From NCBI GenBank assembly GCA_026418625.1, contig JAOABA010000037.1, positions 1 to 59,736 of the forward strand: 59,736 bases of DNA, in the 5' to 3' direction. Below are positions 1-59,736 of the stretch, in pieces (positions within the stretch are counted from its first letter, which is position 1; each line of letters starts with the position of its first letter). Both the position numbers and the translations under genes were made by a program. The notes below the pieces were generated by a model that had not been told where the DNA came from, searched no databases, and saw nothing but the letters and a program-made list of their open reading frames with translations. Source of the DNA: Candidatus Kapaibacterium sp. GTDB taxonomy: Bacteria; Bacteroidota; Ignavibacteria; Kapaibacteriales; UBA2268.

Positions 1-764
1 CCAGTGCTATTGGAGGATGAAATTCTGGCTTGAACAAGATAAGCCTGACCTTTTTGCAGAGTAATGTTTTGAATATTCAACCCATTGGAATAAGTTTCAG
101 TAGCTGGGTCAATCCTGACACGGGTGCTGTCTTCAACGGCAACGATAACAAATTGTGATGGTGTTCTGCTATTTCCAACTGCATTTCGACCGTCTGAATT
201 ATAGGACATTACAAGGTATTCATCGCCTAAAACATCAGTCGGCAAGACAAGAAAAGCATCGCTTGTCGTAACTGCCTGAGATAAGGCATAAACTGTTACT
301 TCATCATCAGATGTTATATTAAAAGTTTGAACCGCAGGAGTTTCGTTTTGATTTCTTGACCAGTTGTTTCCACTGTCGTTATATCCTCTAAGTTCAAAAT
401 CATAATAGTGACGCTTGAAAACATAGATTTTACTTGGGTCAGTTATGGTAAAATCCTGTGTAAATGTTTGATTGTTAAAATTCTTAAAAGTTATTTTTCC
501 TTTAGTTGGAACTTCGGATGTTATGAAAATGTATATACTATCGTTTGGAATCTCAGGAGGGAAGTTAGTTCTTCCATTGTGAAAATTCGGCATAAAAGTA
601 AGCCAAAAATCAGTTCCTTTGCTATCAAAACTAATGTCAGACGATTTTAGATTTGCAAATGAAAAAAACAGTAAAAACAAAAAAATGTAAGTAATTTTTA
701 TATTATTTTTGAAATTGAAGTAATATAATTCTCTATTTTTTCTTAAATTTTTTCGAGTTTTCAT
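1..764 (-). CDS. IgGFc-binding-like secreted protein, N-terminal part
   Basis: The reverse strand is open from an ATG at 764-762 to the window edge (254 codons), so the C-terminus lies outside. A basic N-terminus and a hydrophobic stretch around residues 30-40 form a signal peptide or anchor. The mature part opens with DSKGTDFWLTFMPNFHN, which resembles the start of the bacterial IgGFc-binding N-terminal domain (GTDFW/Y-x-x-FPPN). The rest is beta-rich with Thr/Ser-rich segments, as in Bacteroidota surface proteins that usually end in a sorting tail. The family call is from motif memory only; surface export is an inference. It is divergent from the SpoU gene. Confidence 0.6.
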   Translation of the reverse strand, partial: MKTRKNLRKNRELYYFNFKNNIKITYIFLFLLFFSFANLKSSDISFDSKGTDFWLTFMPNFHNGRTNFPPEIPNDSIYIFITSEVPTKGKITFKNFNNQTFTQDFTITDPSKIYVFKRHYYDFELRGYNDSGNNWSRNQNETPAVQTFNITSDDEVTVYALSQAVTTSDAFLVLPTDVLGDEYLVMSYNSDGRNAVGNSRTPSQFVIVAVEDSTRVRIDPATETYSNGLNIQNITLQKGQAYLVQARISSSNST

Positions 765-852
765 AACTGCTTGATATTAATTTAAGGTTTTAAAGACATT
801 AATTTGTATATAATATTTTGCTTAACTTTATTTAAATTTTAACAAACCTAAA

Positions 853-1404
853 ATGCGAAAATTACTTAATGCAGAAATAAAAAAAATCAGGTTAAATCCA
901 GAAAAAACAAAAGAGATAACCAGAAACCCAATTACTTTAATGCTCGATAATGTAAGAAGTCTATATAATGTCGGTTCAATATTTAGAACCTGTGATGCAG
1001 CACTTGCCAAAGAATTAATACTAACTGGATTTACACCGTATCCACCAAGAGCTGAAATTGAAAAAACAGCTTTAGGTGCGGTTGAGACTGTCCCTTGGAG
1101 ATACTTTAAAAGCACAGCTGAGGCAGTTGAAAAGCTCAAAAACGAAGGAAATAAAATTATTGCAGTTGAAATCACCGATGATTCCCGAAAATATGATGAT
1201 TTAACTTTTGATGATTTTCCATTATGCTTAATTTTGGGAAATGAACTTACAGGAATTGATAACGATATTCTTTCTCTCTGCGATTCAGCAATCGAAATTC
1301 CGATGTATGGCGTGAAACATTCATTAAACGTCAGTGTCGCAGCTGGCATAGTTCTTTTTGAAGCCGTAAAAATTTGGAAATCCATCAAAAACAGTAACAC
1401 ATAA
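853..1404 (+). CDS. SpoU/TrmH-family RNA 2'-O-methyltransferase
   Basis: This 183-residue protein has the three SpoU/TrmH motifs. Motif 1 is DNVRSLYNVGSIFRTCDA (residues 32-49, with the catalytic-type Arg at 45), motif 2 is LILGNELTGI (126-135), and motif 3 is IPMYGVKHSLNVSVAAGI (149-166). These build the SAM-binding trefoil knot. It is short for the family: only the catalytic domain is present, without the N-terminal RNA-binding domain of rRNA Gm methylases, so a tRNA target is possible but the substrate cannot be assigned. The ATG at 853 follows an AT-rich leader without a strong ribosome binding site. An overlapping opposite-strand open frame is a shadow. Confidence 0.9.
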   Translation: MRKLLNAEIKKIRLNPEKTKEITRNPITLMLDNVRSLYNVGSIFRTCDAALAKELILTGFTPYPPRAEIEKTALGAVETVPWRYFKSTAEAVEKLKNEGNKIIAVEITDDSRKYDDLTFDDFPLCLILGNELTGIDNDILSLCDSAIEIPMYGVKHSLNVSVAAGIVLFEAVKIWKSIKNSNT

Positions 1405-1455
1405 TTTTTAATTTTGTTTCCTGATTATTTTACTTTTTTTGATTTATTAATTAAT

Positions 1456-2214
1456 ATGAAATTAAAATTTGCAATACCGAACAATCCAATCTTTAAAGAT
1501 TTTTATTCAATCTCAAATAATGAAGTGGAAATAACCCTAACCGAAGAGAAAAACTGCATCGATTTGATTTCCACCAATAGAGTGAACGCGGCAGTTTTGT
1601 CGCCATTAGGTTATAGCCGAGGTGTAGCCATATCCGATTATAGAATTATCCCGGGTCCGGTTTTAGCTCTTAAAGGTTATACAGGCTTTTCCTCAGTATA
1701 TTTTCGGGACAATCTTACTGATATTATAAATTCATTTGCAGATAATCCTGATGATTTTATAAGTATTGCTTCCAGAATAATATTATCTGAAAAATATGAT
1801 TTAACAATTAATCCTGAAATTTTTTCAAAAGAAATTGACAATCAGATAGAAAATTCTGATATTATTATTTCATCAAGAGAAAGCAAAATGCACAAACCAA
1901 TTCTTGATATAAGCGAAGATTGGTTCGATACATTCGAAATTCCTCTTATTTTAGGCTTTTGGGTTATTAATGCTCATTTAGAAGGTATTAACTTTCATTC
2001 TATTATTAATTCTATTACTAACCCAAATTTATTAAAAGAAGAAATGGTTATTGAAAAATTAAACGATAAGGTTTTAAGAGAGCCAAGGAAAGGAATAATC
2101 CTTAGATGGTGGAACGAAGAAATTGAATTTGCTTTGGAAGAAACCATTAAATTACTTTTCTATCATCAATATATAAAAGATATTGCTGCGGTAAAAATTT
2201 TTGGCAGAGATTAA
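1456..2214 (+). CDS. MqnA/MqnD-like protein (futalosine menaquinone pathway family)
   Basis: About 252 residues. The N-terminal pattern KLKFAIPNNPIFKDF, followed by a segment ending STNRVNAAVLSPLGYSRG and IIPGPVLALKGYTG, resembles MqnA (chorismate dehydratase) and related periplasmic-binding-fold proteins, which make 3-enolpyruvylbenzoate or act in later futalosine steps. The C-terminal helical region (EPRKGIILRWWNEEIEFALE) also fits that fold. I took the ATG at 1456; the frame also opens from a TTG at 1414, which is less likely. No other menaquinone gene is in the window, so the exact reaction is uncertain. Confidence 0.6.
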   Translation: MKLKFAIPNNPIFKDFYSISNNEVEITLTEEKNCIDLISTNRVNAAVLSPLGYSRGVAISDYRIIPGPVLALKGYTGFSSVYFRDNLTDIINSFADNPDDFISIASRIILSEKYDLTINPEIFSKEIDNQIENSDIIISSRESKMHKPILDISEDWFDTFEIPLILGFWVINAHLEGINFHSIINSITNPNLLKEEMVIEKLNDKVLREPRKGIILRWWNEEIEFALEETIKLLFYHQYIKDIAAVKIFGRD

Positions 2215-2523
2215 TTTTATTTATATCCAAATTTATGAAGTATAAATAGGAATATTTAGTAAATTCTTAAGATGTAAATTTGTGTTATACTTGCTTCTAT
2301 CACAACAAAGCATTTTCAAAACGCCTTTTTTAATATTTTTATTTTATTATTTTTTGTAACTTTAAATCTTATTATTTGTTATTTCTTCGAGACTTTTCTG
2401 GAGAAATATTTTTTTTATTTAACTTTTTTTTGAAGAAGAAGAAAAGATTTTTTTTTGTATAATGTTTGTAAATTTTAATTTGTGGATTAAAGCTATAGTA
2501 ATTTTGGCCAATAAAAGAGTTAA
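2215..2523. other. AT-rich intergenic gap
   Basis: This 309-base gap holds T-rich low-complexity sequence and no convincing gene, tRNA or strong hairpin. It presumably contains the promoter of the CotH-type gene, but I could not place a promoter with confidence. Confidence 0.5.
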
Positions 2524-5500
2524 ATGTTGAAAAAATTGATTCTTATTATTTTTATTTGCTCTTTGATAATAGCAGCAAAATCTGAGGACATTAAAATTAA
2601 TGAATTAATGCCCAAAAATGCTTTTTCATTGTTCAATAATGATTACAAAGCTTATGACTGGATAGAATTATACAATACTTCACCAAATTCAATCAATCTA
2701 AAAAACTATCGCATTTATGATAAAAATGATTATGCAAAAGCATATATACTACCCGATACAGTAATTCCCCCAAAATCTTTTTTGAATTTATTTGCAAGTG
2801 GAATTGACACAGTTGTAACAAATGCTTTTTCAATAGAATCATCGGGTTATGGAGTTAATCAAAGCGTTTTATTAGCAGGCTATAGATTTGATTACCTCAG
2901 GGTGTATGGAGATTTTGAGATTTATGTCGAAGTTCCTTCGATTGAACCATTTGAAAATGGTTCACCCCATTGTGGGTTATTTGTATCGGAAAAACTTGAC
3001 GATAAATCCCCGTTCGTTGCTCTTTATTATCAAAATATTAACTATTCAAATTCATATTGGTTTTGTTACAGGGATTCAGTCTTAGTTACGCCTAAATATG
3101 AATTACCTCAATTTATAAATCCTAATCGAGTTGGCCATTTAAGGATGAAAAGAATAGGAGATACAGTATATGCTTACTGTGAAGACAAAGAGGGTTATGT
3201 CTTTCAAACAAGCAGCAGATTCTTTGCAGCCAAATATGTTTATATTGGCATCGCTACTGCAAGTTCAGATATGTACAGAATCACCCGCTTTTCATTCAGA
3301 AATTTAAAAATTAACGGTCAAAATTATGACTTTAAAAAACTATATAACTTTGAAATAAACACCAAAATTTCAGGTAAGAAATATTTATCTAAGGAAATTC
3401 ATACTAATTTTAAATTATCTGAAGAAGGCGAAACTGTTTATCTTTGGAATCCCGAAGGAGAGCTTATAGATTCATTTAAATTTCCCAAAATGACTCCCGA
3501 TGTTTCCATTGGAAGACTACCAGACGGCTCTGATTCAATCTTTTTTTTCAGAAAAGGAACGCCCTCAAAATCAAATAATATCTCAGAATTTTATCTTGGC
3601 ATAACCGAAGCCCCTTCTTTTTCTGCTTCGTCGAGTTGGTTTAATGAAACTACAAAAGTTCAAATAATCAATATTGATTCTTCTCAAAAGATATATTATA
3701 CTCTTGATGGTTCTGTCCCTACAACTAATTCAGAACATTATGATAATCAAGAATTTGAAATTAATAAAAACACAGTAATCAAAGCAATGGCTTTTAAAGA
3801 TAATTATCTTCCAAGCGAGATAATTACAAAAACTTTTTTTATGAATGAGTCATCATCTTTGCCTGTTGTTTCGATTTCCTGCGAAATTTCTGAATTGACC
3901 AACGAAGACAAAACAGGAATGTTCGATAGAAGATTCGAAGATATTAGATCAACTATCAATTTTGAATTTTTTGATAAAAATAAAAATTTGGTCTTCAACT
4001 CGCCAATGGAAATGCGGCTTTTTGGGCATGGAGTTGCAAGAGGTTGGTCTCAACCTTCACTTCGTCTTGACACACGTAAATATCTTGGAAGTAAAAATCT
4101 TAATTATAAATTCTTTGGAGAAAATTCGCTTAGTGAATATGAAACTTTAAGGTTAAGAAACTCAAGCGGGGATTGGACTCATTCATTCTTGAGAGATGTC
4201 TTTGTTTCTGAATTAGCAAAAAGAATTCCATCTCAACTTTCGGCTTCTTTTCAACCAGTTCTATCTTTCATCAATGGTGAATTCTTTGGGCTATATAACT
4301 TAAGAGAGCATCTAAACGAAAGTTTTTTAGCTGTTAAATATAATATACCTGAAGATTCAATTAACATAATTCGCAATTTTACAGAAGTTACTGCTGGTTC
4401 AGTAAATTCTTTATTTAGATTCTTGGATTTTCTATTTAAATCCAATATTGAGGATAGCACTGTAATTAAAGAAATTAGGAAAAATTTAGATTTAAATAAT
4501 ATTTTTGATTATACAATATTATCATTATATACTTCAAATTATGACTGGCCCTTTAATAACATAATTGCTTGGCAGTCAATGCAGTATGACGGGCGATGGA
4601 GATTTATTTGTAACGATTTCGATTGGTCTTTCGGGCTTGATAACTATGTAACTCACCCGGAAAATGACTGTGTTTTCAGATTTTTTGCCAATAGAGATTC
4701 TTCAGGTTGGTTGTTTTCAAAAATTGTTACTAAACTTTTAGAAAACCAAAATTTAAAGAATAAATTTCTAAATAGAGCTGCAGATTTGCTAAATTCTACA
4801 TTTTTAAGCGATCCTGTAATACAGCTTATTGACAGTGTCCACCATCTTTATGAACAGGAAATTGACAGGCAAAGAGCCAAACATTCGGACTGTATGGAGT
4901 TTAGAGATGAAAGCCATCAAGCTATGATTGATTTTGCTGAAAAACGTCCTGATATCCTCCGACAACATATTGTTGAACAATTTAACTTATCCGGAACGGC
5001 TAAATTGAAATTAAGTAGCAATATTAAAAATCTGAAAATTCGTGTAAATTCCTTACTCATAGATTTGAACAAACCATTTGAAGGTATTTACTTCAAAGAT
5101 GTCCCAATTGATATTAAAATTGTTAATTCAAACAATTACGAGTTTGTAGGTTGGTCAAAGAAAGACATTCCCAACCAAAGTTACCTAAAATTAATTCTCG
5201 AAGATTCAACAGAACTTATCGCAATTTTCAAGGTTGATGCAGAATTACAACCAATTGTGATCAATGAAATTATGTATAAACCATCGAATGATAAAGATTG
5301 TCGGGATTGGTTCGAGCTTTACAACCCTAACAACAGAGAACTTATTTTGGATGGTTATGTTTTCAAAGATGACAATGATGCTCATATTTATAACTTTCCT
5401 AATAGTACAGTCATTCCTCCTTTTGGTTATTTAGTTGTATCCGAAAATCCAACTGAGTTCAAAAAGTTTTATTCTGATGTAAGCAATATTATAGGTGGAT

Positions 5501-6003
5501 TCTCTTTTGGAATTGGAACAAAAGACAAAATAAGAATTTTCGACTCTTTTGGCGTTTTGGTGGATTCGGTAGAATATAAAAATTCGGTTCCTTGGCCCCT
5601 TGGAGCTGATGGAACGGGATATAGCATTGAATTGACAAATCCCACCTTGGATAATAACAGAGGTGAAAATTGGAAAGTTAGCTCTATTTTTCTTGGAACA
5701 CCCGGAAAAGCTAATTCAACTTTTTCCTCAGTTGAAAAATTCTATTTAACAGCAAACCAATACTTTAAAGTATATCCCAATCCTGCTAATGATTATATAA
5801 CAATTTCAATAGATAATTCAATTAATGATGATAATAGTTTTGTCAAAGAAAACCAAATAAACATTTATAATAGCCTTGGTGAATGCGTAATATCTGAGAG
5901 ACAAAAATTTGAAAACAAATACCGGATTAAGATTTCAGAGTTAGCACCGGGTTTCTATTTCATTAAGTATTCAGACCTCGTAACATATTTTATTAAGATT
6001 TAA
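2524..6003 (+). CDS. Secreted CotH-kinase protein with lamin-tail domains and T9SS sorting tail
   Basis: This is a 1159-residue exported multidomain protein. Residues 1-20 are a signal peptide. A first lamin-tail domain starts at INELMPKNAF (about 24-100) and seems to be split by a concanavalin-like insert (about 120-275). A chitobiase/FN3-like segment follows (YYTLDGSVPTTN, about 395-440), then a CotH-like kinase fold (about 450-810, with FICNDFDWSFGLDNY as the metal/ATP-site-like motif). A second lamin-tail domain follows (INEIMYKPSNDKDCRDWFEL, about 915-1050). The tail carries YPNPANDYITIS and ends GFYFIKYSDLVTYFIKI, a type A T9SS sorting domain. CotH proteins phosphorylate proteins or glycans at surfaces; the substrate here is unknown. 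Confidence 0.85.
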   Translation: MLKKLILIIFICSLIIAAKSEDIKINELMPKNAFSLFNNDYKAYDWIELYNTSPNSINLKNYRIYDKNDYAKAYILPDTVIPPKSFLNLFASGIDTVVTNAFSIESSGYGVNQSVLLAGYRFDYLRVYGDFEIYVEVPSIEPFENGSPHCGLFVSEKLDDKSPFVALYYQNINYSNSYWFCYRDSVLVTPKYELPQFINPNRVGHLRMKRIGDTVYAYCEDKEGYVFQTSSRFFAAKYVYIGIATASSDMYRITRFSFRNLKINGQNYDFKKLYNFEINTKISGKKYLSKEIHTNFKLSEEGETVYLWNPEGELIDSFKFPKMTPDVSIGRLPDGSDSIFFFRKGTPSKSNNISEFYLGITEAPSFSASSSWFNETTKVQIINIDSSQKIYYTLDGSVPTTNSEHYDNQEFEINKNTVIKAMAFKDNYLPSEIITKTFFMNESSSLPVVSISCEISELTNEDKTGMFDRRFEDIRSTINFEFFDKNKNLVFNSPMEMRLFGHGVARGWSQPSLRLDTRKYLGSKNLNYKFFGENSLSEYETLRLRNSSGDWTHSFLRDVFVSELAKRIPSQLSASFQPVLSFINGEFFGLYNLREHLNESFLAVKYNIPEDSINIIRNFTEVTAGSVNSLFRFLDFLFKSNIEDSTVIKEIRKNLDLNNIFDYTILSLYTSNYDWPFNNIIAWQSMQYDGRWRFICNDFDWSFGLDNYVTHPENDCVFRFFANRDSSGWLFSKIVTKLLENQNLKNKFLNRAADLLNSTFLSDPVIQLIDSVHHLYEQEIDRQRAKHSDCMEFRDESHQAMIDFAEKRPDILRQHIVEQFNLSGTAKLKLSSNIKNLKIRVNSLLIDLNKPFEGIYFKDVPIDIKIVNSNNYEFVGWSKKDIPNQSYLKLILEDSTELIAIFKVDAELQPIVINEIMYKPSNDKDCRDWFELYNPNNRELILDGYVFKDDNDAHIYNFPNSTVIPPFGYLVVSENPTEFKKFYSDVSNIIGGFSFGIGTKDKIRIFDSFGVLVDSVEYKNSVPWPLGADGTGYSIELTNPTLDNNRGENWKVSSIFLGTPGKANSTFSSVEKFYLTANQYFKVYPNPANDYITISIDNSINDDNSFVKENQINIYNSLGECVISERQKFENKYRIKISELAPGFYFIKYSDLVTYFIKI

Positions 6004-6100
6004 GCCTTTTTTCTCTCAAAGAAAACTGAAATAATAATTGAATTTGCAATGATTTCTCAGGAACTTTGGATTTGTTTTCTCAATTTTCTGTTCTTTTTAT

Positions 6101-6139
6101 TCTGTCTGCTTGACAGAGTTGTCTTGTTTATCAAACAAG
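6101..6139. repeat. Two small hairpins between convergent genes
   Basis: TCTGTC at 6101-6106 pairs with GACAGA at 6112-6117, and CTTGTTT at 6123-6129 pairs with AAACAAG at 6133-6139. They lie between the ends of the CotH gene (+) and the barrel gene (-) and could aid bidirectional termination. Neither has a clean U-tract, so this is only a suggestion. Confidence 0.3.
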
Positions 6140-6215
6140 AATGTTTGTAAAACAAGTAGATTAAAATCCTGTTTAAAGAAAATAAGAATAGAAAATAACT
6201 GTTAAATTATGAATT

Positions 6216-6956
6216 TTAGAAAGGAATACCGAAAATCAAGGAGAGGAAAATACCGCCAAAATTATGTATAGGTTTTCCCTCTATGCTTTCCAAGCCATCT
6301 CCACCGAAAGGAATGTAGTAATATCTAATATTAACTCCCGATCTGGATTTAGAAGTTATACCGAAGAAAGCACCGAGGTCAACAAAAAAATTAAATCTTG
6401 TATAAAAATTTGCATAGCCAAATGAATTAAAAAATTCACGTTCGTAGGGTGTAGACATTATAAAAGATGGTCCTAACCCAGCGGAGATAAATGGCTTAAA
6501 GTTATCTGATAATTCATCCTCGAAAAGAATTTTTCTAATACCAAGCGATAGAGGGAACATAAAAAGTCGGTTAATCTTTCCCGGAACTCTGTAAGAGCCG
6601 TCCGGATAGAGATATTCTATTTCGTCAGTATTTCTTGCTCCGGAAATATAAAGATTAGTAAATATCTGTGTGCTTTTGTCCAAAGCCCATTGAACAAAAA
6701 ATCCAGCGCCAACTCCATTATCGGAGAATAATAAATTAAAGCCCCACATATCCCCAAAATTTGAGACTTCTCCATCGCCAACTTTTATCAAAGGTCGAGG
6801 AGATTCAAATATAAAAACAGTATCGGGATTAAATGGCTTAACAGGCTCTCCTTTTGTCTGGGCAAAGCCATTGGAAAATGAAATTAATCCAAAAATCAAT
6901 ATTATTATTAATCTAAACATTTTTTTTTCAATTGCCCTTTTAAAACGAATAATCAT
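6216..6956 (-). CDS. Outer-membrane beta-barrel-like protein
   Basis: The 246-residue product has a signal peptide; the better start may be the internal ATG at 6920, giving MFRLIIILIFGLISFSNGFAQ and a typical cleavage site. The mature chain has alternating amphipathic strands rich in Gly and aromatics (for example GAGFFVQWALDKSTQIF and FKPFISAGLGPSF). It ends in Phe (SLIFGIPF), as outer-membrane barrels often do for BAM recognition. The specific role is not recognisable. It is convergent with the CotH gene and divergent from NIF3. Confidence 0.6.
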   Translation of the reverse strand: MIIRFKRAIEKKMFRLIIILIFGLISFSNGFAQTKGEPVKPFNPDTVFIFESPRPLIKVGDGEVSNFGDMWGFNLLFSDNGVGAGFFVQWALDKSTQIFTNLYISGARNTDEIEYLYPDGSYRVPGKINRLFMFPLSLGIRKILFEDELSDNFKPFISAGLGPSFIMSTPYEREFFNSFGYANFYTRFNFFVDLGAFFGITSKSRSGVNIRYYYIPFGGDGLESIEGKPIHNFGGIFLSLIFGIPF

Positions 6957-7054
6957 CTGATATAATTGCAGGTTAAAATAAATTTTGTATTTTAGTAATC
7001 TAAAAATTGAAATTTTTATTATTTAAGCAAAATCTGAAAGATGCAGAGCCGAAA

Positions 7055-7891
7055 ATGCAATTAAATAATCTGCTTGATGAAATAAACGTCATTTTGCCGT
7101 GGGACTCGGCTTTAGAAAATGATAAAGTAGGATTGCAGATTAAGGTTAACGATGGAGAAGTTAGAAAAATACTTGTTACAATTGAAGTCAACGATGAAGT
7201 CGTTGATGAGGCTGTCATAAATAAATGTGATACCATAATAACTTTTCACCCCCTTATCTACTATCCTTTAGCTACGATTACAGAATCCGAAAGAGCTTCC
7301 AGAATTTGCATAAAATTAATACAGAATAATATAAATCTTATTTCTATTCACACAGCTTACGACGTTTACTCAAAAGGAACAAGCAGATTAATTTCTGATA
7401 GATTAGATTTAGTCTTCATTGATTACTTAGACAAAAATACAAAATACAATGACTGTGGTCTGGGAGTTATCTCCCGTTTCAAAAAACCCGTTAGCTCAGA
7501 TTTTCTAATAGAGAAATTATCAGATTTATTTTCCTCTCCAGTCAGATTTTGCTATGGGAAAAAAAATTTGATTGAAACTGTGGGTATAATCGGTGGCAGC
7601 GGTTCTTCTTATCTCGATAAAGCTATTTCAAAGGATTTAGATGCTTTTATAACTGCTGATGTCTCGTATCATAAATTTCATCAGGCAAAGGATAAAATCT
7701 TACTGGCTGATATAGGGCATTACGAGATGGAGGTTTTCGTAGTTGAGGGATTAACAAATTTAATGACAGATATACTAAAAAGTTATGAGGATATTTCTGT
7801 GCTACCGTCTATGGTTCATACTAATCCAGTAAATTATTATCCAAAAGGAAATTTTATTGAAAATCAAAAAAAATTATTAGTTAAATATTAA
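7055..7891 (+). CDS. Nif3-like dinuclear metal centre protein
   Basis: About 278 residues from the ATG at 7055; an in-frame TTG at 7007 would add 16 residues and is less likely. Family metal-ligand regions are visible: TFHPLIYYPL (His65, usually HHP), SIHTAYD (His99, Asp103) and near the C-terminus DIGHYEMEVF. These give the His/Asp/Glu set of the YbgI/NIF3 hexameric ring proteins. The usual second His of HHP is Phe here, so occupancy of one metal site could differ. The cellular function of the family is not settled. It lies 11 bases upstream of a zinc-ribbon protein gene, a common partner. Confidence 0.85.
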   Translation: MQLNNLLDEINVILPWDSALENDKVGLQIKVNDGEVRKILVTIEVNDEVVDEAVINKCDTIITFHPLIYYPLATITESERASRICIKLIQNNINLISIHTAYDVYSKGTSRLISDRLDLVFIDYLDKNTKYNDCGLGVISRFKKPVSSDFLIEKLSDLFSSPVRFCYGKKNLIETVGIIGGSGSSYLDKAISKDLDAFITADVSYHKFHQAKDKILLADIGHYEMEVFVVEGLTNLMTDILKSYEDISVLPSMVHTNPVNYYPKGNFIENQKKLLVKY

Positions 7892-7902
7892 GTGGAAAAA
7901 TT

Positions 7903-8646
7903 ATGGAGAATCAACTTCTATACCTTGCATCACTTTCAAAAATTGATCAAAAACTCGATGAATTAAATGATGAATACGGAGACCTCCCCGAAAAAGTTAG
8001 AGAACAAAAAGCTAAAGTTTCTGAAATTACATCAATGCTCGAAGAAACAAAACAAATTCTTGAAGATGTCCGAAATTTTATTGCAAATAGCAAAATAACT
8101 TTGACGGAGTTAAAAGACAAAGAGGAAAAACTATCCAAACAACAATTCAAAGTAAGAAACAATAAGGAATTCGATGCTATTACTAAGGAAATTGAGCACG
8201 CAAGATCGGAATTCAATAGAATTACTACAGAATTAAGAACTGTCAACGTTAAGGAAGAAAATCTTTTGCTGACACTCGAGCAACAGGAACGAGAGCTAAA
8301 AGAAGCACAAGCAGAATTGGATGAATTACTTGAAGAAGAGAATGAAATTTCTTCAAATCAAAACGATGAACTTAATGAGTTAAATAAATTAAAAAAATCA
8401 ATAAAAGCTAAAATTTCAAAGAAAAATCTTGAGGAATACAAACGTATTCGTTTGCTTCACAAAGATGCAGTTGTATTAATTAAAAAGAATAGCTGTTCTG
8501 GTTGTTATAGCAATGTTCCTCCCCAAAAAATAGTTGAAATAAGAAATAATCTTGATCATCTTTTTTATTGCGAACATTGTGGCAGAATTCTTTATCCAGA
8601 AGAAATTCAAATTGATAAGAAAATTCTGACTATTACAACTTATTAA
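7903..8646 (+). CDS. Coiled-coil protein with C4 zinc ribbon (DUF164/CT398 family)
   Basis: The 247-residue product has a long heptad-rich helical hairpin (about residues 10-185) followed by a C-terminal zinc ribbon with Cys198-x2-Cys201 and Cys223-x2-Cys226. This is the layout of the FlgZ/CT398 zinc-ribbon family. It is probably co-transcribed with the NIF3-like gene 11 bases upstream. Nucleic-acid or protein binding is plausible for the ribbon but is an inference. A terminator candidate follows at 8722-8750. Confidence 0.85.
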   Translation: MENQLLYLASLSKIDQKLDELNDEYGDLPEKVREQKAKVSEITSMLEETKQILEDVRNFIANSKITLTELKDKEEKLSKQQFKVRNNKEFDAITKEIEHARSEFNRITTELRTVNVKEENLLLTLEQQERELKEAQAELDELLEEENEISSNQNDELNELNKLKKSIKAKISKKNLEEYKRIRLLHKDAVVLIKKNSCSGCYSNVPPQKIVEIRNNLDHLFYCEHCGRILYPEEIQIDKKILTITTY

Positions 8647-8721
8647 TACATAAAACAAAACTGATAAGATTTTTTGCTTGGAAGATTTTTTTTAAGCTTC
8701 CTAAATATTAAATTTGCATTT

Positions 8722-8750
8722 GGAATACCATCAAGTTGGAATTCCTTTTT
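8722..8750 (+). terminator. Rho-independent terminator of the NIF3/zinc-ribbon operon
   Basis: GGAAT (8722-8726) pairs with ATTCC (8741-8745), then an A/A mismatch, then CCA (8728-8730) pairs with TGG (8737-8739) around a 6-base loop. T5 and a further T-rich run follow directly. Placement 76 bases after the zinc-ribbon stop fits termination of that operon. Confidence 0.55.
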
Positions 8751-8811
8751 GTTTTATTATCGGAGAAAAAAATTAATGGATCCCGACTCAGTTCGGAAAA
8801 TTTTATTCAAA

Positions 8812-8884
8812 ATAAATATCACGCTGGGAATCTAATCAATAATTTTTCCCTCCGTGATATTTATCTTCCAATTGGAGGGAAAAA
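8812..8884 (+). promoter_or_regulatory. Structured mRNA leader with alternative pairings covering the RBS
   Basis: Structure 1: ATAAATATCACG (8812-8823) pairs perfectly with CGTGATATTTAT (8853-8864). Inside it, GGGAA (8826-8830) pairs with TTCCC (8846-8850). This leaves the ribosome binding site free. Structure 2: TTTTTCCCTCC (8843-8853) pairs perfectly with GGAGGGAAAAA (8874-8884), which contains the Shine-Dalgarno sequence and the A of the start codon. The two share 8846-8853 and cannot form together. That is the layout of a translational switch or attenuator. A small CCGA/TCGG hairpin (8783-8796) lies upstream. I do not recognise an M-box or yybP-ykoY consensus. Function is inferred. Confidence 0.6.
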
Positions 8885-10134
8885 TGTCAACAATCAAAAC
8901 TTTTTATCTTAGTAGAGTTCTTGGAAGCAAAATATATTCCTATGAACTTGATGTCATTGGAAGGCTACAAGATATAATAGTTGATATTAGCTACGAAAGA
9001 CCAAAAATTGTAGCCTTAAAATTAAAAACAAAAACTGGTTATGAAGAATATGACTCTGGTCCTTTCGACTTGATTAAACGTCGAGGTAAGTATTATTTGG
9101 TTTGTAAAGAGCTTAAACCTATTAATTTAAGTAAAATCAATTATGTTTATCTCGCTAAACAAATTCTTGACAGGCAAATAGTTGATGTTAACGGCAGGAA
9201 AGTCGTTCGCGTTAACGATTTAAGATTTGCTATGATACCCTCCGGAACTTTTCTTGTGGCTGTTGATGTTGGATTGGAAGGATTGCTAAGAAGATTAGGT
9301 CTGGCAAAGCCATTAAAATTTATTCTTAAACCCTTTGGGCTGACTATTCCTTCAAAATTTATGCCTTGGGATGAAGTTGAACATATCAATTTGCCAAATC
9401 TTTCCATAAAGATTTCATCTCCATATTCAAAACTTCTAACTCTTCACCCTTCGGACATAGCAGATATTATAGAAGATTTGGACCGCAATTCTCAGATTGA
9501 TTTTATCAATACCATTGACGAAGAAAAAGCGGCTGACGTATTCGAAGAACTCGAGCAAGATGTTCAAATTTCATTGCTTGAAAATCTGCCGGTTCAAAAG
9601 GCGGCAGATGTTCTTGAAAAAATGCCAGCTGACGAAGCAGCCGACATTCTTGACGATTTGGACAAGGAAAAAGCAGAAGAATTATTAAACGAAATGGAAA
9701 AGGAAGCCTCAGATGAAGTTCGTGAACTTATGGAATATCCTGATAATACTGTTGGCAGCCTTATGACTACTGATTTTATTGCTTTTAAAAAAGAGTTTAC
9801 AGTTCAACAAACAATTGATGAATTACGTAAGATTAAACCTGAATCAGACACCATTTATTATCTCTATGTTCTCGATGACGATGAAAAACTTCTTGGAACT
9901 GTCTCATTAAGAGATTTAATAGTTTCGGATCCTGATATCAAACTGATGGATATAATGAATCAAAGAGTAATTAAAATGCAGGATTACGATAAAATTGACG
10001 ATCTTGCTGAAATCATCTCTAAATATAACCTTCTGGCTATTCCGGTGGTTGATAATTACTCCAAACTTCTTGGAATGATCTTGATTGATGATGTTGTTTT
10101 TACATTACTAAAGAGCAGAAAAAGGAAATTATAG
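8884..10134 (+). CDS. PRC-barrel / MgtE-N / CBS-domain protein, soluble regulator of metal transport
   Basis: The 416-residue soluble protein starts at ATG 8884, 5 bases after a strong GGAGG; an in-frame GTG at 8854 is less likely. It has N-terminal PRC-barrel-like segments (about 1-165), an acidic MgtE N-domain with superhelical repeats such as LHPSDIADIIEDLD (about 185-285), and two CBS motifs (about 300-416). There is no transmembrane domain, so it is MgtE's cytosolic Mg2+-sensing half without the channel. In MgtE this module opens or closes the pore with Mg2+. The NRAMP-family gene 18 bases downstream supplies the membrane part, suggesting that it gates that transporter (inference). Confidence 0.85.
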   Translation: MSTIKTFYLSRVLGSKIYSYELDVIGRLQDIIVDISYERPKIVALKLKTKTGYEEYDSGPFDLIKRRGKYYLVCKELKPINLSKINYVYLAKQILDRQIVDVNGRKVVRVNDLRFAMIPSGTFLVAVDVGLEGLLRRLGLAKPLKFILKPFGLTIPSKFMPWDEVEHINLPNLSIKISSPYSKLLTLHPSDIADIIEDLDRNSQIDFINTIDEEKAADVFEELEQDVQISLLENLPVQKAADVLEKMPADEAADILDDLDKEKAEELLNEMEKEASDEVRELMEYPDNTVGSLMTTDFIAFKKEFTVQQTIDELRKIKPESDTIYYLYVLDDDEKLLGTVSLRDLIVSDPDIKLMDIMNQRVIKMQDYDKIDDLAEIISKYNLLAIPVVDNYSKLLGMILIDDVVFTLLKSRKRKL

Positions 10135-10152
10135 TATTGAGTTTAAAATTTT

Positions 10153-11394
10153 ATGAGTAAACAAAAGACTAATTTTTGGAGGAAAATATTAATATTTCTT
10201 GCTGTTTTAGGTCCGGGAATCATAACAGGTAGCGTTGATAACGATGCAGGCGGTATTACAACTTACTCTCTTGCAGGAGCAATGTATGGTTATAAACTAA
10301 TTTGGACACTAATTCCGGCTTTTATCGCCCTTGTTGTCATTCAAGAAATGAATGCCCGAATGGGGATAGTAACAGGAAAAGGTCTTGCCGATTTGATTAG
10401 AGAAAACGCTGGCGTTAAAACTACATTTCTAATCTTTATTGGGGTTCTAATAGCTAATATAGGAAATACAGCAACAGAGTTTGCAGGAATCGCTGGAAGT
10501 CTTGAAGTTTTTGGAGTGAGCAAATATATATCAGTTCCTATCTCAGCGGTTATAGTATGGTTCATAGTTGTTCGTGGAACGTATAAGTCTGTCGAGAAAA
10601 TTTTCCTTATTTTTAGCCTTTTTCTTTTTGTTTACGTTATTTCTGCCTTACTTGGAAAGCCACAGTGGGGAGAAATCGGGGAGTCAATAATCAAACCTCA
10701 CATAGAATTTGAATTTAACTATGTTACAATGGTCATAGGTCTTGTTGGAACAACAATTTGTCCTTGGATGATGTTTTACCTTCAATCCTCAGTTATCGAA
10801 AAAGGATTAAAACCAGATAATTATAAATATTCGCTTTGGGACGTTGTTATTGGCAGTATTATCACCGTAGTTATAGCTTTTTTCATTATTGTAGCTTGTG
10901 CTGCCACACTTCACATCAATGGTATCGAAATCACTGAAGCAAAGGACGCTGCTCTTGCACTTGAACCACTTGCGGGTTCTTTTGCTGCTTTGCTCTTTGC
11001 ATTTGGGTTATTCATTGCCTCTATTTTTTCTGCTTGTATTCTACCCATAGCAACAGCATTTAGCGTTTGCGAAGCTTTTGGATTTGAAGCAGGAGTAGAT
11101 AAATCTCTGAAAGAAGCTCCTGAGTATTATACAATTTTTACAGCAATTCTTTTAATTGGAATGGCTATTATTTTAATACCCGATGCTCCTCTTATTCAAA
11201 TAACTTTGTGGGCTCAGGTAGCTAATGGTATTCTGCTGCCTATTATACTATTCTATATTATGAGAATGATAAACAATAAGGAAATTATGGGAGATTTTAC
11301 AAATAAGGCTTTTCATAATGTAGTTGGGTGGTCAACAGCGTTAGTTCTAATAGTTCTCTCGGTCGTTTTGGTTGTTTTGCCAATTATTGAATAG
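10153..11394 (+). CDS. Divergent NRAMP-family divalent metal transporter
   Basis: The 413-residue integral membrane protein has about 11 hydrophobic segments. The TM1 motif GPGIITGSVDNDAGG places D31-A-G-G34 where NRAMP transporters have DPGN. The TM6 segment GTTICPWMMFYLQS has Cys203-Pro-Trp where Mn/Fe transporters have Met-Pro-His. Two canonical metal ligands (the Asn of DPGN and the Met of TM6) are therefore replaced. A non-canonical metal such as Mg2+ is suggested by the upstream MgtE-N/CBS partner but is not shown. The genes share an operon with an 18-base gap, and the structured leader upstream probably controls both. Confidence 0.85.
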   Translation: MSKQKTNFWRKILIFLAVLGPGIITGSVDNDAGGITTYSLAGAMYGYKLIWTLIPAFIALVVIQEMNARMGIVTGKGLADLIRENAGVKTTFLIFIGVLIANIGNTATEFAGIAGSLEVFGVSKYISVPISAVIVWFIVVRGTYKSVEKIFLIFSLFLFVYVISALLGKPQWGEIGESIIKPHIEFEFNYVTMVIGLVGTTICPWMMFYLQSSVIEKGLKPDNYKYSLWDVVIGSIITVVIAFFIIVACAATLHINGIEITEAKDAALALEPLAGSFAALLFAFGLFIASIFSACILPIATAFSVCEAFGFEAGVDKSLKEAPEYYTIFTAILLIGMAIILIPDAPLIQITLWAQVANGILLPIILFYIMRMINNKEIMGDFTNKAFHNVVGWSTALVLIVLSVVLVVLPIIE

Positions 11395-11400
11395 AGGGTA

Positions 11401-12765
11401 TTACCTTCTAATATTTCCGTAAATGTTTGCGGCTCCTATTCCAATAATAGAGTCATATCCGCCAAATTCTGTTTCACGATAATAAATGAGTGATATAAAA
11501 GTGTGACCGGCTGTGCCTGTATTGCCTTCAAATTCATCATAGGCAAGATTTTCTATTGTTTCGTTGTCAATATTATATTTTGCAGTTGCATAAAGATAAT
11601 TATGTCGAGCCCTTCGAACCCATTGTCTGAGTTTGTAGTATCTTTCTTCCTCGTCATAATACATTATCCAGTTTTTATCGGGTTTCCAGTTGTTAAAGGA
11701 ACCTACAAGAATTACATCGTTGTTTGTTGTCCAACCATCCGGATCAAGCACAAATTCAACATAAACAAAATCATCGTAAGAAAAAGGAATAAAAGTAGTC
11801 ATCATAGCACCGTCATCATCACGGTCGAGGAATGTCCCTCTTCGTCTCAAATCCGAAAGAGGTAGCCTTGTATATTCACCACCTGAGGGAAACTCTGCAA
11901 TATTAGACATATTTAAAATACGATAGGCATTTTCGGCTGGAAGTCTGTCAATACGGAACTTCTTACCATAAGTAATAAAGCCACTGATATAGGTAGGGAA
12001 TTTATACCTATATTGCTTTTGATTAAAGTTGATTTTCCTTTGTGTGCTTATGTAGTATGGCTCCCACCAGCGATGATTCCTATATATAACTGCTGTATGC
12101 ACATTATTTTCAAGAAGGTTAGATGAACCGGTAACATTAGCTTCTAAAGTTAAAGCGGATGAACTAACAGGGTATTTAGGCGAGTAAAAGTCTCCAAAAA
12201 TATTAATATCTACATTAGTTTTAGGTTGAACAACAAAAAATCTTCCTTCGGCAAAAGGTTTGCTTTCATCGTCATAATCAAAAATTTTTACTTTCCAATT
12301 GCCTGCATAATTAAATTTTATCTGATCATTAGGAACTTTTAACTTGCCACGATAATTATAGAACCTCGAAAGCATTGGTGCAGAGCTCCACTCGATATTG
12401 CTTGTTCTCAAGAGTGTAACATCGTTTAGGAAAACATTCTCGTCCTCAATCCAATCAAATGTGCAATGATAAAACCTTGCGTAGAGCGATGGTGGAACAT
12501 TTGAAGAAATATCAAATTCAATAGTTATAAATTTTTCTCCGATTGAGGTGTTGAATTTGCTGTCTTCGCCTTTTATAAGAATAACTGGGGGTTTTGTTTC
12601 ATTATCACCCCCATAGATTCTCATAAATCGTAATTGTGCCGGAATTTTTATTATATCTTCTTGTTGTGAATAGATATAATCAGAAAGAGGAAAAAAATAT
12701 ATTAAAAAAATCAGAAATAAAGATAATCTAATGGTTTTCTTTGCTCTATTTCGAATAATTGACAT
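11401..12765 (-). CDS. Type IX secretion system plug-domain protein (DUF5103 family)
   Basis: The 454-residue protein has a long basic N-terminus and a signal peptide ending near IYSQQED. The PAQLRFMRIYGGDNETKPPVI start, the YHCTFDWIEDENVFLNDV stretch and the NDQIKFNYAGNWKVKIFD region are typical of the DUF5103/T9SS plug family. The best known member caps the SprA translocon pore from the periplasmic side. A C-terminal segment (VGSFNNWKPDKNWIMYYD) looks like a carbohydrate-binding-type sandwich. It starts 13 bases after clpX ends and may be the last gene of a clpP-clpX-plug transcript. It fits the T9SS cargo genes elsewhere in the window. Confidence 0.75.
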   Translation of the reverse strand: MSIIRNRAKKTIRLSLFLIFLIYFFPLSDYIYSQQEDIIKIPAQLRFMRIYGGDNETKPPVILIKGEDSKFNTSIGEKFITIEFDISSNVPPSLYARFYHCTFDWIEDENVFLNDVTLLRTSNIEWSSAPMLSRFYNYRGKLKVPNDQIKFNYAGNWKVKIFDYDDESKPFAEGRFFVVQPKTNVDINIFGDFYSPKYPVSSSALTLEANVTGSSNLLENNVHTAVIYRNHRWWEPYYISTQRKINFNQKQYRYKFPTYISGFITYGKKFRIDRLPAENAYRILNMSNIAEFPSGGEYTRLPLSDLRRRGTFLDRDDDGAMMTTFIPFSYDDFVYVEFVLDPDGWTTNNDVILVGSFNNWKPDKNWIMYYDEEERYYKLRQWVRRARHNYLYATAKYNIDNETIENLAYDEFEGNTGTAGHTFISLIYYRETEFGGYDSIIGIGAANIYGNIRR

Positions 12766-12778
12766 ACTAATTCAATCA

Positions 12779-14041
12779 TTATGCTCTTTTAGCTTGGTCT
12801 TTGATGCTATATAAAGGCTCTTCGCCATTTTCAACAACTCCGGCTGTGATTGTGCAACTGGAGATATTGGCTTTATCTGGCAGACTATACATAATTGGCA
12901 GCATAATTTCTTCGGTAATAGACCTCAATGCTCTTGCGCCAGTTTTTCTTTTCATAGCTTTTCGAACGAGGGCAAGAAGTGCCTCATCTTCGAATATTAG
13001 GTCAACACCTTCGAGTTTGAACAGTTTTTGATACTGTTTAACTATAGCATTTTTGGGTTCAGTTAATATATTTATCAAAGCTTTTTCGTCAAGAGCATGA
13101 AGCGGAGCTATCACAGGCAGCCTTCCGATTAATTCAGGAATAAAACCGAATTTCAGAAGGTCTTCAGGCTCGACGTATTTTAATAACTCAAATGAATCCT
13201 CAATAGCTTCTTTGCTCTCGGCTGTAAATCCAATAGTTGAAGGTCTTAATCTTCTTGCTATGTTTTTTTCCAAGCCTTCGAAAGCACCACCACAAATGAA
13301 CAAAATATTAGTTGTATTAATGTATATCAATGATTGTTCAGGATGTTTTCTTCCACCTTTTGGAGGGACACCTGCAATTGTTCCTTCAAGGATTTTAAGA
13401 AGCGCTTGCTGAACTCCTTCGCCAGAGACATCCCTCGTTATTGAGGTTGATTCGCTTTTTCTTCCAATTTTATCTATTTCATCAATATAAATAATTCCTC
13501 TTTCAGCAAGATGAACATCATAATCTGCTTTTTGAAGTAAATGAACAAGAACTGTTTCAACATCATCTCCTACATAGCCCGCTTCAGTAATTGTAGTGGC
13601 GTCAGCAATAGCAAAAGGAACGTCTAAAATTTTTGCAAGGGTTCGGGCTAAAAGAGTTTTGCCGGTTCCAGTTGGACCAAGCAGCAATATATTGCTTTTT
13701 TCGATTTCAACCTCAGAATATTGCCCCGGAACAGTATCGGACATAATTCTTTTATAATGATTATAAACTGCAACGGATAAAACGGTTTTAGCGTAATCCT
13801 GCCCAATAACATATTCGTCTAATTTCTTCTTGATTTGGGAAGGTTTCAAGATTTTAAAACTGAGGTCTTTCTTTAATTTGTCGTATTTTCGTTCGTTTAG
13901 TATTTCATTGCAAATCTCAACACAACTTTCACAAATAAATACGTTGTCTAAGCCTTCAATCAGATTTTTTACTTCTCTGGAACTTCTACCACAAAACGAA
14001 CAGGAAATTACTCTTGGTGAATATTCTTTATCTTTTGCCAT
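12779..14041 (-). CDS. clpX: ATP-dependent Clp protease ATPase subunit ClpX
   Basis: The 420-residue ClpX has an N-terminal zinc-binding domain with Cys14-x2-Cys17 and Cys37-x2-Cys40. A Walker A motif GPTGTGKT lies near 122-129, the substrate-gripping pore loop is GYVGDD, the Walker B is IIYIDEID, and the ClpP-docking IGF loop appears in STIGFTAES. It unfolds tagged proteins and feeds them to ClpP. The gene lies 26 bases downstream of clpP on the same strand, the usual order. Length and domains are normal. Confidence 0.98.
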
Positions 14042-14067
14042 TTTTATATTAAGTTATTAAATATTAT

Positions 14068-14715
14068 TTATTCAGATTTATTCTCGTTTGATGTTTCTTG
14101 ATTTTTGTTTTCTTCAACTTTTTTCACGGGACTGCGTTCCATTATTTTATCAATTATACCATAATTTAAGGCTTCTTCTGCAGACATATAATAGTCCCTA
14201 TCGGCATCTTTTTTAATTTGTTCATATGTTTTGCCGGTGTGCTTTGCAGTTATGTTGTAAAGAGTATCCCTAATTCTAAGCATTTCTTTAGTGTAAATTT
14301 CAATGTCAGTTGATTGTCCTTGGGTGCCGCCAGATGGTTGATGCATCATAATTCTTGAATGAGGTAGAGCATATCTTTTGCCTTTAGTCCCGGCGCAAAG
14401 CAAAACCTGAGCCATCGATGCAGCCATTCCAATACAGATTGTAACAATATCGGGAGCAACAAATTGCATTGTATCATAAATAGCCAGTCCAGCAGTTACA
14501 CTTCCTCCGGGTGAATTTATGTATAAATTTATATCTTTATTGGGGTCCTCGCTTGATAAAAATAAAAACTGAGCTATTACAAGATTTGCTACATAATCAT
14601 CGATTGGCTGACCAATAAATATAATTCTTTCTTTCAAAAGTCTTGAGTAAATGTCATAAGACCTTTCGCCTCTACTTGTTTGTTCAATTACTATTGGCAC
14701 TAATTGATTATTCAT
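14068..14715 (-). CDS. clpP: ATP-dependent Clp protease proteolytic subunit ClpP
   Basis: The 215-residue serine protease has Ser100 in GMAASMAQ, His125 in [10 protein letters not shown] and Asp174 in ADRDYYMS, the catalytic triad. The usual glutamine in GQAAS is Met and the Gly after SM is Ala, minor changes in an otherwise standard enzyme. It forms the tetradecameric chamber served by the adjacent ClpX. Trigger factor, which precedes clpP in many bacteria, is about 5.9 kb away here. Confidence 0.97.
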
Positions 14716-15045
14716 AAAAAAACCTTAATATTATTAAAACAATTAAGATTAAACGTTTTTTTTGGGTCTTTGTTTTGATTTACTTTTAAAATCAATCTCT
14801 CGATTCATTTTTGTAAAGCAGAGTGACTTCATTTAAAATTTCAATTTAAATAATTAAATAAGGTTATTGTTGTTCATCATCTCCAAGTATTTTTAATAAT
14901 TAATTTTAAAAATTAGGATTTATAGATAAATTATCAAATAATTATTATTACTTACCTTTTTAAACTAAATTTTAATTTATTTTTTTTATATTACATTTTT
15001 TAAATTTCGTTTAAACTAAATTTTTTAATTATATAATGGATTATT
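14716..15045. other. AT-rich divergent intergenic region (clpP / lemA)
   Basis: About 330 bases between divergent clpP and lemA. A GTTTAAACTAAATTTT-like sequence occurs twice (near 14961 and 15011). I see no gene, and no clear terminator or operator. Promoters for both directions must lie here. Confidence 0.5.
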
Positions 15046-15600
15046 ATGAGTATTGAATTAGCTGTAATTGCTATAATTGTAGTGGGGATAGGAGTTTTTT
15101 TAATTAAGGTTTACAATGAACTGACCAAAGAGCGAATACTCGTTCAGGAGGGTTGGAGTGGAATCGGAACTTTTCTGCAACAAAGAAATGATGTAATTCC
15201 CAATCTTGTTGAAATTGTCAAAGGATATGCCGGTCACGAAAATAAAACCCTTACTGATGTTATTCGTGCAAGGAATGAATCAGCTTCTGCAAAAACACCT
15301 GATGAAAGTATCGAGGCAAATGCTCATTTAAATCAGGCTTTGCTAAACTTTAAATCATTAACTGAGCAATATCCCGATTTGAAGGCAAACCAGAATTTTT
15401 TGGATTTACAGAATAAGTTATCTGAAATTGAGGAAAAAATCAATAAGAGCAGAAGATATTATAATGGCACAGTTCGTGAATATAATCAAAGCATATCAGT
15501 TTTTCCTAAAAATCTTGTATCTGCTATGTTTGGTTTTAAATCTGCAACATTTTTTGCAGCTGACGAAGAAGCAGGAACCGCCCCCAAGATAAAATTTTAA
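15046..15600 (+). CDS. lemA: LemA family protein
   Basis: The 184-residue product has an N-terminal transmembrane helix (VIAIIVVGIGVFLIKVYNEL) and then the LemA helical core with the family signature QRNDVIPNLVEIVKGYAGHE and a YYNGTVREYNQSISVFPKNL motif near residues 143-163. LemA proteins are membrane-anchored with an unclear role. The DUF2207 membrane protein gene 27 bases downstream is the typical neighbour, supporting a shared operon and membrane complex. Confidence 0.93.
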   Translation: MSIELAVIAIIVVGIGVFLIKVYNELTKERILVQEGWSGIGTFLQQRNDVIPNLVEIVKGYAGHENKTLTDVIRARNESASAKTPDESIEANAHLNQALLNFKSLTEQYPDLKANQNFLDLQNKLSEIEEKINKSRRYYNGTVREYNQSISVFPKNLVSAMFGFKSATFFAADEEAGTAPKIKF

Positions 15601-15626
15601 TAAATAGAAATCAAAAAACTTTCAAT

Positions 15627-17756
15627 ATGAAACAATTACTTTTAAGTATATCTTTATTTTGCCTTTTTTTCATTCTTTTTACAGAAGAAAATTTCCCAAG
15701 AGATATTTCAATCACAAAAAAAGCTGATCAAATGTTTTCGGACGATGAGTATCGTCTAATGATAAAAAGGGCTGCTCAAGATTATGCATTATCGAGAAGA
15801 TTGCCAAAAACGGTTTTCGAAAATCAATATGAATTTATAGAATCGGAAGTAATCTCAAATTCGATTCCTAATCTTGAAAGAAATTTTATTTGGCTTGAAT
15901 CTGGTTTTTCAACAGATGTTACTCCCGGCACTCGATCATATCTCAAGAGAAAGAGTTCTTATGCTCAACAGATTGCTAAAGCTGTTCGAGATGCAATAGA
16001 AGAAAACGATGACTTAAAAAGCAGATTGATTGTTGTTGATGAAAATGATAAAATACTTTCTTTTGATTCGGATATTAAGATTGAAAGAGATGGGAAAATC
16101 ATAGTTACTGAAACCGTCGTTGTTTATAATGGTGAGGGTGCAAGTAATGATCAAATAAAGCGGGGGATTGTCCGAGACTTCCCAACAAAATATACAAGAA
16201 GTGACGGACTTCTTTCGAATGTTCCTTTCAAATTGATTGAAGTGCTCAAAAACGGCGAAAGAGAGCCTTATTCAACGGAAAGCCTTGATAATGGTGAAAG
16301 AATTTACATTGGGAGCAGTTCTTATTTCCTTGAAAGAGGTATCTTTACTTATAAAATAACTTATGAAACAGGAAAGCAAATAATATTTCACAATAACAAA
16401 GATGAATTTTACTGGAATGTTACAGGTAACGGTTGGTCTTTTCCAATAGGAAAAATAACTTGCAAGATAACTTTTCCGGAAAATTCAAAAATTTTTGAAT
16501 ATGACTGTTATACAGGTTTTCAGGGTTCCACCGAAAAGAATTGCAATTATCAATTGTTGTCAGATAACATAATTCTTTTCAATTCAACAATGGCGATGAT
16601 GAGTTATCAGGGACTAACAGTTGCCGCTTCCATTAAAAAAGGAGTCTTGATTCCCCCTACGGATTTTGAGAATTTTTCTTCGCTGCTATTGGATAATATT
16701 ATATTACCCGTTTTAATATTGATTTTCCTAATATATTTTTCAATTAATTTTTACGCTTGGTCAAAGTGGGGAAAAGATCCAGCGAAAGGAACTGTTATTC
16801 CTCAGTTCGATCCACCTGCTGGACTATCTCCGGCAGATGTTGGTTTTTTATTAAAACAAAAATATTCTCCAAATTTGTTTGCTGCATCTCTCATTGATTA
16901 CGCTGTTCATAAATTAGTTGATATTGAAGTTAAGAAGGAAGGTGTTTTAATTAAATCACCTGTTTACTATTTTAATAAACCAAAAAATGAAATAAATGAA
17001 AACTCAAAAAGAGAGCTTTATCAACTCTATGATTACAACATAGAGCATTTTTACGGTGATCAAGCAAAGAAGGGAGAATATAATCCAATAATTAAAAATG
17101 CTTATGATTCGCTTAAAACACATTTAATCAATAGATTAACTGTCAGACGAGGAAAAAAGAATATTCATAAAGAGTATTTAAACTTAAATAATAATTTTAC
17201 CGGTCTTGGTATTTTTTTCTTGTTGTTGCTTGGAATTGGTTCAGCAGTTTATCTTGCTATGAATCAATCTCTTGTGCTATTTATAGCAAGTGCTTCTATA
17301 CTTCTTGCTACACTAATAGTCCAGATAGTATTCATAAAGATTATGCCAGCTTATACAAAGCAAGGCAGAGAGGTGGTTGACCACATATTAGGTTTTAAAA
17401 TGTATCTTGAAGCAGCAGAAACCAAGATATTCGACACAATGAATCCACCGGAAAAAACCTTGGAACTGTTTGAAAAATATCTTCCTTATGCCATTGCACT
17501 CGAATGTGAAAACAGGTGGGCTGAGAAATTCAAGAGCATCATTGACAAAGCAATCGAAAACGGATACGAGCCTTCATATTACAGAGGGATTTCCTCGGGT
17601 GGGTTTGACTATTCCTCTTTTAGCTCAGGTATAACCACAGGATTATCAAGCACAATTTCCTCAGCTTCAACTCCTCCATCTTCCAGCAGCGGAGGTAGTG
17701 GTGGTGGTGGTTCCTCCGGTGGTGGCGGAGGTGGAGGCGGTGGCGGTGGCTGGTAA
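15627..17756 (+). CDS. DUF2207 membrane protein with Gly/Ser-rich tail
   Basis: The 709-residue protein has a signal peptide, an extracytoplasmic DUF2207 beta domain (about 140-345, with ERDGKIIVTETVVVYNGEG and WNVTGNGWSFPIGKI), a transmembrane helix near 355-375, a cytoplasmic part, and a hydrophobic pair near 520-565. The C-terminus becomes almost pure Gly and Ser from about residue 670 on. Such low-complexity tails are common in DUF2207 proteins. It follows lemA closely, as in many genomes. The molecular role is unknown. Confidence 0.85.
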   Translation: MKQLLLSISLFCLFFILFTEENFPRDISITKKADQMFSDDEYRLMIKRAAQDYALSRRLPKTVFENQYEFIESEVISNSIPNLERNFIWLESGFSTDVTPGTRSYLKRKSSYAQQIAKAVRDAIEENDDLKSRLIVVDENDKILSFDSDIKIERDGKIIVTETVVVYNGEGASNDQIKRGIVRDFPTKYTRSDGLLSNVPFKLIEVLKNGEREPYSTESLDNGERIYIGSSSYFLERGIFTYKITYETGKQIIFHNNKDEFYWNVTGNGWSFPIGKITCKITFPENSKIFEYDCYTGFQGSTEKNCNYQLLSDNIILFNSTMAMMSYQGLTVAASIKKGVLIPPTDFENFSSLLLDNIILPVLILIFLIYFSINFYAWSKWGKDPAKGTVIPQFDPPAGLSPADVGFLLKQKYSPNLFAASLIDYAVHKLVDIEVKKEGVLIKSPVYYFNKPKNEINENSKRELYQLYDYNIEHFYGDQAKKGEYNPIIKNAYDSLKTHLINRLTVRRGKKNIHKEYLNLNNNFTGLGIFFLLLLGIGSAVYLAMNQSLVLFIASASILLATLIVQIVFIKIMPAYTKQGREVVDHILGFKMYLEAAETKIFDTMNPPEKTLELFEKYLPYAIALECENRWAEKFKSIIDKAIENGYEPSYYRGISSGGFDYSSFSSGITTGLSSTISSASTPPSSSSGGSGGGGSSGGGGGGGGGGGW

Positions 17757-18246
17757 AAGCCATAACCAACAAATCATAATGTATTCTACCTAACTTCTTT
17801 TATCAGAATGATATTCAAATAACATATTTCATTTATTCAGTTTTATTTTTTGAATAATTGTGGTTAGTGGCTCTGCGGTCTTTGCGGATAGTCTAATTTT
17901 GTAATATACAAGGTATTATTCTCTGCGTCCTTTGCGTGAAACTCTTTTTTCTCGCAGAGACCGCAAAGGAAGAAATCAAGTTCACAGAATTTATCAAGAA
18001 CTACGAACATACAATTACAAAATCACAGATTTTAAATCCGAATTAATCAATTGAAAAGAAAATATGGACAAATGTCATGCTGAACCGAAGGTGAAGCATC
18101 CACTTAAAATCATAATGTATTCTTCCAAACTTCTTTTGTCAGAATAACAGTCAAATATGATATTTCACATATTCAATTCTATGACTTTTGAGTAATTTGG
18201 AATAGTAATAATAATTGAGGTTTCTGGTTTTACTTTAATTTTGAGG
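17757..18246. repeat. Gap with CGCAGAGACCGCAAAG-type and related intergenic repeats
   Basis: No gene seen in 490 bases. CTCTGCGGTCTTTGCGG near 17870, CTCTGCGTCCTTTGCG near 17931 and CTCGCAGAGACCGCAAAG near 17954 are copies of one dispersed element in both orientations. About 49 bases at 17772-17820 recur imperfectly at 18108-18156. A degenerate copy of the GAAGTGAAGAGTC-type repeat lies at 18074-18101. Related copies occur at 53.4-53.8 kb. Confidence 0.7.
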
Positions 18247-20526
18247 TTAATTAACAATGCTTAGGGTGTTGATAGTATTTATCTCTGAATTTTTTACCTG
18301 AATCAAATAGATTCCATTTAATAAAAAATCATTATATATATAATAATTATTTATATACCCATATAAATTATATTTTCTAATCAATCTCCCTAACAAGTCG
18401 TATATATATATTTCATAATCAGTGAATTTATTATACTCTGAATTAAAACTGATTTGGCGATTTTTTTCATCATAAAAGATTGAAGTTGGATAAGGATTAT
18501 CCTCCTTGTAATTGGGATTAATTTTTGGGCAATAATATGCTATGATTGTTAATGAATGAGGTGGGAAAGCATAATATCCGTTCGGTTCATATAAGATTTC
18601 AGCCTCTTTAATTTTATCTGGTTCATCAGCTGTTGTGTAGTCCATAAAATGGCTGCTATAAAGCTGATATACTTTTGCTGATTTTATTTCAGTGTTGATA
18701 TTAATATAAGTAAGAATACTGTCATCAGCAGATCTATTAATTACTATTAAAAAAATTGAGTCTCTTCCCCCCGTAACTGATACATCTAAATATGGTACAT
18801 TCGTAACCCAATGCATACCTTCCCTAAATTTTGGTGTATATCTTTCGACATCAAGCTCAAAATTATATAAATCCTTTCCGTGATGGTTGCTAATCATTTT
18901 AATAGCTTCATAAGGCAAAATACCGAAGATTTTTCTATTACCTAATTTATCGAAACCCTTTCTAATGAGTCCAATAGGGATGGTCCTATTAGCAAATTGA
19001 AAACTTTCGGATTGACGGATTAAAGTATTCATAATTCCAGCATTGACCAAAGCCATCATTAATGAGCTGTGAAATTTATTTGTGTCAACTAACCAATCAT
19101 CCTTTTTCTTCGAGCTATAAGTTGTCCACCATTCGGTCGTGCCTTGCTTTAAATTAGGATAGTAGCCTGAATTAAGGATCCATTTATCAATTGTATCAAT
19201 ATATTTATCAAATTCATAGGGCATACCTACGATTGAAATATAGTTCTCATAGTCCGAAACTTCATAGTCAACGTTAATACCGCAAGCCGGGTGATAAGAA
19301 TAATTTTCAACCTTTTCTTTTGCATAGGATATTAAAGTATCAAAATTCTTCTTGCCTATCCAATGATTCCCATTAATCAAACATATTAATGATTTATCAA
19401 TAGCTTTGATTGCATCATAAAATTTAATGTATCCTTTTATATATTCAATTGTGTTATGCCATTGCTCATTGCCTATTTCCCAATATTTAATTTTAAAAGG
19501 TTTTTCTCTCCCATTCTGCTTTCTTAGTTTACCGAATTGTGTAGTTGTATCTCCCAAACAATACTCTACGTATTTAGCAGCTTCTTCAGGAGTAGAATTC
19601 TCAAAATTAAGAGTTATTTGTGGCTCACATCCTAAATTTTCACATAATTCAAGAAAATTATGCAGCCCAAAATCCATTCTCTGATATTGAAACCCATAAA
19701 TAATATTTGGAGAGTATCTTTGATCTATCTCCCCAGTGCAATATTCCAACTTATTTCCCTTGGTATCAGCAAAGCATCCACCCGGATATCTTAGCATCCC
19801 AACTTTCATTTTTTTAAATAAATCATAATATTCTTTTCTAATGCCAAGCACGTTATCATCTGGGACACAAGATGTTTCGTCAATATCAACCTCACCTTTT
19901 CCATCGAGATATATATAAAAATTTAGCCTGTTTTTGCCTTTAACTTTTGGCAATTTTATAATTGTTTTTTGCCAATCAGAACTTGGTTTTCCTATCTCAT
20001 AACTATTTATTTCTTCAGTGTTATCTTTATCATAAATACCAAGCATAAGCTTTCCGCTTTCAATTTTTCCTCTATGATATAGATAAAAAGTATAGCTAAC
20101 TGTATCTGTTGCAACAATGGTTTGATATAAGCCTGTTTGAGAGTCGGGTTGCTTTCCGGTTAATCTGATAAAGTATTTCCCATTAACATTATAACCACCC
20201 ACAAGCTTTTCAATTTTATCATCTGAATACTTTTTTCTTTCGAACCATACTTTCCCAATGTTTGTTTTGGTATAATCATAAATATCGAATCCCCTATCGA
20301 GAAATTCCTGAGCCCAAAGACCATTTTTACCATTTATGTTATCAAGAAGAAATTCCGAGAAAAGACCGAAAAGTTCATTATTAATAACATTTGATTTCTT
20401 ATTATTTACATCAATGTCAATTTTCGCAATTTTTGGTGAGGATTTGGCAGAAAAAGGAACAATAAATAGTAAAAATAAAAAAAATATCCTATAGCATTTT
20501 ACAGGATATTTATAAAAATTAATCAT
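18247..20526 (-). CDS. GH51-like alpha-L-arabinofuranosidase with T9SS-type tail
   Basis: The 759-residue protein begins with a signal peptide (residues about 12-28). A jelly-roll-like carbohydrate-binding segment (about 100-220) precedes the GH51-type barrel. KVGMLRYPGGCFAD (241-254), YWEIGNEQWH with Glu354 as acid/base, and GTTEWWTTY with Glu465 as nucleophile match the clan A retaining mechanism. From about residue 680 a sorting-domain-like tail appears (IYIYDLLGRLIRKYNL, then LLNGIYLIQVKNSE), suggesting T9SS export. It is probably a plant or polysaccharide arabinan-debranching enzyme. It lies downstream of trigger factor on the same strand with a 57-base gap. Confidence 0.8.
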   Translation of the reverse strand: MINFYKYPVKCYRIFFLFLLFIVPFSAKSSPKIAKIDIDVNNKKSNVINNELFGLFSEFLLDNINGKNGLWAQEFLDRGFDIYDYTKTNIGKVWFERKKYSDDKIEKLVGGYNVNGKYFIRLTGKQPDSQTGLYQTIVATDTVSYTFYLYHRGKIESGKLMLGIYDKDNTEEINSYEIGKPSSDWQKTIIKLPKVKGKNRLNFYIYLDGKGEVDIDETSCVPDDNVLGIRKEYYDLFKKMKVGMLRYPGGCFADTKGNKLEYCTGEIDQRYSPNIIYGFQYQRMDFGLHNFLELCENLGCEPQITLNFENSTPEEAAKYVEYCLGDTTTQFGKLRKQNGREKPFKIKYWEIGNEQWHNTIEYIKGYIKFYDAIKAIDKSLICLINGNHWIGKKNFDTLISYAKEKVENYSYHPACGINVDYEVSDYENYISIVGMPYEFDKYIDTIDKWILNSGYYPNLKQGTTEWWTTYSSKKKDDWLVDTNKFHSSLMMALVNAGIMNTLIRQSESFQFANRTIPIGLIRKGFDKLGNRKIFGILPYEAIKMISNHHGKDLYNFELDVERYTPKFREGMHWVTNVPYLDVSVTGGRDSIFLIVINRSADDSILTYININTEIKSAKVYQLYSSHFMDYTTADEPDKIKEAEILYEPNGYYAFPPHSLTIIAYYCPKINPNYKEDNPYPTSIFYDEKNRQISFNSEYNKFTDYEIYIYDLLGRLIRKYNLYGYINNYYIYNDFLLNGIYLIQVKNSEINTINTLSIVN

Positions 20527-20583
20527 TGATTAACTTGATAAATAAAAAAATAAGACTAAAAACTTAATAACAATGTTACTTGT

Positions 20584-21966
20584 TTAATCTTTTTTTTCTT
20601 CTTTGTCTAAATCTTGTATGTCGTCATCAATCTCATTCTGAGATTCCAGCGATTCATCATCCTCAATCTCATCTTCATAGTCATCATAAAGGTCGTGATC
20701 GTGATGACCCTCTTCGAAAGGAACTTCTGTTGTTTCGGCAAAATCTATTATAAGATCGAATACTTTCTTTGAAAGAATGGCATCAACAAGCCTCGAGTTT
20801 TTCATTAAATTATTCTTAGTTGTTTCTAAGTCAATTTGAAGCCTATCAGATTCCATCTGAGCTATCGGTTCAATATCATAATCTTCGACTTTTAAACCTT
20901 CTTTTTTGATGATTTCTTCACGAATCATTGCCCATTTCACTTGATTTTTTGCAATAGGAATTAAATCATCCCTCATATCATCGAAGGTAACATCGGGTGG
21001 AAGGTTATTTCCATATTGTTTCTTGAAATTCTCGAATAAACTCTGAGCAACGTTTATAACAACGCTTGTTGGAGGATCAAAATCATTCATTTCTACTAAT
21101 TTGTTCATAATTTGATTTTCCATTTCCTCCCGACTTTTCTGGTTCCAACGCTCCTGAATTTGAAAACCAATATCGTCTTTGAATTCATCAACAGTTTGAA
21201 GTTTCTCTCTTGTGTATTCCTTGACAAACTCATCTGTTAGCTCTTTTGGAACGATTTTATTAATTTTATCTACTGTAAATTCAAATACTTTATTTGGTGC
21301 ATATTGGTCGAAATCACTTGGTTTAAATCGAAATGTATCCCCCACCCTTTTATTCATCATTAAATTTCTAAGTTCAGGAATGATGGTATGACTATGAAGA
21401 AAAATCTGTGTTTTTTCAGGTTTTGAGCCTAATAAATGAAGATTTGTTTCAGGATCGATTTCCCTTATTGTAACATCAACAAGGTGCAAATCGCTGAGAA
21501 TTTCTTCATCTTCGACTATATCGCCATTATTAATCAAAATATGGTAAATTTCGTGCTCAATCTCTTCATCAGTAACTTTGTGGAAAGGTTCATTTATTTG
21601 CAATCCGTGATAATCTTTTATTTCAATTTCCTGAAAGACTTCAAAAACAATTGAAGCTTTTGTGTTTCCGTTTTCTTTGTCAATGGATTTAATGACTGGC
21701 TGTCCAACAACGTTCAAATTATCTTCTTTAATTATTTTAGAAAATTCTTCTGATAATAATTTTTCGATAGTATCGGCTTCGACGGAAGCACCGAATCTTT
21801 GTTTAATCACAGAAATTGGCACTTTTCCTTTTCTAAAGCCTTTGATTTCCAGATCTGGCTGGATATCCCTCAAAGCTTTTTCGAAATGAGGTAGAATTTC
21901 TTCGTCTGAGAGAGTAATTATCAATTCACGCTCATTGCCGGGGTGTTCAATATAATTTTTTTCCAA
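20584..21966 (-). CDS. tig: Trigger factor (ribosome-associated chaperone)
   Basis: The 460-residue chaperone has an N-terminal ribosome-binding domain with IKGFRKGKVPISVIKQRFG (the G-F-R-x-G-K-x-P signature, about residues 41-60). A PPIase-like middle domain follows (about 150-240) and then a helical C-domain. The last ~45 residues are a very acidic extension with an early HHDHD cluster, beyond the usual end. It assists nascent chains at the exit tunnel. It is not next to clpP-clpX here; a GH51 gene and the lemA/DUF2207 pair separate them. Confidence 0.95.
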   Translation of the reverse strand: MEKNYIEHPGNERELIITLSDEEILPHFEKALRDIQPDLEIKGFRKGKVPISVIKQRFGASVEADTIEKLLSEEFSKIIKEDNLNVVGQPVIKSIDKENGNTKASIVFEVFQEIEIKDYHGLQINEPFHKVTDEEIEHEIYHILINNGDIVEDEEILSDLHLVDVTIREIDPETNLHLLGSKPEKTQIFLHSHTIIPELRNLMMNKRVGDTFRFKPSDFDQYAPNKVFEFTVDKINKIVPKELTDEFVKEYTREKLQTVDEFKDDIGFQIQERWNQKSREEMENQIMNKLVEMNDFDPPTSVVINVAQSLFENFKKQYGNNLPPDVTFDDMRDDLIPIAKNQVKWAMIREEIIKKEGLKVEDYDIEPIAQMESDRLQIDLETTKNNLMKNSRLVDAILSKKVFDLIIDFAETTEVPFEEGHHDHDLYDDYEDEIEDDESLESQNEIDDDIQDLDKEEKKD

Positions 21967-22015
21967 TTTGAATTCCTTTCAATTTTATTTTGCCCAATAT
22001 TGGAGCAGAAGTTTG

Positions 22016-22097
22016 TGCGGGCGGGGAGAGTCGAACTCCCACGAGTTTCCTCACTAGATCCTAAGTCTAGCGCGTCTGCCAGTTCCGCCACGTCCGC
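22016..22097 (-). tRNA. tRNA-Leu(UAG)
   Basis: Read on the reverse strand this folds as a class II tRNA of 82 bases: acceptor GCGGACG / CGCCCGC (one mismatch), a D arm, anticodon stem CTAGA/TCTAG with loop CTTAGGA (anticodon TAG), a long variable arm, and the T arm GGGAGTTCGACTCTCCC. The 3' CCA is not encoded. The long variable arm and anticodon identify leucine. Confidence 0.95.
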
Positions 22098-22250
22098 ATT
22101 TAAAGAACTACAAAATTAAGCATAAATTTCTTTATTTCAATATCTTTTCATTGACTTTTCTGTGATAATTCTATAAAAAAGTATACAAATATTCTTCTTT
22201 GATCTGTGTGGTTCCTTGATGTGAGACTGTGCAAAAATATGTATTTCAAA

Positions 22251-22321
22251 GCCGAAGACAGAGAATCCATATTATAATAGTCATTGATAAATAATAGACT
22301 CTTCACTTCGTTCAGAGTGAC
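22251..22321 (-). repeat. Dispersed intergenic repeat (GAAGTGAAGAGTC type) in the gap 22098-22488
   Basis: Between tRNA-Leu and the next gene, GCCGAAG...GAGAATCC at 22251 onward and GACTCTTCACTTCGTTCAGAGTGAC at its end form one copy of a repeat seen also near 26.5, 26.9, 40.5, 41.2 and 53.4 kb. Short open frames across it are artefacts of the repeat. The rest of the gap (22322-22488) is AT-rich, with an AAGGAG-like ribosome site just before 22489. Confidence 0.75.
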
Positions 22322-22488
22322 CGATTCTAGTTTTTTATACTTTTTCACAACCTACCCTCTACAAGGAATTAAAAAATATTCTTAAAATTTAATTTTGATT
22401 TTTATAAATAGTTTATTAAATTTGTTGAGTCACTTTAATACAAATTTAATAAATAAATTTTTCTCATACTATTTAAGGAGAATTAGTT

Positions 22489-23170
22489 ATGTCTAATAAT
22501 TATTTTACCCCCCCCCCCCATATGTTGTCATAAGTAATATTAAAATTTCTAAGTTTTTTCAATTTTTGCTATTCTTTTTAATATTGTTTTTTTTATTCCA
22601 AAAAAATCTTTTAGTTTAGATTGCCCTGAAAGTTTTAGTTATCATTTTTTTACTATTAATTTAAACGATCAACGATGTAACTGTTTACCTCCTTGTAAAA
22701 TATATGTTGAAGTATGTTGTAAGTGGGACCCAATCAATCATAGATTAATCATAGGTGATGTTGAATGGAGCATTGGTTCTCTTGATATTTGTTGCTTCTT
22801 ATTAGATGTTGACAAATGGGATGCAGAATTTATTTCTTGGTTGATACATAGAAAACTTGAAAATATCTGTATAGGGCAATATCCACCCTGCGACCATCCA
22901 ACATTAAATTATTATGAGGTTGAAATTAAAAGTGCTACATGTATTTATTATGAAAATAAGTATATACCTCCTTATCCTGGAGAAGATGCAATGTGGCTGT
23001 TGAGGGCAAAAAGTTGCGGAGCTGGAAAATGTGTTTCAACTTATAGGGTTTGTTTGGATTATCAATTTTCACCACCCAAAATCTCTACTGAGTTGATAAG
23101 CAGAACTATTGAAAATGCTTATTGTCCACCAAATGGACGTCCAAATTTACCCCCTGAAGGAAAATCGTAG
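22489..23170 (+). pseudogene. Frame-disrupted Cys-rich secreted protein gene (possible phase-variable locus)
   Basis: An ATG at 22489, after TAAGGAG, reads into a run of 12 C and stops after 14 codons. A +1 slip at the C run gives a hydrophobic signal-peptide-like frame (KISKFFQFLLFFLILFFLFQ) that ends just past an A7 run (22600-22606). A +1 slip there enters a frame open from SLDCPESFSYHFF to the stop at 23168-23170. The protein would be about 225 residues with many Cys (RCNCLPPCKIYVEVCCKW, ENICIGQYPPC, CGAGKC), as in disulfide-rich exported proteins. No family is recognised. Two slips, phase-off state, decay or homopolymer sequencing error are all possible. Confidence 0.5.
22508..22519 (+). 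repeat. Poly-C tract (12 C)
   Basis: A homopolymer of 12 C in an otherwise AT-rich region, 16 bases after the A of an ATG start codon. Tracts like this slip in replication and are a hallmark of contingency loci; they are also error-prone in sequencing. Confidence 0.9.
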
Positions 23171-23296
23171 GAAGAACAATGGAGCACAGATTGCTTTTTA
23201 TTATTTTGTAATTAAAAATATTTTATTGGAATTTTATCTTTCTCTTGAAAATTAAATTAAAAAAATTTGATAGAATATATTAATAGGAACAAGAAA

Positions 23297-25597
23297 ATGA
23301 AAAATTTGTTGTTTTTTTTATTTATCCTATTAAATTCATTATTATTAAATGCTTCGATCTTGGATGATTTTCAACTTAGAAGAATTAGCACAAATTATAA
23401 AGGTGTTGTTTTCAATGACAAATCAGTCTTAGTTTATGGTGAATCTGGTGTAATTACTGGAACAACTGATATCGGAAAAAATTGGTTCAGAACTCAATTA
23501 AATGAAAATTATGACATAAATTCAATGATTACCTTAGATAATAGTTATATTGGTGTATTAAGTGAAAACTACATAGTTGTATCAAATGATAATGGTTTAT
23601 CATTTTCTTATAAAGAGATAGGAAATCAATTAAAACTTTATAAAATTTTATTTTATGACAATAAGCTTTATATACTTTCAGATTCAAAGATAATAATCCT
23701 AAATAAAAGTTTTGAGACTATATCAGAAATTAACATTGAAATAAAAAGCGATAAACCAGATTTTATAATACTGAATAATAATATTTATTTCTCAAAGAAT
23801 AAAGGCATAATTGGAAAAATAAATTTAAAAAATTATCAAAGCAGCGAACTAAATTTAAACAACTCCGGAATATGCACCGATTGTCCATATCCAACGAGCT
23901 TTGTTGTTTATGCAAATAAGTTATTTTTCTTATTAGATAAAAAACTTATATCCTTTGATGAAAAAAATTTTAATATAGTCATCAATCTTGCAAGTAGCGG
24001 ACCAATAACAGCCAATGAATCTGGGATTTATCAAATCTACAGACAACCTGATTATTTCCTGAAAATTGATTCAGTATATTTTATACAGATTGATATTTTC
24101 TCCAAGCAAACTAAACAAATAAAAAGAAGAGTAAATGATAGATATATAAGTAATTTAAGCCTCAAATTCTTAACATTTATTAATAATGATATAATCTTTG
24201 CTGTTGGTAATGATAATCTTATTTATGTCTCATCAAATAAAGGAATCGATTGGGAGTTAAAATCATTATTAAGGTTTAGTAAAATATTCAGATTTAGCAA
24301 GTTAGAATCAGCAACCGTAGCAATGAATGCTCAATTTTTTAAATCGAACGACGGCGGAATAACCTGGCTCCCACAAAGAAATTTTCACCCAGCTTTTACA
24401 GAAAGTCTTAACGATCTTCCCAATTTTAATAACCCCTATGTATTTTTTTCTTCTCCTCAAAATGGATTTGCATTAAATGATAATAAATACGAAAATGAAA
24501 TTAATATTGCTTATACTAAGGATGGCGGGGATTCTGTTTTTCCAAAATTTAACAATGGATTAAAAGGATATATTTTAAAAACAAAGATTAATTCAATTTC
24601 TTTAGGGGAGAGAACAATATTATTTTATCCAGCCTCACTTCAAGATTGGAATTTTACTTTGGTCTATTACCTTGATAAAAATATAGAAACTACTTATAGA
24701 ACATATATTGATTCAACGATTATTTTTTTTGTTGAAAAATATAAAGATAATGAATTTATAGGGTTAGCTTGGAATTTAAAAAGATATGATAAATATTTCA
24801 GTTTAATCAAATCAGTTGATACAGCAAAAAGTTGGGAAGAAATTTTTAGGTTTGATCTAAAAGAACCTGAATATTTAGATTTTTCATTTAGTTCCATTAT
24901 TATTGCCAGCGATAATATTTTAATGGCAACTAATTATTCTATTAATAAAAACTTAACTGCCTCTAATATTTATCATATTAGTATAGGGAACAAAACAATA
25001 AACAAGATATTTAATAGGACTGATAATTGGGTTGTTCCTTGTTTTTTAAAAAGCAAAAATAAAATTTACTATCAAACATATCATAATGACTATTCTGACC
25101 TTTCCCATCAATGGTTTGTAAATAATGATTTGGAAAATGAACCAACCAACTGGATTGATGTAAGCCCTGAAGATAAAACACCAGTATATTTTGGGTATAA
25201 TAATAGTGACAGCCTTATGCATTTTATTGCGTTTGATTTAGAATCAAGAAAATTTTCTTTATGGTTTGCTGAGCCAGTTACGCAACTCAGCGTAGAGAAA
25301 AAAAATAATTATATTGATTATGTTTTTATTGATAATCCAATTCCAAATCCTTCAAATATCAAAGTCAAACTAAAAATTTGGTGGGATGCTTCATTTAATA
25401 TTGAAAAAGATTTCATTAAAATATTTGATTTATATGGTAACAATCATAGTGAATTTTGTAAGGTAAATTTAGAAGTAATATCGCCTTATTCTGGTGAAAT
25501 AACTATACACACAGAGCAATTAAGAACAGGTTTGTATTTTGTTAGTTTAAATATTGGAGGGAATTACAAAACTAAACCATTTTTTATTATCAAATAA
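23297..25597 (+). CDS. Secreted BNR/YCF48-like protein with T9SS-type tail
   Basis: About 766 residues from the ATG at 23297; the in-frame TTG at 23267 is less likely. A signal peptide (MKNLLFFLFILLNSLLLNAS) leads into repeats with BNR/sortilin-type Asp-box themes, such as VSNDNGLSF, VSSNKGIDWELKS, KSNDGGITWLP and TKDGGDSVFP, suggesting a beta-propeller. The last ~80 residues contain NPIPNPSNIKVKLKI and end GLYFVSLNIGGNYKTKPFFIIK-like, a T9SS sorting domain with the PNP box. The binding target is unknown. Codon use is like its neighbours. Confidence 0.75.
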   Translation: MKNLLFFLFILLNSLLLNASILDDFQLRRISTNYKGVVFNDKSVLVYGESGVITGTTDIGKNWFRTQLNENYDINSMITLDNSYIGVLSENYIVVSNDNGLSFSYKEIGNQLKLYKILFYDNKLYILSDSKIIILNKSFETISEINIEIKSDKPDFIILNNNIYFSKNKGIIGKINLKNYQSSELNLNNSGICTDCPYPTSFVVYANKLFFLLDKKLISFDEKNFNIVINLASSGPITANESGIYQIYRQPDYFLKIDSVYFIQIDIFSKQTKQIKRRVNDRYISNLSLKFLTFINNDIIFAVGNDNLIYVSSNKGIDWELKSLLRFSKIFRFSKLESATVAMNAQFFKSNDGGITWLPQRNFHPAFTESLNDLPNFNNPYVFFSSPQNGFALNDNKYENEINIAYTKDGGDSVFPKFNNGLKGYILKTKINSISLGERTILFYPASLQDWNFTLVYYLDKNIETTYRTYIDSTIIFFVEKYKDNEFIGLAWNLKRYDKYFSLIKSVDTAKSWEEIFRFDLKEPEYLDFSFSSIIIASDNILMATNYSINKNLTASNIYHISIGNKTINKIFNRTDNWVVPCFLKSKNKIYYQTYHNDYSDLSHQWFVNNDLENEPTNWIDVSPEDKTPVYFGYNNSDSLMHFIAFDLESRKFSLWFAEPVTQLSVEKKNNYIDYVFIDNPIPNPSNIKVKLKIWWDASFNIEKDFIKIFDLYGNNHSEFCKVNLEVISPYSGEITIHTEQLRTGLYFVSLNIGGNYKTKPFFIIK

Positions 25598-25749
25598 TAC
25601 TTATAGCGTTCAAAATATTGTTTCTTGAAGTTTAACTTATCTTAAATTTCTGTTTTTTTCATCTTAATTGATAACAAACATTATTATCCTCTAAAAATAT
25701 CTTTTCTTAAAAGCAGTTTATTATTGTTTTTAATTATGTTTTCTTATTT

Positions 25750-26346
25750 ATGACAGTCAATAACGTAACAGTTTTTTGTGCCTCAAGCAACAGATGTGAT
25801 AAATTTTACCTTGACGAAGCAGAAAAGCTTGGGGAGTTCCTTGCAAAAAGTGGCAGGACAATATTCTATGGTGGTGGTAAAGTTGGTTTAATGGGCAGAC
25901 TTGCCGGTGGCTCGCTCAAATATAATGGTAAAGTAATAGGTATTATCACCGAACAACTAAAGAACTTAGAGCTTGGGAATACAGAAATAGCAGAATTGAG
26001 AATAGTTGGAACGATGCACGAAAGGGAGGAAGCCCTGATAATGAATGCTGATTGTATTGTTGCTCTACCCGGAGGTTGCGGAACAATAGAAGAATTGATG
26101 CAGGCAATAACTTGGAAAAGGCTTGGAATTATTCAAACACCAGTCATCATTGTCAATCTTCGCAATTTTTATGACCCCCTTGTGAAAATGCTGGAATTGA
26201 CCGTCAAGGAAAAATTTATGAAAGAAGAATACCTCGACCACTGGATTGTTGTCAATTCAATCGAAGAATGTATGAATACAATCGAAAACATGAGATTGAA
26301 AAATCAAAACACAATTGACATACAAAATCCACCTTTTTTAACATAA
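25750..26346 (+). CDS. LOG family (TIGR00730) nucleotide 5'-monophosphate phosphoribohydrolase
   Basis: The 198-residue Rossmann-like protein carries the LOG hallmarks: FCASSN near the start, FYGGGKVGLMG (about 39-49) and P107-GGCGTIEE (the PGGxGTxxE motif), with the R and E of MHEREEA (about 99-104 region). Family members release nucleobases from nucleoside 5'-monophosphates, including cytokinin precursors. The exact substrate is unknown. It stands alone, with repeats on its 3' side. Confidence 0.92.
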   Translation: MTVNNVTVFCASSNRCDKFYLDEAEKLGEFLAKSGRTIFYGGGKVGLMGRLAGGSLKYNGKVIGIITEQLKNLELGNTEIAELRIVGTMHEREEALIMNADCIVALPGGCGTIEELMQAITWKRLGIIQTPVIIVNLRNFYDPLVKMLELTVKEKFMKEEYLDHWIVVNSIEECMNTIENMRLKNQNTIDIQNPPFLT

Positions 26347-26530
26347 TTCAAGCAGGGCTTTGCAATAGAAATTTTAGATTCATTGACAAGCAAGGAATGA
26401 TTTGAGTGACGAGAGCGTTACACCTGCGGTGGCTCTTTTCCCAATGATAAGTCGCTCCTGCGGAGGCAGGAGTCTTAGAGCAATGAAGAGATTCCTGTAT
26501 GCGAGGCTGTGTAAATAGCCGTTATTCAGA

Positions 26531-26600
26531 GCCGAAGGCGAAGAATCCATGTCACATAAGTCATTGAATTATAATGGACTCTTCACTTCGTTCAGAATGC
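26531..26600 (-). repeat. Dispersed intergenic repeat, GAAGTGAAGAGTC type
   Basis: The sequence from GCCGAAGGCGAAGAATCC to GACTCTTCACTTCGTTCAGAAT is a copy of the element at 26887-26957, 22251-22321 and, inverted, 40517-40588. It lies in the 680-base gap 26347-27026, which has no gene. A CTCCTGCGGAGGCAGGAG palindrome near 26454 precedes it. Confidence 0.8.
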
Positions 26601-26617
26601 CAAAAAACTATTTTTCA

Positions 26618-26957
26618 GATGTCCTACACCTCTAAGGTGTAGGACATCTTTCTTTGCACTGACAGGGATGTCAGTTCTACCGGTCGGCACTATTTGAAAT
26701 AATTTGTTCCACTACTTGAAAGTAGTGGCTATTCAATTTTGACAAAGCGTCCCACCCAATCGCCAAGACGGACATAGTAATTTCCTGATGGCAAATGTTC
26801 GATATTCATCCGATAACTCAGAGTTATCGGATGAATTTTCTCTGATAAGAACATTCGCCAAGGATAATGTAAAGCAGCCATTCTGAGCCGAAGGCGAAGA
26901 ATCCATATAACATAAGTCATTGAATTATAATAGACTCTTCACTTCGTTCAGAGTGAC
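26618..26957 (-). repeat. Composite repeat: palindromes plus T9SS-tail fragment (copy 1)
   Basis: In order this holds a perfect 14-bp-arm palindrome (26618-26648), CCACTACTT/AAGTAGTGG (26709-26728), and the end of a T9SS sorting domain on the minus strand (26729-26809, ending LGDWVGRFVKIE then stop). A 16-bp-arm perfect palindrome with a 1-base loop follows (26804-26836), then the dispersed repeat at 26887-26957. Nearly the same block lies inverted at 40517-40857. A 63-residue open frame across it is not a real gene. Confidence 0.8.
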
Positions 26958-27026
26958 AATAAAAAAATATAAATCAAATTACTTAGGAATTATTATAATT
27001 GTAGTTTATTAGCTATCTAAAAAATC

Positions 27027-27449
27027 CTATTTGAATAGTTCTTTTATCATACCCCAAGTTCTTCGGATTGAACTAACATTATGAAGAACATTAACGGTAT
27101 TGCTGTAAGTAAAAGAATTGTCTTTGTGAATGACTTTTATTCGATATGTAAAATTGTTGTTTTTGAGGACTTTTTCTAAATCATCACCACGCAGGAAAGC
27201 TTCTTCGTCTGTATATCTATAATTGTTTGGATAGCCTTTTGCTTCAATAGAAGCAATTCTTGTAAAAGGTTGCTTGGAAGACGATCGCTCTATTTCGTAG
27301 AGGCTGATATTTGTTTCGCTTGTTGCTTTCCATTCAATAGTGATAACCTTGCCATTCGAAGTGGCTCTAAAATACTCAAATATCTCGGCTGCCAATAGGT
27401 AACCGATTGAAATAAAGAGTAATAACAATATTATCTTAATTTTCATCAT
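27027..27449 (-). CDS. Small secreted FN3-like protein
   Basis: 140 residues with a signal peptide (IKIILLLLFISIGYLLAAE) and a fibronectin type III-like fold, seen in FRATSNGKVITIEWKATSET and ISLYEIERSSSKQPF through YRYTDEEAF and TYRIKVIHKDNSFTYSN. This pattern (WKATSExNxxxYEIERS) is typical of FN3-like modules in Bacteroidota exported proteins. There is no sorting tail. It may be the product of a gene that lost other domains. Confidence 0.6.
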   Translation of the reverse strand: MMKIKIILLLLFISIGYLLAAEIFEYFRATSNGKVITIEWKATSETNISLYEIERSSSKQPFTRIASIEAKGYPNNYRYTDEEAFLRGDDLEKVLKNNNFTYRIKVIHKDNSFTYSNTVNVLHNVSSIRRTWGMIKELFK

Positions 27450-27496
27450 TCAAATATAATTATAAATTCAATTAAATACAAGTTTTTATAACGATT

Positions 27497-28768
27497 TTAT
27501 TGTTTTTGTATGTTTTTTTCTTCCACCCTTTTTACGACAACCAAAGTTCTATCGTCTGAATATTCAGATCCGGTGGTAAATTTTGAGACTTCTTCTAAAA
27601 TATAATAAGCAATTTCCTTTGAGCTTTTTTTATGATATTTTTTAATTAATCCTTTCAATCTTTCAACTCCGAAAAGCTCTCTTTGTGCATTCAGTGCTTC
27701 GGTTATACCATCGGTATAAAGCACTAAAATATCACCAACTTGCATAGTCTTATTTTCAACTGCGAATTTTTGATTTTGCATTATGCCAAGGAGACCGCCA
27801 GTTGGTTGAAGCAGTGTAAATTCATCGGTGTTTGGACGGTAATGAATTGGTTCGCTATGTCCGGCATTGCAGTAAAGGACAAGTCGGTTTGAAGATAATG
27901 TCAACTCACAATAAAAGAGAGTTACAAACCTTTCGTAAGGAAAAGTATTATAAACCAAAGTATTTAATCTTGAAATCAGCTCAGACATACGTGGAGCAAA
28001 GCCCATCCCCATTTTGATTGCTCCGGAAACAAAAAGAGCTTGAATTGCCGCTGGTAATCCCTTGCTTGCGGCATCGCTAATAATGATTGAAAGTTTTTCT
28101 TCTTCTCTTTCTGTGCTTTCGATAAAGTCGAAATAATCCCCTCCAACTTCGCTATCAGGAATACAAACTCCAAAAATATCAAAATCGTGAAACTTGTAAT
28201 GATGATCGGGGAGCAGATTCCTTTGAATTTCGGAAGCGGTTACAATATCTTTTCGTATTTTTTCGCTCTCAATCAACGAACTTAGATTCCTCAATGCTGC
28301 AGAAGTAACACTGCTGATGACATTAAGCTCATCAAAAAAAGATTGTTTTATTTCGGTAGCATTAAACGCAAGGACCCACTGGTAGAATTTCCCTGCTTGT
28401 GTTTTCCTGATTTGCCCAAGACCAGTCATTGAATAAAGCTGGATACCCTTTTCCTGAAGCAGAATATCGGTCTCTTTTTTAAGGACCACTCTTTTCTTTA
28501 TTAACTCTGCCAATGCTGGTTGGTCGGAAATCGTAATTGTGTAATCATCGGGAATCTTTTCAAGGTTACCATATTGGAATTTAAGTGTATATGTTTTGTT
28601 ATCCGGGTTTAATTCCCAGATTCTACCCCCGTTAATTTCAAAATCTTTTGTGTCAACTAATTCTTTAACTAAAGAAATTAGCAGGTCAAGCTCGGTTTTA
28701 AAGTTGCCGGAAACAAGTTTTTCGACTAACTTGTAATTCTGTCTTTGTTGAATATAATTTGAATACAA
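27497..28768 (-). CDS. SpoIIE/RsbU-type PP2C serine phosphatase
   Basis: The 423-residue protein has an N-terminal GAF-like sensory region (about 20-175) and a PP2C-type phosphatase domain (about 190-415) with GGDYFDF, ISDAASKGLPAAIQALF, CNAGHSEPIHYR and VLYTDGITEAL, including the metal-binding Asp residues. RsbU/SpoIIE enzymes dephosphorylate anti-sigma antagonists in partner-switching. No partner anti-sigma antagonist is in the window. The likely start is a TTG at 28768, because the upstream codons contain an in-frame stop and no ATG exists near it. Confidence 0.87.
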   Translation of the reverse strand: MYSNYIQQRQNYKLVEKLVSGNFKTELDLLISLVKELVDTKDFEINGGRIWELNPDNKTYTLKFQYGNLEKIPDDYTITISDQPALAELIKKRVVLKKETDILLQEKGIQLYSMTGLGQIRKTQAGKFYQWVLAFNATEIKQSFFDELNVISSVTSAALRNLSSLIESEKIRKDIVTASEIQRNLLPDHHYKFHDFDIFGVCIPDSEVGGDYFDFIESTEREEEKLSIIISDAASKGLPAAIQALFVSGAIKMGMGFAPRMSELISRLNTLVYNTFPYERFVTLFYCELTLSSNRLVLYCNAGHSEPIHYRPNTDEFTLLQPTGGLLGIMQNQKFAVENKTMQVGDILVLYTDGITEALNAQRELFGVERLKGLIKKYHKKSSKEIAYYILEEVSKFTTGSEYSDDRTLVVVKRVEEKNIQKQ

Positions 28769-29002
28769 TTTTCAACCTTTTGATGGTTAAAATTTTAAAG
28801 TAAATATAGAAGGGTTTGAGGGTTATATATTTTTTTATGATAGAATTTGTTATTATAAAGAATTTTTTTTTGGTGGAGGGAACAACAATTAAAGTTTTAT
28901 AACATAACATTTAATCTTAAAAATTAAATAATTACTGAAATACAGCTTATTAATAATATTGTTATCCAAACGTCAATTTTTTATATTAAAGTGAGGATTT
29001 TT

Positions 29003-29191
29003 ATGAATAATGATGATATATTAATTAAAGATTTATCCGTTGGAGAGCTTAAAAAAATTATTTCAACAACAATTGAGCAGTCATTGTTAGAATATTATGA
29101 AGATTTAATAGCCTTAAACAGTAAGAGCTTTGTAGAGTCGGTAAAAGAAGCAAGAGAAGAAAAAGAATTTATTAAGTTACAAAAAATATAA
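29003..29191 (+). CDS. Small antitoxin-like protein
   Basis: 62 residues from the ATG at 29003, which follows a GAGGA site; a GTG at 28991 is less likely. The sequence DLSVGELKKIISTTIEQSLLEYYEDL resembles the amphipathic start of small antitoxins of the ELKKLIxETVxE kind. It begins a four-gene tight operon that ends with hicB-hicA. I see no toxin immediately beside it, so the antitoxin label is an inference from length, sequence pattern and context. Confidence 0.55.
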   Translation: MNNDDILIKDLSVGELKKIISTTIEQSLLEYYEDLIALNSKSFVESVKEAREEKEFIKLQKI

Positions 29192-29203
29192 GAAAATTAA
29201 ATT

Positions 29204-29404
29204 ATGTATAAAGAGAAATTAAAGTCTTATAAACAGAAAATAAGTATCACTATTCCAAAGTCTTATGTGAATAAAGAGCTAGAAATTTCAATGTTGCCAG
29301 TTAAACCAAAGTTAAAAAATTTTAACAAATTTTTTGGAATTATGAAATATGAAATTTCTAACGAAAATATTCAATCCTTACGAAACGAATGGGTTAGATT
29401 ATGA
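29204..29404 (+). CDS. Small protein with AbrB-like strand pattern, hicBA neighbour
   Basis: 66 residues beginning MYKEKLKSYKQKISITIPKSY, with a beta-strand start (KISITIPKSYVNKELEISMLP) that recalls SpoVT-AbrB or other small antitoxin folds and a helical C-terminus. Its stop overlaps the hicB start by 4 bases (ATGA), so translation is probably coupled. It could be an antitoxin or accessory of this locus. Function is not recognised. Confidence 0.55.
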   Translation: MYKEKLKSYKQKISITIPKSYVNKELEISMLPVKPKLKNFNKFFGIMKYEISNENIQSLRNEWVRL

Positions 29405-29592
29405 AATATAGAATTAAAATAATTAAAAGCGAAGAGGGCTATGCTGTATGGTGCCCTGATCTTCCCGGCTGTGCTTCTCAAGGAGCGACAGAAGAAGAAG
29501 CCATTAATAATATCAGAGAAGCTATTGAAGATTACTTGCAAGTTAGGGATGAACTCCTATCAAAAGAGAAAAATATTGAAATTGAAATATAA
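29401..29592 (+). CDS. hicB: HicB-family antitoxin
   Basis: 63 residues with the HicB N-terminal signature: YRIKIIKSEEGYAVWCPDLPGC followed by SQGATEEEAINNIREAIEDYL. The short chain lacks a DNA-binding C-domain, so repression would need another factor. It overlaps the upstream gene by 4 bases and lies 6 bases before hicA. HicB neutralises the HicA ribonuclease. Confidence 0.85.
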   Translation: MKYRIKIIKSEEGYAVWCPDLPGCASQGATEEEAINNIREAIEDYLQVRDELLSKEKNIEIEI

Positions 29593-29598
29593 TATAAT

Positions 29599-29814
29599 AT
29601 GCCAAAAATCTCGGGAGTAAATCATTTACAAGCTGTAAGAGCCTTTGAAAAAGCAGGTTTTTGGATAATTAGACAGAGCAAACATATTATTATGACCGAT
29701 GGTGAGCATATTTTGACAATACCAAGAGCTAATCCCATTAATGCTTTTACTATGGGTGCTATTGTTAAAAGCTCCGGTTTAAGTATTGAGAAGTTTAAGG
29801 AATATTTAAGCTAA
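29599..29814 (+). CDS. hicA: HicA-family mRNA interferase toxin
   Basis: 71 residues of the HicA double-stranded RNA-binding-like fold. It starts PKISGVNHLQAVRAFEKAGF and has the catalytic-type His in RQSKHIIM (about 28-35), then a PRANPINAFTMGAI segment. The usual His position (SHH or TGSH) is present as one His. Paired with hicB just upstream, it would cleave mRNA when released. Confidence 0.82.
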   Translation: MPKISGVNHLQAVRAFEKAGFWIIRQSKHIIMTDGEHILTIPRANPINAFTMGAIVKSSGLSIEKFKEYLS

Positions 29815-29861
29815 AATCCTTCCTTTTAAATTTGTTTTGTTAATGATAAATCATAAACTTA

Positions 29862-30782
29862 TCACTTAAAATTTTTCTCGTAAATATCCTGCCAGTATTT
29901 CAATTTTTTTGAATTATTTTTTTCCAAAAATTGAATACATCTACCAATGTAATCCTCTGCATTAGTTTTGTTACCAAGCTGAAGTTCTATCAAAGCAAGT
30001 TCCCCATAGCACTCAGCTTGCATCTCAGAATATTTTAACTTTTCGAATGCGGTTGCAGACTGAATTAAAAGTGTTTTTGCTTCTTCGGTTTTTCCTTGCA
30101 GTTTTCCATAAATCTGCCCCAATCTCTTTTTCGTAACTGCAGTATTGAAGATATCATTACTCTTTTCAAAGTTTTCAAGATCTGCTTTTAATTTGTCAAT
30201 CAGCTCTTGGTTAGTTAATATATTTTTTTCTTTTATTGAAAGAGTTATCTCATTTTTCTCTGAGCTTGTTATTAATGGTTCTTGGGTTTTTTCTTTTGTA
30301 TTTGTTTCTTTTGTTGAAATTAAAATGTCATCCTTATTTGCTTTTAATTCATTGGTTACTGATTTCTCTTCGATAATTTTAGCTGTATTGTCTAAATTTA
30401 ATGGTTTATAAGCAATCTGATGATGTATTTTTACTTCATTTGTATAAAAGTAAGATGCGATTGAGCCAATAAAGAATAATATACCGAAAGTTAAAATAAA
30501 TGCATAATTATGAATTAATTCTTTCCAATTAACAGGCGAAAATTTTGAAGCTGGTTGATTTTTGATATTTTCAATAAGATTGGTTTTGAAGCCAGCAAGA
30601 AAAGCAATATCAGAATCTCTGAGGGTCATCTTTGATTCATTTAAGCTTTTTTCCATATCAATCAAATTATTCAATTCCTGCTTTAACTCAGAATCATTTT
30701 CGATTAAGGCAGAAAATTTTTTCTTGCCTGCCTCAGATAATTCATTATCAATATAATCTCTTAAAAAATCTTCTTTTTTCAT
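29862..30782 (-). CDS. Anti-sigma factor-like membrane protein with TPR-type tail
   Basis: The 306-residue protein starts with a short cytoplasmic helical region (DYIDNELSEAGKKKFSALIE, like zinc-less anti-sigma domains). It has one transmembrane helix (AFILTFGILFFIGSIASYFY, about 92-111) and an extracytoplasmic part that ends with two TPR-like helices (GKLQGKTEEAKTLLIQSATAF and GNKTNAEDYIGRCIQFL). It overlaps the upstream sigma-factor gene by 4 bases, so it is very probably the cognate anti-sigma factor. Cysteine ligands of the ZAS class are absent. Confidence 0.72.
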   Translation of the reverse strand: MKKEDFLRDYIDNELSEAGKKKFSALIENDSELKQELNNLIDMEKSLNESKMTLRDSDIAFLAGFKTNLIENIKNQPASKFSPVNWKELIHNYAFILTFGILFFIGSIASYFYTNEVKIHHQIAYKPLNLDNTAKIIEEKSVTNELKANKDDILISTKETNTKEKTQEPLITSSEKNEITLSIKEKNILTNQELIDKLKADLENFEKSNDIFNTAVTKKRLGQIYGKLQGKTEEAKTLLIQSATAFEKLKYSEMQAECYGELALIELQLGNKTNAEDYIGRCIQFLEKNNSKKLKYWQDIYEKNFK

Positions 30783-31330
30783 AATATTGACTCCTTCAAA
30801 GGCATAAGAGCCTTCGTTAACATTTTTTTTGCTCTGAATATTTTAATTTTCACCTGAGCCATTGACCAATCCTTTATTTCCGCAATTTCTTTATATGAAA
30901 AATCATCATAATATCTCATTTTAATCAGCTCCTTATAATCCTCAGGTAGATTATCTATTTGCTTTCTAATATATTCATTCAACATAAAATCATTTTTTTC
31001 GGTCGAAGAGCCTACTAAATAATCATCTTTGACTTCTTCGTAATAAATTTTATTTCTTTTTTCCAAAAGGCAGTAGTTTCTTGTAATAATCATCAGCCAA
31101 GCAATGAAGCTGCCGCCTTTGAAAGTATCCTTTTTGTCAACCACACTTGTAAAAACTTTCTGAAAAACATCCTTTGCACGTTCCCTGTCATTGAAAGTTC
31201 TCAAACAATAAGCAAAGACTTTCTTGCTGTATTTCTCATAAAGAACCGAAAAAGCATCAATGTCTCTCTTGCTCTTGAATCTTTCAAATAGTTCTTCATC
31301 ATCCATCAATTCTAATTTTCTACCTTCCAT
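30779..31330 (-). CDS. ECF RNA polymerase sigma factor
   Basis: 183 residues with sigma70 region 2 (FSVLYEKYSKKVFAYCLRTF through DRERAKDVFQKVFTSVV, and FIAWLMIITRNYCLL as the promoter-melting part) and region 4 (LPEDYKELIKMRYYDDFSY, KEIAEIKDWSMAQVKIKIFR, a helix-turn-helix). Stop overlaps the anti-sigma start. ECF factors direct stress or envelope regulons. The target genes cannot be read here. It is divergent from serS. Confidence 0.92.
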   Translation of the reverse strand: MEGRKLELMDDEELFERFKSKRDIDAFSVLYEKYSKKVFAYCLRTFNDRERAKDVFQKVFTSVVDKKDTFKGGSFIAWLMIITRNYCLLEKRNKIYYEEVKDDYLVGSSTEKNDFMLNEYIRKQIDNLPEDYKELIKMRYYDDFSYKEIAEIKDWSMAQVKIKIFRAKKMLTKALMPLKESIL

Positions 31331-31439
31331 AACATAAGAAATACAAACAAGTTAATATTGTTACAAAAAATATTGAATAAGTAATAGGAATTAACGTCTA
31401 ATAGTTTTTTTAAATTTAATCATCATAAATGGTATAGTT

Positions 31440-32699
31440 ATGCTGGATTTAAAGTTTATCAGGGAAAACAAAGAACTCGTCAGCCAAAACATCATCAATA
31501 AGAATGAAAATGTTACAATTGATAATATTATCATACTTGATGAAAGAAGAAGAGCTATTATTCAAGAAGTCGAACAGCTTAAAAACCAAAGAAATATTGT
31601 TACTCAGGAAATTTCAAGATTAAAAAAAGAAAAGCTTGATGCTGAAGAAAAAATCGCCGCTATGAAAGAGGTTTCTGACACGATTAAATCTCTGGACGAT
31701 GAATTGAAAGATGTTCAGGCTAAATTGGAATCCGAACTTCTAAAAATTCCTAATATGCTCGATAGCTCTGTGCCTGTTGGTAAATCTGCAGAAGAAAATC
31801 TTGTTGTTCGTTCTTGGGGTAACCCCTCAGAAAAACAAACAAAAAATCATCTGGAAATATCGAAATCTCTGGGAATTCTTGACTTCGAACGTGCCACCAA
31901 GGTAACCGGCTCAGGTTTTGCTTATTATGTTGGAAAAGGAGCAGCTCTGGAAAGAGCTTTAATTAATTTTATGCTCGATTACCACATCAATAATCATAAT
32001 TACACTGAACTCATTCCACCATTGGTTGTCAATACTGAATCAATGATAGGAACCGGACAAATACCGAAATTAGCCGAAGATATGTATTATATCGAAAAAG
32101 ATAGTCTTTATTTAATTCCAACTGCAGAAGTCCCAATAACAAATTATCATTCCGGTGAGGTTCTTAAAGGAGAAGAATTAACAAAGAACTTCGTTGGTTA
32201 CACGCCTTGTTTCAGACGTGAAGCCGGAAGCTATGGGAAAGAAACCAGAGGATTTCTCCGTGTTCATCAATTCAATAAGGTAGAATTAGTAAAATTTACT
32301 AAACCCGAAGATTCTTTCAATGAGTTGGAGTTGCTTGTGGCAGATGTTGAAAAAATCCTTCAGATTCTGGAAATTCCATATCGAGTTGTTCTGCTTTGCT
32401 CAGGCGATACAAGCTTTTCAAGTGCTAAAACTTATGATTTGGAAGTATGGTCCCCCGGTGAGCAAAAATGGCTTGAAGCCTCGAGCTGTTCCAATTTTCT
32501 GGATTTTCAAGCTCGACGTGCAAATATTAGATTTAAAAGAACAACGAATGATAAACCGGAATTTGTTCATACTTTGAATGGTAGTGGTCTTGCAACTTCA
32601 AGATTAATTGTATCAATTATCGAACATTATTATACTGATGAAAATAAAATTAGGGTTCCCGAAGCATTGAAATCATACTGTAAATTTGATTATATTTAA
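31440..32699 (+). CDS. serS: Seryl-tRNA synthetase
   Basis: The 419-residue class II synthetase has an N-terminal antiparallel coiled-coil tRNA arm (about 30-105). Motif 2 is CFRREAGSYGKETRGFLRVH and motif 3 is NGSGLATSRLIVSIIEHY. It charges tRNA-Ser (and tRNA-Sec where present). Length and order are standard. No T-box is apparent in the 110-base gap before it. Confidence 0.97.
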   Translation: MLDLKFIRENKELVSQNIINKNENVTIDNIIILDERRRAIIQEVEQLKNQRNIVTQEISRLKKEKLDAEEKIAAMKEVSDTIKSLDDELKDVQAKLESELLKIPNMLDSSVPVGKSAEENLVVRSWGNPSEKQTKNHLEISKSLGILDFERATKVTGSGFAYYVGKGAALERALINFMLDYHINNHNYTELIPPLVVNTESMIGTGQIPKLAEDMYYIEKDSLYLIPTAEVPITNYHSGEVLKGEELTKNFVGYTPCFRREAGSYGKETRGFLRVHQFNKVELVKFTKPEDSFNELELLVADVEKILQILEIPYRVVLLCSGDTSFSSAKTYDLEVWSPGEQKWLEASSCSNFLDFQARRANIRFKRTTNDKPEFVHTLNGSGLATSRLIVSIIEHYYTDENKIRVPEALKSYCKFDYI

Positions 32700-32989
32700 T
32701 ATTCTTTTTTCTTTTTTAAATAAATCATCTTAATTAATAAGTATGTTAATATGTGGAAAATCTTTCTGTCATTCTCTTAAATGAATTAATTTAAAAGATT
32801 TAATAAAATTATAATAAAGATGAAAATTGTGGAAAAAGATATGAAAAATTAAGAGGATTGTTTGAAATTTAAAATTGTTAAGTTTTGATGTATTTTTTAA
32901 CAAATTTTCATAAAATTATACATAAGCAGAAAAGTAAAATTTTCATTAATTGTTGAAAATAATTTTATAAGAAATCAAAAATTTTTATT

Positions 32990-33436
32990 ATGAAAGAAAA
33001 AATAGCAGTAGCATCAGACCACGCCGGATATGATTTAAAACAAGAGCTTATAAAATTTCTGGAAATCGAGGGGTATAAAGTTGATGATTTTGGAACTAAT
33101 GATAAATCTTCCTGCGATTATCCGGATTTTGCTTTTAAGGCATCAAAATCTGTGGCAGAGAAATTAAATGATTTTGGAATATTAATTTGCGGGACCGGAA
33201 TTGGTATGAGCATTGTTGCTAACAAAGTGAAAGGAATTAGAGCGGCTAATTGCTGCTCGGTAGATATGGCGAAACTTTCAAGGGAACATAATGATGCAAA
33301 TATATTAACATTAGGTGCAAGATTATTAAACTTGGAAGAGGCAAAAAGCATTGTTGTTGCTTTTTTAAATTCAAAATTTGAAGGAGACCGTCATTTAAGG
33401 CGAATCAATAAAATTAATGAACTAACCGGATTATAA
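32990..33436 (+). CDS. rpiB: Ribose-5-phosphate isomerase B
   Basis: 148 residues of the RpiB/LacAB fold. Asp10-His11 follow the first strand (ASDHAGYDL), Cys67 lies in ICGTGIGMS with the GTGIG loop, and there is a C-terminal NDANILTLGARL stretch. It interconverts ribose 5-phosphate and ribulose 5-phosphate in the pentose phosphate pathway. It is 3 bases upstream of bshB1, so they are probably co-transcribed. About 290 AT-rich bases separate it from serS. Confidence 0.95.
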   Translation: MKEKIAVASDHAGYDLKQELIKFLEIEGYKVDDFGTNDKSSCDYPDFAFKASKSVAEKLNDFGILICGTGIGMSIVANKVKGIRAANCCSVDMAKLSREHNDANILTLGARLLNLEEAKSIVVAFLNSKFEGDRHLRRINKINELTGL

Positions 33437-33439
33437 TCA

Positions 33440-34189
33440 ATGAATGATATTAATAAATTTCAAGTGGATGTCCTTGCAATTGGAGCTCATCCTGATGACA
33501 TTGAATTAGCATGCGGAGGAACTGTAGCTAAATTTACCGAAGAAGGTTATTCTGTTGCAATAGTTGACTGCACAAACGGAGAACTTGGTAGTCGAGGAAA
33601 TGCTGAAATTAGAGCAATAGAGGCAAAAAATGGAGCTGAAATTTTAGGTGTTAAATTTAGAGAAAATCTTGGTTTGCCCGATGGAAAACTCACTGTCAAC
33701 GACGAATCTGTTGAAAAAATGATAGTAATGATTAGGAAATACAGACCAAAAATTGTTCTTGTAAATCCCCCTTACGAAAGGCATCCGGACCACGAAGCAA
33801 GTCATTTTATTTTAAGAAAAGCAATGTTCAAAAGTGGGTTGATTAAGGTAGAAACAGAGTATGACGGTGTTCCGCAAACTCCGCTCAGGATAAGAAAAAT
33901 GTTCTGCTATATGCAATCTTACGAATTTCCCCGAAAACCTGATTTTTATGTTGATATCACTTCAACTTTTGAAAAGAAAATGAATGCAATAAAGGCTTAT
34001 ACCTCTCAGGTGTGGGTTCCCGGACTATCAGATCCTAACGGACCGGTAACAAGGCTGTCAAGACCGGAATTTTTGGAAGAGCTTGAAGCAAGGGCTATTT
34101 ACTTTGGCACTCAAATTGGGGTCCGTTTTGCTGAAGCATTTTACTCAATCGAACCTCTCGGATTCAAAAACCTCTCGGGGCTTTTTTAG
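33440..34189 (+). CDS. bshB1: Bacillithiol biosynthesis deacetylase BshB1
   Basis: The 249-residue PIG-L family zinc deacetylase has AHPDDIELACGG near the N-terminus (His17, Asp19-Asp20 metal and catalytic residues) and NPPYERHPDHEASHFI about residue 111. The GVKFRENLGLPDGKL motif and the C-terminal VPGLSDPNGPVTR match the BshB1 group, which deacetylates GlcNAc-malate in bacillithiol synthesis. No other bsh gene is in the window. It follows rpiB closely. Confidence 0.93.
   Translation: MNDINKFQVDVLAIGAHPDDIELACGGTVAKFTEEGYSVAIVDCTNGELGSRGNAEIRAIEAKNGAEILGVKFRENLGLPDGKLTVNDESVEKMIVMIRKYRPKIVLVNPPYERHPDHEASHFILRKAMFKSGLIKVETEYDGVPQTPLRIRKMFCYMQSYEFPRKPDFYVDITSTFEKKMNAIKAYTSQVWVPGLSDPNGPVTRLSRPEFLEELEARAIYFGTQIGVRFAEAFYSIEPLGFKNLSGLF
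34171..34187 (+). terminator. Possible terminator overlapping the bshB1 end
   Basis: CCTC (34171-34174) pairs with GGGG (34177-34180, one G-U) and is followed by C and T6, at the very end of the bshB1 reading frame. The stem is short and the loop only 2 bases, so this is weak. Confidence 0.3.
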
Positions 34190-34378
34190 TATAATTAATG
34201 AAGGTAAAAAATCTTAAAAAAGCTAAATAATAAAATCTGTTAAATTAAAACCTCAAAACCTCCTAAAAAAGTATTAGATTTGATAAAAAGAAGGCGGTAA
34301 AATCTAAAATTTTCAACTCGTTAATTTAAAATACATTTATTTTTTTAACGTATAAAATATTATTTAAAGAGAGGGTTT

Positions 34379-34588
34379 ATGAAATACAGGATTTTAATTG
34401 AGGAAGACGAGGATGGTATTTTTGTTGCCGAATGTCCTTCCCTTCCGGGTTGTATTTCACAAGGAAAAACAAGAGAAGAGGTTTTGGCAAACATTAAAGA
34501 CGCGATTAGCGGTTATCTTAGTAGCTTAAAAAAACATAATGAGCCTATACCACCTCCAATATACGAAGAAATCCTTGAGGTTAATTGA
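34379..34588 (+). CDS. hicB: HicB-family antitoxin
   Basis: 69 residues with the HicB pattern: YRILIEEDEDGIFVAECPSLPG, then SQGKTREEVLANIKDAISGY. It is different in sequence from the HicB at 29401, so these are two separate modules. Stop overlaps the hicA start by one base (TGATG). A GAGGG-like site precedes the start. Confidence 0.85.
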   Translation: MKYRILIEEDEDGIFVAECPSLPGCISQGKTREEVLANIKDAISGYLSSLKKHNEPIPPPIYEEILEVN

Positions 34589-34812
34589 TGGGTAAATTAC
34601 CCGTTGTATCAGGAGAAAAATTATGCAAACTTTTACAAAAGTTTGGTTATTATACTGACCATCAAACAGGAAGTCATATAATTTTAAGAAATATTAATCC
34701 ACCTCATAGGAGAGTAACCATACCAAACCATAAAGAAATTGCCAAAGGAACACTCAGAAAGATACTTCGTGAAACTGGAATAACACTTGAAGAACTTAAT
34801 AAATTAGTTTAA
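34588..34812 (+). CDS. hicA: HicA-family mRNA interferase toxin
   Basis: 74 residues from the ATG at 34588. The sequence runs GKLPVVSGEKLCKLLQKFGY, then HQTGSHIILRN with the catalytic-type His, then RRVTIPNHKEIAKGTLRKIL. This fits full-length HicA. It forms a second HicBA pair about 5 kb from the first. Confidence 0.88.
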   Translation: MGKLPVVSGEKLCKLLQKFGYYTDHQTGSHIILRNINPPHRRVTIPNHKEIAKGTLRKILRETGITLEELNKLV

Positions 34813-35093
34813 AACAAAAATTTTACATATTTATTCAAGAGAAACAGAATTGATTAGTTATCATTTATTGTTTGACGGTCATCCTGACAAATGAAGATTC
34901 GAAGATAACATTGTGATTTGAAATGAATGCTTCATAATCTGTTCATAACAACAATCGTTCTATTGTATTTTTCACTTGAATAATTAGGGTTATTACTATT
35001 TTATTAGATTTGATTATTTTGAATATATAAATTTTATGATAATAAAATAATTTAGATAACGTTTAATTTTAAAAAATAATTAAAAGGAATAAT

Positions 35094-35303
35094 ATGAGTT
35101 CTGAAATACAAACTGTCTTGGATACAGTTGAAAATATGGATATAAATGAACAAAAAATGATAGTTGAGCTATTAACTAAAAGGCTCATAGAAAATCGTAG
35201 AAAGGAGATAAAAAACAACTACATTAATACCTTGAAAGCAATCAAATCAGGAAAAGCTAAAAAAGGTAACCTTAAAACATTACTGAACGACTTGGAGCAG
35301 TAA
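35094..35303 (+). CDS. Antitoxin-like small protein, partner of RelE-type toxin
   Basis: 69 residues, helical and charged. MSSEIQTVLDTVENMDINEQ begins an amphipathic N-terminus, followed by a Lys-rich centre (RRKEIKNNYINTLKAIKSGKAKKG) and an acidic end (LNDLEQ). Length and 1-base overlap (TAATG) with the RelE-type toxin gene identify it as the antitoxin by context. It is not clearly assignable to a named family. Confidence 0.7.
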   Translation: MSSEIQTVLDTVENMDINEQKMIVELLTKRLIENRRKEIKNNYINTLKAIKSGKAKKGNLKTLLNDLEQ

Positions 35304-35575
35304 TGTTTGAATTCCAATGGCATAATAGTTTCAGAAAAGCCTTCAAAAAACTTTCAATTAATAATGATCTTAAAGTCAGAATTATCCAAACGCTTGAATT
35401 ACTCCAAATTAATCCTTTTGACAGAAGATTAAAAACACATAAACTTCACGGAGAGTTAAAAAATCTATATGCCTGTTCAATAGATTTTGATTACAGAATA
35501 GTCTTTTCATTCAGCAAAACAGAATCAAACACAATAATTCTTGTCGATATAGGCACCCACAACGAAGTATATTAA
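35303..35575 (+). CDS. RelE/YafQ-type mRNA interferase toxin
   Basis: 90 residues of the RelE/ParE fold: FEFQWHNSFRKAFKKLSINN, INPFDRRLKTHKLHGELKNL and IDFDYRIVFSFSKTESNT, with DIGTHNEVY at the end. The KLHGEL-YR pattern is that of YafQ/RelE ribosome-dependent nucleases; the terminal His/Tyr residues could be catalytic. Overlapping antitoxin upstream. Confidence 0.82.
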   Translation: MFEFQWHNSFRKAFKKLSINNDLKVRIIQTLELLQINPFDRRLKTHKLHGELKNLYACSIDFDYRIVFSFSKTESNTIILVDIGTHNEVY

Positions 35576-35600
35576 AAAATCTCAAATGATAAACATAGAT

Positions 35601-36137
35601 TTATAAATAGAAATAGGAAAAAAAATTAAAAGATAATCCTTTTGTTTTTCTGGTCATTTTCTCAAAGTTATTTAAAAACCATTTAAACCGTTTGATAATA
35701 TGCAAAACGAGATAAATTGAAAAGATAATAGCAATTTTATCGTGAATTTCGATAAACTCTTTTCGTTGAAATTGGTCGCCAATTAATAAATCTATAAACC
35801 AAGATGTCAGTCCTGTCGCTGCAACCACAATAAAAAGCAAAGAAAAAATCAAAACTTGCTGGTTTTTTGCGATGAGACCTTTTGTAATTACACCTTTATA
35901 CCATTTCCAATGCCTATAAATATGGTAGATCATCAATAAAGATAGAACAACTATCGAAAATTTATGAATAACTGTCCAACCCTGATAATTTATTCCAAAA
36001 GCAAATTCATTAATATCAATACTTTCGTGATTACCCAAATGATACTTTATTTGAATAAGCATTCCGGAAAATGATGCCGCAGTCCCAAAAACAAGCAATC
36101 CAAGATTAATTATGAAGTGATTAATATTTTTTGTCAT
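35601..36137 (-). CDS. DUF4405 (cytochrome b-like) membrane protein
   Basis: About 178 residues from the ATG at 36137, preceded by a strong GGAGGTT; a start at 36149 is possible but lacks this site. Four transmembrane helices are visible, with His residues inside or flanking them (YQGWTVIHKFSIVVLSLLMIYHIYRH and IHDKIAIIFSIYLVLHIIKR). They fit b-type haem ligation as in the DUF4405 family. The 3' end of the ferredoxin gene overlaps the start by 17 bases, so the pair is probably a membrane-bound electron-transfer unit. Confidence 0.72.
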   Translation of the reverse strand: MTKNINHFIINLGLLVFGTAASFSGMLIQIKYHLGNHESIDINEFAFGINYQGWTVIHKFSIVVLSLLMIYHIYRHWKWYKGVITKGLIAKNQQVLIFSLLFIVVAATGLTSWFIDLLIGDQFQRKEFIEIHDKIAIIFSIYLVLHIIKRFKWFLNNFEKMTRKTKGLSFNFFSYFYL

Positions 36138-36384
36138 AATAACCTCCATTTTCTTTAAATATCTTACTTATTGCACCTGTTTTGCAAGATTTTACACATT
36201 TCATACATCCCTTACAGGCACTTGCTTTAATAAATTTGATATGTTTATGCCAAGGTAAATTTATCCGACCGATTACATCGTTGAAACACACATCCAAGCA
36301 ATTCCAACAAGCTTGACAAAGTTTTGAGTCAAGCAAAACAAATGCTGTGCTACTATGATTATTATTGAACAATTCTTTTCTCAT
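36121..36384 (-). CDS. 4Fe-4S ferredoxin-type protein
   Basis: About 87 residues from the ATG at 36384; a TTG at 36405 would add 7 residues. The two clusters are CQACWNCLDVCF (with an inserted residue pattern C-x2-C-x2-C-x3-C) and CKGCMKCVKSCK. The 4Fe-4S motif set is that of bacterial ferredoxins. It ends inside the start region of the DUF4405 gene. The upstream Crp-like gene on the same strand is broken. Confidence 0.82.
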   Translation of the reverse strand: MRKELFNNNHSSTAFVLLDSKLCQACWNCLDVCFNDVIGRINLPWHKHIKFIKASACKGCMKCVKSCKTGAISKIFKENGGYYDKKY

Positions 36385-36457
36385 AATTAAATTTATTATG
36401 AGCAAAATTATTTAATGTTTGACATTAAAAACATTAACAATTGTTAAGAAATGAAAC

Positions 36458-37012
36458 TTACTTTCGACTTCGAATTCGACTGAGAGAAATCGGAGTTATG
36501 CCAAGAAAAGAAGCTATATAATGTTGAGGAACACGTCTAATTATTTCTGGATGATTTTTGATTAAATCTTCGTAACGTTCTTGGGGAGTGTCTTTTATCC
36601 TTGAAAGAAATAATTGTCCATAAACTCTAAAGCGTTGAAAAATAAAATCATAAAAGCCATTTTTGAATTCAGGATAGGCATTCAGAAGTTTTTCAAAATC
36701 AGCTTTCCCAATCGAAATAATGGTAGTTGGTTCAATACTTTCAATATTAAAAAGACTTGGCTTTTGATTAATAAAACTGTCAATTTAAGCAACTGGTTGC
36801 CCCTCAAAAAAGAATTGAAAAGTAATATCTTTTCCATCTTTATTAAACCATTCTCTCAAACATTCCTTTTTTATAAAAAAGATGTTCTTAGATATTTCCC
36901 CTTCTTGCAAAAGAATTGTTTTAGATGGAATTTCTTTTTCGACAAAAATATCTTTAAACTTCAACCAATTCTCTTTGTCGGATTTTATGGTATTAATAAT
37001 TATGTCAATCAT
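36458..37012 (-). pseudogene. Crp/Fnr-family regulator broken by an in-frame stop
   Basis: 185 codons in one frame. The first 75 carry a cyclic-nucleotide-binding domain (FVEKEIPSKTILLQEGEISK, then FFIKKECLREWF and FFFEGQPVA). A TAA follows where a Ser/Thr codon is expected: the sense frame continues IDSFINQKPSLFNIE, and ends with the helix-turn-helix-type RVPQHYIASFLGITPISLSR. TCA to TAA is a one-base change. Reading could still occur by readthrough, or the truncated domain could be made. It lies next to the ferredoxin/DUF4405 pair. Confidence 0.8.
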
Positions 37013-37048
37013 TAATAATGTGCAAATTAGTTTTAATTAGAATTTTTT

Positions 37049-38434
37049 CTAATATGCATATCTTACTTTGAAATTAAGCGTCTGTTCTTTGTTTTTATCT
37101 ACCTTTACTTTGAATATCACTGTTTGAGAATCTTTTTTCTCGTATGATATATTTGATGATAAGATGTCCCAGTTTCTACCGAGCGTTCTTTCGACTTCAA
37201 CTTCAATATTTTCATCTTTACGGTTTTTGATTTTCACTTCGTAAGTGTATTCTTGAACTTTATCGGAAATACTTTGATGATCTACTTCTTTTTCTTCGGC
37301 GACTATGTCGAAAGCATCACCAACTTTCAGTTTGATTTTTTCATCTTTTGGAGTGTGGTCAATCATATCCTCTCCTATAAACTCAAGTGATTGCCCGTCT
37401 GATTTGTTAAGCCTTACCTTTCCTTTCGGGAATGGTATTCCAAGTCCATTTTTTTCTTTGTTTTCAAATTCGATTACGACAGCCACTTTATTAGTTTGGT
37501 CAGGGCTATAATACCTGTAATAACTGCCGCTGCGATATAAATATTTCTTTGTTACATTAATGTTTTTTGCTTCAAATAGGGATATTTGTTTTGTTTCATT
37601 TTGGTTGATTGTGGTAGGGTTTTTCAAATTATAAATATGGTATTCAAAAAAAGCTTTTTCCTCGAATAGCTGAGGAGCAGATTCAAAAGTTGCGGCATTT
37701 TTTTCCATATAATCTATATAGCCTCTGAATGGTTGAGGTTGAATAATATTAACATCCCCCGCTACAAGTTTCAGGACTGCTTCGGGATAAGTAGCACCGG
37801 AATTGTTTTCAATGCTTACCCAAGAATTCAAATCAATTTTTGTATCAGTTTTATCAAGGACAGCAACATACTCAGTGTGCCAACTCATTCCCTGAGTCTG
37901 GTAGGAAAGTTCAATCTCTTTATTTCCAGCATTTTTTGAATTAATTTTCCAAACAAGACTCGGTTTTGTTATAAGCCCTTCGGGCAAGGAGCCAACAGTA
38001 ATCTGATATTTGCTTATATCCGGAATCATAAGCAAACCACCGCTTGATGTTCTGAGGACTATTTGAGAATTATTGATTGAAAGAAGTGTTCCTTCTATTG
38101 TCTTACCCTGCTCAGAAACCATAGAAACAGATTTGTCAATGTATTTTTCCAAAATTTTCATTAGGCTGACAAGGTCATAACGGTAGTTCTGTTCGAGAAC
38201 CTGACCATCGAATTTGATGTTTACACTTGTTGGGTCAATCAGTTGGGCGACATCAGTCATATTAATTTCCGAAATTCCGGATTTGATATTAAAATTTCTT
38301 ATATCGCGAATAACACCAAGATTATTATTATAAACTGTAACATACAAGGCTTTTCGCTCTATTGGCTGGCTTTGTGAAGCTGATAAAATAATAAGTAATA
38401 AAATAAAGGCACCGACCAAGGTTTTCATATTCAT
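37049..38434 (-). CDS. DUF4139 domain exported protein
   Basis: About 461 residues from the ATG at 38434, preceded by AGGAG; an ATG at 38470 lacks this. A signal peptide is followed by an N-terminal domain (YVTVYNNNLGVIRDIRNFNI), a small SH3-like segment (IEGTLLSINNSQIVLRTSSG) and the DUF4139 core (SYQTQGMSWHTEYVAVLDKT, WVSIENNSGATYPEAVLKLV). The role of the family is unknown. It stands alone. Confidence 0.75.
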   Translation of the reverse strand: MNMKTLVGAFILLLIILSASQSQPIERKALYVTVYNNNLGVIRDIRNFNIKSGISEINMTDVAQLIDPTSVNIKFDGQVLEQNYRYDLVSLMKILEKYIDKSVSMVSEQGKTIEGTLLSINNSQIVLRTSSGGLLMIPDISKYQITVGSLPEGLITKPSLVWKINSKNAGNKEIELSYQTQGMSWHTEYVAVLDKTDTKIDLNSWVSIENNSGATYPEAVLKLVAGDVNIIQPQPFRGYIDYMEKNAATFESAPQLFEEKAFFEYHIYNLKNPTTINQNETKQISLFEAKNINVTKKYLYRSGSYYRYYSPDQTNKVAVVIEFENKEKNGLGIPFPKGKVRLNKSDGQSLEFIGEDMIDHTPKDEKIKLKVGDAFDIVAEEKEVDHQSISDKVQEYTYEVKIKNRKDENIEVEVERTLGRNWDILSSNISYEKKDSQTVIFKVKVDKNKEQTLNFKVRYAY

Positions 38435-38509
38435 AAATTCTCCTAAAAGTATAATTTTAATTGATTTCAAATTTAATATCCTAAAACTAATTTATTGTTT
38501 CATTTTAGT

Positions 38510-39121
38510 TTACTTCTTCTGATATTTCCACATTAAGGATTTCTCTTCAGTAAGGTTTTCTATAGTTTTACTAATTCTTGCCAAGCGGGTTTCAGCTCTT
38601 TTAGCCTCACTAATCCACTCGATATATTCCCTTTGGTGAGAGGGACTCATCTTAAAGAAATTATCCTTAGCAATTTGATTTTTTTCAAGCTCAGCAATAA
38701 ATTCAGCGGGGATTTCCAGTTCGACTTTTTCTTTCTTCTTTTGTGGAACCTTGATATTTTGGTCTATAAGCAACATAGATTCTTTTAGATATTCAATTAA
38801 TTTTTTTTTTGGAGGCAAATCTTTGATTGACTGAATTCTGCCCAAGTGTCCCATAGCTTTCTCAGTTTTTGAATTCTCTACTAATGTCTTGTCAGACATT
38901 AATTCTGCCATCCAAAAAGCAATAGAGCAATGTCCTTTGAAAGCTGCCATAGAGCAAAGAATCTTCTTTTTATAGACAAAAGAAGGGAATCGCCATTTTA
39001 CAGTTTCTTCAACTTCGGGGCAAACCTCTTGGACAAGTTTGCGGAAATAATTCAAGACGGGTTTAGCAAAATCGGCAGACATTTCGATGTATTCATCAAT
39101 TCTGGGGTCGGTCTTTCCCAT
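38510..39121 (-). CDS. YdeI/OmpD-associated family protein with DUF1801 domain
   Basis: 203 residues. The N-terminal DUF1801-type segment (PRIDEYIEMSADFAKPVLNY, then PEVEETVKWRFPSF and IAFWMAEL) precedes a C-terminal YdeI-like region (FFKMSPSHQREYIEWISEAK, then RAETRLARISKTIENLTEEK). Bacteroidota carry many such two-part proteins, and their function is not settled. The start is the ATG at 39121. Confidence 0.82.
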   Translation of the reverse strand: MGKTDPRIDEYIEMSADFAKPVLNYFRKLVQEVCPEVEETVKWRFPSFVYKKKILCSMAAFKGHCSIAFWMAELMSDKTLVENSKTEKAMGHLGRIQSIKDLPPKKKLIEYLKESMLLIDQNIKVPQKKKEKVELEIPAEFIAELEKNQIAKDNFFKMSPSHQREYIEWISEAKRAETRLARISKTIENLTEEKSLMWKYQKK

Positions 39122-39246
39122 AATTTCAATAAATAAAGTTAAAAAAAGCTTGACAATGATATCAAAAAAATATTTTTATTTAAATGTAACTTATTATTTA
39201 TTTATTTTGTCATTATAATATTGCAAAAATATTCTTGAGGTATTTT

Positions 39247-40347
39247 ATGCTGAAAAAATTAACAATTTTAATTAGTATATTCTTTCTTACCTTTGTTTGC
39301 CTAAAATCGCAAGATTTGGCATCACTTTTAAAGAGAATCAATATTGATTCCTTAATCTATAATGTAGAGATTCTATCTGGGGAAAGAGAGGTCATAATTA
39401 ATGACAAGCCTGTCAGGATAGATTCACGAAAATTCGATAGTGAAAAAAAGCATTTAGCTGCTTTATGGTTAAAATCGAAGCTTGAAAGCTTTGGCTATAA
39501 TACTGAAATTATCGAATTAGCTAAAAACGAAGAGACGGTCGTGGCAAGAAAAATCGGCTCGAATCCAGATAATTTGGTTATAATTGGTGCTCATTATGAT
39601 TCATTCAATTACGAGCCGGGACCGGCTCCGGGGGCTAATGATAATGCAAGTGGCTGTTCTGCCGTCCTCGAAATAGCAAGAATTTTAAAAGATGTTGAAT
39701 TAAATTTTTCTCTTGAATTTATTTTCTGGGATGGCGAAGAAACAGGGATGGCAAGTAGCAAAAGTTATGTTGATAATTTAGTAAATAGCAATTATTTCTT
39801 GATTGGTTATTTAAATCTTGATATGTTAGCTTGGGATTCTAATAATGATGGCAAAGTTAGAGTGAAATATAAAAATTTTGGGAATTCTTATTCGCTTGCA
39901 CAACAATCAATGGGTTGGGCGAGTAATTATAAGCTTAATCTTCAACCCGAATTAGTAACAAATAGTTGGTGGGGAGATGGGGATTGCGATTCCTTTTGGA
40001 AAAAAGGACTAACATCAATAGGAATTGCTGACTATTTAGATTATTTTGACTCTATGCATAATTCCTATGATTTAATTAAGAACTTTAATTATGATTATTT
40101 CCTTGAAAATTCAAAATTTGCCTTTATTATTACCTATAAATTAGCAGTTGGGGAGAATTTGTCAGTAAACCCAGAAGAAGTTCTCAAGAAAGAAAAGAAC
40201 AATTTTATCAAAGCAACGAAAAATGAAATTATTGAATTAGTGAAACAAAAAAATATCACGGATTTTGAGATATTTAATGTCTTAGGGATTAAAATTAATC
40301 AAAATAATGTGAATGACTTGCCTGAAGGTATATATTTCATACGATAA
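39247..40347 (+). CDS. M28 family zinc metallopeptidase with truncated T9SS tail
   Basis: About 366 residues from the ATG at 39247. A signal peptide leads to the M28 domain. Zn and catalytic residues are visible in IIGAHYDSF (His116, Asp118), PGANDNASG (Asp132), FWDGEETGM (Glu164, Glu165), LNLDMLAWD (Asp192) and DSMHNSYD (His271). The last ~30 residues (DFEIFNVLGIKINQN...LPEGIYFIR) are the end of a type A sorting domain, but it stops before the final Lys-containing strand and lacks a YPNP box. Export by T9SS is therefore doubtful. It probably degrades peptides outside the cytoplasm. Confidence 0.82.
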   Translation: MLKKLTILISIFFLTFVCLKSQDLASLLKRINIDSLIYNVEILSGEREVIINDKPVRIDSRKFDSEKKHLAALWLKSKLESFGYNTEIIELAKNEETVVARKIGSNPDNLVIIGAHYDSFNYEPGPAPGANDNASGCSAVLEIARILKDVELNFSLEFIFWDGEETGMASSKSYVDNLVNSNYFLIGYLNLDMLAWDSNNDGKVRVKYKNFGNSYSLAQQSMGWASNYKLNLQPELVTNSWWGDGDCDSFWKKGLTSIGIADYLDYFDSMHNSYDLIKNFNYDYFLENSKFAFIITYKLAVGENLSVNPEEVLKKEKNNFIKATKNEIIELVKQKNITDFEIFNVLGIKINQNNVNDLPEGIYFIR

Positions 40348-40516
40348 GAAGGTTATTATTCCTTCAGCATTTAAAAATTCTATTTTATATTTAATTTTTT
40401 TCGTGCGGCAGCATTTAGTAATCATAAATATGCTTTTATCAGGATAGAATCTTTAGCTTAATGTGAAAAATCCAAGCTTAAGAGGATTTGTAAAAATAAA
40501 AAAAAAATAGCACTTT

Positions 40517-40857
40517 GTCACTCTTAACGAAGTGAAGAGTCTATTATTTATCAATGACTTATGTGATATGGATTCTTCGCTTTCGGCTCAGAATTGCTGC
40601 TTTACATTATCCTTGGCGAATGTTCTTATCAGAGAAAATTCATCCGATAACTCTAAGTTATCGGATGAATATCGAACATTTGCCATCAGGAATTTACTAT
40701 GTCCGTCTTGGCGATTGGGTGGGACGCTTTGTTAAAATTGAATAGCCACTACTTTCAAGTAGTGGAACAAATTATTTCAAATAGTGCCTTCTGATAGAAT
40801 AGACAACCCTTTCCGTGCAAAGAAAGATGTCCTACACCTTAGAAGTGTAGGACATCT
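40517..40857 (+). repeat. Composite repeat: palindromes plus T9SS-tail fragment (copy 2)
   Basis: This is the inverted counterpart of 26618-26957. It has the GAAGTGAAGAGTC-type repeat (40517-40588), a 15-bp-arm palindrome with a 3-base loop (40638-40670), 27 codons of a T9SS tail ending in LGDWVGRFVKIE-stop (40665-40745), CCACTACTT/AAGTAGTGG (40746-40765) and a 13-bp-arm palindrome (40825-40857). It lies in the 1,114-base gap 40348-41461, which has no real gene. Confidence 0.8.
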
Positions 40858-40885
40858 GAAAATCAATATTGAAATAATTTATAAT

Positions 40886-40914
40886 GTAGAGACAGGTCTT
40901 AGACCTGTCTCTAC
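40886..40914 (+). repeat. Perfect palindrome, 14-bp arms
   Basis: GTAGAGACAGGTCT (40886-40899), one T, then AGACCTGTCTCTAC (40901-40914): perfect arms with a 1-base loop. Unlike the neighbouring palindromes its sequence is different, so several palindrome types coexist in this gap. Confidence 0.85.
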
Positions 40915-41001
40915 TGAGGAAATAAATATATAAACATCCTTGGGTAATGCGTTTTATCCACCCCGGCACTTCGTGCCACCCCTCAAGAGGGGAATTTTAG
41001 G

Positions 41002-41082
41002 ATAGATATTTCAAATTTGCCATCAGGAATTTACTATGTCAGACTTGGTAATTGTACGAGTAGGTTTGTAAAGATTGAATAG
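41002..41082 (+). pseudogene. T9SS sorting-tail fragment (copy 3, partial)
   Basis: Twenty-seven codons read IDISNLPSGIYYVRLGN and end with SRFVKIE-stop. They align with the tails in the copies at 40665-40745 and 26729-26809. The upstream coding part is missing, and the GGCACTTCGTGCC and CCCCTCAAGAGGGG palindromes lie just before it. It is a remnant of a sorting domain or of the repeat. Confidence 0.65.
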
Positions 41083-41209
41083 CCACTACTTTCAAGTATT
41101 GAAAGAAAATCATTTTTAATAGTGCCTTCCGGTGGAACAGAAAACACTGCCTTTGCAACAAAAGATGTCACACACCTCTAAGGTGTCGGACATCTGAAAA
41201 AAATTTATT

Positions 41210-41287
41210 GTCACTCGGAACGAAGTGAAGAGTCAATTATTTATCAATGACTTAAATGATATGGATTCTTCACCTACTGCTTAGAAT
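41210..41287 (+). repeat. Dispersed intergenic repeat, GAAGTGAAGAGTC type
   Basis: GTCACTCGGAACGAAGTGAAGAGTC, then a spacer, then ATGGATTCTTCACCTACTGC: a degenerate copy of the element at 40517-40588. A decayed AGATGTC palindrome (41163-41195) lies before it. Confidence 0.75.
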
Positions 41288-41405
41288 TTCAATTTTTCAC
41301 AAAGTCTAAGGGCAGAAATCTAGTCCTTTCCTGTCATTCCTGTGCATACAGGAATCTTGTCAATCTACAGAGACTCCTGCCTCCGCAGGAGTGACAGTTA
41401 AAACA

Positions 41406-41438
41406 AATCATCCGATGACACTAAGTCATCGGATGATT
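41406..41438 (+). repeat. Palindrome variant with compensatory changes
   Basis: AATCATCCGATGAC pairs with GTCATCGGATGATT around a 5-base loop. It is related to the ATTCATCCGATAACT / AGTTATCGGATGAAT palindromes at 40638-40670 and 26804-26836, but with paired substitutions (A-T to G-C in the arms), so the stem is preserved while bases change. Confidence 0.85.
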
Positions 41439-41461
41439 ATCTAAAAAGAACTTATAAAAAT

Positions 41462-42574
41462 TTATTCTATATCTCTGCAGTGGAGACTAAAATTTATTGT
41501 TGTGCCGCTACCTTCGGAACTGTCAACTTTGAAGATGCCATCGTGAAGTTCAACAAGCTTCTTTGCTATTATTAAACCCATTCCGGCGCCTTGTTGTTCG
41601 TAGAATGCTCTTTCAAATTGAGCAAGAGCAGATATCTTGGAGATTTGTTCGGGATTCATACCTCTGCCTTTATCTTTAATTTCAACTACAGCCATATTGC
41701 CTTCTCTGAAAGAGCTTATATAAATTTTATCTCCTTTTTTTGAAAATTTGAAAGCATTATCCAAGATTTCATCGGCAATTTTATAAAAGCTTTCTGATGA
41801 AATCTCGAGGGAAACCATTTCGATATTATCACCAAAAACCAAATCTTCGTTTCTGTCGTATTGCAAGGCTTTTGAAGAGGCAATATCCAGAAAAATCGAA
41901 AAAGGTTCATCAGTTCTGAATTTTCTAAGTTGTTGTCTTTGTATGGGATCCGAAGCAATTGCTTCGATTCTCACAAAAAGCAAAAAGTTTTCGGTAATTT
42001 TCAGAAGTCTTTTCGAAGAAGAAATAATATCATTTGAAAATTCAATAATTTCCTGCTTGGTTAGGTTTTCAGCATCAGAATTCATATATTTAGCAGTTCC
42101 AATGACTTCATTTAAAACTGTCCTGAACTCGTGGGGAAGAACACAAGTAACACTTCTGCCTACCTCTTCGATTTTTTCATTTAATTTCTTTTCAAGTCTG
42201 GAACGTTTAGCCCATTGAGCCTCAATAGCCAAGATGAGTTCGTCGTGAGTATAGGGTTTGACAATGAAGTCGTCTGCGCCACGCTCCATACCTGCTCTCA
42301 TTTTGGCTTTTTCGGAAAAAGCAGTAAGAAAAATGAAAGGAGTTGCTTCGGTTTCAGGATTTTTTCTGATTTCTTCTAAAACTTTGAAACCGTCAATCCC
42401 GGGCATAGCTATATCACAAATAATCATATCTGGTTTATTCTCAAAAGCAGTTTTGATGCCGATATGACCATTCGGAGCAGCAAAAACCTCATAACCCTCA
42501 TATTTCAATAGCGTTGCAGTGCTGTCGAGGATGAAGTCTGCATCATCTATTATTAAGATTTTTTTCATATCCAT
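41462..42574 (-). CDS. Response regulator-histidine kinase hybrid (REC-HisKA-HATPase)
   Basis: About 370 residues from the ATG at 42574. An N-terminal REC domain has Asp54 in IICDIAMPGIDGF and Lys106 near FIVKPYT. A coiled linker leads to an H-box with His148 (VLPHEFRTVLNEVIG). The HATPase ends with IKDKGRGMNPEQISK and GAGMGLIIAKKLVELHDG. There is no sensor or membrane domain, so it acts as a cytoplasmic two-component output kinase or signal relay. A lone Hpt protein gene lies about 2.3 kb away on the same strand, and the two could form a phosphorelay. Confidence 0.87.
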   Translation of the reverse strand: MDMKKILIIDDADFILDSTATLLKYEGYEVFAAPNGHIGIKTAFENKPDMIICDIAMPGIDGFKVLEEIRKNPETEATPFIFLTAFSEKAKMRAGMERGADDFIVKPYTHDELILAIEAQWAKRSRLEKKLNEKIEEVGRSVTCVLPHEFRTVLNEVIGTAKYMNSDAENLTKQEIIEFSNDIISSSKRLLKITENFLLFVRIEAIASDPIQRQQLRKFRTDEPFSIFLDIASSKALQYDRNEDLVFGDNIEMVSLEISSESFYKIADEILDNAFKFSKKGDKIYISSFREGNMAVVEIKDKGRGMNPEQISKISALAQFERAFYEQQGAGMGLIIAKKLVELHDGIFKVDSSEGSGTTINFSLHCRDIE

Positions 42575-42736
42575 CACTTTTTATTATCGGCAGCTTTAAA
42601 ATTAAATTTATCAACAATTGTTTTCGTTATTAACATAGCAGGTTAAGAACTTGTTAAAAGAATTTATTAAAATTTCACTGAAAAAAGTGAAATCTTTGCT
42701 TCCCAATTTTTTGGAAAATAAATTAGACAAAAAACT

Positions 42737-44239
42737 ATGAACAATATAAATACAAGTAGAAAGAAAAATAATGGCTCAAAAAGAGGCGCTGACACTGTCA
42801 GTATATTAGAAAATCCTAAGGTTAGTGAAATATTAGGCAGCAAGATACCACCGCACTCAGATGAAGCAGAAAAAGCTCTTTTGGGTGCTATGATTATTGA
42901 TAAAACGGCTATTTCTAAATCACTTGAACTAATTGAAGCGGAAAGTTTTTATCACGAAAGGCATAGATTGATTTTTGATGCTATCATTAGCCTTTATGAA
43001 AGAGGAATTAGCGTAGATTTGCTAACTTTGTCCGAAGAATTGAACAAGAGAAAGATTTTAGATAAAATCGGTGGGACTTATTATTTAGCTGAATTGAATG
43101 ATTCAACTCCAACATCAGCAAATGCTGAATTTCACGCAAGAATTGTTCAGGAAAAATTTATTAAAAGAAGCCTTATAAATGCAGCAGGAAACATTCTCGT
43201 AAATAATTATGATGAATCAACTGACGCACTCGAGGAGGTTGACAGAGCCGAAAGCCAAATTTTTGAAATTGCTGAGAAAAGATTTGCCCGTTCATTTGTT
43301 GATCTTAATACTTTAACACACCAGACGATAGAATACATAAATCAATTAGTTGAAAGAGATACTAAGTCTTACACGGGCGTCCCCTCTGGTTTTAAAGATT
43401 TGGACGAATTACTTGGTGGATTTCAGAACTCTGACTTTATAGTAATTGCGGCACGTCCTTCAATGGGAAAAACAGCTTTAGCTTTATCAATAGCAAGGAA
43501 TGCCGCCGTAGATGCTAATATACCTGTGGCTTTCTTTTCGATAGAAATGTCCGATATGCAGTTGGTTATCAGGTTAATAAGCGCAGAAACTAAAATTAAC
43601 TCCCATAGAATAAGAACAGGAAAAATTAATCAAAAAGATTTGTCTGTTATTGTTAAAAAGATTGGAAAACTGGCAAAGGCACCAATGTTTATTGACGACA
43701 GCCCCGCTCTTTCGATAACTGAGCTAAGGGCTAAATGCAGGAGACTGAAGGCAGAACATAATATCAGACTGATTTTAATAGATTATCTTCAGCTGATACA
43801 TCCACCGAAAGCAGAAAGCCGCGAGCGGGAAATTTCGATTATATCAAGCTCGCTTAAGCAAATAGCTAAGGAATTAAATATTCCTGTTATTGCACTTGCT
43901 CAGCTAAACAGAGGCGTTGAAAGCCGTGGAGATAAAAGACCTATGCTATCGGATTTGAGAGAATCGGGCAGTATTGAGCAGGATGCTGACGTTGTTCTTT
44001 TTATATATAGACCTGATTACTATGGAATCAAAACTTACGAGGACCAAGTTCCCACTGAAAATACCGCTGAAGTAATTATCGGAAAGCAAAGGAATGGTCC
44101 TGTGGGCAGTGTCAGACTTTACTTTGATAAAGACTTGACAAGATTCGACAATCTTGATATTTCAAGACGCGACGATATACCTCCCGAAATAAATGACACA
44201 TATTATTTCGACGAGGAAGTTGAAGAAGAACCGTTTTAA
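42737..44239 (+). CDS. dnaB: Replicative DNA helicase DnaB
   Basis: The 500-residue DnaB has an N-terminal domain (PPHSDEAEKALLGAMIIDKT, about 38-140) and a RecA-like helicase domain (about 205-460). The Walker A is ARPSMGKTA, the Walker B region is RLILIDYLQLI and the DnaB signature is LRESGSIEQDADVVLFIYRP. It is the hexameric replication-fork helicase. No intein is seen. The gene is convergent with and 4 bases from the FlgO-like gene. Confidence 0.97.
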   Translation: MNNINTSRKKNNGSKRGADTVSILENPKVSEILGSKIPPHSDEAEKALLGAMIIDKTAISKSLELIEAESFYHERHRLIFDAIISLYERGISVDLLTLSEELNKRKILDKIGGTYYLAELNDSTPTSANAEFHARIVQEKFIKRSLINAAGNILVNNYDESTDALEEVDRAESQIFEIAEKRFARSFVDLNTLTHQTIEYINQLVERDTKSYTGVPSGFKDLDELLGGFQNSDFIVIAARPSMGKTALALSIARNAAVDANIPVAFFSIEMSDMQLVIRLISAETKINSHRIRTGKINQKDLSVIVKKIGKLAKAPMFIDDSPALSITELRAKCRRLKAEHNIRLILIDYLQLIHPPKAESREREISIISSSLKQIAKELNIPVIALAQLNRGVESRGDKRPMLSDLRESGSIEQDADVVLFIYRPDYYGIKTYEDQVPTENTAEVIIGKQRNGPVGSVRLYFDKDLTRFDNLDISRRDDIPPEINDTYYFDEEVEEEPF

Positions 44240-44243
44240 AAAT

Positions 44244-44744
44244 TTATTTCTTAAGTCCTTCTTTTATTTTTCTTGAGATAATATCGACAGACTCGAAAAT
44301 TTTTTCCTTCTTTTTGAAAATATCTCTTACTTGATAGTTCGGGTCAGGGAGCTTAGTTTCAACGTCATAGATGTAAGCGTTAATAAGGAAACGCTGTGCT
44401 TGGACGTTGAAGTTCCCCGTAACAACCTTCGAAACATTGAGCATAGAAATGGCTTTCCACATATCCGAAGGGTATTGTGGATTTGTCGGGTCTAAATTAA
44501 GGTCCGCCATAATTGTTTCAACTGAATCGAGGGGAACAATTTCGATATTTTTAGTTAGTTCCTCGTCCTCGAGAAGTTTTAAATTGAGAGAGTCGCTAAG
44601 TTGATAAGAGATAATGTTAAGATCGAGATTTCCATCCATATTCTGGAAAGGAAGAACAACTACTCTTGTCTTTGAAAAGCTTAATTGAAAAGATGCAATA
44701 AAGATAAAAATGCAGAAAAAAATTTTCATTCCATTGTTTTTCAT
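44244..44744 (-). CDS. Exported FlgO/TolB-like small protein
   Basis: About 166 residues from the ATG at 44744, preceded by a GGAG site; a farther in-frame start at 44786 is less likely. A signal peptide (IFFCIFIFIASFQLSFS) precedes a domain with VVVLPFQNMDGN and KVVTGNFNVQAQRFLINAYIYD-type strands. This resembles CsgG, FlgO and TolB N-terminal-like proteins, which are periplasmic or lipoprotein-like. It lacks the lipobox Cys. A function is not assigned. Confidence 0.65.
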   Translation of the reverse strand: MKNNGMKIFFCIFIFIASFQLSFSKTRVVVLPFQNMDGNLDLNIISYQLSDSLNLKLLEDEELTKNIEIVPLDSVETIMADLNLDPTNPQYPSDMWKAISMLNVSKVVTGNFNVQAQRFLINAYIYDVETKLPDPNYQVRDIFKKKEKIFESVDIISRKIKEGLKK

Positions 44745-44842
44745 AACTGCTCCATAGTTTTTGTTAAGAAGCAACAAATAATACAACGGAAAAATTAAGA
44801 AAATAAGTTAATAAAAAAAAATTCCTTTAATTTCTTATCGAA

Positions 44843-45142
44843 TTATTTTGCAGAAAGTTCTTTTTTGATTTTATCGAATTCGTTTAGTAGCTTGCTTTCG
44901 AGCAATTTAGCCTGATCCCATTTTTTTTCTCTTGCATAGCCCATCAATTCGATACCCAAAGAAGCAATACTATCAAGCCCAAATTGAAGGCAGGAACCTT
45001 TGAGGGTGTGACCCATACGATATAAATCATCGCCGTTATTGCTTTCAATCAGAACATTCATTTGTGATGAGATATCCTCGAGCCAAGTATCAACGAACTC
45101 GGGAAGTAATTCGAGAATATAAGGGTCGTCAGAAAATTCCAT
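44843..45142 (-). CDS. Hpt (histidine phosphotransfer) domain protein
   Basis: About 99 residues from the ATG at 45142, preceded by AAGGGA; a longer frame starts at 45175. The phosphotransfer signature is MGHTLKGSCLQFGL with His45, in a helical bundle. It would shuttle phosphate between a hybrid kinase and a response regulator. Its likely partner is the REC-kinase at 41462-42574, but this is an inference. Confidence 0.85.
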   Translation of the reverse strand: MEFSDDPYILELLPEFVDTWLEDISSQMNVLIESNNGDDLYRMGHTLKGSCLQFGLDSIASLGIELMGYAREKKWDQAKLLESKLLNEFDKIKKELSAK

Positions 45143-45282
45143 TTTTATCCCTTTAAATAAAAAAACTCTACACAAATAAATATCGTTAAATAACTACAAA
45201 TCTTGAACAAAGGATGAAAAAGAAAAGTATTTTGAAAGATAATATTTCTTTTTAATTTACATTTTTTTCATTCACTTTTAAT

Positions 45283-45366
45283 ATGAAACTCTACGAAACA
45301 TTGGTGGAACAGTTAAAGAAAGAACCTGACTTCGTAGGGGACAAAATATTCTTTTGTTATTACTAA
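45283..45366 (+). pseudogene. Possible remnant of a type III methyltransferase (Mod) start
   Basis: An ATG opens 27 codons, MKLYETLVEQLKKEPDFVGD and a short nonsense tail, then stop. The opening pattern recalls the N-terminus of type III restriction-modification Mod subunits (LYxxLVExLKxDxRFVxED). Nothing of the catalytic domain follows. This may be a random hit. If real, it is an erosion scar near the phage border. Confidence 0.3.
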
Positions 45367-45442
45367 AAAATGAAAGATAAGTTCAATAAAATAACACAAT
45401 TTTGACCACGTTTCTAAATTATAATATTATTTTGAGGGAAGT

Positions 45443-45634
45443 ATGAATGGTATTCAATATATAGTTAATAAAAAAGGAGAAAAGACAGCCGTTCTTATTG
45501 ATTTAAAGAAGTATAGACAAGAATGGGAAGATTTTTATGATTCTCTTATTGCTAAATCAAGAATAAATGAAAAACGAATCAGCTTAAGAGAAGTAAAAAA
45601 AAGCTTACTTAAAAAAGGTAAATTCAATGAGTGA
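45443..45634 (+). CDS. Phd/YefM-like small antitoxin
   Basis: 63 residues. IQYIVNKKGEKTAVLIDLKK is a Phd-like N-terminal beta pattern (V-x2-x2-G-x-x-A-V-L-I), followed by YRQEWEDFYDSLIAKSR and a charged C-terminus. It overlaps the toxin start by 8 bases. A GAGGGAAGT site precedes it. The toxin is truncated, so the antitoxin may be left as an orphan. Confidence 0.78.
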   Translation: MNGIQYIVNKKGEKTAVLIDLKKYRQEWEDFYDSLIAKSRINEKRISLREVKKSLLKKGKFNE

Positions 45635-45779
45635 ATACGAAGTTTATTTTTCCAAATCAGCGGTAAAGGAAATTGAATCACTCGATACACAGATTATTTC
45701 AAGAATATCTGATAGAATGACAAACCAAAATAAAGAATTCTTTAATTTTTTGAACATTTCCTCAGAAATTTCCATATAA
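45627..45779 (+). pseudogene. Truncated RelE/ParE-type toxin
   Basis: The frame reads SEYEVYFSKSAVKEIESLDTQ and about 30 residues of a normal RelE start, then continues with unrelated residues and stops after 50 codons. Full RelE proteins have about 85-95 residues, so the C-terminal half including catalytic positions is lost. The breakpoint lies near 45719, only about 160 bases before the first phage gene. The reverse strand from there is open for 38 codons (45719-45832) with no recognised family. Confidence 0.7.
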
Positions 45780-45879
45780 AAATCCTCATAATTTCCTGTA
45801 AAGTTCAATAGATAAGGCAAAGAGCACCTCATAGTTTTGCACCTGTGAATGTTTTTTGTTAATAATTTTTGGTTTTTAT

Positions 45880-46836
45880 ATGTGGATAGAAATTTTTAAA
45901 ACAGGGACGCACACCGATTCTGCCGGAAGGGAGCGAAATTTTACCTCTGAGGATATCTCCGCAATAGCTGACAAATATAATCAATCGATTGCTGTGGATA
46001 AATCAGGCGAGGCACCCATTGTTATTGGTCATCCTAAGGATAATACTCCAGCTTATGGATGGGTGGAGCGTCTTGCCCGACGAGGGGAAATCCTTCTAGC
46101 CAAACTAAAAAATCTCTCACCTGAAATAATTGAACAAGTCAGGCAGGGTGCTTTTAGGAAAGTTTCCGTTTCTCTTTTTCCCGATTTGATGTTGAGGCAT
46201 ATTGGTTTGCTCGGAGCAGCGACTCCTGCCGTTAAAGGATTAAAAAATATTTCTTTTGCAGAAGGCGAAAACACTGAAATTATTTCCGATTTTAATTTTA
46301 ATGATTTCTCTGATAAGGAAGGAACTAAGGATTCTGACTTAATCGAAAAAATTAATTTTCTCGAAAATGAAAATAAAAAAATACAGAAAAAACTGGAAGA
46401 AAAAGACCAACAAATTCATAAGCTTATTAAGGAAGCCAAAACCAAAGAATTCAGGGAATTTATTAACTCATCAGTTAAAGCACAAAATAGCTTAAAGCTA
46501 AGTCCTGCACAGAGCGAAAATTTGGTAGAGATTATGCAATTGGTTTACGAAAGGGGCTTGAAAAAAGAAGAAAACACTGATTGGAATGCATCGGACTTTT
46601 CGGAAAATGAAGACCTGCTCGAAAAAATCAAGAGTTTCATTTATGGGCTTTCTACACAAATAACTACCGAAGAATTTGCCGTAAGACAGAGTAAAAAGGA
46701 TAATTCGGATTATTATTCATTTTCTGGCAGGAAAGTTCAGCCGGATAGAATGTTGCTGCATAACAGGGCTCTCGAAATAATGAATGAGAACCCAACGCTT
46801 TCCTACGAAGAAGCCATAATCGAAGCACAAAGCTAA
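45880..46836 (+). CDS. Mu-type phage protease/scaffold protein (gpI-like)
   Basis: About 318 residues from the ATG at 45880 (an in-frame ATG-type start at 45856 is less likely). The front half, WIEIFKTGTHTDSAGRERNF, APIVIGHPKDNTPAYGWVER and FRKVSVSLFPDLMLRHIGLLGA, matches Mu gp32-type (I) proteases. From about residue 160 a coiled-coil, charged region may act as scaffold. The protease would cut scaffold and capsid in head maturation. Confidence 0.8.
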   Translation: MWIEIFKTGTHTDSAGRERNFTSEDISAIADKYNQSIAVDKSGEAPIVIGHPKDNTPAYGWVERLARRGEILLAKLKNLSPEIIEQVRQGAFRKVSVSLFPDLMLRHIGLLGAATPAVKGLKNISFAEGENTEIISDFNFNDFSDKEGTKDSDLIEKINFLENENKKIQKKLEEKDQQIHKLIKEAKTKEFREFINSSVKAQNSLKLSPAQSENLVEIMQLVYERGLKKEENTDWNASDFSENEDLLEKIKSFIYGLSTQITTEEFAVRQSKKDNSDYYSFSGRKVQPDRMLLHNRALEIMNENPTLSYEEAIIEAQS

Positions 46837-46864
46837 ATTTTTTTAATTTAAAAAGGATAATACT

Positions 46865-47812
46865 ATGTCACAATCAAGAATTGATGAACTAAGAATGATT
46901 GACCCTGTGCTGACAACCGTTGCACAAGGTTACACAAACACTAATATGGTTGCCGAAGCACTCTTTCCCACAATACAGGTAAGCAAGCTGAAAGGGAAAA
47001 TACCTGTTTTCGGGAAGGAAGCCTTTTTGATAAGAGATACTTATAGAGCCATTAAGGCTCAGTCCAACCGAATACCGCCATCGGATATTGATTTTATAAC
47101 ATTCGAGACCAAGGAAAGAGATATCGAGATTTCATTAGATTATATCGAAGAGGAGGAATCGCCCGATTTCAGCCGCTACGAACAAAGAATTACAAAAGAA
47201 TTGGTTGATATTTTGCAGTTGGGTAGAGAAAAAGAAGCTGCCGATTTAGTTCAAAATCCTAATAATTTCAACGAAGAGCTAATTTACGAGGTTAATGCAA
47301 ATCAGGCTTTTGATGATTACACCAAGAACGCCGATCCAATACTAATTATTCGAAATTCAGCGGCAAAATTGAGAAGTTTGATAGCAAGATACCCTAACAC
47401 AATGGTTATCGGAGATAAATGCTATCAAGCTTTGATTAATCACCCGAAGCTGCTTGAAAGAGTAAAATACGCTGGTATTTCGAAGGTTAGCAGGAATATT
47501 TTGTCTGAACTAACTGATATTCCCAATGTATTTGTCGGTTCAGCGGTTTTTTCGAACGATGGAATTAATTTCAGCGATGTCTGGCTGGATAATATTATTC
47601 TGGCTTATGTTGATAGAAGCGATAGACAGTTACGCTCAGAATATAATCCAAGCTTTGGTTATACACTCCAAAGAGAGGGAAAGCCAGAAATTGACACTTA
47701 TTACGAAAATGGAGGGAAAATCAAGGTCATTCGCAACACAGACAATTATGCTATTCAGATAACCGCTAAAGATGCAGGATTTTTAATCTATAACACAAAT
47801 CATATTTATTAA
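46865..47812 (+). CDS. Phage major capsid protein
   Basis: 315 residues. MSQSRIDELRMIDPVLTTVA and GYTNTNMVAEALFPTIQVSK at the start, a central ETKERDIEISLDYIEEEES region and a C-terminal YGRNTDNYAIQITAKDA-like end (positions about 290-315) are typical of Mu-type/encapsulin-fold major capsid proteins with HK97 topology. It follows the protease by 28 bases. No cleavage site was determined. Confidence 0.8.
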   Translation: MSQSRIDELRMIDPVLTTVAQGYTNTNMVAEALFPTIQVSKLKGKIPVFGKEAFLIRDTYRAIKAQSNRIPPSDIDFITFETKERDIEISLDYIEEEESPDFSRYEQRITKELVDILQLGREKEAADLVQNPNNFNEELIYEVNANQAFDDYTKNADPILIIRNSAAKLRSLIARYPNTMVIGDKCYQALINHPKLLERVKYAGISKVSRNILSELTDIPNVFVGSAVFSNDGINFSDVWLDNIILAYVDRSDRQLRSEYNPSFGYTLQREGKPEIDTYYENGGKIKVIRNTDNYAIQITAKDAGFLIYNTNHIY

Positions 47813-47824
47813 GAGAGGTAAAAA

Positions 47825-48169
47825 ATGACAAAAAATCAAATCACATATCAACCTGTCCAAGCAATAACGGTCAAAGCAAAAGAGGATTTATCCGCCTTCA
47901 GATTTGTATCACACCTTGGATCTCTCTGCGCAGAAAATGCGAAATCGTTGGGAGTAACGGAAAATGACTGGCTCAAAGATGAATTTGCTTCAGTTGTAAC
48001 TCTTGGAACTATTGGAATAGAGATGACTACAGGAATTAATGCAGGGGAAAATATAACTTCAGCCGCAGACGGTAAGGGAACGAAAGCAGGGGAAAATTCA
48101 GAAATCAACGGCAGAGCACTCGATTCAATTTCAGGTGCCGGTTTTATCAGAATGATACTTGTTCCATAA
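47825..48169 (+). CDS. DUF2190-type capsid cement protein
   Basis: 114 residues. The chain has the DUF2190 pattern: QPVQAITVKAKEDLSAFRFV, then GTIGIEMTTGINAGENITSA and a C-terminal INGRALDSISGAGFIRMILV. Proteins of this family decorate and stabilise heads in Mu- and lambda-like phages. Position directly after the capsid gene supports this. Confidence 0.8.
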   Translation: MTKNQITYQPVQAITVKAKEDLSAFRFVSHLGSLCAENAKSLGVTENDWLKDEFASVVTLGTIGIEMTTGINAGENITSAADGKGTKAGENSEINGRALDSISGAGFIRMILVP

Positions 48170-48189
48170 TTTTTTGAAAGAAGATTTTT

Positions 48190-48633
48190 ATGGCTTACTC
48201 AACAGATGAAGACCTTTTTAAAGAGATGTCGGAATCTGAACTTGCAAAGCTGACAGGGGATCCGACTGGAACGGAAATTAATTCCGAGAGAACTTCTTAT
48301 GCCCGCACGACAGCCGAAACGCTCATTGATGCCTATCTAAACGGTAGATACCACACCCCCATTTCCGAGCCGGTTGATCCCCTTATTAATAAATTATCAA
48401 TAGACTTGACTTTTGTCAATCTCTATGAAATTTATTATCAGCGAAGTCAGATTTCGCAAACTGTCACTTTCAGGAAACTCAATGCTATCAGGTTGCTCAA
48501 AGATATCCGAGAAGGAATCGTAAAAATTAATGCAAAAGCTTTTTCGGACTCTGAGCCGCCAATCATAACTTCCAACAAGGTAGGGAAACCAAGAACATTC
48601 ACTGAAGAATTACTAAACAATTTTAATAAATGA
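48190..48633 (+). CDS. DUF1320 phage protein (Mu gp36-like)
   Basis: 147 residues: YSTDEDLFKEMSESELAKLT and ARTTAETLIDAYLNGRYHTP are the DUF1320 signature, with YEIYYQRSQIS in the middle. Mu gp36-like proteins are thought to act at the head-tail connector. The order capsid, cement, DUF1320 matches Mu head modules. Confidence 0.85.
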   Translation: MAYSTDEDLFKEMSESELAKLTGDPTGTEINSERTSYARTTAETLIDAYLNGRYHTPISEPVDPLINKLSIDLTFVNLYEIYYQRSQISQTVTFRKLNAIRLLKDIREGIVKINAKAFSDSEPPIITSNKVGKPRTFTEELLNNFNK

Positions 48634-48648
48634 TTAATTAAAAAAATT

Positions 48649-48978
48649 ATGAAAACAATTTATTCTTTTGTCAGCAGGCATTCCTTATGGATTATACTTG
48701 CCATTCTATCTCTCTGGCTTTTAGGTTGGGGTTTGGCAGAGTTAAAAACAATCCTTTTTATTCTTTCTATAGAAAGCATCGCTCTTGCTCTTTCCGGTTT
48801 ATGCCTTTATGCTTATACTAAAATTGACTTTGTCAAAGGTTTATATCAATCAAAAGAAATCGAAACCAGCAATAGCAATTACTTCTTAATTCAAGCAATT
48901 AGCTTTATTTTTCTTGGTGTTCATATTCTGGTAGGGCTTTCTGTCCTTGGTGTTTATATTGCTCAATTTTCAAATTAG
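48649..48978 (+). CDS. Small phage membrane protein (holin candidate)
   Basis: 109 residues with three predicted transmembrane helices: LWIILAILSLWLLGWGL, TILFILSIESIALALSGLCL and FLIQAISFIFLGVHILVGLS. There is a short charged loop between. It is immediately upstream of the CHAP-type hydrolase, the usual place for a holin. No holin family is recognised, so the call rests on size, topology and context. Confidence 0.55.
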   Translation: MKTIYSFVSRHSLWIILAILSLWLLGWGLAELKTILFILSIESIALALSGLCLYAYTKIDFVKGLYQSKEIETSNSNYFLIQAISFIFLGVHILVGLSVLGVYIAQFSN

Positions 48979-48987
48979 GCTAAAGTT

Positions 48988-49599
48988 ATGAGAAAGTTTC
49001 TGTTCATTCTATCTCTTTATTCAATAATCATTTCGGGAAGCCTTTTCTCTTATGAAAGATATGTATTGAAATGTTTTGAACCCCTGCTTCAAAAATCGAG
49101 AGACGTTTTGATTAAACAGGTTGGCACAATCGAACAGACAAATCAAAATGACGGCGATATGATAAAAAAATATCTAAAATCAGTTGGTTTGAGAGAAGGC
49201 TATCCTTACTGTGCAGCCGGTCAGTATTATTGCTTTAAGAAAGCTATTGAAATTTTAGGCTGCGAGGAAAATCGAATTCCAATAAAAAGAAGCGGTCTTG
49301 CAATTGAAATTTTCAACCATTCCAAAAAATTCGGAGAACGAACAGTTTACAAAGCGCAAGTTGATGATTTAATAATTTGGAGAAAGGGCAGCACTCCCTT
49401 TGGTCATATCGAGCGAATAATTATGGTTATGGAAAAGGGTTGGGTTAAAACAGTTGGTTTTAACACATCCAAAATCATTGATAATAAAAGATTTGAGGGT
49501 GTGTTCATTAAAAAAAGGAATATTTATCACAGGCTGACGGGTATGACAATCAGAGGGCTGACCGGATTTAAACCTAATAGTATTATAAAATTTCAGTAA
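48988..49599 (+). CDS. CHAP-type phage peptidoglycan hydrolase (endolysin candidate)
   Basis: 203 residues with an N-terminal signal-anchor (FLFILSLYSIIISGSLFS). The CHAP-type catalytic region has Cys75 in GYPYCAAGQYY and His140 in FGHIERIIMV, with WRKGSTP before it. CHAP enzymes are amidases or peptidases of the cell wall. The signal-anchor is unusual for classical cytoplasmic endolysins and suggests a SAR-type or exported enzyme. It sits next to the holin-like gene. Confidence 0.65.
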   Translation: MRKFLFILSLYSIIISGSLFSYERYVLKCFEPLLQKSRDVLIKQVGTIEQTNQNDGDMIKKYLKSVGLREGYPYCAAGQYYCFKKAIEILGCEENRIPIKRSGLAIEIFNHSKKFGERTVYKAQVDDLIIWRKGSTPFGHIERIIMVMEKGWVKTVGFNTSKIIDNKRFEGVFIKKRNIYHRLTGMTIRGLTGFKPNSIIKFQ

Positions 49600-49610
49600 A
49601 AGGAAAAAAA

Positions 49611-49961
49611 ATGCTTGAAATACTTCGCGAACATAATATGGGACAAGAGACAGAATCAGATTGGATTATGATAGAAAAAGACGATTTCTTTGACTTTGAA
49701 AAAAAAGAGCAACGAACAAAATCCATTCAAATCCTGTGGGATAATGTGATCGGCGAGTTTAACGGCGAATTAATATTTCTGCTTTCGAATGATATGGAAT
49801 TTTCTACCATATCGAAAGTAATGAAAATTAATAGCAGTTCAAATAAGAATGACGCTGATTTGCTTGTTTTCTATCCCTGCTTTAAATATCTGAAAATCCA
49901 ATACAAAAAGAATGGCATAACAGATGGAATTCTCACAATTAATATGTCAAACAATTATTAA
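49611..49961 (+). CDS. Phage-associated hypothetical protein
   Basis: 116 residues. An acidic N-terminus (GQETESDWIMIEKDDFFDFE) and a beta-rich C-terminus (LVFYPCFKYLKIQYKKNGIT) are visible. No family is recognised. It lies between the hydrolase and the tail fibre, so a structural role is plausible. Confidence 0.5.
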   Translation: MLEILREHNMGQETESDWIMIEKDDFFDFEKKEQRTKSIQILWDNVIGEFNGELIFLLSNDMEFSTISKVMKINSSSNKNDADLLVFYPCFKYLKIQYKKNGITDGILTINMSNNY

Positions 49962-49973
49962 ATTAGGTTAAAA

Positions 49974-51335
49974 ATGCCGGTTAAATATCTTCTTCCTGCG
50001 GAAACAATTATCGTTGGCTCAAAATGGGGTAATATTGAGGGCGAGCTTAACGATCAAGAGGATTTAATTTCTGAATTAAGCAATAAGGCTGATGTTTCAC
50101 ATAATCATAATGATGATTACGAGCCAAAGGATGAGAATATTCAGCTTCACCTTGCTTCAGAGAATAATCCTCATAAAGTAACCAAACAGCAAATAGGACT
50201 TGGCAATGTGTTGAATGAAGAGCAAGTGAAGAAAAGCGATTTCGTTGCTAAAGGGGATTTGATTGTTGGGCTTGGAGAAAGTCAATATGGGGTTCAGACA
50301 TTAGGAAACAATGGATTTTTCCTCGTATGCGACAGTTCTAAAGATAAGGGAATGGATTGGAAGCCTTTCTTTGGTCTGAACGCTGAAACATTGAGCGGTA
50401 ACAAAACACTTACTAACGATGACCAACCTTATCAATTACTGAACCCAAACGGAACAAACAGAACTATAACCCTTCCAAGCTCAGGCAAGTTCGTAGGGCA
50501 ATTTTTCATTATTCGCAATTCACAAGCCCATTCATCTTCGGGCTATCTAACAATTAAAGAGGGAAGCACAGACATTGAAGTAGCTTATTCACAAGGAATT
50601 AAAGGATTTATCTGGGATGGAACAAATTGGCAGCCATTTTATCCGGGAACTGGGGCTTTACAATCGCAAGAAAATGCGATATTTGGAAACAAAGCAGCGG
50701 GAGTGTCTTATGCCACAGCTTTTGGAAGCCTTGCGAACGGAACAAATGCTGGTTCTGCTCTTGGTCGTGCTGCTAATGGGAGCTATGACGGTGTAGCTAT
50801 CGGTTACTCCTCCACTGGAAGCAGCCAAAGCGTTGCTCTGGGACGTCAGGCAAATACAAATTCAAAAGCAAATTCGGTGGCTCTCGGCTATTATTCAAAA
50901 GTGGAACGATATGGAGAAGTTGCGAAATCCGCTGATGGTAGTGGCTCTCCTAAATATCTGAAAAGCGAAGTTCAATGGTTCGGCGAAATAAGCGGCTCAG
51001 CTCAAACAGAAATTTTCTTGAACGGAGCTAACCAAAGATGTATCATTATTTCCCAAAGCAGTATGTCATTTCTGATACTAATTACAGCTCGAAACAACAG
51101 CCAGAATAAAACGAAATCTTGGAAAATCGAAGGAGCAATTCAGAGAAATTCATCAAATTCAACAAGCTTGATAGGTTCAATCAACAAAACAGTAGTTGCT
51201 GACAGTGGCGTCAACTGGGACGTTACCGCAGAAGCAGATGATACAAACGAAGCACTTGTAGTTAAAGTTACCGGTGAGCAGGATGCAACAATCCGATGGC
51301 ACTCGGTAGGATTTCTTTCGGAAGTTAGATTTTAA
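49974..51335 (+). CDS. Tail fibre/adhesin protein with YadA-like head repeats
   Basis: 453 residues. The N-terminal part has phage-fibre repeats (NNPHKVTKQQIGLGNVLNEE, about 75-95). A beta-sandwich region follows (TLTNDDQPYQLLNPNGTNRT). A central repeat of YadA head type appears as TAFGSLANGTNAGSALGRAA, VAIGYSSTGSSQSVALGRQA and NSVALGYYS (about 245-305). The C-terminus is beta-rich. It would bind the host surface. Trimeric coiled assembly is an inference. Confidence 0.75.
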   Translation: MPVKYLLPAETIIVGSKWGNIEGELNDQEDLISELSNKADVSHNHNDDYEPKDENIQLHLASENNPHKVTKQQIGLGNVLNEEQVKKSDFVAKGDLIVGLGESQYGVQTLGNNGFFLVCDSSKDKGMDWKPFFGLNAETLSGNKTLTNDDQPYQLLNPNGTNRTITLPSSGKFVGQFFIIRNSQAHSSSGYLTIKEGSTDIEVAYSQGIKGFIWDGTNWQPFYPGTGALQSQENAIFGNKAAGVSYATAFGSLANGTNAGSALGRAANGSYDGVAIGYSSTGSSQSVALGRQANTNSKANSVALGYYSKVERYGEVAKSADGSGSPKYLKSEVQWFGEISGSAQTEIFLNGANQRCIIISQSSMSFLILITARNNSQNKTKSWKIEGAIQRNSSNSTSLIGSINKTVVADSGVNWDVTAEADDTNEALVVKVTGEQDATIRWHSVGFLSEVRF

Positions 51336-51351
51336 TTTTTTGGAGGTATAT

Positions 51352-51627
51352 ATGGCACTCAAAAACTCATCAGGCAATTACTTGAAAATCACAGGTTGCG
51401 ACCTTGACACACGAATTTACTTCGAAATCTATAGAGATGAAAATTCCCGCAGGTCCCCTGATATTTTCGATGCAATCATAAGGGATAGCGAATATTTCCC
51501 TGAACTTAGTCAATTTCTGAAAAAGGGTTTCACTGGAACTGCATCAAACTCCTATAATGATATTATTTCAAAATGTTATGAATGTTTGAAAGAATTGCCC
51601 AGATTTTCGGACTGGAGCGATTGCTGA
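51352..51627 (+). CDS. Phage-associated hypothetical protein
   Basis: 91 residues from the ATG at 51352, preceded by TGGAGG; the frame starts a little earlier at 51340, which is less likely. The sequence has LKITGCDLDTRIYFEIYRDE and SQFLKKGFTGTASNSYNDI, with no known family. Its stop overlaps the next start by one base (TGATG), so translation is coupled. Confidence 0.5.
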   Translation: MALKNSSGNYLKITGCDLDTRIYFEIYRDENSRRSPDIFDAIIRDSEYFPELSQFLKKGFTGTASNSYNDIISKCYECLKELPRFSDWSDC

Positions 51628-52073
51628 TGAAAAAGACGTATTATTTTATACTATTTTTATCTATTTCTTTGGGATTTCTAATCGGTTATTTGCTGAAACC
51701 TGAAAAATTCAAAGAAAATAATGAGATTAGAAAAATTTTTATCAAGGATACTATTGAAAAGATAAAATATTCGGAACCAATTATTATTACAAGAGTTAAA
51801 ACAAAAATTATTAAAACATCAGACAGTCAAATTGTAACAAACCCATTTATTTCAAAATTAGATACCATAATCAATCAGGACACTATCAGCGCAGTTTATG
51901 AATTTCCCGATAATTTACTCTCAATAAAGTTCAATACTGCTCCGGACACGATGTTACTTAGAAAAATTGAGATTGTAAAGAACAACCCTAAAGAAGAAAA
52001 ATGGTGGGAAGTTCCTCTTTATATCGTTGGTGGAGTTGTTCTTGGTTTCCTGATTGGTTCTGCTGGAAAGTGA
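51627..52073 (+). CDS. Phage membrane protein, spanin-like
   Basis: 148 residues from the ATG at 51627, overlapping the previous stop. One N-terminal transmembrane helix (YYFILFLSISLGFLIGYLL), a polar linker of about 100 residues, and a second hydrophobic helix at the end (VPLYIVGGVVLGFLIGSAG). The two-helix layout recalls spanin or Rz-type proteins in phages of Bacteroidota, though sequence identity cannot be shown. It completes the presumed lysis set. Confidence 0.45.
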   Translation: MKKTYYFILFLSISLGFLIGYLLKPEKFKENNEIRKIFIKDTIEKIKYSEPIIITRVKTKIIKTSDSQIVTNPFISKLDTIINQDTISAVYEFPDNLLSIKFNTAPDTMLLRKIEIVKNNPKEEKWWEVPLYIVGGVVLGFLIGSAGK

Positions 52074-52079
52074 GGAATT

Positions 52080-53225
52080 ATGAGCAAAAATAATTTGTTT
52101 AGCGAGTTGGTAAGCCGTGAAAATCAGGAATTTCTATTTAGAATAATGAACCATCTCCCAAATCCTGACAAGATTTTAAGAAAAACTGGCAAAACAATTG
52201 AGGCTTATCGGGATTTGAAGAACGATCCCCACGTTTGGAGTTGCATTCAATCCCGAAAGAGCGGACTTTTAGGGCTTGAATATACAATAGCACAAAATAA
52301 TTCGAGGGCTGAAGTTGTAAAGTTCATCGAAGAAGTTTTCAATTCGCTAGATATCAATCAAATCCAAAGGGATATTCTCGAAGCACCGCTTTTCGGTTAT
52401 CAGCCAATGGAAGTGATGTGGAGGCAAAGCGAAGGGCAAAGGCAGTATCTTGTTCCTACTGATATAATAGCAAAACCGCAGGAATGGTTCTTTTTTGATA
52501 TTAAAGGAAATTTGAAGTTCAAGAAGTCTGGAGTGCCAGACGGAGTTAGCCCGCCACCAATGAAAATTTTGAATGTTCAATATGAGCCGAGCTACCTTAA
52601 TCCTTATGGTCATTCGCTGCTTTCGAAGTGTTATTGGTCAGTTACATTCAAAAATGGAGGTATAAAGTTTTGGGTGAATTTCACAGAAAAATATGGAATG
52701 CCGCTCATTCTTGGTCATTACACTCGAGGAGCCTCTTCCGATGAAATTCAAAAGCTGGCTGACGTTCTTGCGGATATGGCTGAGGATTCCGTTATTGTGT
52801 CCCCTTCGGACATCAAAATTGAAATGCAGGAGGCAGTTAGGTATAGCTCAATCAGTTTGTATAAGGAACTGATAAAATTTTGCAATGCAGAAATTTCGAA
52901 AGCAATTCTTTCCCAAACACTCACTACAGAAATAGAGATGGGCTCTCTTGCCGCTTCGCAAACTCATTTCAAAGTAAGGAAAGAAGTTATCCTATCGGAT
53001 ATAAAGCTGGTCGAAAGAACATTGAACAAGTTAATTCAATGGATTGTAGAGCTTAATTTTGGCAATGTTCCAAGTCCTTCCTTTAAAATAATACTGAATG
53101 ATTCGGATAATAGCCAGAAAATCGAGCGAGATTTGAAAATTTCGCAAACAGGAACAGTAAGGCTGTCAAAGAAATATTGGATGAATTCTTATGGCTTCAA
53201 TGAAGATGAAGTTGTGGAGATATGA
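52080..53225 (+). CDS. DUF935 phage portal protein (Mu gp29-like)
   Basis: 381 residues, shorter than Mu gp29 (about 500). It has the DUF935 core: AYRDLKNDPHVWSCIQSRKS, QRDILEAPLFGYQPMEVMW, KNGGIKFWVNFTEKYGMPLI and LTTEIEMGSLAASQTHFKVR. The portal ring is the DNA channel of the head. It is the last phage gene, and the gp30-like gene that usually follows is missing. Its end is followed by repeat-rich sequence. Confidence 0.85.
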   Translation: MSKNNLFSELVSRENQEFLFRIMNHLPNPDKILRKTGKTIEAYRDLKNDPHVWSCIQSRKSGLLGLEYTIAQNNSRAEVVKFIEEVFNSLDINQIQRDILEAPLFGYQPMEVMWRQSEGQRQYLVPTDIIAKPQEWFFFDIKGNLKFKKSGVPDGVSPPPMKILNVQYEPSYLNPYGHSLLSKCYWSVTFKNGGIKFWVNFTEKYGMPLILGHYTRGASSDEIQKLADVLADMAEDSVIVSPSDIKIEMQEAVRYSSISLYKELIKFCNAEISKAILSQTLTTEIEMGSLAASQTHFKVRKEVILSDIKLVERTLNKLIQWIVELNFGNVPSPSFKIILNDSDNSQKIERDLKISQTGTVRLSKKYWMNSYGFNEDEVVEI

Positions 53226-53854
53226 AATGTTATTGATTTTAAAATAATAAGGGTATGTTTATCCTTTCAAAAAAAATTCAAACAAGAGATAACGACTTCC
53301 GCAGGGGATACATAACAAGCTTTCCTGTCATTGCTGTGCTTGACCCTGTGTAAAAGTATAAAAAATTATAGTAAGTCACTCTGAACGAAGTGAAGAGTCC
53401 ATTTTCTATTAGCTAATGAGAAAAAAATATTATATGGTTCCTTCCAAATTTCCTTTGTCAGAATAGCTATATTGTATTTGATTCTCGCAGAGACCGCAAA
53501 GAAAAAGGCAGAGTTCGCAGAGTTTTTCAAGCTCTTATTAATTTTTTCAAAAATGGATTTCAAATGAAAAAAATTTTGTTAGGCTCTGCGTTCTTTGTGA
53601 ATAATTAATTTTTTTAACTTTCAAGAAATAATTCTCAGCGAGCTCTGCGTGAAATAAAAAAACATTGGTTAAGCTTAGTTGCATCCATTTAAAAACATAT
53701 TGGTTCTTTCCAGACTTTCTTTATCAGTGTATTTGTTTCTCGCAGAGACCGCAAAGAAAAAAGCAGAGTTCGCTGAGTTTTTCAAGAACTATGCTGTTTA
53801 ACCAAAATTAATATCAAATCGAATGGTTAATCTAATTCTTAATATTTATTTGGA
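53226..53854. repeat. Gap with CGCAGAGACCGCAAAG and GAAGTGAAGAGTC repeats
   Basis: No gene in 629 bases. A GTCACTCTGAACGAAGTGAAGAGTC copy lies at 53375-53400. Two near-identical copies of CTCGCAGAGACCGCAAAGAAAAA-GCAGAGTTCGC-GAG lie at 53484-53531 and 53739-53790, with CTCTGCG-type halves between (53581-53656). The element types match those at 17.8-18.2 kb. Confidence 0.7.
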
Positions 53855-54220
53855 TTAAATAATGTTTTCAGGAATAGGCTTTCTACCTAAGTAACCGTCT
53901 TCAATTGAATGATAAAATGAGATATCATCTTCATCGCTTCTCCAGCAAAGAAGGATGGTTTTATTATCAAACTTAGCAGGAAAATCAACTAAACCATATT
54001 CGAAATTCCAATCCTTATAAAAGCAACCAAGAGATTCCAATTCATTAATGTAATTCAATAATCTGTTTTTCAATTCGATGAATAATTCATTGCTTTCAGC
54101 CCTATCCTGTAGTTTCATAGCAAGAAGTTTTAATTCCTGACCGGATTTTAAAATATCATTAACAATTTTTCGGATAAGGGGCAAAGTATTTCGTGCTTCA
54201 GTCAAAGTGAAATATTTCAT
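53855..54220 (-). CDS. DUF2203 family protein
   Basis: 121 residues. The start KYFTLTEARNTLPLIRKIVN, a helical middle, and the C-terminal GLVDFPAKFDNKTILLCWRS followed by EDDISFYHSIEDGYLGRKPI are the DUF2203 pattern. Function is unknown; small, cytoplasmic. Its ATG directly follows the stop of the SDR gene, so the two are translationally coupled. Confidence 0.8.
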   Translation of the reverse strand: MKYFTLTEARNTLPLIRKIVNDILKSGQELKLLAMKLQDRAESNELFIELKNRLLNYINELESLGCFYKDWNFEYGLVDFPAKFDNKTILLCWRSDEDDISFYHSIEDGYLGRKPIPENII

Positions 54221-54988
54221 TTAGTTGCTCTTTTTGTTTAAAATATAAGGATTTGCCTGATCTGTTGGCGTTATTAATATATCCTGAATCATAACATGCT
54301 GAGGTCTGCTAACTGCAAAAAGAACTATTTCTGCAATGTCCTTTCCAGTTAAAGGAGTATAACCTTCATAAATTTTCTTTGCTCTTTCTTTGTCGCCTCG
54401 AAATCTTACCTCAGAAAATTCAGTTTCAACCAAACCGGGATCAACATTTGTAACTTTTATACCAGTGCCATTTAAATCAATAATCATTCCTTCGGAAAGG
54501 GCTTTAACAGCAAATTTTGTTGCGCAGTAAACATTACCTCCGGGATAAACATATCGTCCAGCTAAGGAAGCAATATTGACAATATGTCCTTCGCCACGTT
54601 TTATCATATCAGGTAATAAAAGGCGAGTCATATAAAGCAATCCTTTTATGTTTGTGTCGATCATCTCTTCCCAGTTTTCAAGGACTCCATCCTGAATTTT
54701 TTCGATACCACGAGCCAACCCAGCATTATTTATCAAAACATCAATATTTTTCCATTCTTGAGGCAAGTTATTAATTACTTTTTCGACGGATTTAAAGTTT
54801 CTTACGTCGCACTCAATACTAAATGACTCAGTCCCAAATTTTTTTAATAAATCAGCAGATAGTTTAATAAGTTTTTCTCTTCTTCTTGCTAATAAAATAA
54901 GTCTTGCACCTGCTTCGGCAAAAATCTCGGCACAGGCTTGACCTATACCAGCAGATGCTCCAGTTATAAAAATAGTTTTGAATTTCAT
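54221..54988 (-). CDS. Short-chain dehydrogenase/reductase
   Basis: About 255 residues from the ATG at 54988 (a further frame start at 55000 is less likely). The Rossmann motif is TGASAGIGQA (Gly-x3-Gly-x-Gly), the NNAG motif is LINNAGLARG, Ser lies in VNIASLAGRYVYPG, and the catalytic pair is Tyr-x3-Lys in YCATKFAV. It resembles YdfG-like serine/3-hydroxypropionate dehydrogenases. The substrate is not known. It is coupled to the DUF2203 gene. Confidence 0.9.
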   Translation of the reverse strand: MKFKTIFITGASAGIGQACAEIFAEAGARLILLARRREKLIKLSADLLKKFGTESFSIECDVRNFKSVEKVINNLPQEWKNIDVLINNAGLARGIEKIQDGVLENWEEMIDTNIKGLLYMTRLLLPDMIKRGEGHIVNIASLAGRYVYPGGNVYCATKFAVKALSEGMIIDLNGTGIKVTNVDPGLVETEFSEVRFRGDKERAKKIYEGYTPLTGKDIAEIVLFAVSRPQHVMIQDILITPTDQANPYILNKKSN

Positions 54989-55071
54989 CCCTAATCTCAA
55001 AAATTTAAGAATTAAAAAATCAAAAATATAAAAATAGTATGATTGAATAAACAGAAAAAACCAGAGATCTT

Positions 55072-56265
55072 TTAATCTTTGATGAACATATCTTTCACTT
55101 TGTCAAAGAAATCTTTATCTTTGGTATTGGCTTTTCTTTTAGGAGAAATATTAGGAGATTGAGCAAGTTCTTTAATCAAGCCTTTTTCCTTTGAATTAAT
55201 ATTTTGTGGGATAAAGATATTAACGATGACAATTTGGTCTCCTTTACCATAGCTATTCAAATGGGGAATTCCCTTACCTTTGAGTTTAATTGCGTGACCG
55301 GGCTGGGTTCCGGGGTCTATTTTAATCTTCTCAGGACCGTATAGAGTTGGAATTTCTACTTCTGAGACAAGGACTGCTTCAGGGAAGCTAACAAGAAGTC
55401 TATATACCACATCGTTGTTATGGCGTTCGAAGTAAGGATGATCTTTTTCCTGAATAACAACAAGTAAATCACCGGGATCACCGCCTCTTTTTCCGGCATT
55501 GCCCTTACCTCTGATAGGCAAATAATTTCCTTCCTCAACGCCGGCTGGTATGTTGATTTTTTCGGTGTCTTCAGCCATAACTCTGCCTTCGCCAGAGCAA
55601 TCTTTACAAGGATCGGTTATAATTTGACCGCTACCATTGCAGGTTGGGCAAGTTGAGATATTAACAAATTGTCCAAACATAGTTCGTGAAACCTGTCTTA
55701 TTTGACCAGAGCCATTACAAGCAGAACAGCGTCGGTAGCCCTGAGAGCTACTTGCGCCTGTGCCTTTGCAGGTTTTGCAAGTAACCCAGTGTTTGTATTT
55801 GATTTGCTTTTCAACGCCATTAGCAATTTCTTCAAGTGTTAAAGGCATTTGGATTCGCAAGTCTGAGCCTCTCTCGGCAAGACCTCTGCCTGAAGAACTT
55901 CTTCTGTTACTGGAACCGAAAGATTCGAATCCAGAATTATTTCCAAAGAAATCATCGAAAATACTGCTTCCTCTGAAAACATCGTTGAAAGCAGAAAAGA
56001 TATCTTCGAATCTCGAGTAGGAATGGAAATCGTAACCGGCTCTTAATCCATCGTGTCCATATCTATCATAGCGACTTCTTTTGTCATTATCAATAAGGAC
56101 TTCGTAGGCTTCAGCAGCCTCTTTGAATTTTTCTTCGGCTTCTTTATCGTCAGGATTTCTGTCAGGGTGATATTTTAAAGCAAGTTTTCTGTAAGCTGAC
56201 TTAATTTCTTCGGGTGTGGAGTTTCTACTAACTCCAAGGATCTCGTAATAGTCCCTTTTACTCAT
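55072..56265 (-). CDS. dnaJ: Chaperone protein DnaJ
   Basis: 397 residues from the ATG at 56265. The J domain has the HPD motif in [11 protein letters not shown] Gly/Phe- and Ser-rich linker follows (about 75-135). The zinc-finger domain has four CxxCxGxG repeats ([32 protein letters not shown]). The C-terminal substrate domains complete the full-length type. It stimulates DnaK ATPase. Its start overlaps the grpE stop by 8 bases. Confidence 0.96.
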
Positions 56266-56989
56266 TATTTTGATCCCCCTTGTTTGCTTCTGGTTCACCT
56301 GAAGAAATAACTACTTTTGCGTGCCTTATAACCTTGTCTCTTAGCATATAACCGGGCTGAAATTCCTGCACAACATACCCTTCGGGAAATTCTGAGGGTA
56401 TGGACATAAGAGCATCGTGGTAATCTACGTTGAAAGGCTTCCCGACAGAGCTATCCATTTGCTTAACGCCTGCTTCGGATAAAATTTTATTAGCATTGTT
56501 ATATATCATTTCAATTCCCTGACGGAGTGAATCGAAATCTGCATTAGTCTTTGCAGCTTCAAGTGCTTTTGAGAAATCATCCATCAAAGGAAGCAAACTT
56601 GTAATCAATCTTTCGTTGGCATAATCAATCAGTTCCTGCTTTTCTTTAATTGTCCTTCTTCTAAGATTTTCAAATTCTGCAGCTTTTCTGATTAATTGAT
56701 CTTTTAAATCGTCTCTTTCGGATTCTAATTGCTTGATTTTTTCCATAAGCTCTTCATAAAATTTTTCAGGAACTTCTTCAACTTGTGTTTCTTCAATCTC
56801 AACTTGTGTATTGTTGATTTCTTTATCTTCAACTATATCGTTATCTGATTTCTCTTGTTCCTGAGCTTTTGAGAAAGAAACAGGAATTCTTCTGCTTCCT
56901 TCATTTTTCAGGTAAGCATTATAAAGATCTTTAACTTTGTTTGAAGTCGGTCTTAATGGTTTCTTTTTATTGTCTTTATTGTCACTCAT
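56258..56989 (-). CDS. grpE: Nucleotide exchange factor GrpE
   Basis: 243 residues. A disordered, acidic N-terminus (about 1-80), a long dimerising helix (about 80-150) with [20 protein letters not shown], and the C-terminal head domain with [16 protein letters not shown] and [17 protein letters not shown]. GrpE releases ADP from DnaK. It lies between hrcA and dnaJ, as in many hrcA-grpE-dnaJ operons; dnaK is not in the window. Confidence 0.96.
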
Positions 56990-57080
56990 AAATATTTTCG
57001 TTTAATTTCACAACTTTTTAGAGACGAATAATGAATAATTTATCTTGTTTTTTTGAGAAGATAATTAAAAATCGAATTTC

Positions 57081-58118
57081 TTATTGCTTTTCAGATAATT
57101 CAGAGATAATATCTGTTACGTATTGAACCAAAGAAGTAATTTTTGAGTAGTTCATTCTTTTTGGTCCTATCAAACCAATAGAACCAGTGGCAGAACCGTA
57201 TTTATAATTAGAAATTATAAGGCTGTAATCTTCAAAAAGTTCATTTTTTATTTCTTTTCCGATTAAAATCTGCGGAGATTTGTCACTAGTATCATAAGTA
57301 TCAAAAATATGAATGATGATATCCTCGTTTTCAATGAGTTCAATCACGCTACGAACTTTTTCCAAATCACCAAATTCAGGATGTTTTAGTAAGTTCTGAG
57401 TTCCTGAAATGTGAATTCTATCAGATTGATAGGGGTTTTTAAAAAGCTTATCTATTGAATCAATAAAAAGACGAATCAGTGGAGCATCCACCTGATTAAA
57501 ATCACTAATGATATCTTTGAAATTATCGCGTATGTATTTAAGCGGTTTTCCAGAAATTTTTTCGTTAATGAATCTTGACAATTCATCTAAATTTTTTTCA
57601 TTAACCTCGAAATTTACTTCCAAAGTAACAGTTCTGACGATGTTCGAATCGAGAGCTATAACAACAAGAAGTCTGTTTGATGTTATATAAATTAATTCAA
57701 TTTTAAAAACAATCAAATCAGTAATATGAGGTAGCTCGACAATACTTAGATATTTAGATAACATTCCAAGAAGTTTTGATGCATCTTTGAGGATATCCTC
57801 AGAAATATTAGGATTAAGAGAATTTCTTAAAGCTTCAATTTCCTTCTGGCTAAGAACCTCTCTTTTCATCAGGGAGTCAACATAGAATCTATAACCCTTA
57901 TCAGTTGGGACTCTGCCAGCGGAAGTATGAGGGTGACTGATTAATTCCATTTCTTCTAAGTCTGCCATAACGTTTCGAATTGTAGCAGGGCTTAATTTAT
58001 AATCGCCTTCAAGATATTTAGACAGACTTCGAGAACCCACCGGTGTAGCATTCAAAATATAAAGGTGGATAATAGTCCTTAAAATATCAATTTCCCTTTG
58101 GTTTAATTCCCTCAACAT
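57081..58118 (-). CDS. hrcA: Heat-inducible transcription repressor HrcA
   Basis: About 345 residues from the ATG at 58118; the frame opens earlier from a TTG at 58139. The N-terminal winged helix (LNQREIDILRTIIHLYILNA, then GSRSLSK and SPATIRNVMADLEEMEL) is followed by a GAF-like regulatory domain and a conserved IGLIGPKRMNYSKITSLVQY end. HrcA binds CIRCE operators to repress heat-shock genes. I could not find a CIRCE sequence upstream; an unrelated inverted repeat lies at 58225-58250. Confidence 0.96.
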   Translation of the reverse strand: MLRELNQREIDILRTIIHLYILNATPVGSRSLSKYLEGDYKLSPATIRNVMADLEEMELISHPHTSAGRVPTDKGYRFYVDSLMKREVLSQKEIEALRNSLNPNISEDILKDASKLLGMLSKYLSIVELPHITDLIVFKIELIYITSNRLLVVIALDSNIVRTVTLEVNFEVNEKNLDELSRFINEKISGKPLKYIRDNFKDIISDFNQVDAPLIRLFIDSIDKLFKNPYQSDRIHISGTQNLLKHPEFGDLEKVRSVIELIENEDIIIHIFDTYDTSDKSPQILIGKEIKNELFEDYSLIISNYKYGSATGSIGLIGPKRMNYSKITSLVQYVTDIISELSEKQ

Positions 58119-58224
58119 TTTACGATTTTTAAAAGTCAAGCAATTCTAAAGACGATTAAAAAAAATTTTTGATAGAAATATAATATTATTTGTTGATTAT
58201 TTGATTATTATTATTATATTTAGT

Positions 58225-58250
58225 TATCTAATATAACAATTTATTAGATA
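58225..58250. promoter_or_regulatory. Inverted repeat in the hrcA / NHL divergent promoter region
   Basis: TATCTAATA (58225-58233) and TATTAGATA (58242-58250), a perfect 9-bp-arm repeat with an 8-base spacer. The architecture is like CIRCE (9-N9-9) but the sequence is not TTAGCACTC/GAGTGCTAA. It lies about 107 bases upstream of hrcA and about 92 bases upstream of the NHL gene. Chance is possible in AT-rich DNA. Confidence 0.4.
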
Positions 58251-58341
58251 GAATAATAAAAATAAAGTAAACGAAAAAAGAAAACTTAGTCCCTTGATAT
58301 AAACAATAGTCCTTTCATTATTCACTATTTTAGGAGATTCT

Positions 58342-59736
58342 ATGAAAAAGTTTACTTTTCTTCTTTCTTTTTGTTTTATTATTTTTTCATCAAGTTTGTC
58401 ATTTTCCCAATGGACAAACGGGCAGAATGCAATGAATGTAATTGGGCAGCCAAATTTCACTTCGAATCAAGGCAATACAACACAAAATGGTTATGGTTCA
58501 GTTTTATCCCTTTGGTATCCTGGTAATTCGACAGCCATAGACGTTGTTAATGGAAAAATGTATGTTGCAGATCCTGCCGCTAATAGAGTTTTAAGATATA
58601 ATTGGCCCATAACAGGAAATCAACCTTATGCTGATTTGGTTTTTGGACAAGCTGATTTTACATCAAATCAACCCAATCGAGGCAGTTCAGTCGCAGCAAA
58701 TACTTTAAATAGACCAGTTGGTTTAGCTGTATCTTCTAATGGAACTTTATGGATATCAGATGCCGGTAACAATAGAATATTAAAATTCAATAATGCACAT
58801 TCATTATCTTCTAATGGACCAAATGCTGATGTAGTTCTTGGGCAACCTAATATGACCTCAACATCTTGTATAACTACTCAATCTGGTTTATGTCAACCTT
58901 ATGGTATCACATTAGATCAAACCGGAAATTTATGGGTTGCTGATTATTACAATAATAGAGTGTTGAAATACAATAATGCTGCTTCCAAAACAAATGGAGC
59001 TAATGCAGATGGGGTATTGGGACAGTCCAACTTTGTATCAAACCTTGAAGCTTTCGGACAAGATGGAATGTTTTATCCAAGTAGTGTAGCTATGAGCGGA
59101 GCTACACTATTTGTAGCTGATTATATGAATCATAGGGTTCTTAAGTTTGACAATGCTGCTTCAAAATCGAATGGAGCCAATGCTGACGGCGTTCTCGGAC
59201 AAAATGATTTTGTCTCTAGAATACAAGGAGCAACCCAAAGCAATTTTTACGGTCCAAATGGAATTGAAGTTGATATTAATGGAAATTTATATGTTGCTGA
59301 TGTTGATATTCACAGGGTAACTATCTTTCTTAATGCTGCTTCAAAATCGAACGGTGCAAATGCTGATTATGTTCTTGGACAATCGGATTTTACAAGTTTC
59401 CTAAATGGAACAACTCAAAATAAATTTTCTTATCCCGGAGGAGTTTCAGTTGATAATAATTTAGGGTGCATTTTAGTTCACGATAGTTATAATAATAGAG
59501 TATTAGTATTTCAATCAAATAGGTCATTCACAGCAGGCAGTGGATTTCCAAGCACACAGGCAAGCAATATAACACCCTCTGAGCTAAGAGCAACCTCTAT
59601 GGGCTTAACTTGGAATAAAGGAAACGGTGCCGGTAGTTTCTTGGTAGTCAAAGCAAACGACCCATTAGCTGTTGCAGATCTTCCTCGATATGGAACATCA
59701 TATAGTAGCTATAACACTAACTTTTCTTCTGCTCCA
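58342..59736 (+). CDS. NHL-repeat secreted beta-propeller protein, N-terminal part
   Basis: 465 codons are open from an ATG at 58342, preceded by TAGGAG, to the window edge, so the C-terminus lies outside. A signal peptide (FTFLLSFCFIIFSSSLSFSQ) is followed by at least five blade repeats of NHL type: YVADPAANRVLRYN, WISDAGNNRILKFN, WVADYYNNRVLKYN, FVADYMNHRVLKFD and YVADVDIHRVTIF. A second repeat unit, (N/S)GANADGVLGQ-x-F, recurs between blades. A Fn3-like part starts near residue 415 (ASNITPSELRATSMGLTWNK). A sorting tail may follow outside the window. Confidence 0.85.
   Translation, partial: MKKFTFLLSFCFIIFSSSLSFSQWTNGQNAMNVIGQPNFTSNQGNTTQNGYGSVLSLWYPGNSTAIDVVNGKMYVADPAANRVLRYNWPITGNQPYADLVFGQADFTSNQPNRGSSVAANTLNRPVGLAVSSNGTLWISDAGNNRILKFNNAHSLSSNGPNADVVLGQPNMTSTSCITTQSGLCQPYGITLDQTGNLWVADYYNNRVLKYNNAASKTNGANADGVLGQSNFVSNLEAFGQDGMFYPSSVAMSGATLFVADYMNHRVLKFDNAASKSNGANADGVLGQNDFVSRIQGATQSNFYGPNGIEVDINGNLYVADVDIHRVTIFLNAASKSNGANADYVLGQSDFTSFLNGTTQNKFSYPGGVSVDNNLGCILVHDSYNNRVLVFQSNRSFTAGSGFPSTQASNITPSELRATSMGLTWNKGNGAGSFLVVKANDPLAVADLPRYGTSYSSYNTNFSSAP

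Follow-up and report, generated by a model that had tools for sequence, protein, structure and literature searches.

The operon that begins at position 8884 of the contig JAOABA010000037.1 from Candidatus Kapaibacterium sp. (the window, 59,736 nucleotides, in which all the features described here lie on the forward strand) raises the question of how a leader RNA with two competing folds is switched, and by which signal. The operon codes for a 416-residue protein with PRC-barrel, MgtE_N and CBS domains (8884-10134; Pfam PF05239, PF03448 and PF00571) and for an NRAMP-family transporter of the NRMT, or Mg2+, type (10153-11394; PF01566 and a site motif DxxG...TxxC). A Mg2+-sensor-like module with a transporter had been suggested for this locus in the preliminary description, and Pfam gives MgtE_N and NRAMP. 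The start of the first gene is ATG 8884, preceded by the Shine-Dalgarno (SD) sequence GGAGGG. The in-frame GTG 8854, an option in the list of open reading frames, was rejected, because in L032, the closest relative (homologous loci are referred to by such numbers), it does not lie in the frame of the gene.

Stem A pairs 8812-8823 with 8853-8864 at 12 of 12 positions and has an inner helix of 8826-8830 with 8846-8850; the folding energy of the stretch 8812-8864 is -20.2 kcal/mol. Stem B pairs 8843-8853, an anti-Shine-Dalgarno strand, with 8874-8884 at 11 of 11 positions, is extended by an A-U pair (8842-8885) and a G-U pair (8854-8873), and masks GGAGGG together with the A of ATG 8884 (-17.4 kcal/mol for 8840-8890). 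Bases within 8846-8853 are common to both stems, which are therefore mutually exclusive. A perfect 12-bp stem with an inner 5-bp stem, an 11-bp alternative over GGAGG and the first base of ATG, and exclusivity through the overlap 8846-8853 had all been described earlier, and each of them is borne out. It was found that none of 200 dinucleotide shuffles contained an equally good exclusive pair (p=0.005, the floor), the lower stem score being 29.7 in the window against a mean of 12.3 in the shuffles. The exclusive stems are real and beyond chance. The fold of 8761-8900 as a whole gave a z of -2.84, with 2 of 200 shuffles as good. There is also a third fold, in which the SD of an upstream ORF (8761-8765) pairs with 8850-8854 on the C-rich strand that stem B also uses; in free 8761-8900 it is marginally the minimum-energy structure (-31.7 kcal/mol against -31.1 with stem A). 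Even when stem A forms, the SD stays covered by a weak local hairpin (8865-8869 with 8874-8878; -4.3 kcal/mol alone), and in our judgement this ON fold should still permit translation. No U run is present 3' of stem B in the window; the architecture hides the ribosome binding site (RBS) instead.

Stem arms such as these are also inverted repeats in DNA, so they might be a DNA operator or merely fortuitous. This reading is contradicted by the shuffles above and by a swapped-arm test among homologues, and we regard it as extremely improbable. When near-copies were dropped, 14 of the 21 leaders of the close group, one per cluster, were left for the swapped-arm test and for the opening-cost shuffles given below. 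In none of 20,000 permutations was the mean pairing energy as low as with the cognate arms, for either stem (stem A, -22.9 against -15.3 kcal/mol when permuted; stem B, -19.2 against -13.9 kcal/mol). The five Kapabacteria leaders alone gave 1 of 120 arrangements for stem A and 2 of 120 for stem B, the identity arrangement included, and the nine Firmicutes leaders alone gave 0 and 2 of 20,000. Own partners fitted no better than those of others in L005 and, for stem B, in L088 and L127. The exclusive pair reached p<=0.05 in 18 of the 21 close-group leaders (200 shuffles each; L005, L127 and L128 missed), and both stems of L121-L123 are perfect or nearly so over 14-15 positions. Only 1 of the 23 other leaders tested showed this layout at p<=0.05, a figure that is low in part because uORFs there reach the gene, a case that the search rules exclude; L101 and L041, matches to a loose motif, were excluded from the stem tests. 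Stem sequences differ between genera, and pairing with the own partner is kept. The check proposed earlier, whether homologues conserve the stems or show covariation in them, has come out positive, with the stems retained in other sequences in other Kapabacteria and in Firmicutes. The output of the L088 leader looks like a transcription terminator, because a T run comes after its stem B, which stands apart from the SD of the gene; to judge by the sequences of L087, L089 and L091, stem B there could be a terminator and hide the SD as well.

What lies upstream of the stems was earlier described as a short upstream region (8761-8811) with one 4-bp hairpin. This was incomplete, as the region consists of an SD and the first part of an unannotated upstream ORF (uORF). 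The uORF runs from ATG 8776 to the stop TAA at 8833-8835, codes for MDPDSVRKILFKINITLGI and has the SD CGGAG (8761-8765) ten bases 5' of its ATG. Its second half contains the 5' arm of stem A: 8812-8823 correspond to codons 13-16, and the whole 5' side including the inner 8826-8830 corresponds to codons 13-19. The 3' side of stem A, in turn, has bases in common with the anti-SD strand of stem B. From the uORF stop to the ATG of the gene there are 48 nt. Codons 1-4, M-D-P-D, are presumed to be the ribosome-destabilising part. Further upstream, TAAATTTG (8709-8716) fits TAnnTTTG, which we take to be the Bacteroidota-type -7 promoter box, and it is the probable promoter of the leader, as judged by comparison with shuffled sequence. 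All five distinct Kapabacteria leaders have such a box within 75 nt 5' of the uORF; shuffled sequences gave 0.82 on average, and none of 2000 shuffles reached this number. Between this box and the uORF a terminator-like hairpin with a T-rich run was seen by eye (8722-8755), similar in L032, which may be the end of the transcript of the upstream gene or a 5' hairpin of the leader. A scan of the own genome for ATGGAYNNNGAYCC, a pattern that does not fit the leader of the window itself, gave six places, each inside a longer open frame that extends 29-500 codons upstream, and hence no second leader was found by it.

Close homologues of the MgtE_N protein are present in 7 of the 54 genomes of the family to which the window belongs. 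A uORF starting M/V-D-x-D precedes the operon in six of these seven, L004 being the one without. The starts read MDPDSVRK in the window, MDPDSVRY in L032, MDDDPGGL in L006, MDEDPGGL in L005, MDPDTGDS in L007 and VDPDGSSS in L008; this last leader may be an assembly artefact, as it stands at a contig end with the gene in two pieces on opposite strands. L032 has the same uORF SD and the same first seven codons as the window and has diverged in the remainder; despite this drift, stem A is kept there with 8 pairs in its outer and 6 in its inner part, and stem B with 12 positions. No clear uORF SD is present in the four distinct Kapabacteria leaders outside the genus of the window, and the window peptide itself is without proline at position 5. 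Such a uORF was absent from twelve operon loci in three other families of the class, and among 23 loci of MgtE-like genes of the same family (L009-L031), searched on both strands, three motif-like short ORFs were found (L011, L017 and L030). Three MgtE_N homologues, L073, L074 and L077, have one in-frame stop each (TAA, TAG and TAG); the upstream stretch of L077 is missing.

Leaders of this kind are also found in Firmicutes, a label that for part of the loci rests on a class, order or phylum shared with Firmicutes genomes. Of the 21 Firmicutes loci at 48% protein identity or more, 15 have such a leader (L117 recognised by eye, the other 14 by script); L033, L034, L086, L090, L131 and L132 have the operon with no leader. 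Most start with M-D/E-x-D/G-P, and most of the uORF ATGs are preceded by an SD-like sequence. The starts are MDTDPDGR (L087, L089, L129), MEADPYST (L088), MDADPSGK (L091, same as L038), MDSGPVSK/R (L121-L123), MDGNPAGR (L124), MDPVPRAG (L125), MDSGPY (L126-L128), MDGDPAIM (L116, same as L036), MAGDPASY (L117), and MEGDPANK and MDGDPANK (L133 and L134). Starts of the MDSGPYHS type are seen in a more distant group within the class of G635. Among 38 leaders at 48% identity or more, 14 carry the strict motif [MVL][DE]x[DG]P (shuffle mean 0.06); the counts are 20 of 30 at 33-48% (0.09) and none of 25 at 25-33% (0.11), and for a looser motif 20 of 38, 22 of 30 and 1 of 25 (shuffle means 1.39, 1.55 and 1.16). 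These shuffle figures overstate independence, because the leaders are relatives of one another and the same set had served to define the motif. Across codons 2-8, 18 of 24 differences fall at third positions in twelve related and partly overlapping pairs. In these sequences the motif and the third-position bias are the pattern expected of a translated and selected peptide start.

The position of the uORF over the stems suggests how the two folds could be chosen. In the 21 close-group leaders the 5' arm of stem A starts at least 34 bases after the first base of the uORF, where a ribosome paused at codons 4-5 is not expected to extend to it but one that continues would cover it. For the window, opening the gene start is predicted to cost 17.3 kcal/mol when a ribosome stands at the end of the uORF, and 6.0 kcal/mol when it stands at codon 5. 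The cost was higher with the ribosome at the uORF end in all 21 leaders (mean +9.9), with a gain of only 0.9 kcal/mol or less in L126-L128. Among the 14 distinct leaders the mean gain was +9.6 against -0.4 in shuffles, and it exceeded all 60 shuffles in 12 of them, the exceptions being L088 and L126, which were matched or surpassed by 4 and 29 of their 60 shuffles. The probability of an unpaired SD, which had been computed first, moved in the right direction in 15 of 23 leaders; this measure was blunt, its ribosome footprint extended over part of the 5' strand of stem B, and in the window it hardly moves (0.13 against 0.07) because the SD keeps its weak local hairpin. Opening energy with a shorter footprint was adopted after that result, and both measures are given here.

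The leader is probably a Mg2+ switch of the MgtL/MgtQ type, acting by translation abortion (intrinsic ribosome destabilisation, IRD). Ribosomes would start on the uORF at 8776. With enough Mg2+ they would be stable and translate it to the end, covering 8812-8830 and blocking stem A; the C-rich 8843-8853 would then pair with the SD and start of the operon in stem B, and the importer would be off. In low Mg2+, the acidic and proline-containing M-D-P-D would destabilise the ribosomes, which would drop off or hang near codons 4-5, leaving 8812-8830 free; stem A would form, remove the anti-SD strand and turn the importer on. As in leaders of the MgtL (IRD) type, a short ORF with its own initiation site stands ahead of an importer, here NRMT-type and by inference for Mg2+; early acidic and proline codons appear to be under protein-level selection, less clearly so for the MDSGP leaders with one acidic residue; and, in computation, translation of the uORF chooses between exclusive folds. 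The sequences and the modelled folds bear out the uORF with its start conserved as protein, the two exclusive and covarying stems, and the geometry. We infer that translation chooses between the stems in the cell, with Mg2+ setting the rate of drop-off and low Mg2+ as the on state. Many Firmicutes leaders begin MDSGP with a single acidic residue, and so classical IRD may not cover the whole family.

The same switch would result whenever a ribosome stalls or is lost short of codon 13, whatever the cause. The same geometry could thus serve an attenuator that senses, for example, the charging of proline or aspartate tRNA, or the status of EF-P or EttA, at codons 3-5 in place of Mg2+-dependent ribosome stability. 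Proline codons of mgtL do matter for the control of mgtA (PMC11552253), and EF-P affects mgtA (PMC6460261). On the other hand, residue 2 is acidic in 41 of 44 listed leaders and residue 5 is proline in 38 of 44, counts that are biased, since a motif of this kind had served to select most of the leaders (seven, L005-L008 and L117-L119, were chosen by eye, having been missed by the SD rule or the motif of the script). A single proline codon is, in our judgement, a poor sensor of charging, and the transporter is of the Mg2+ type with relatives often under M-box control. We consider this attenuator unlikely, although it is the most serious of the alternatives. It is far less probable that the uORF acts by an arrest peptide or by plain translational coupling, with a stall or handover at its end and an incidental acidic start. 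Some distant leaders do end a few bases from the gene start, but in the window the uORF ends well short of the ATG, the off fold is the one favoured when a ribosome stands at the end of the uORF, and the start of the peptide is the shared part, later residues differing widely between genera.

The preliminary description considered a new metal-responsive leader or a protein-dependent switch possible; in a riboswitch of the former kind the RNA itself would bind Mg2+ or Mn2+ and pick the stem. In the light of the folding, the shuffles and Pfam, that description was right about a two-state leader on an operon for metal transport, with the ribosome site concealed in the off state, and the leader is most likely metal-responsive. 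The evidence favours a translated leader peptide over a ligand-binding RNA, since what is conserved is the beginning of a short ORF, and Rfam offers no known aptamer. At the gathering score, a search of the window with Rfam 15 gave a single match, a tRNA, and neither yybP-ykoY nor any other riboswitch; no consensus of a known metal leader had been recognised before either. Two exclusive stems on a metal-transport operon are what a riboswitch would have, and Mg2+ stabilises RNA helices in general. Between genera, however, unrelated sequences keep the pairing and the ORF start is conserved as protein, and a non-exhaustive look revealed no other shared element, so that a metal-binding riboswitch appears improbable. 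The covariance model of the M-box (RF00380) had no match in the window or, with strict filters, in the 54 family genomes; the same search gave matches in two of the 14 genomes used as controls, one of them B. subtilis. Upstream of homologous operons it was found in 23 of 34 distinct Firmicutes loci scanned. The scan took in 25 of the 38 leader-bearing Firmicutes loci, and in 20 of these 25 an M-box lies upstream of the uORF. In L087-L089, L091, L116, L121-L129 and L133 the order is M-box, then an acidic or M-D-x-x-P uORF, then, in most, exclusive stems. M-box and leader peptide are apparently two Mg2+ elements in one leader.

The closest precedents are enterobacterial. The mgtL leader of mgtA in E. 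coli and Salmonella is likewise a short ORF in front of a Mg2+ importer with exclusive leader folds, and has acidic residues 2 and 4 around proline (E-P-D-P, compared with D-P-D in the window and D-x-D-P in several relatives). In E. coli MgtL, Glu2 and Asp4 of EPDP cause ribosome loss linked to low Mg2+ (PMC11282234; PMC11552253). It differs in phylum, gene (MgtA as against NRMT with MgtE_N) and RNA, and its output is Rho termination whereas that of the window is apparently RBS sequestration. The mgtQ leader of Salmonella mgtCB resembles the window in its uORF with acidic residues near the start over exclusive stems, one of which hides the next RBS, and in its translation-level output; its Asp2 and Glu5 work via exclusive stems over the mgtB RBS (PMC8092293), a report whose passages on mgtQ do not demonstrate ribosome loss itself. 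Unlike the window leader, mgtQ is intergenic, has 8 codons and uses four strands, with a ribosome on strand 1 freeing the RBS; in the window there are three strands, and a ribosome on the 5' strand of stem A closes it. The M-box (ykoK) stands upstream of homologous operons and has the same expected direction, on in low Mg2+, but it was not found in the window or its family, and in Firmicutes the leader peptide is a second element downstream of it. In mycobacteria a small conserved ORF, rv1805A, also stands between an M-box and genes (PMC12810186); it is reported as mycobacteria-specific, is itself the regulated gene, has a role described there as unknown and belongs to a PE/PPE context, and the main text of that paper contains neither 'destabilization' nor 'MgtL'. 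Among the matches listed in the open PMC literature were MgtL, mgtQ, corL and the mycobacterial M-box/uORF, and no such leaders before NRMT operons.

The operon encodes an importer of the NRMT type, probably for Mg2+, and an MgtE_N-like partner. The binding site of NRMT, the SLC11 Mg2+ transporter, is DxxG-TxxA/T (PMC8806188); the window transporter has DxxG, but TxxC in place of TxxA/T. TxxC was seen in the genus of the window (window and L032), the other NRMT rows with a readable site having TxxA or TxxT. The TM6 motif of the window reads GTTICPW, and its cysteine, a soft ligand, could alter the choice of metal. NrmT rescues the growth of a B. subtilis mutant without known Mg2+ transporters, and Shin et al. 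found NrmT genes behind M-boxes and remarked on the MgtE-N neighbour (PMC4072509). In the same paper the transporter of A. capsulatum, with an MgtE-like neighbour and no M-box, was judged mainly a Mn2+ carrier. This protein is a relative of the operons studied here, and with the unusual cysteine in the window site it means that the metal could be other than Mg2+.

A quick protein tree of 62 rows places the copies from Kapabacteria in one group with copies from Firmicutes, with many branches unresolved and a long-branch warning, and the presence of the leader needs 13 changes on it. Transfer of the operon between phyla is likely from these sequences; BLAST of the operon against plasmids gave no match. 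It is about an even chance that a widespread M-D/E-x-D/G-P nascent-peptide Mg2+ sensor controls NRMT importers in at least several Firmicutes classes and in Kapabacteria, carried on a mobile operon, often stacked behind an M-box and on its own where there is none. If so, the stacked leaders would read free Mg2+ twice, by RNA and by ribosome stability, and a peptide sensor would share leaders with the best-known Mg2+ riboswitch. In the parts of the literature surveyed, gauging Mg2+ by ribosome instability on acidic nascent chains belongs to a few enterobacterial leaders; the strategy would then be in use in distant phyla, with a compact and searchable motif. The window leader unites known parts (acidic leader peptide, exclusive stems, putative Mg2+ importer) in another phylum, and a testable account would be obtained of the possible control of NRMT/MgtE_N operons in bacteria where the M-box is not found.

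Other arrangements were seen among the relatives. The related operons L118 and L119 have leader peptides of the form MQDDGGPG..YIPPH.., with an acidic start of other sequence and a hairpin within the uORF. Many uORF starts of distant leaders can pair downstream, and hence their DNA may be kept partly for pairing. In five leaders with distant MDSGP starts (L094, L096, L103, L106 and L110), a GCCAGACTCC-like element directly 5' of the SD of the gene is a possible pairing partner of the start of the uORF, ATGGATTCTGGCCC, with a matching T->C / A->G change in L094; this is a different switch geometry with a similar peptide.
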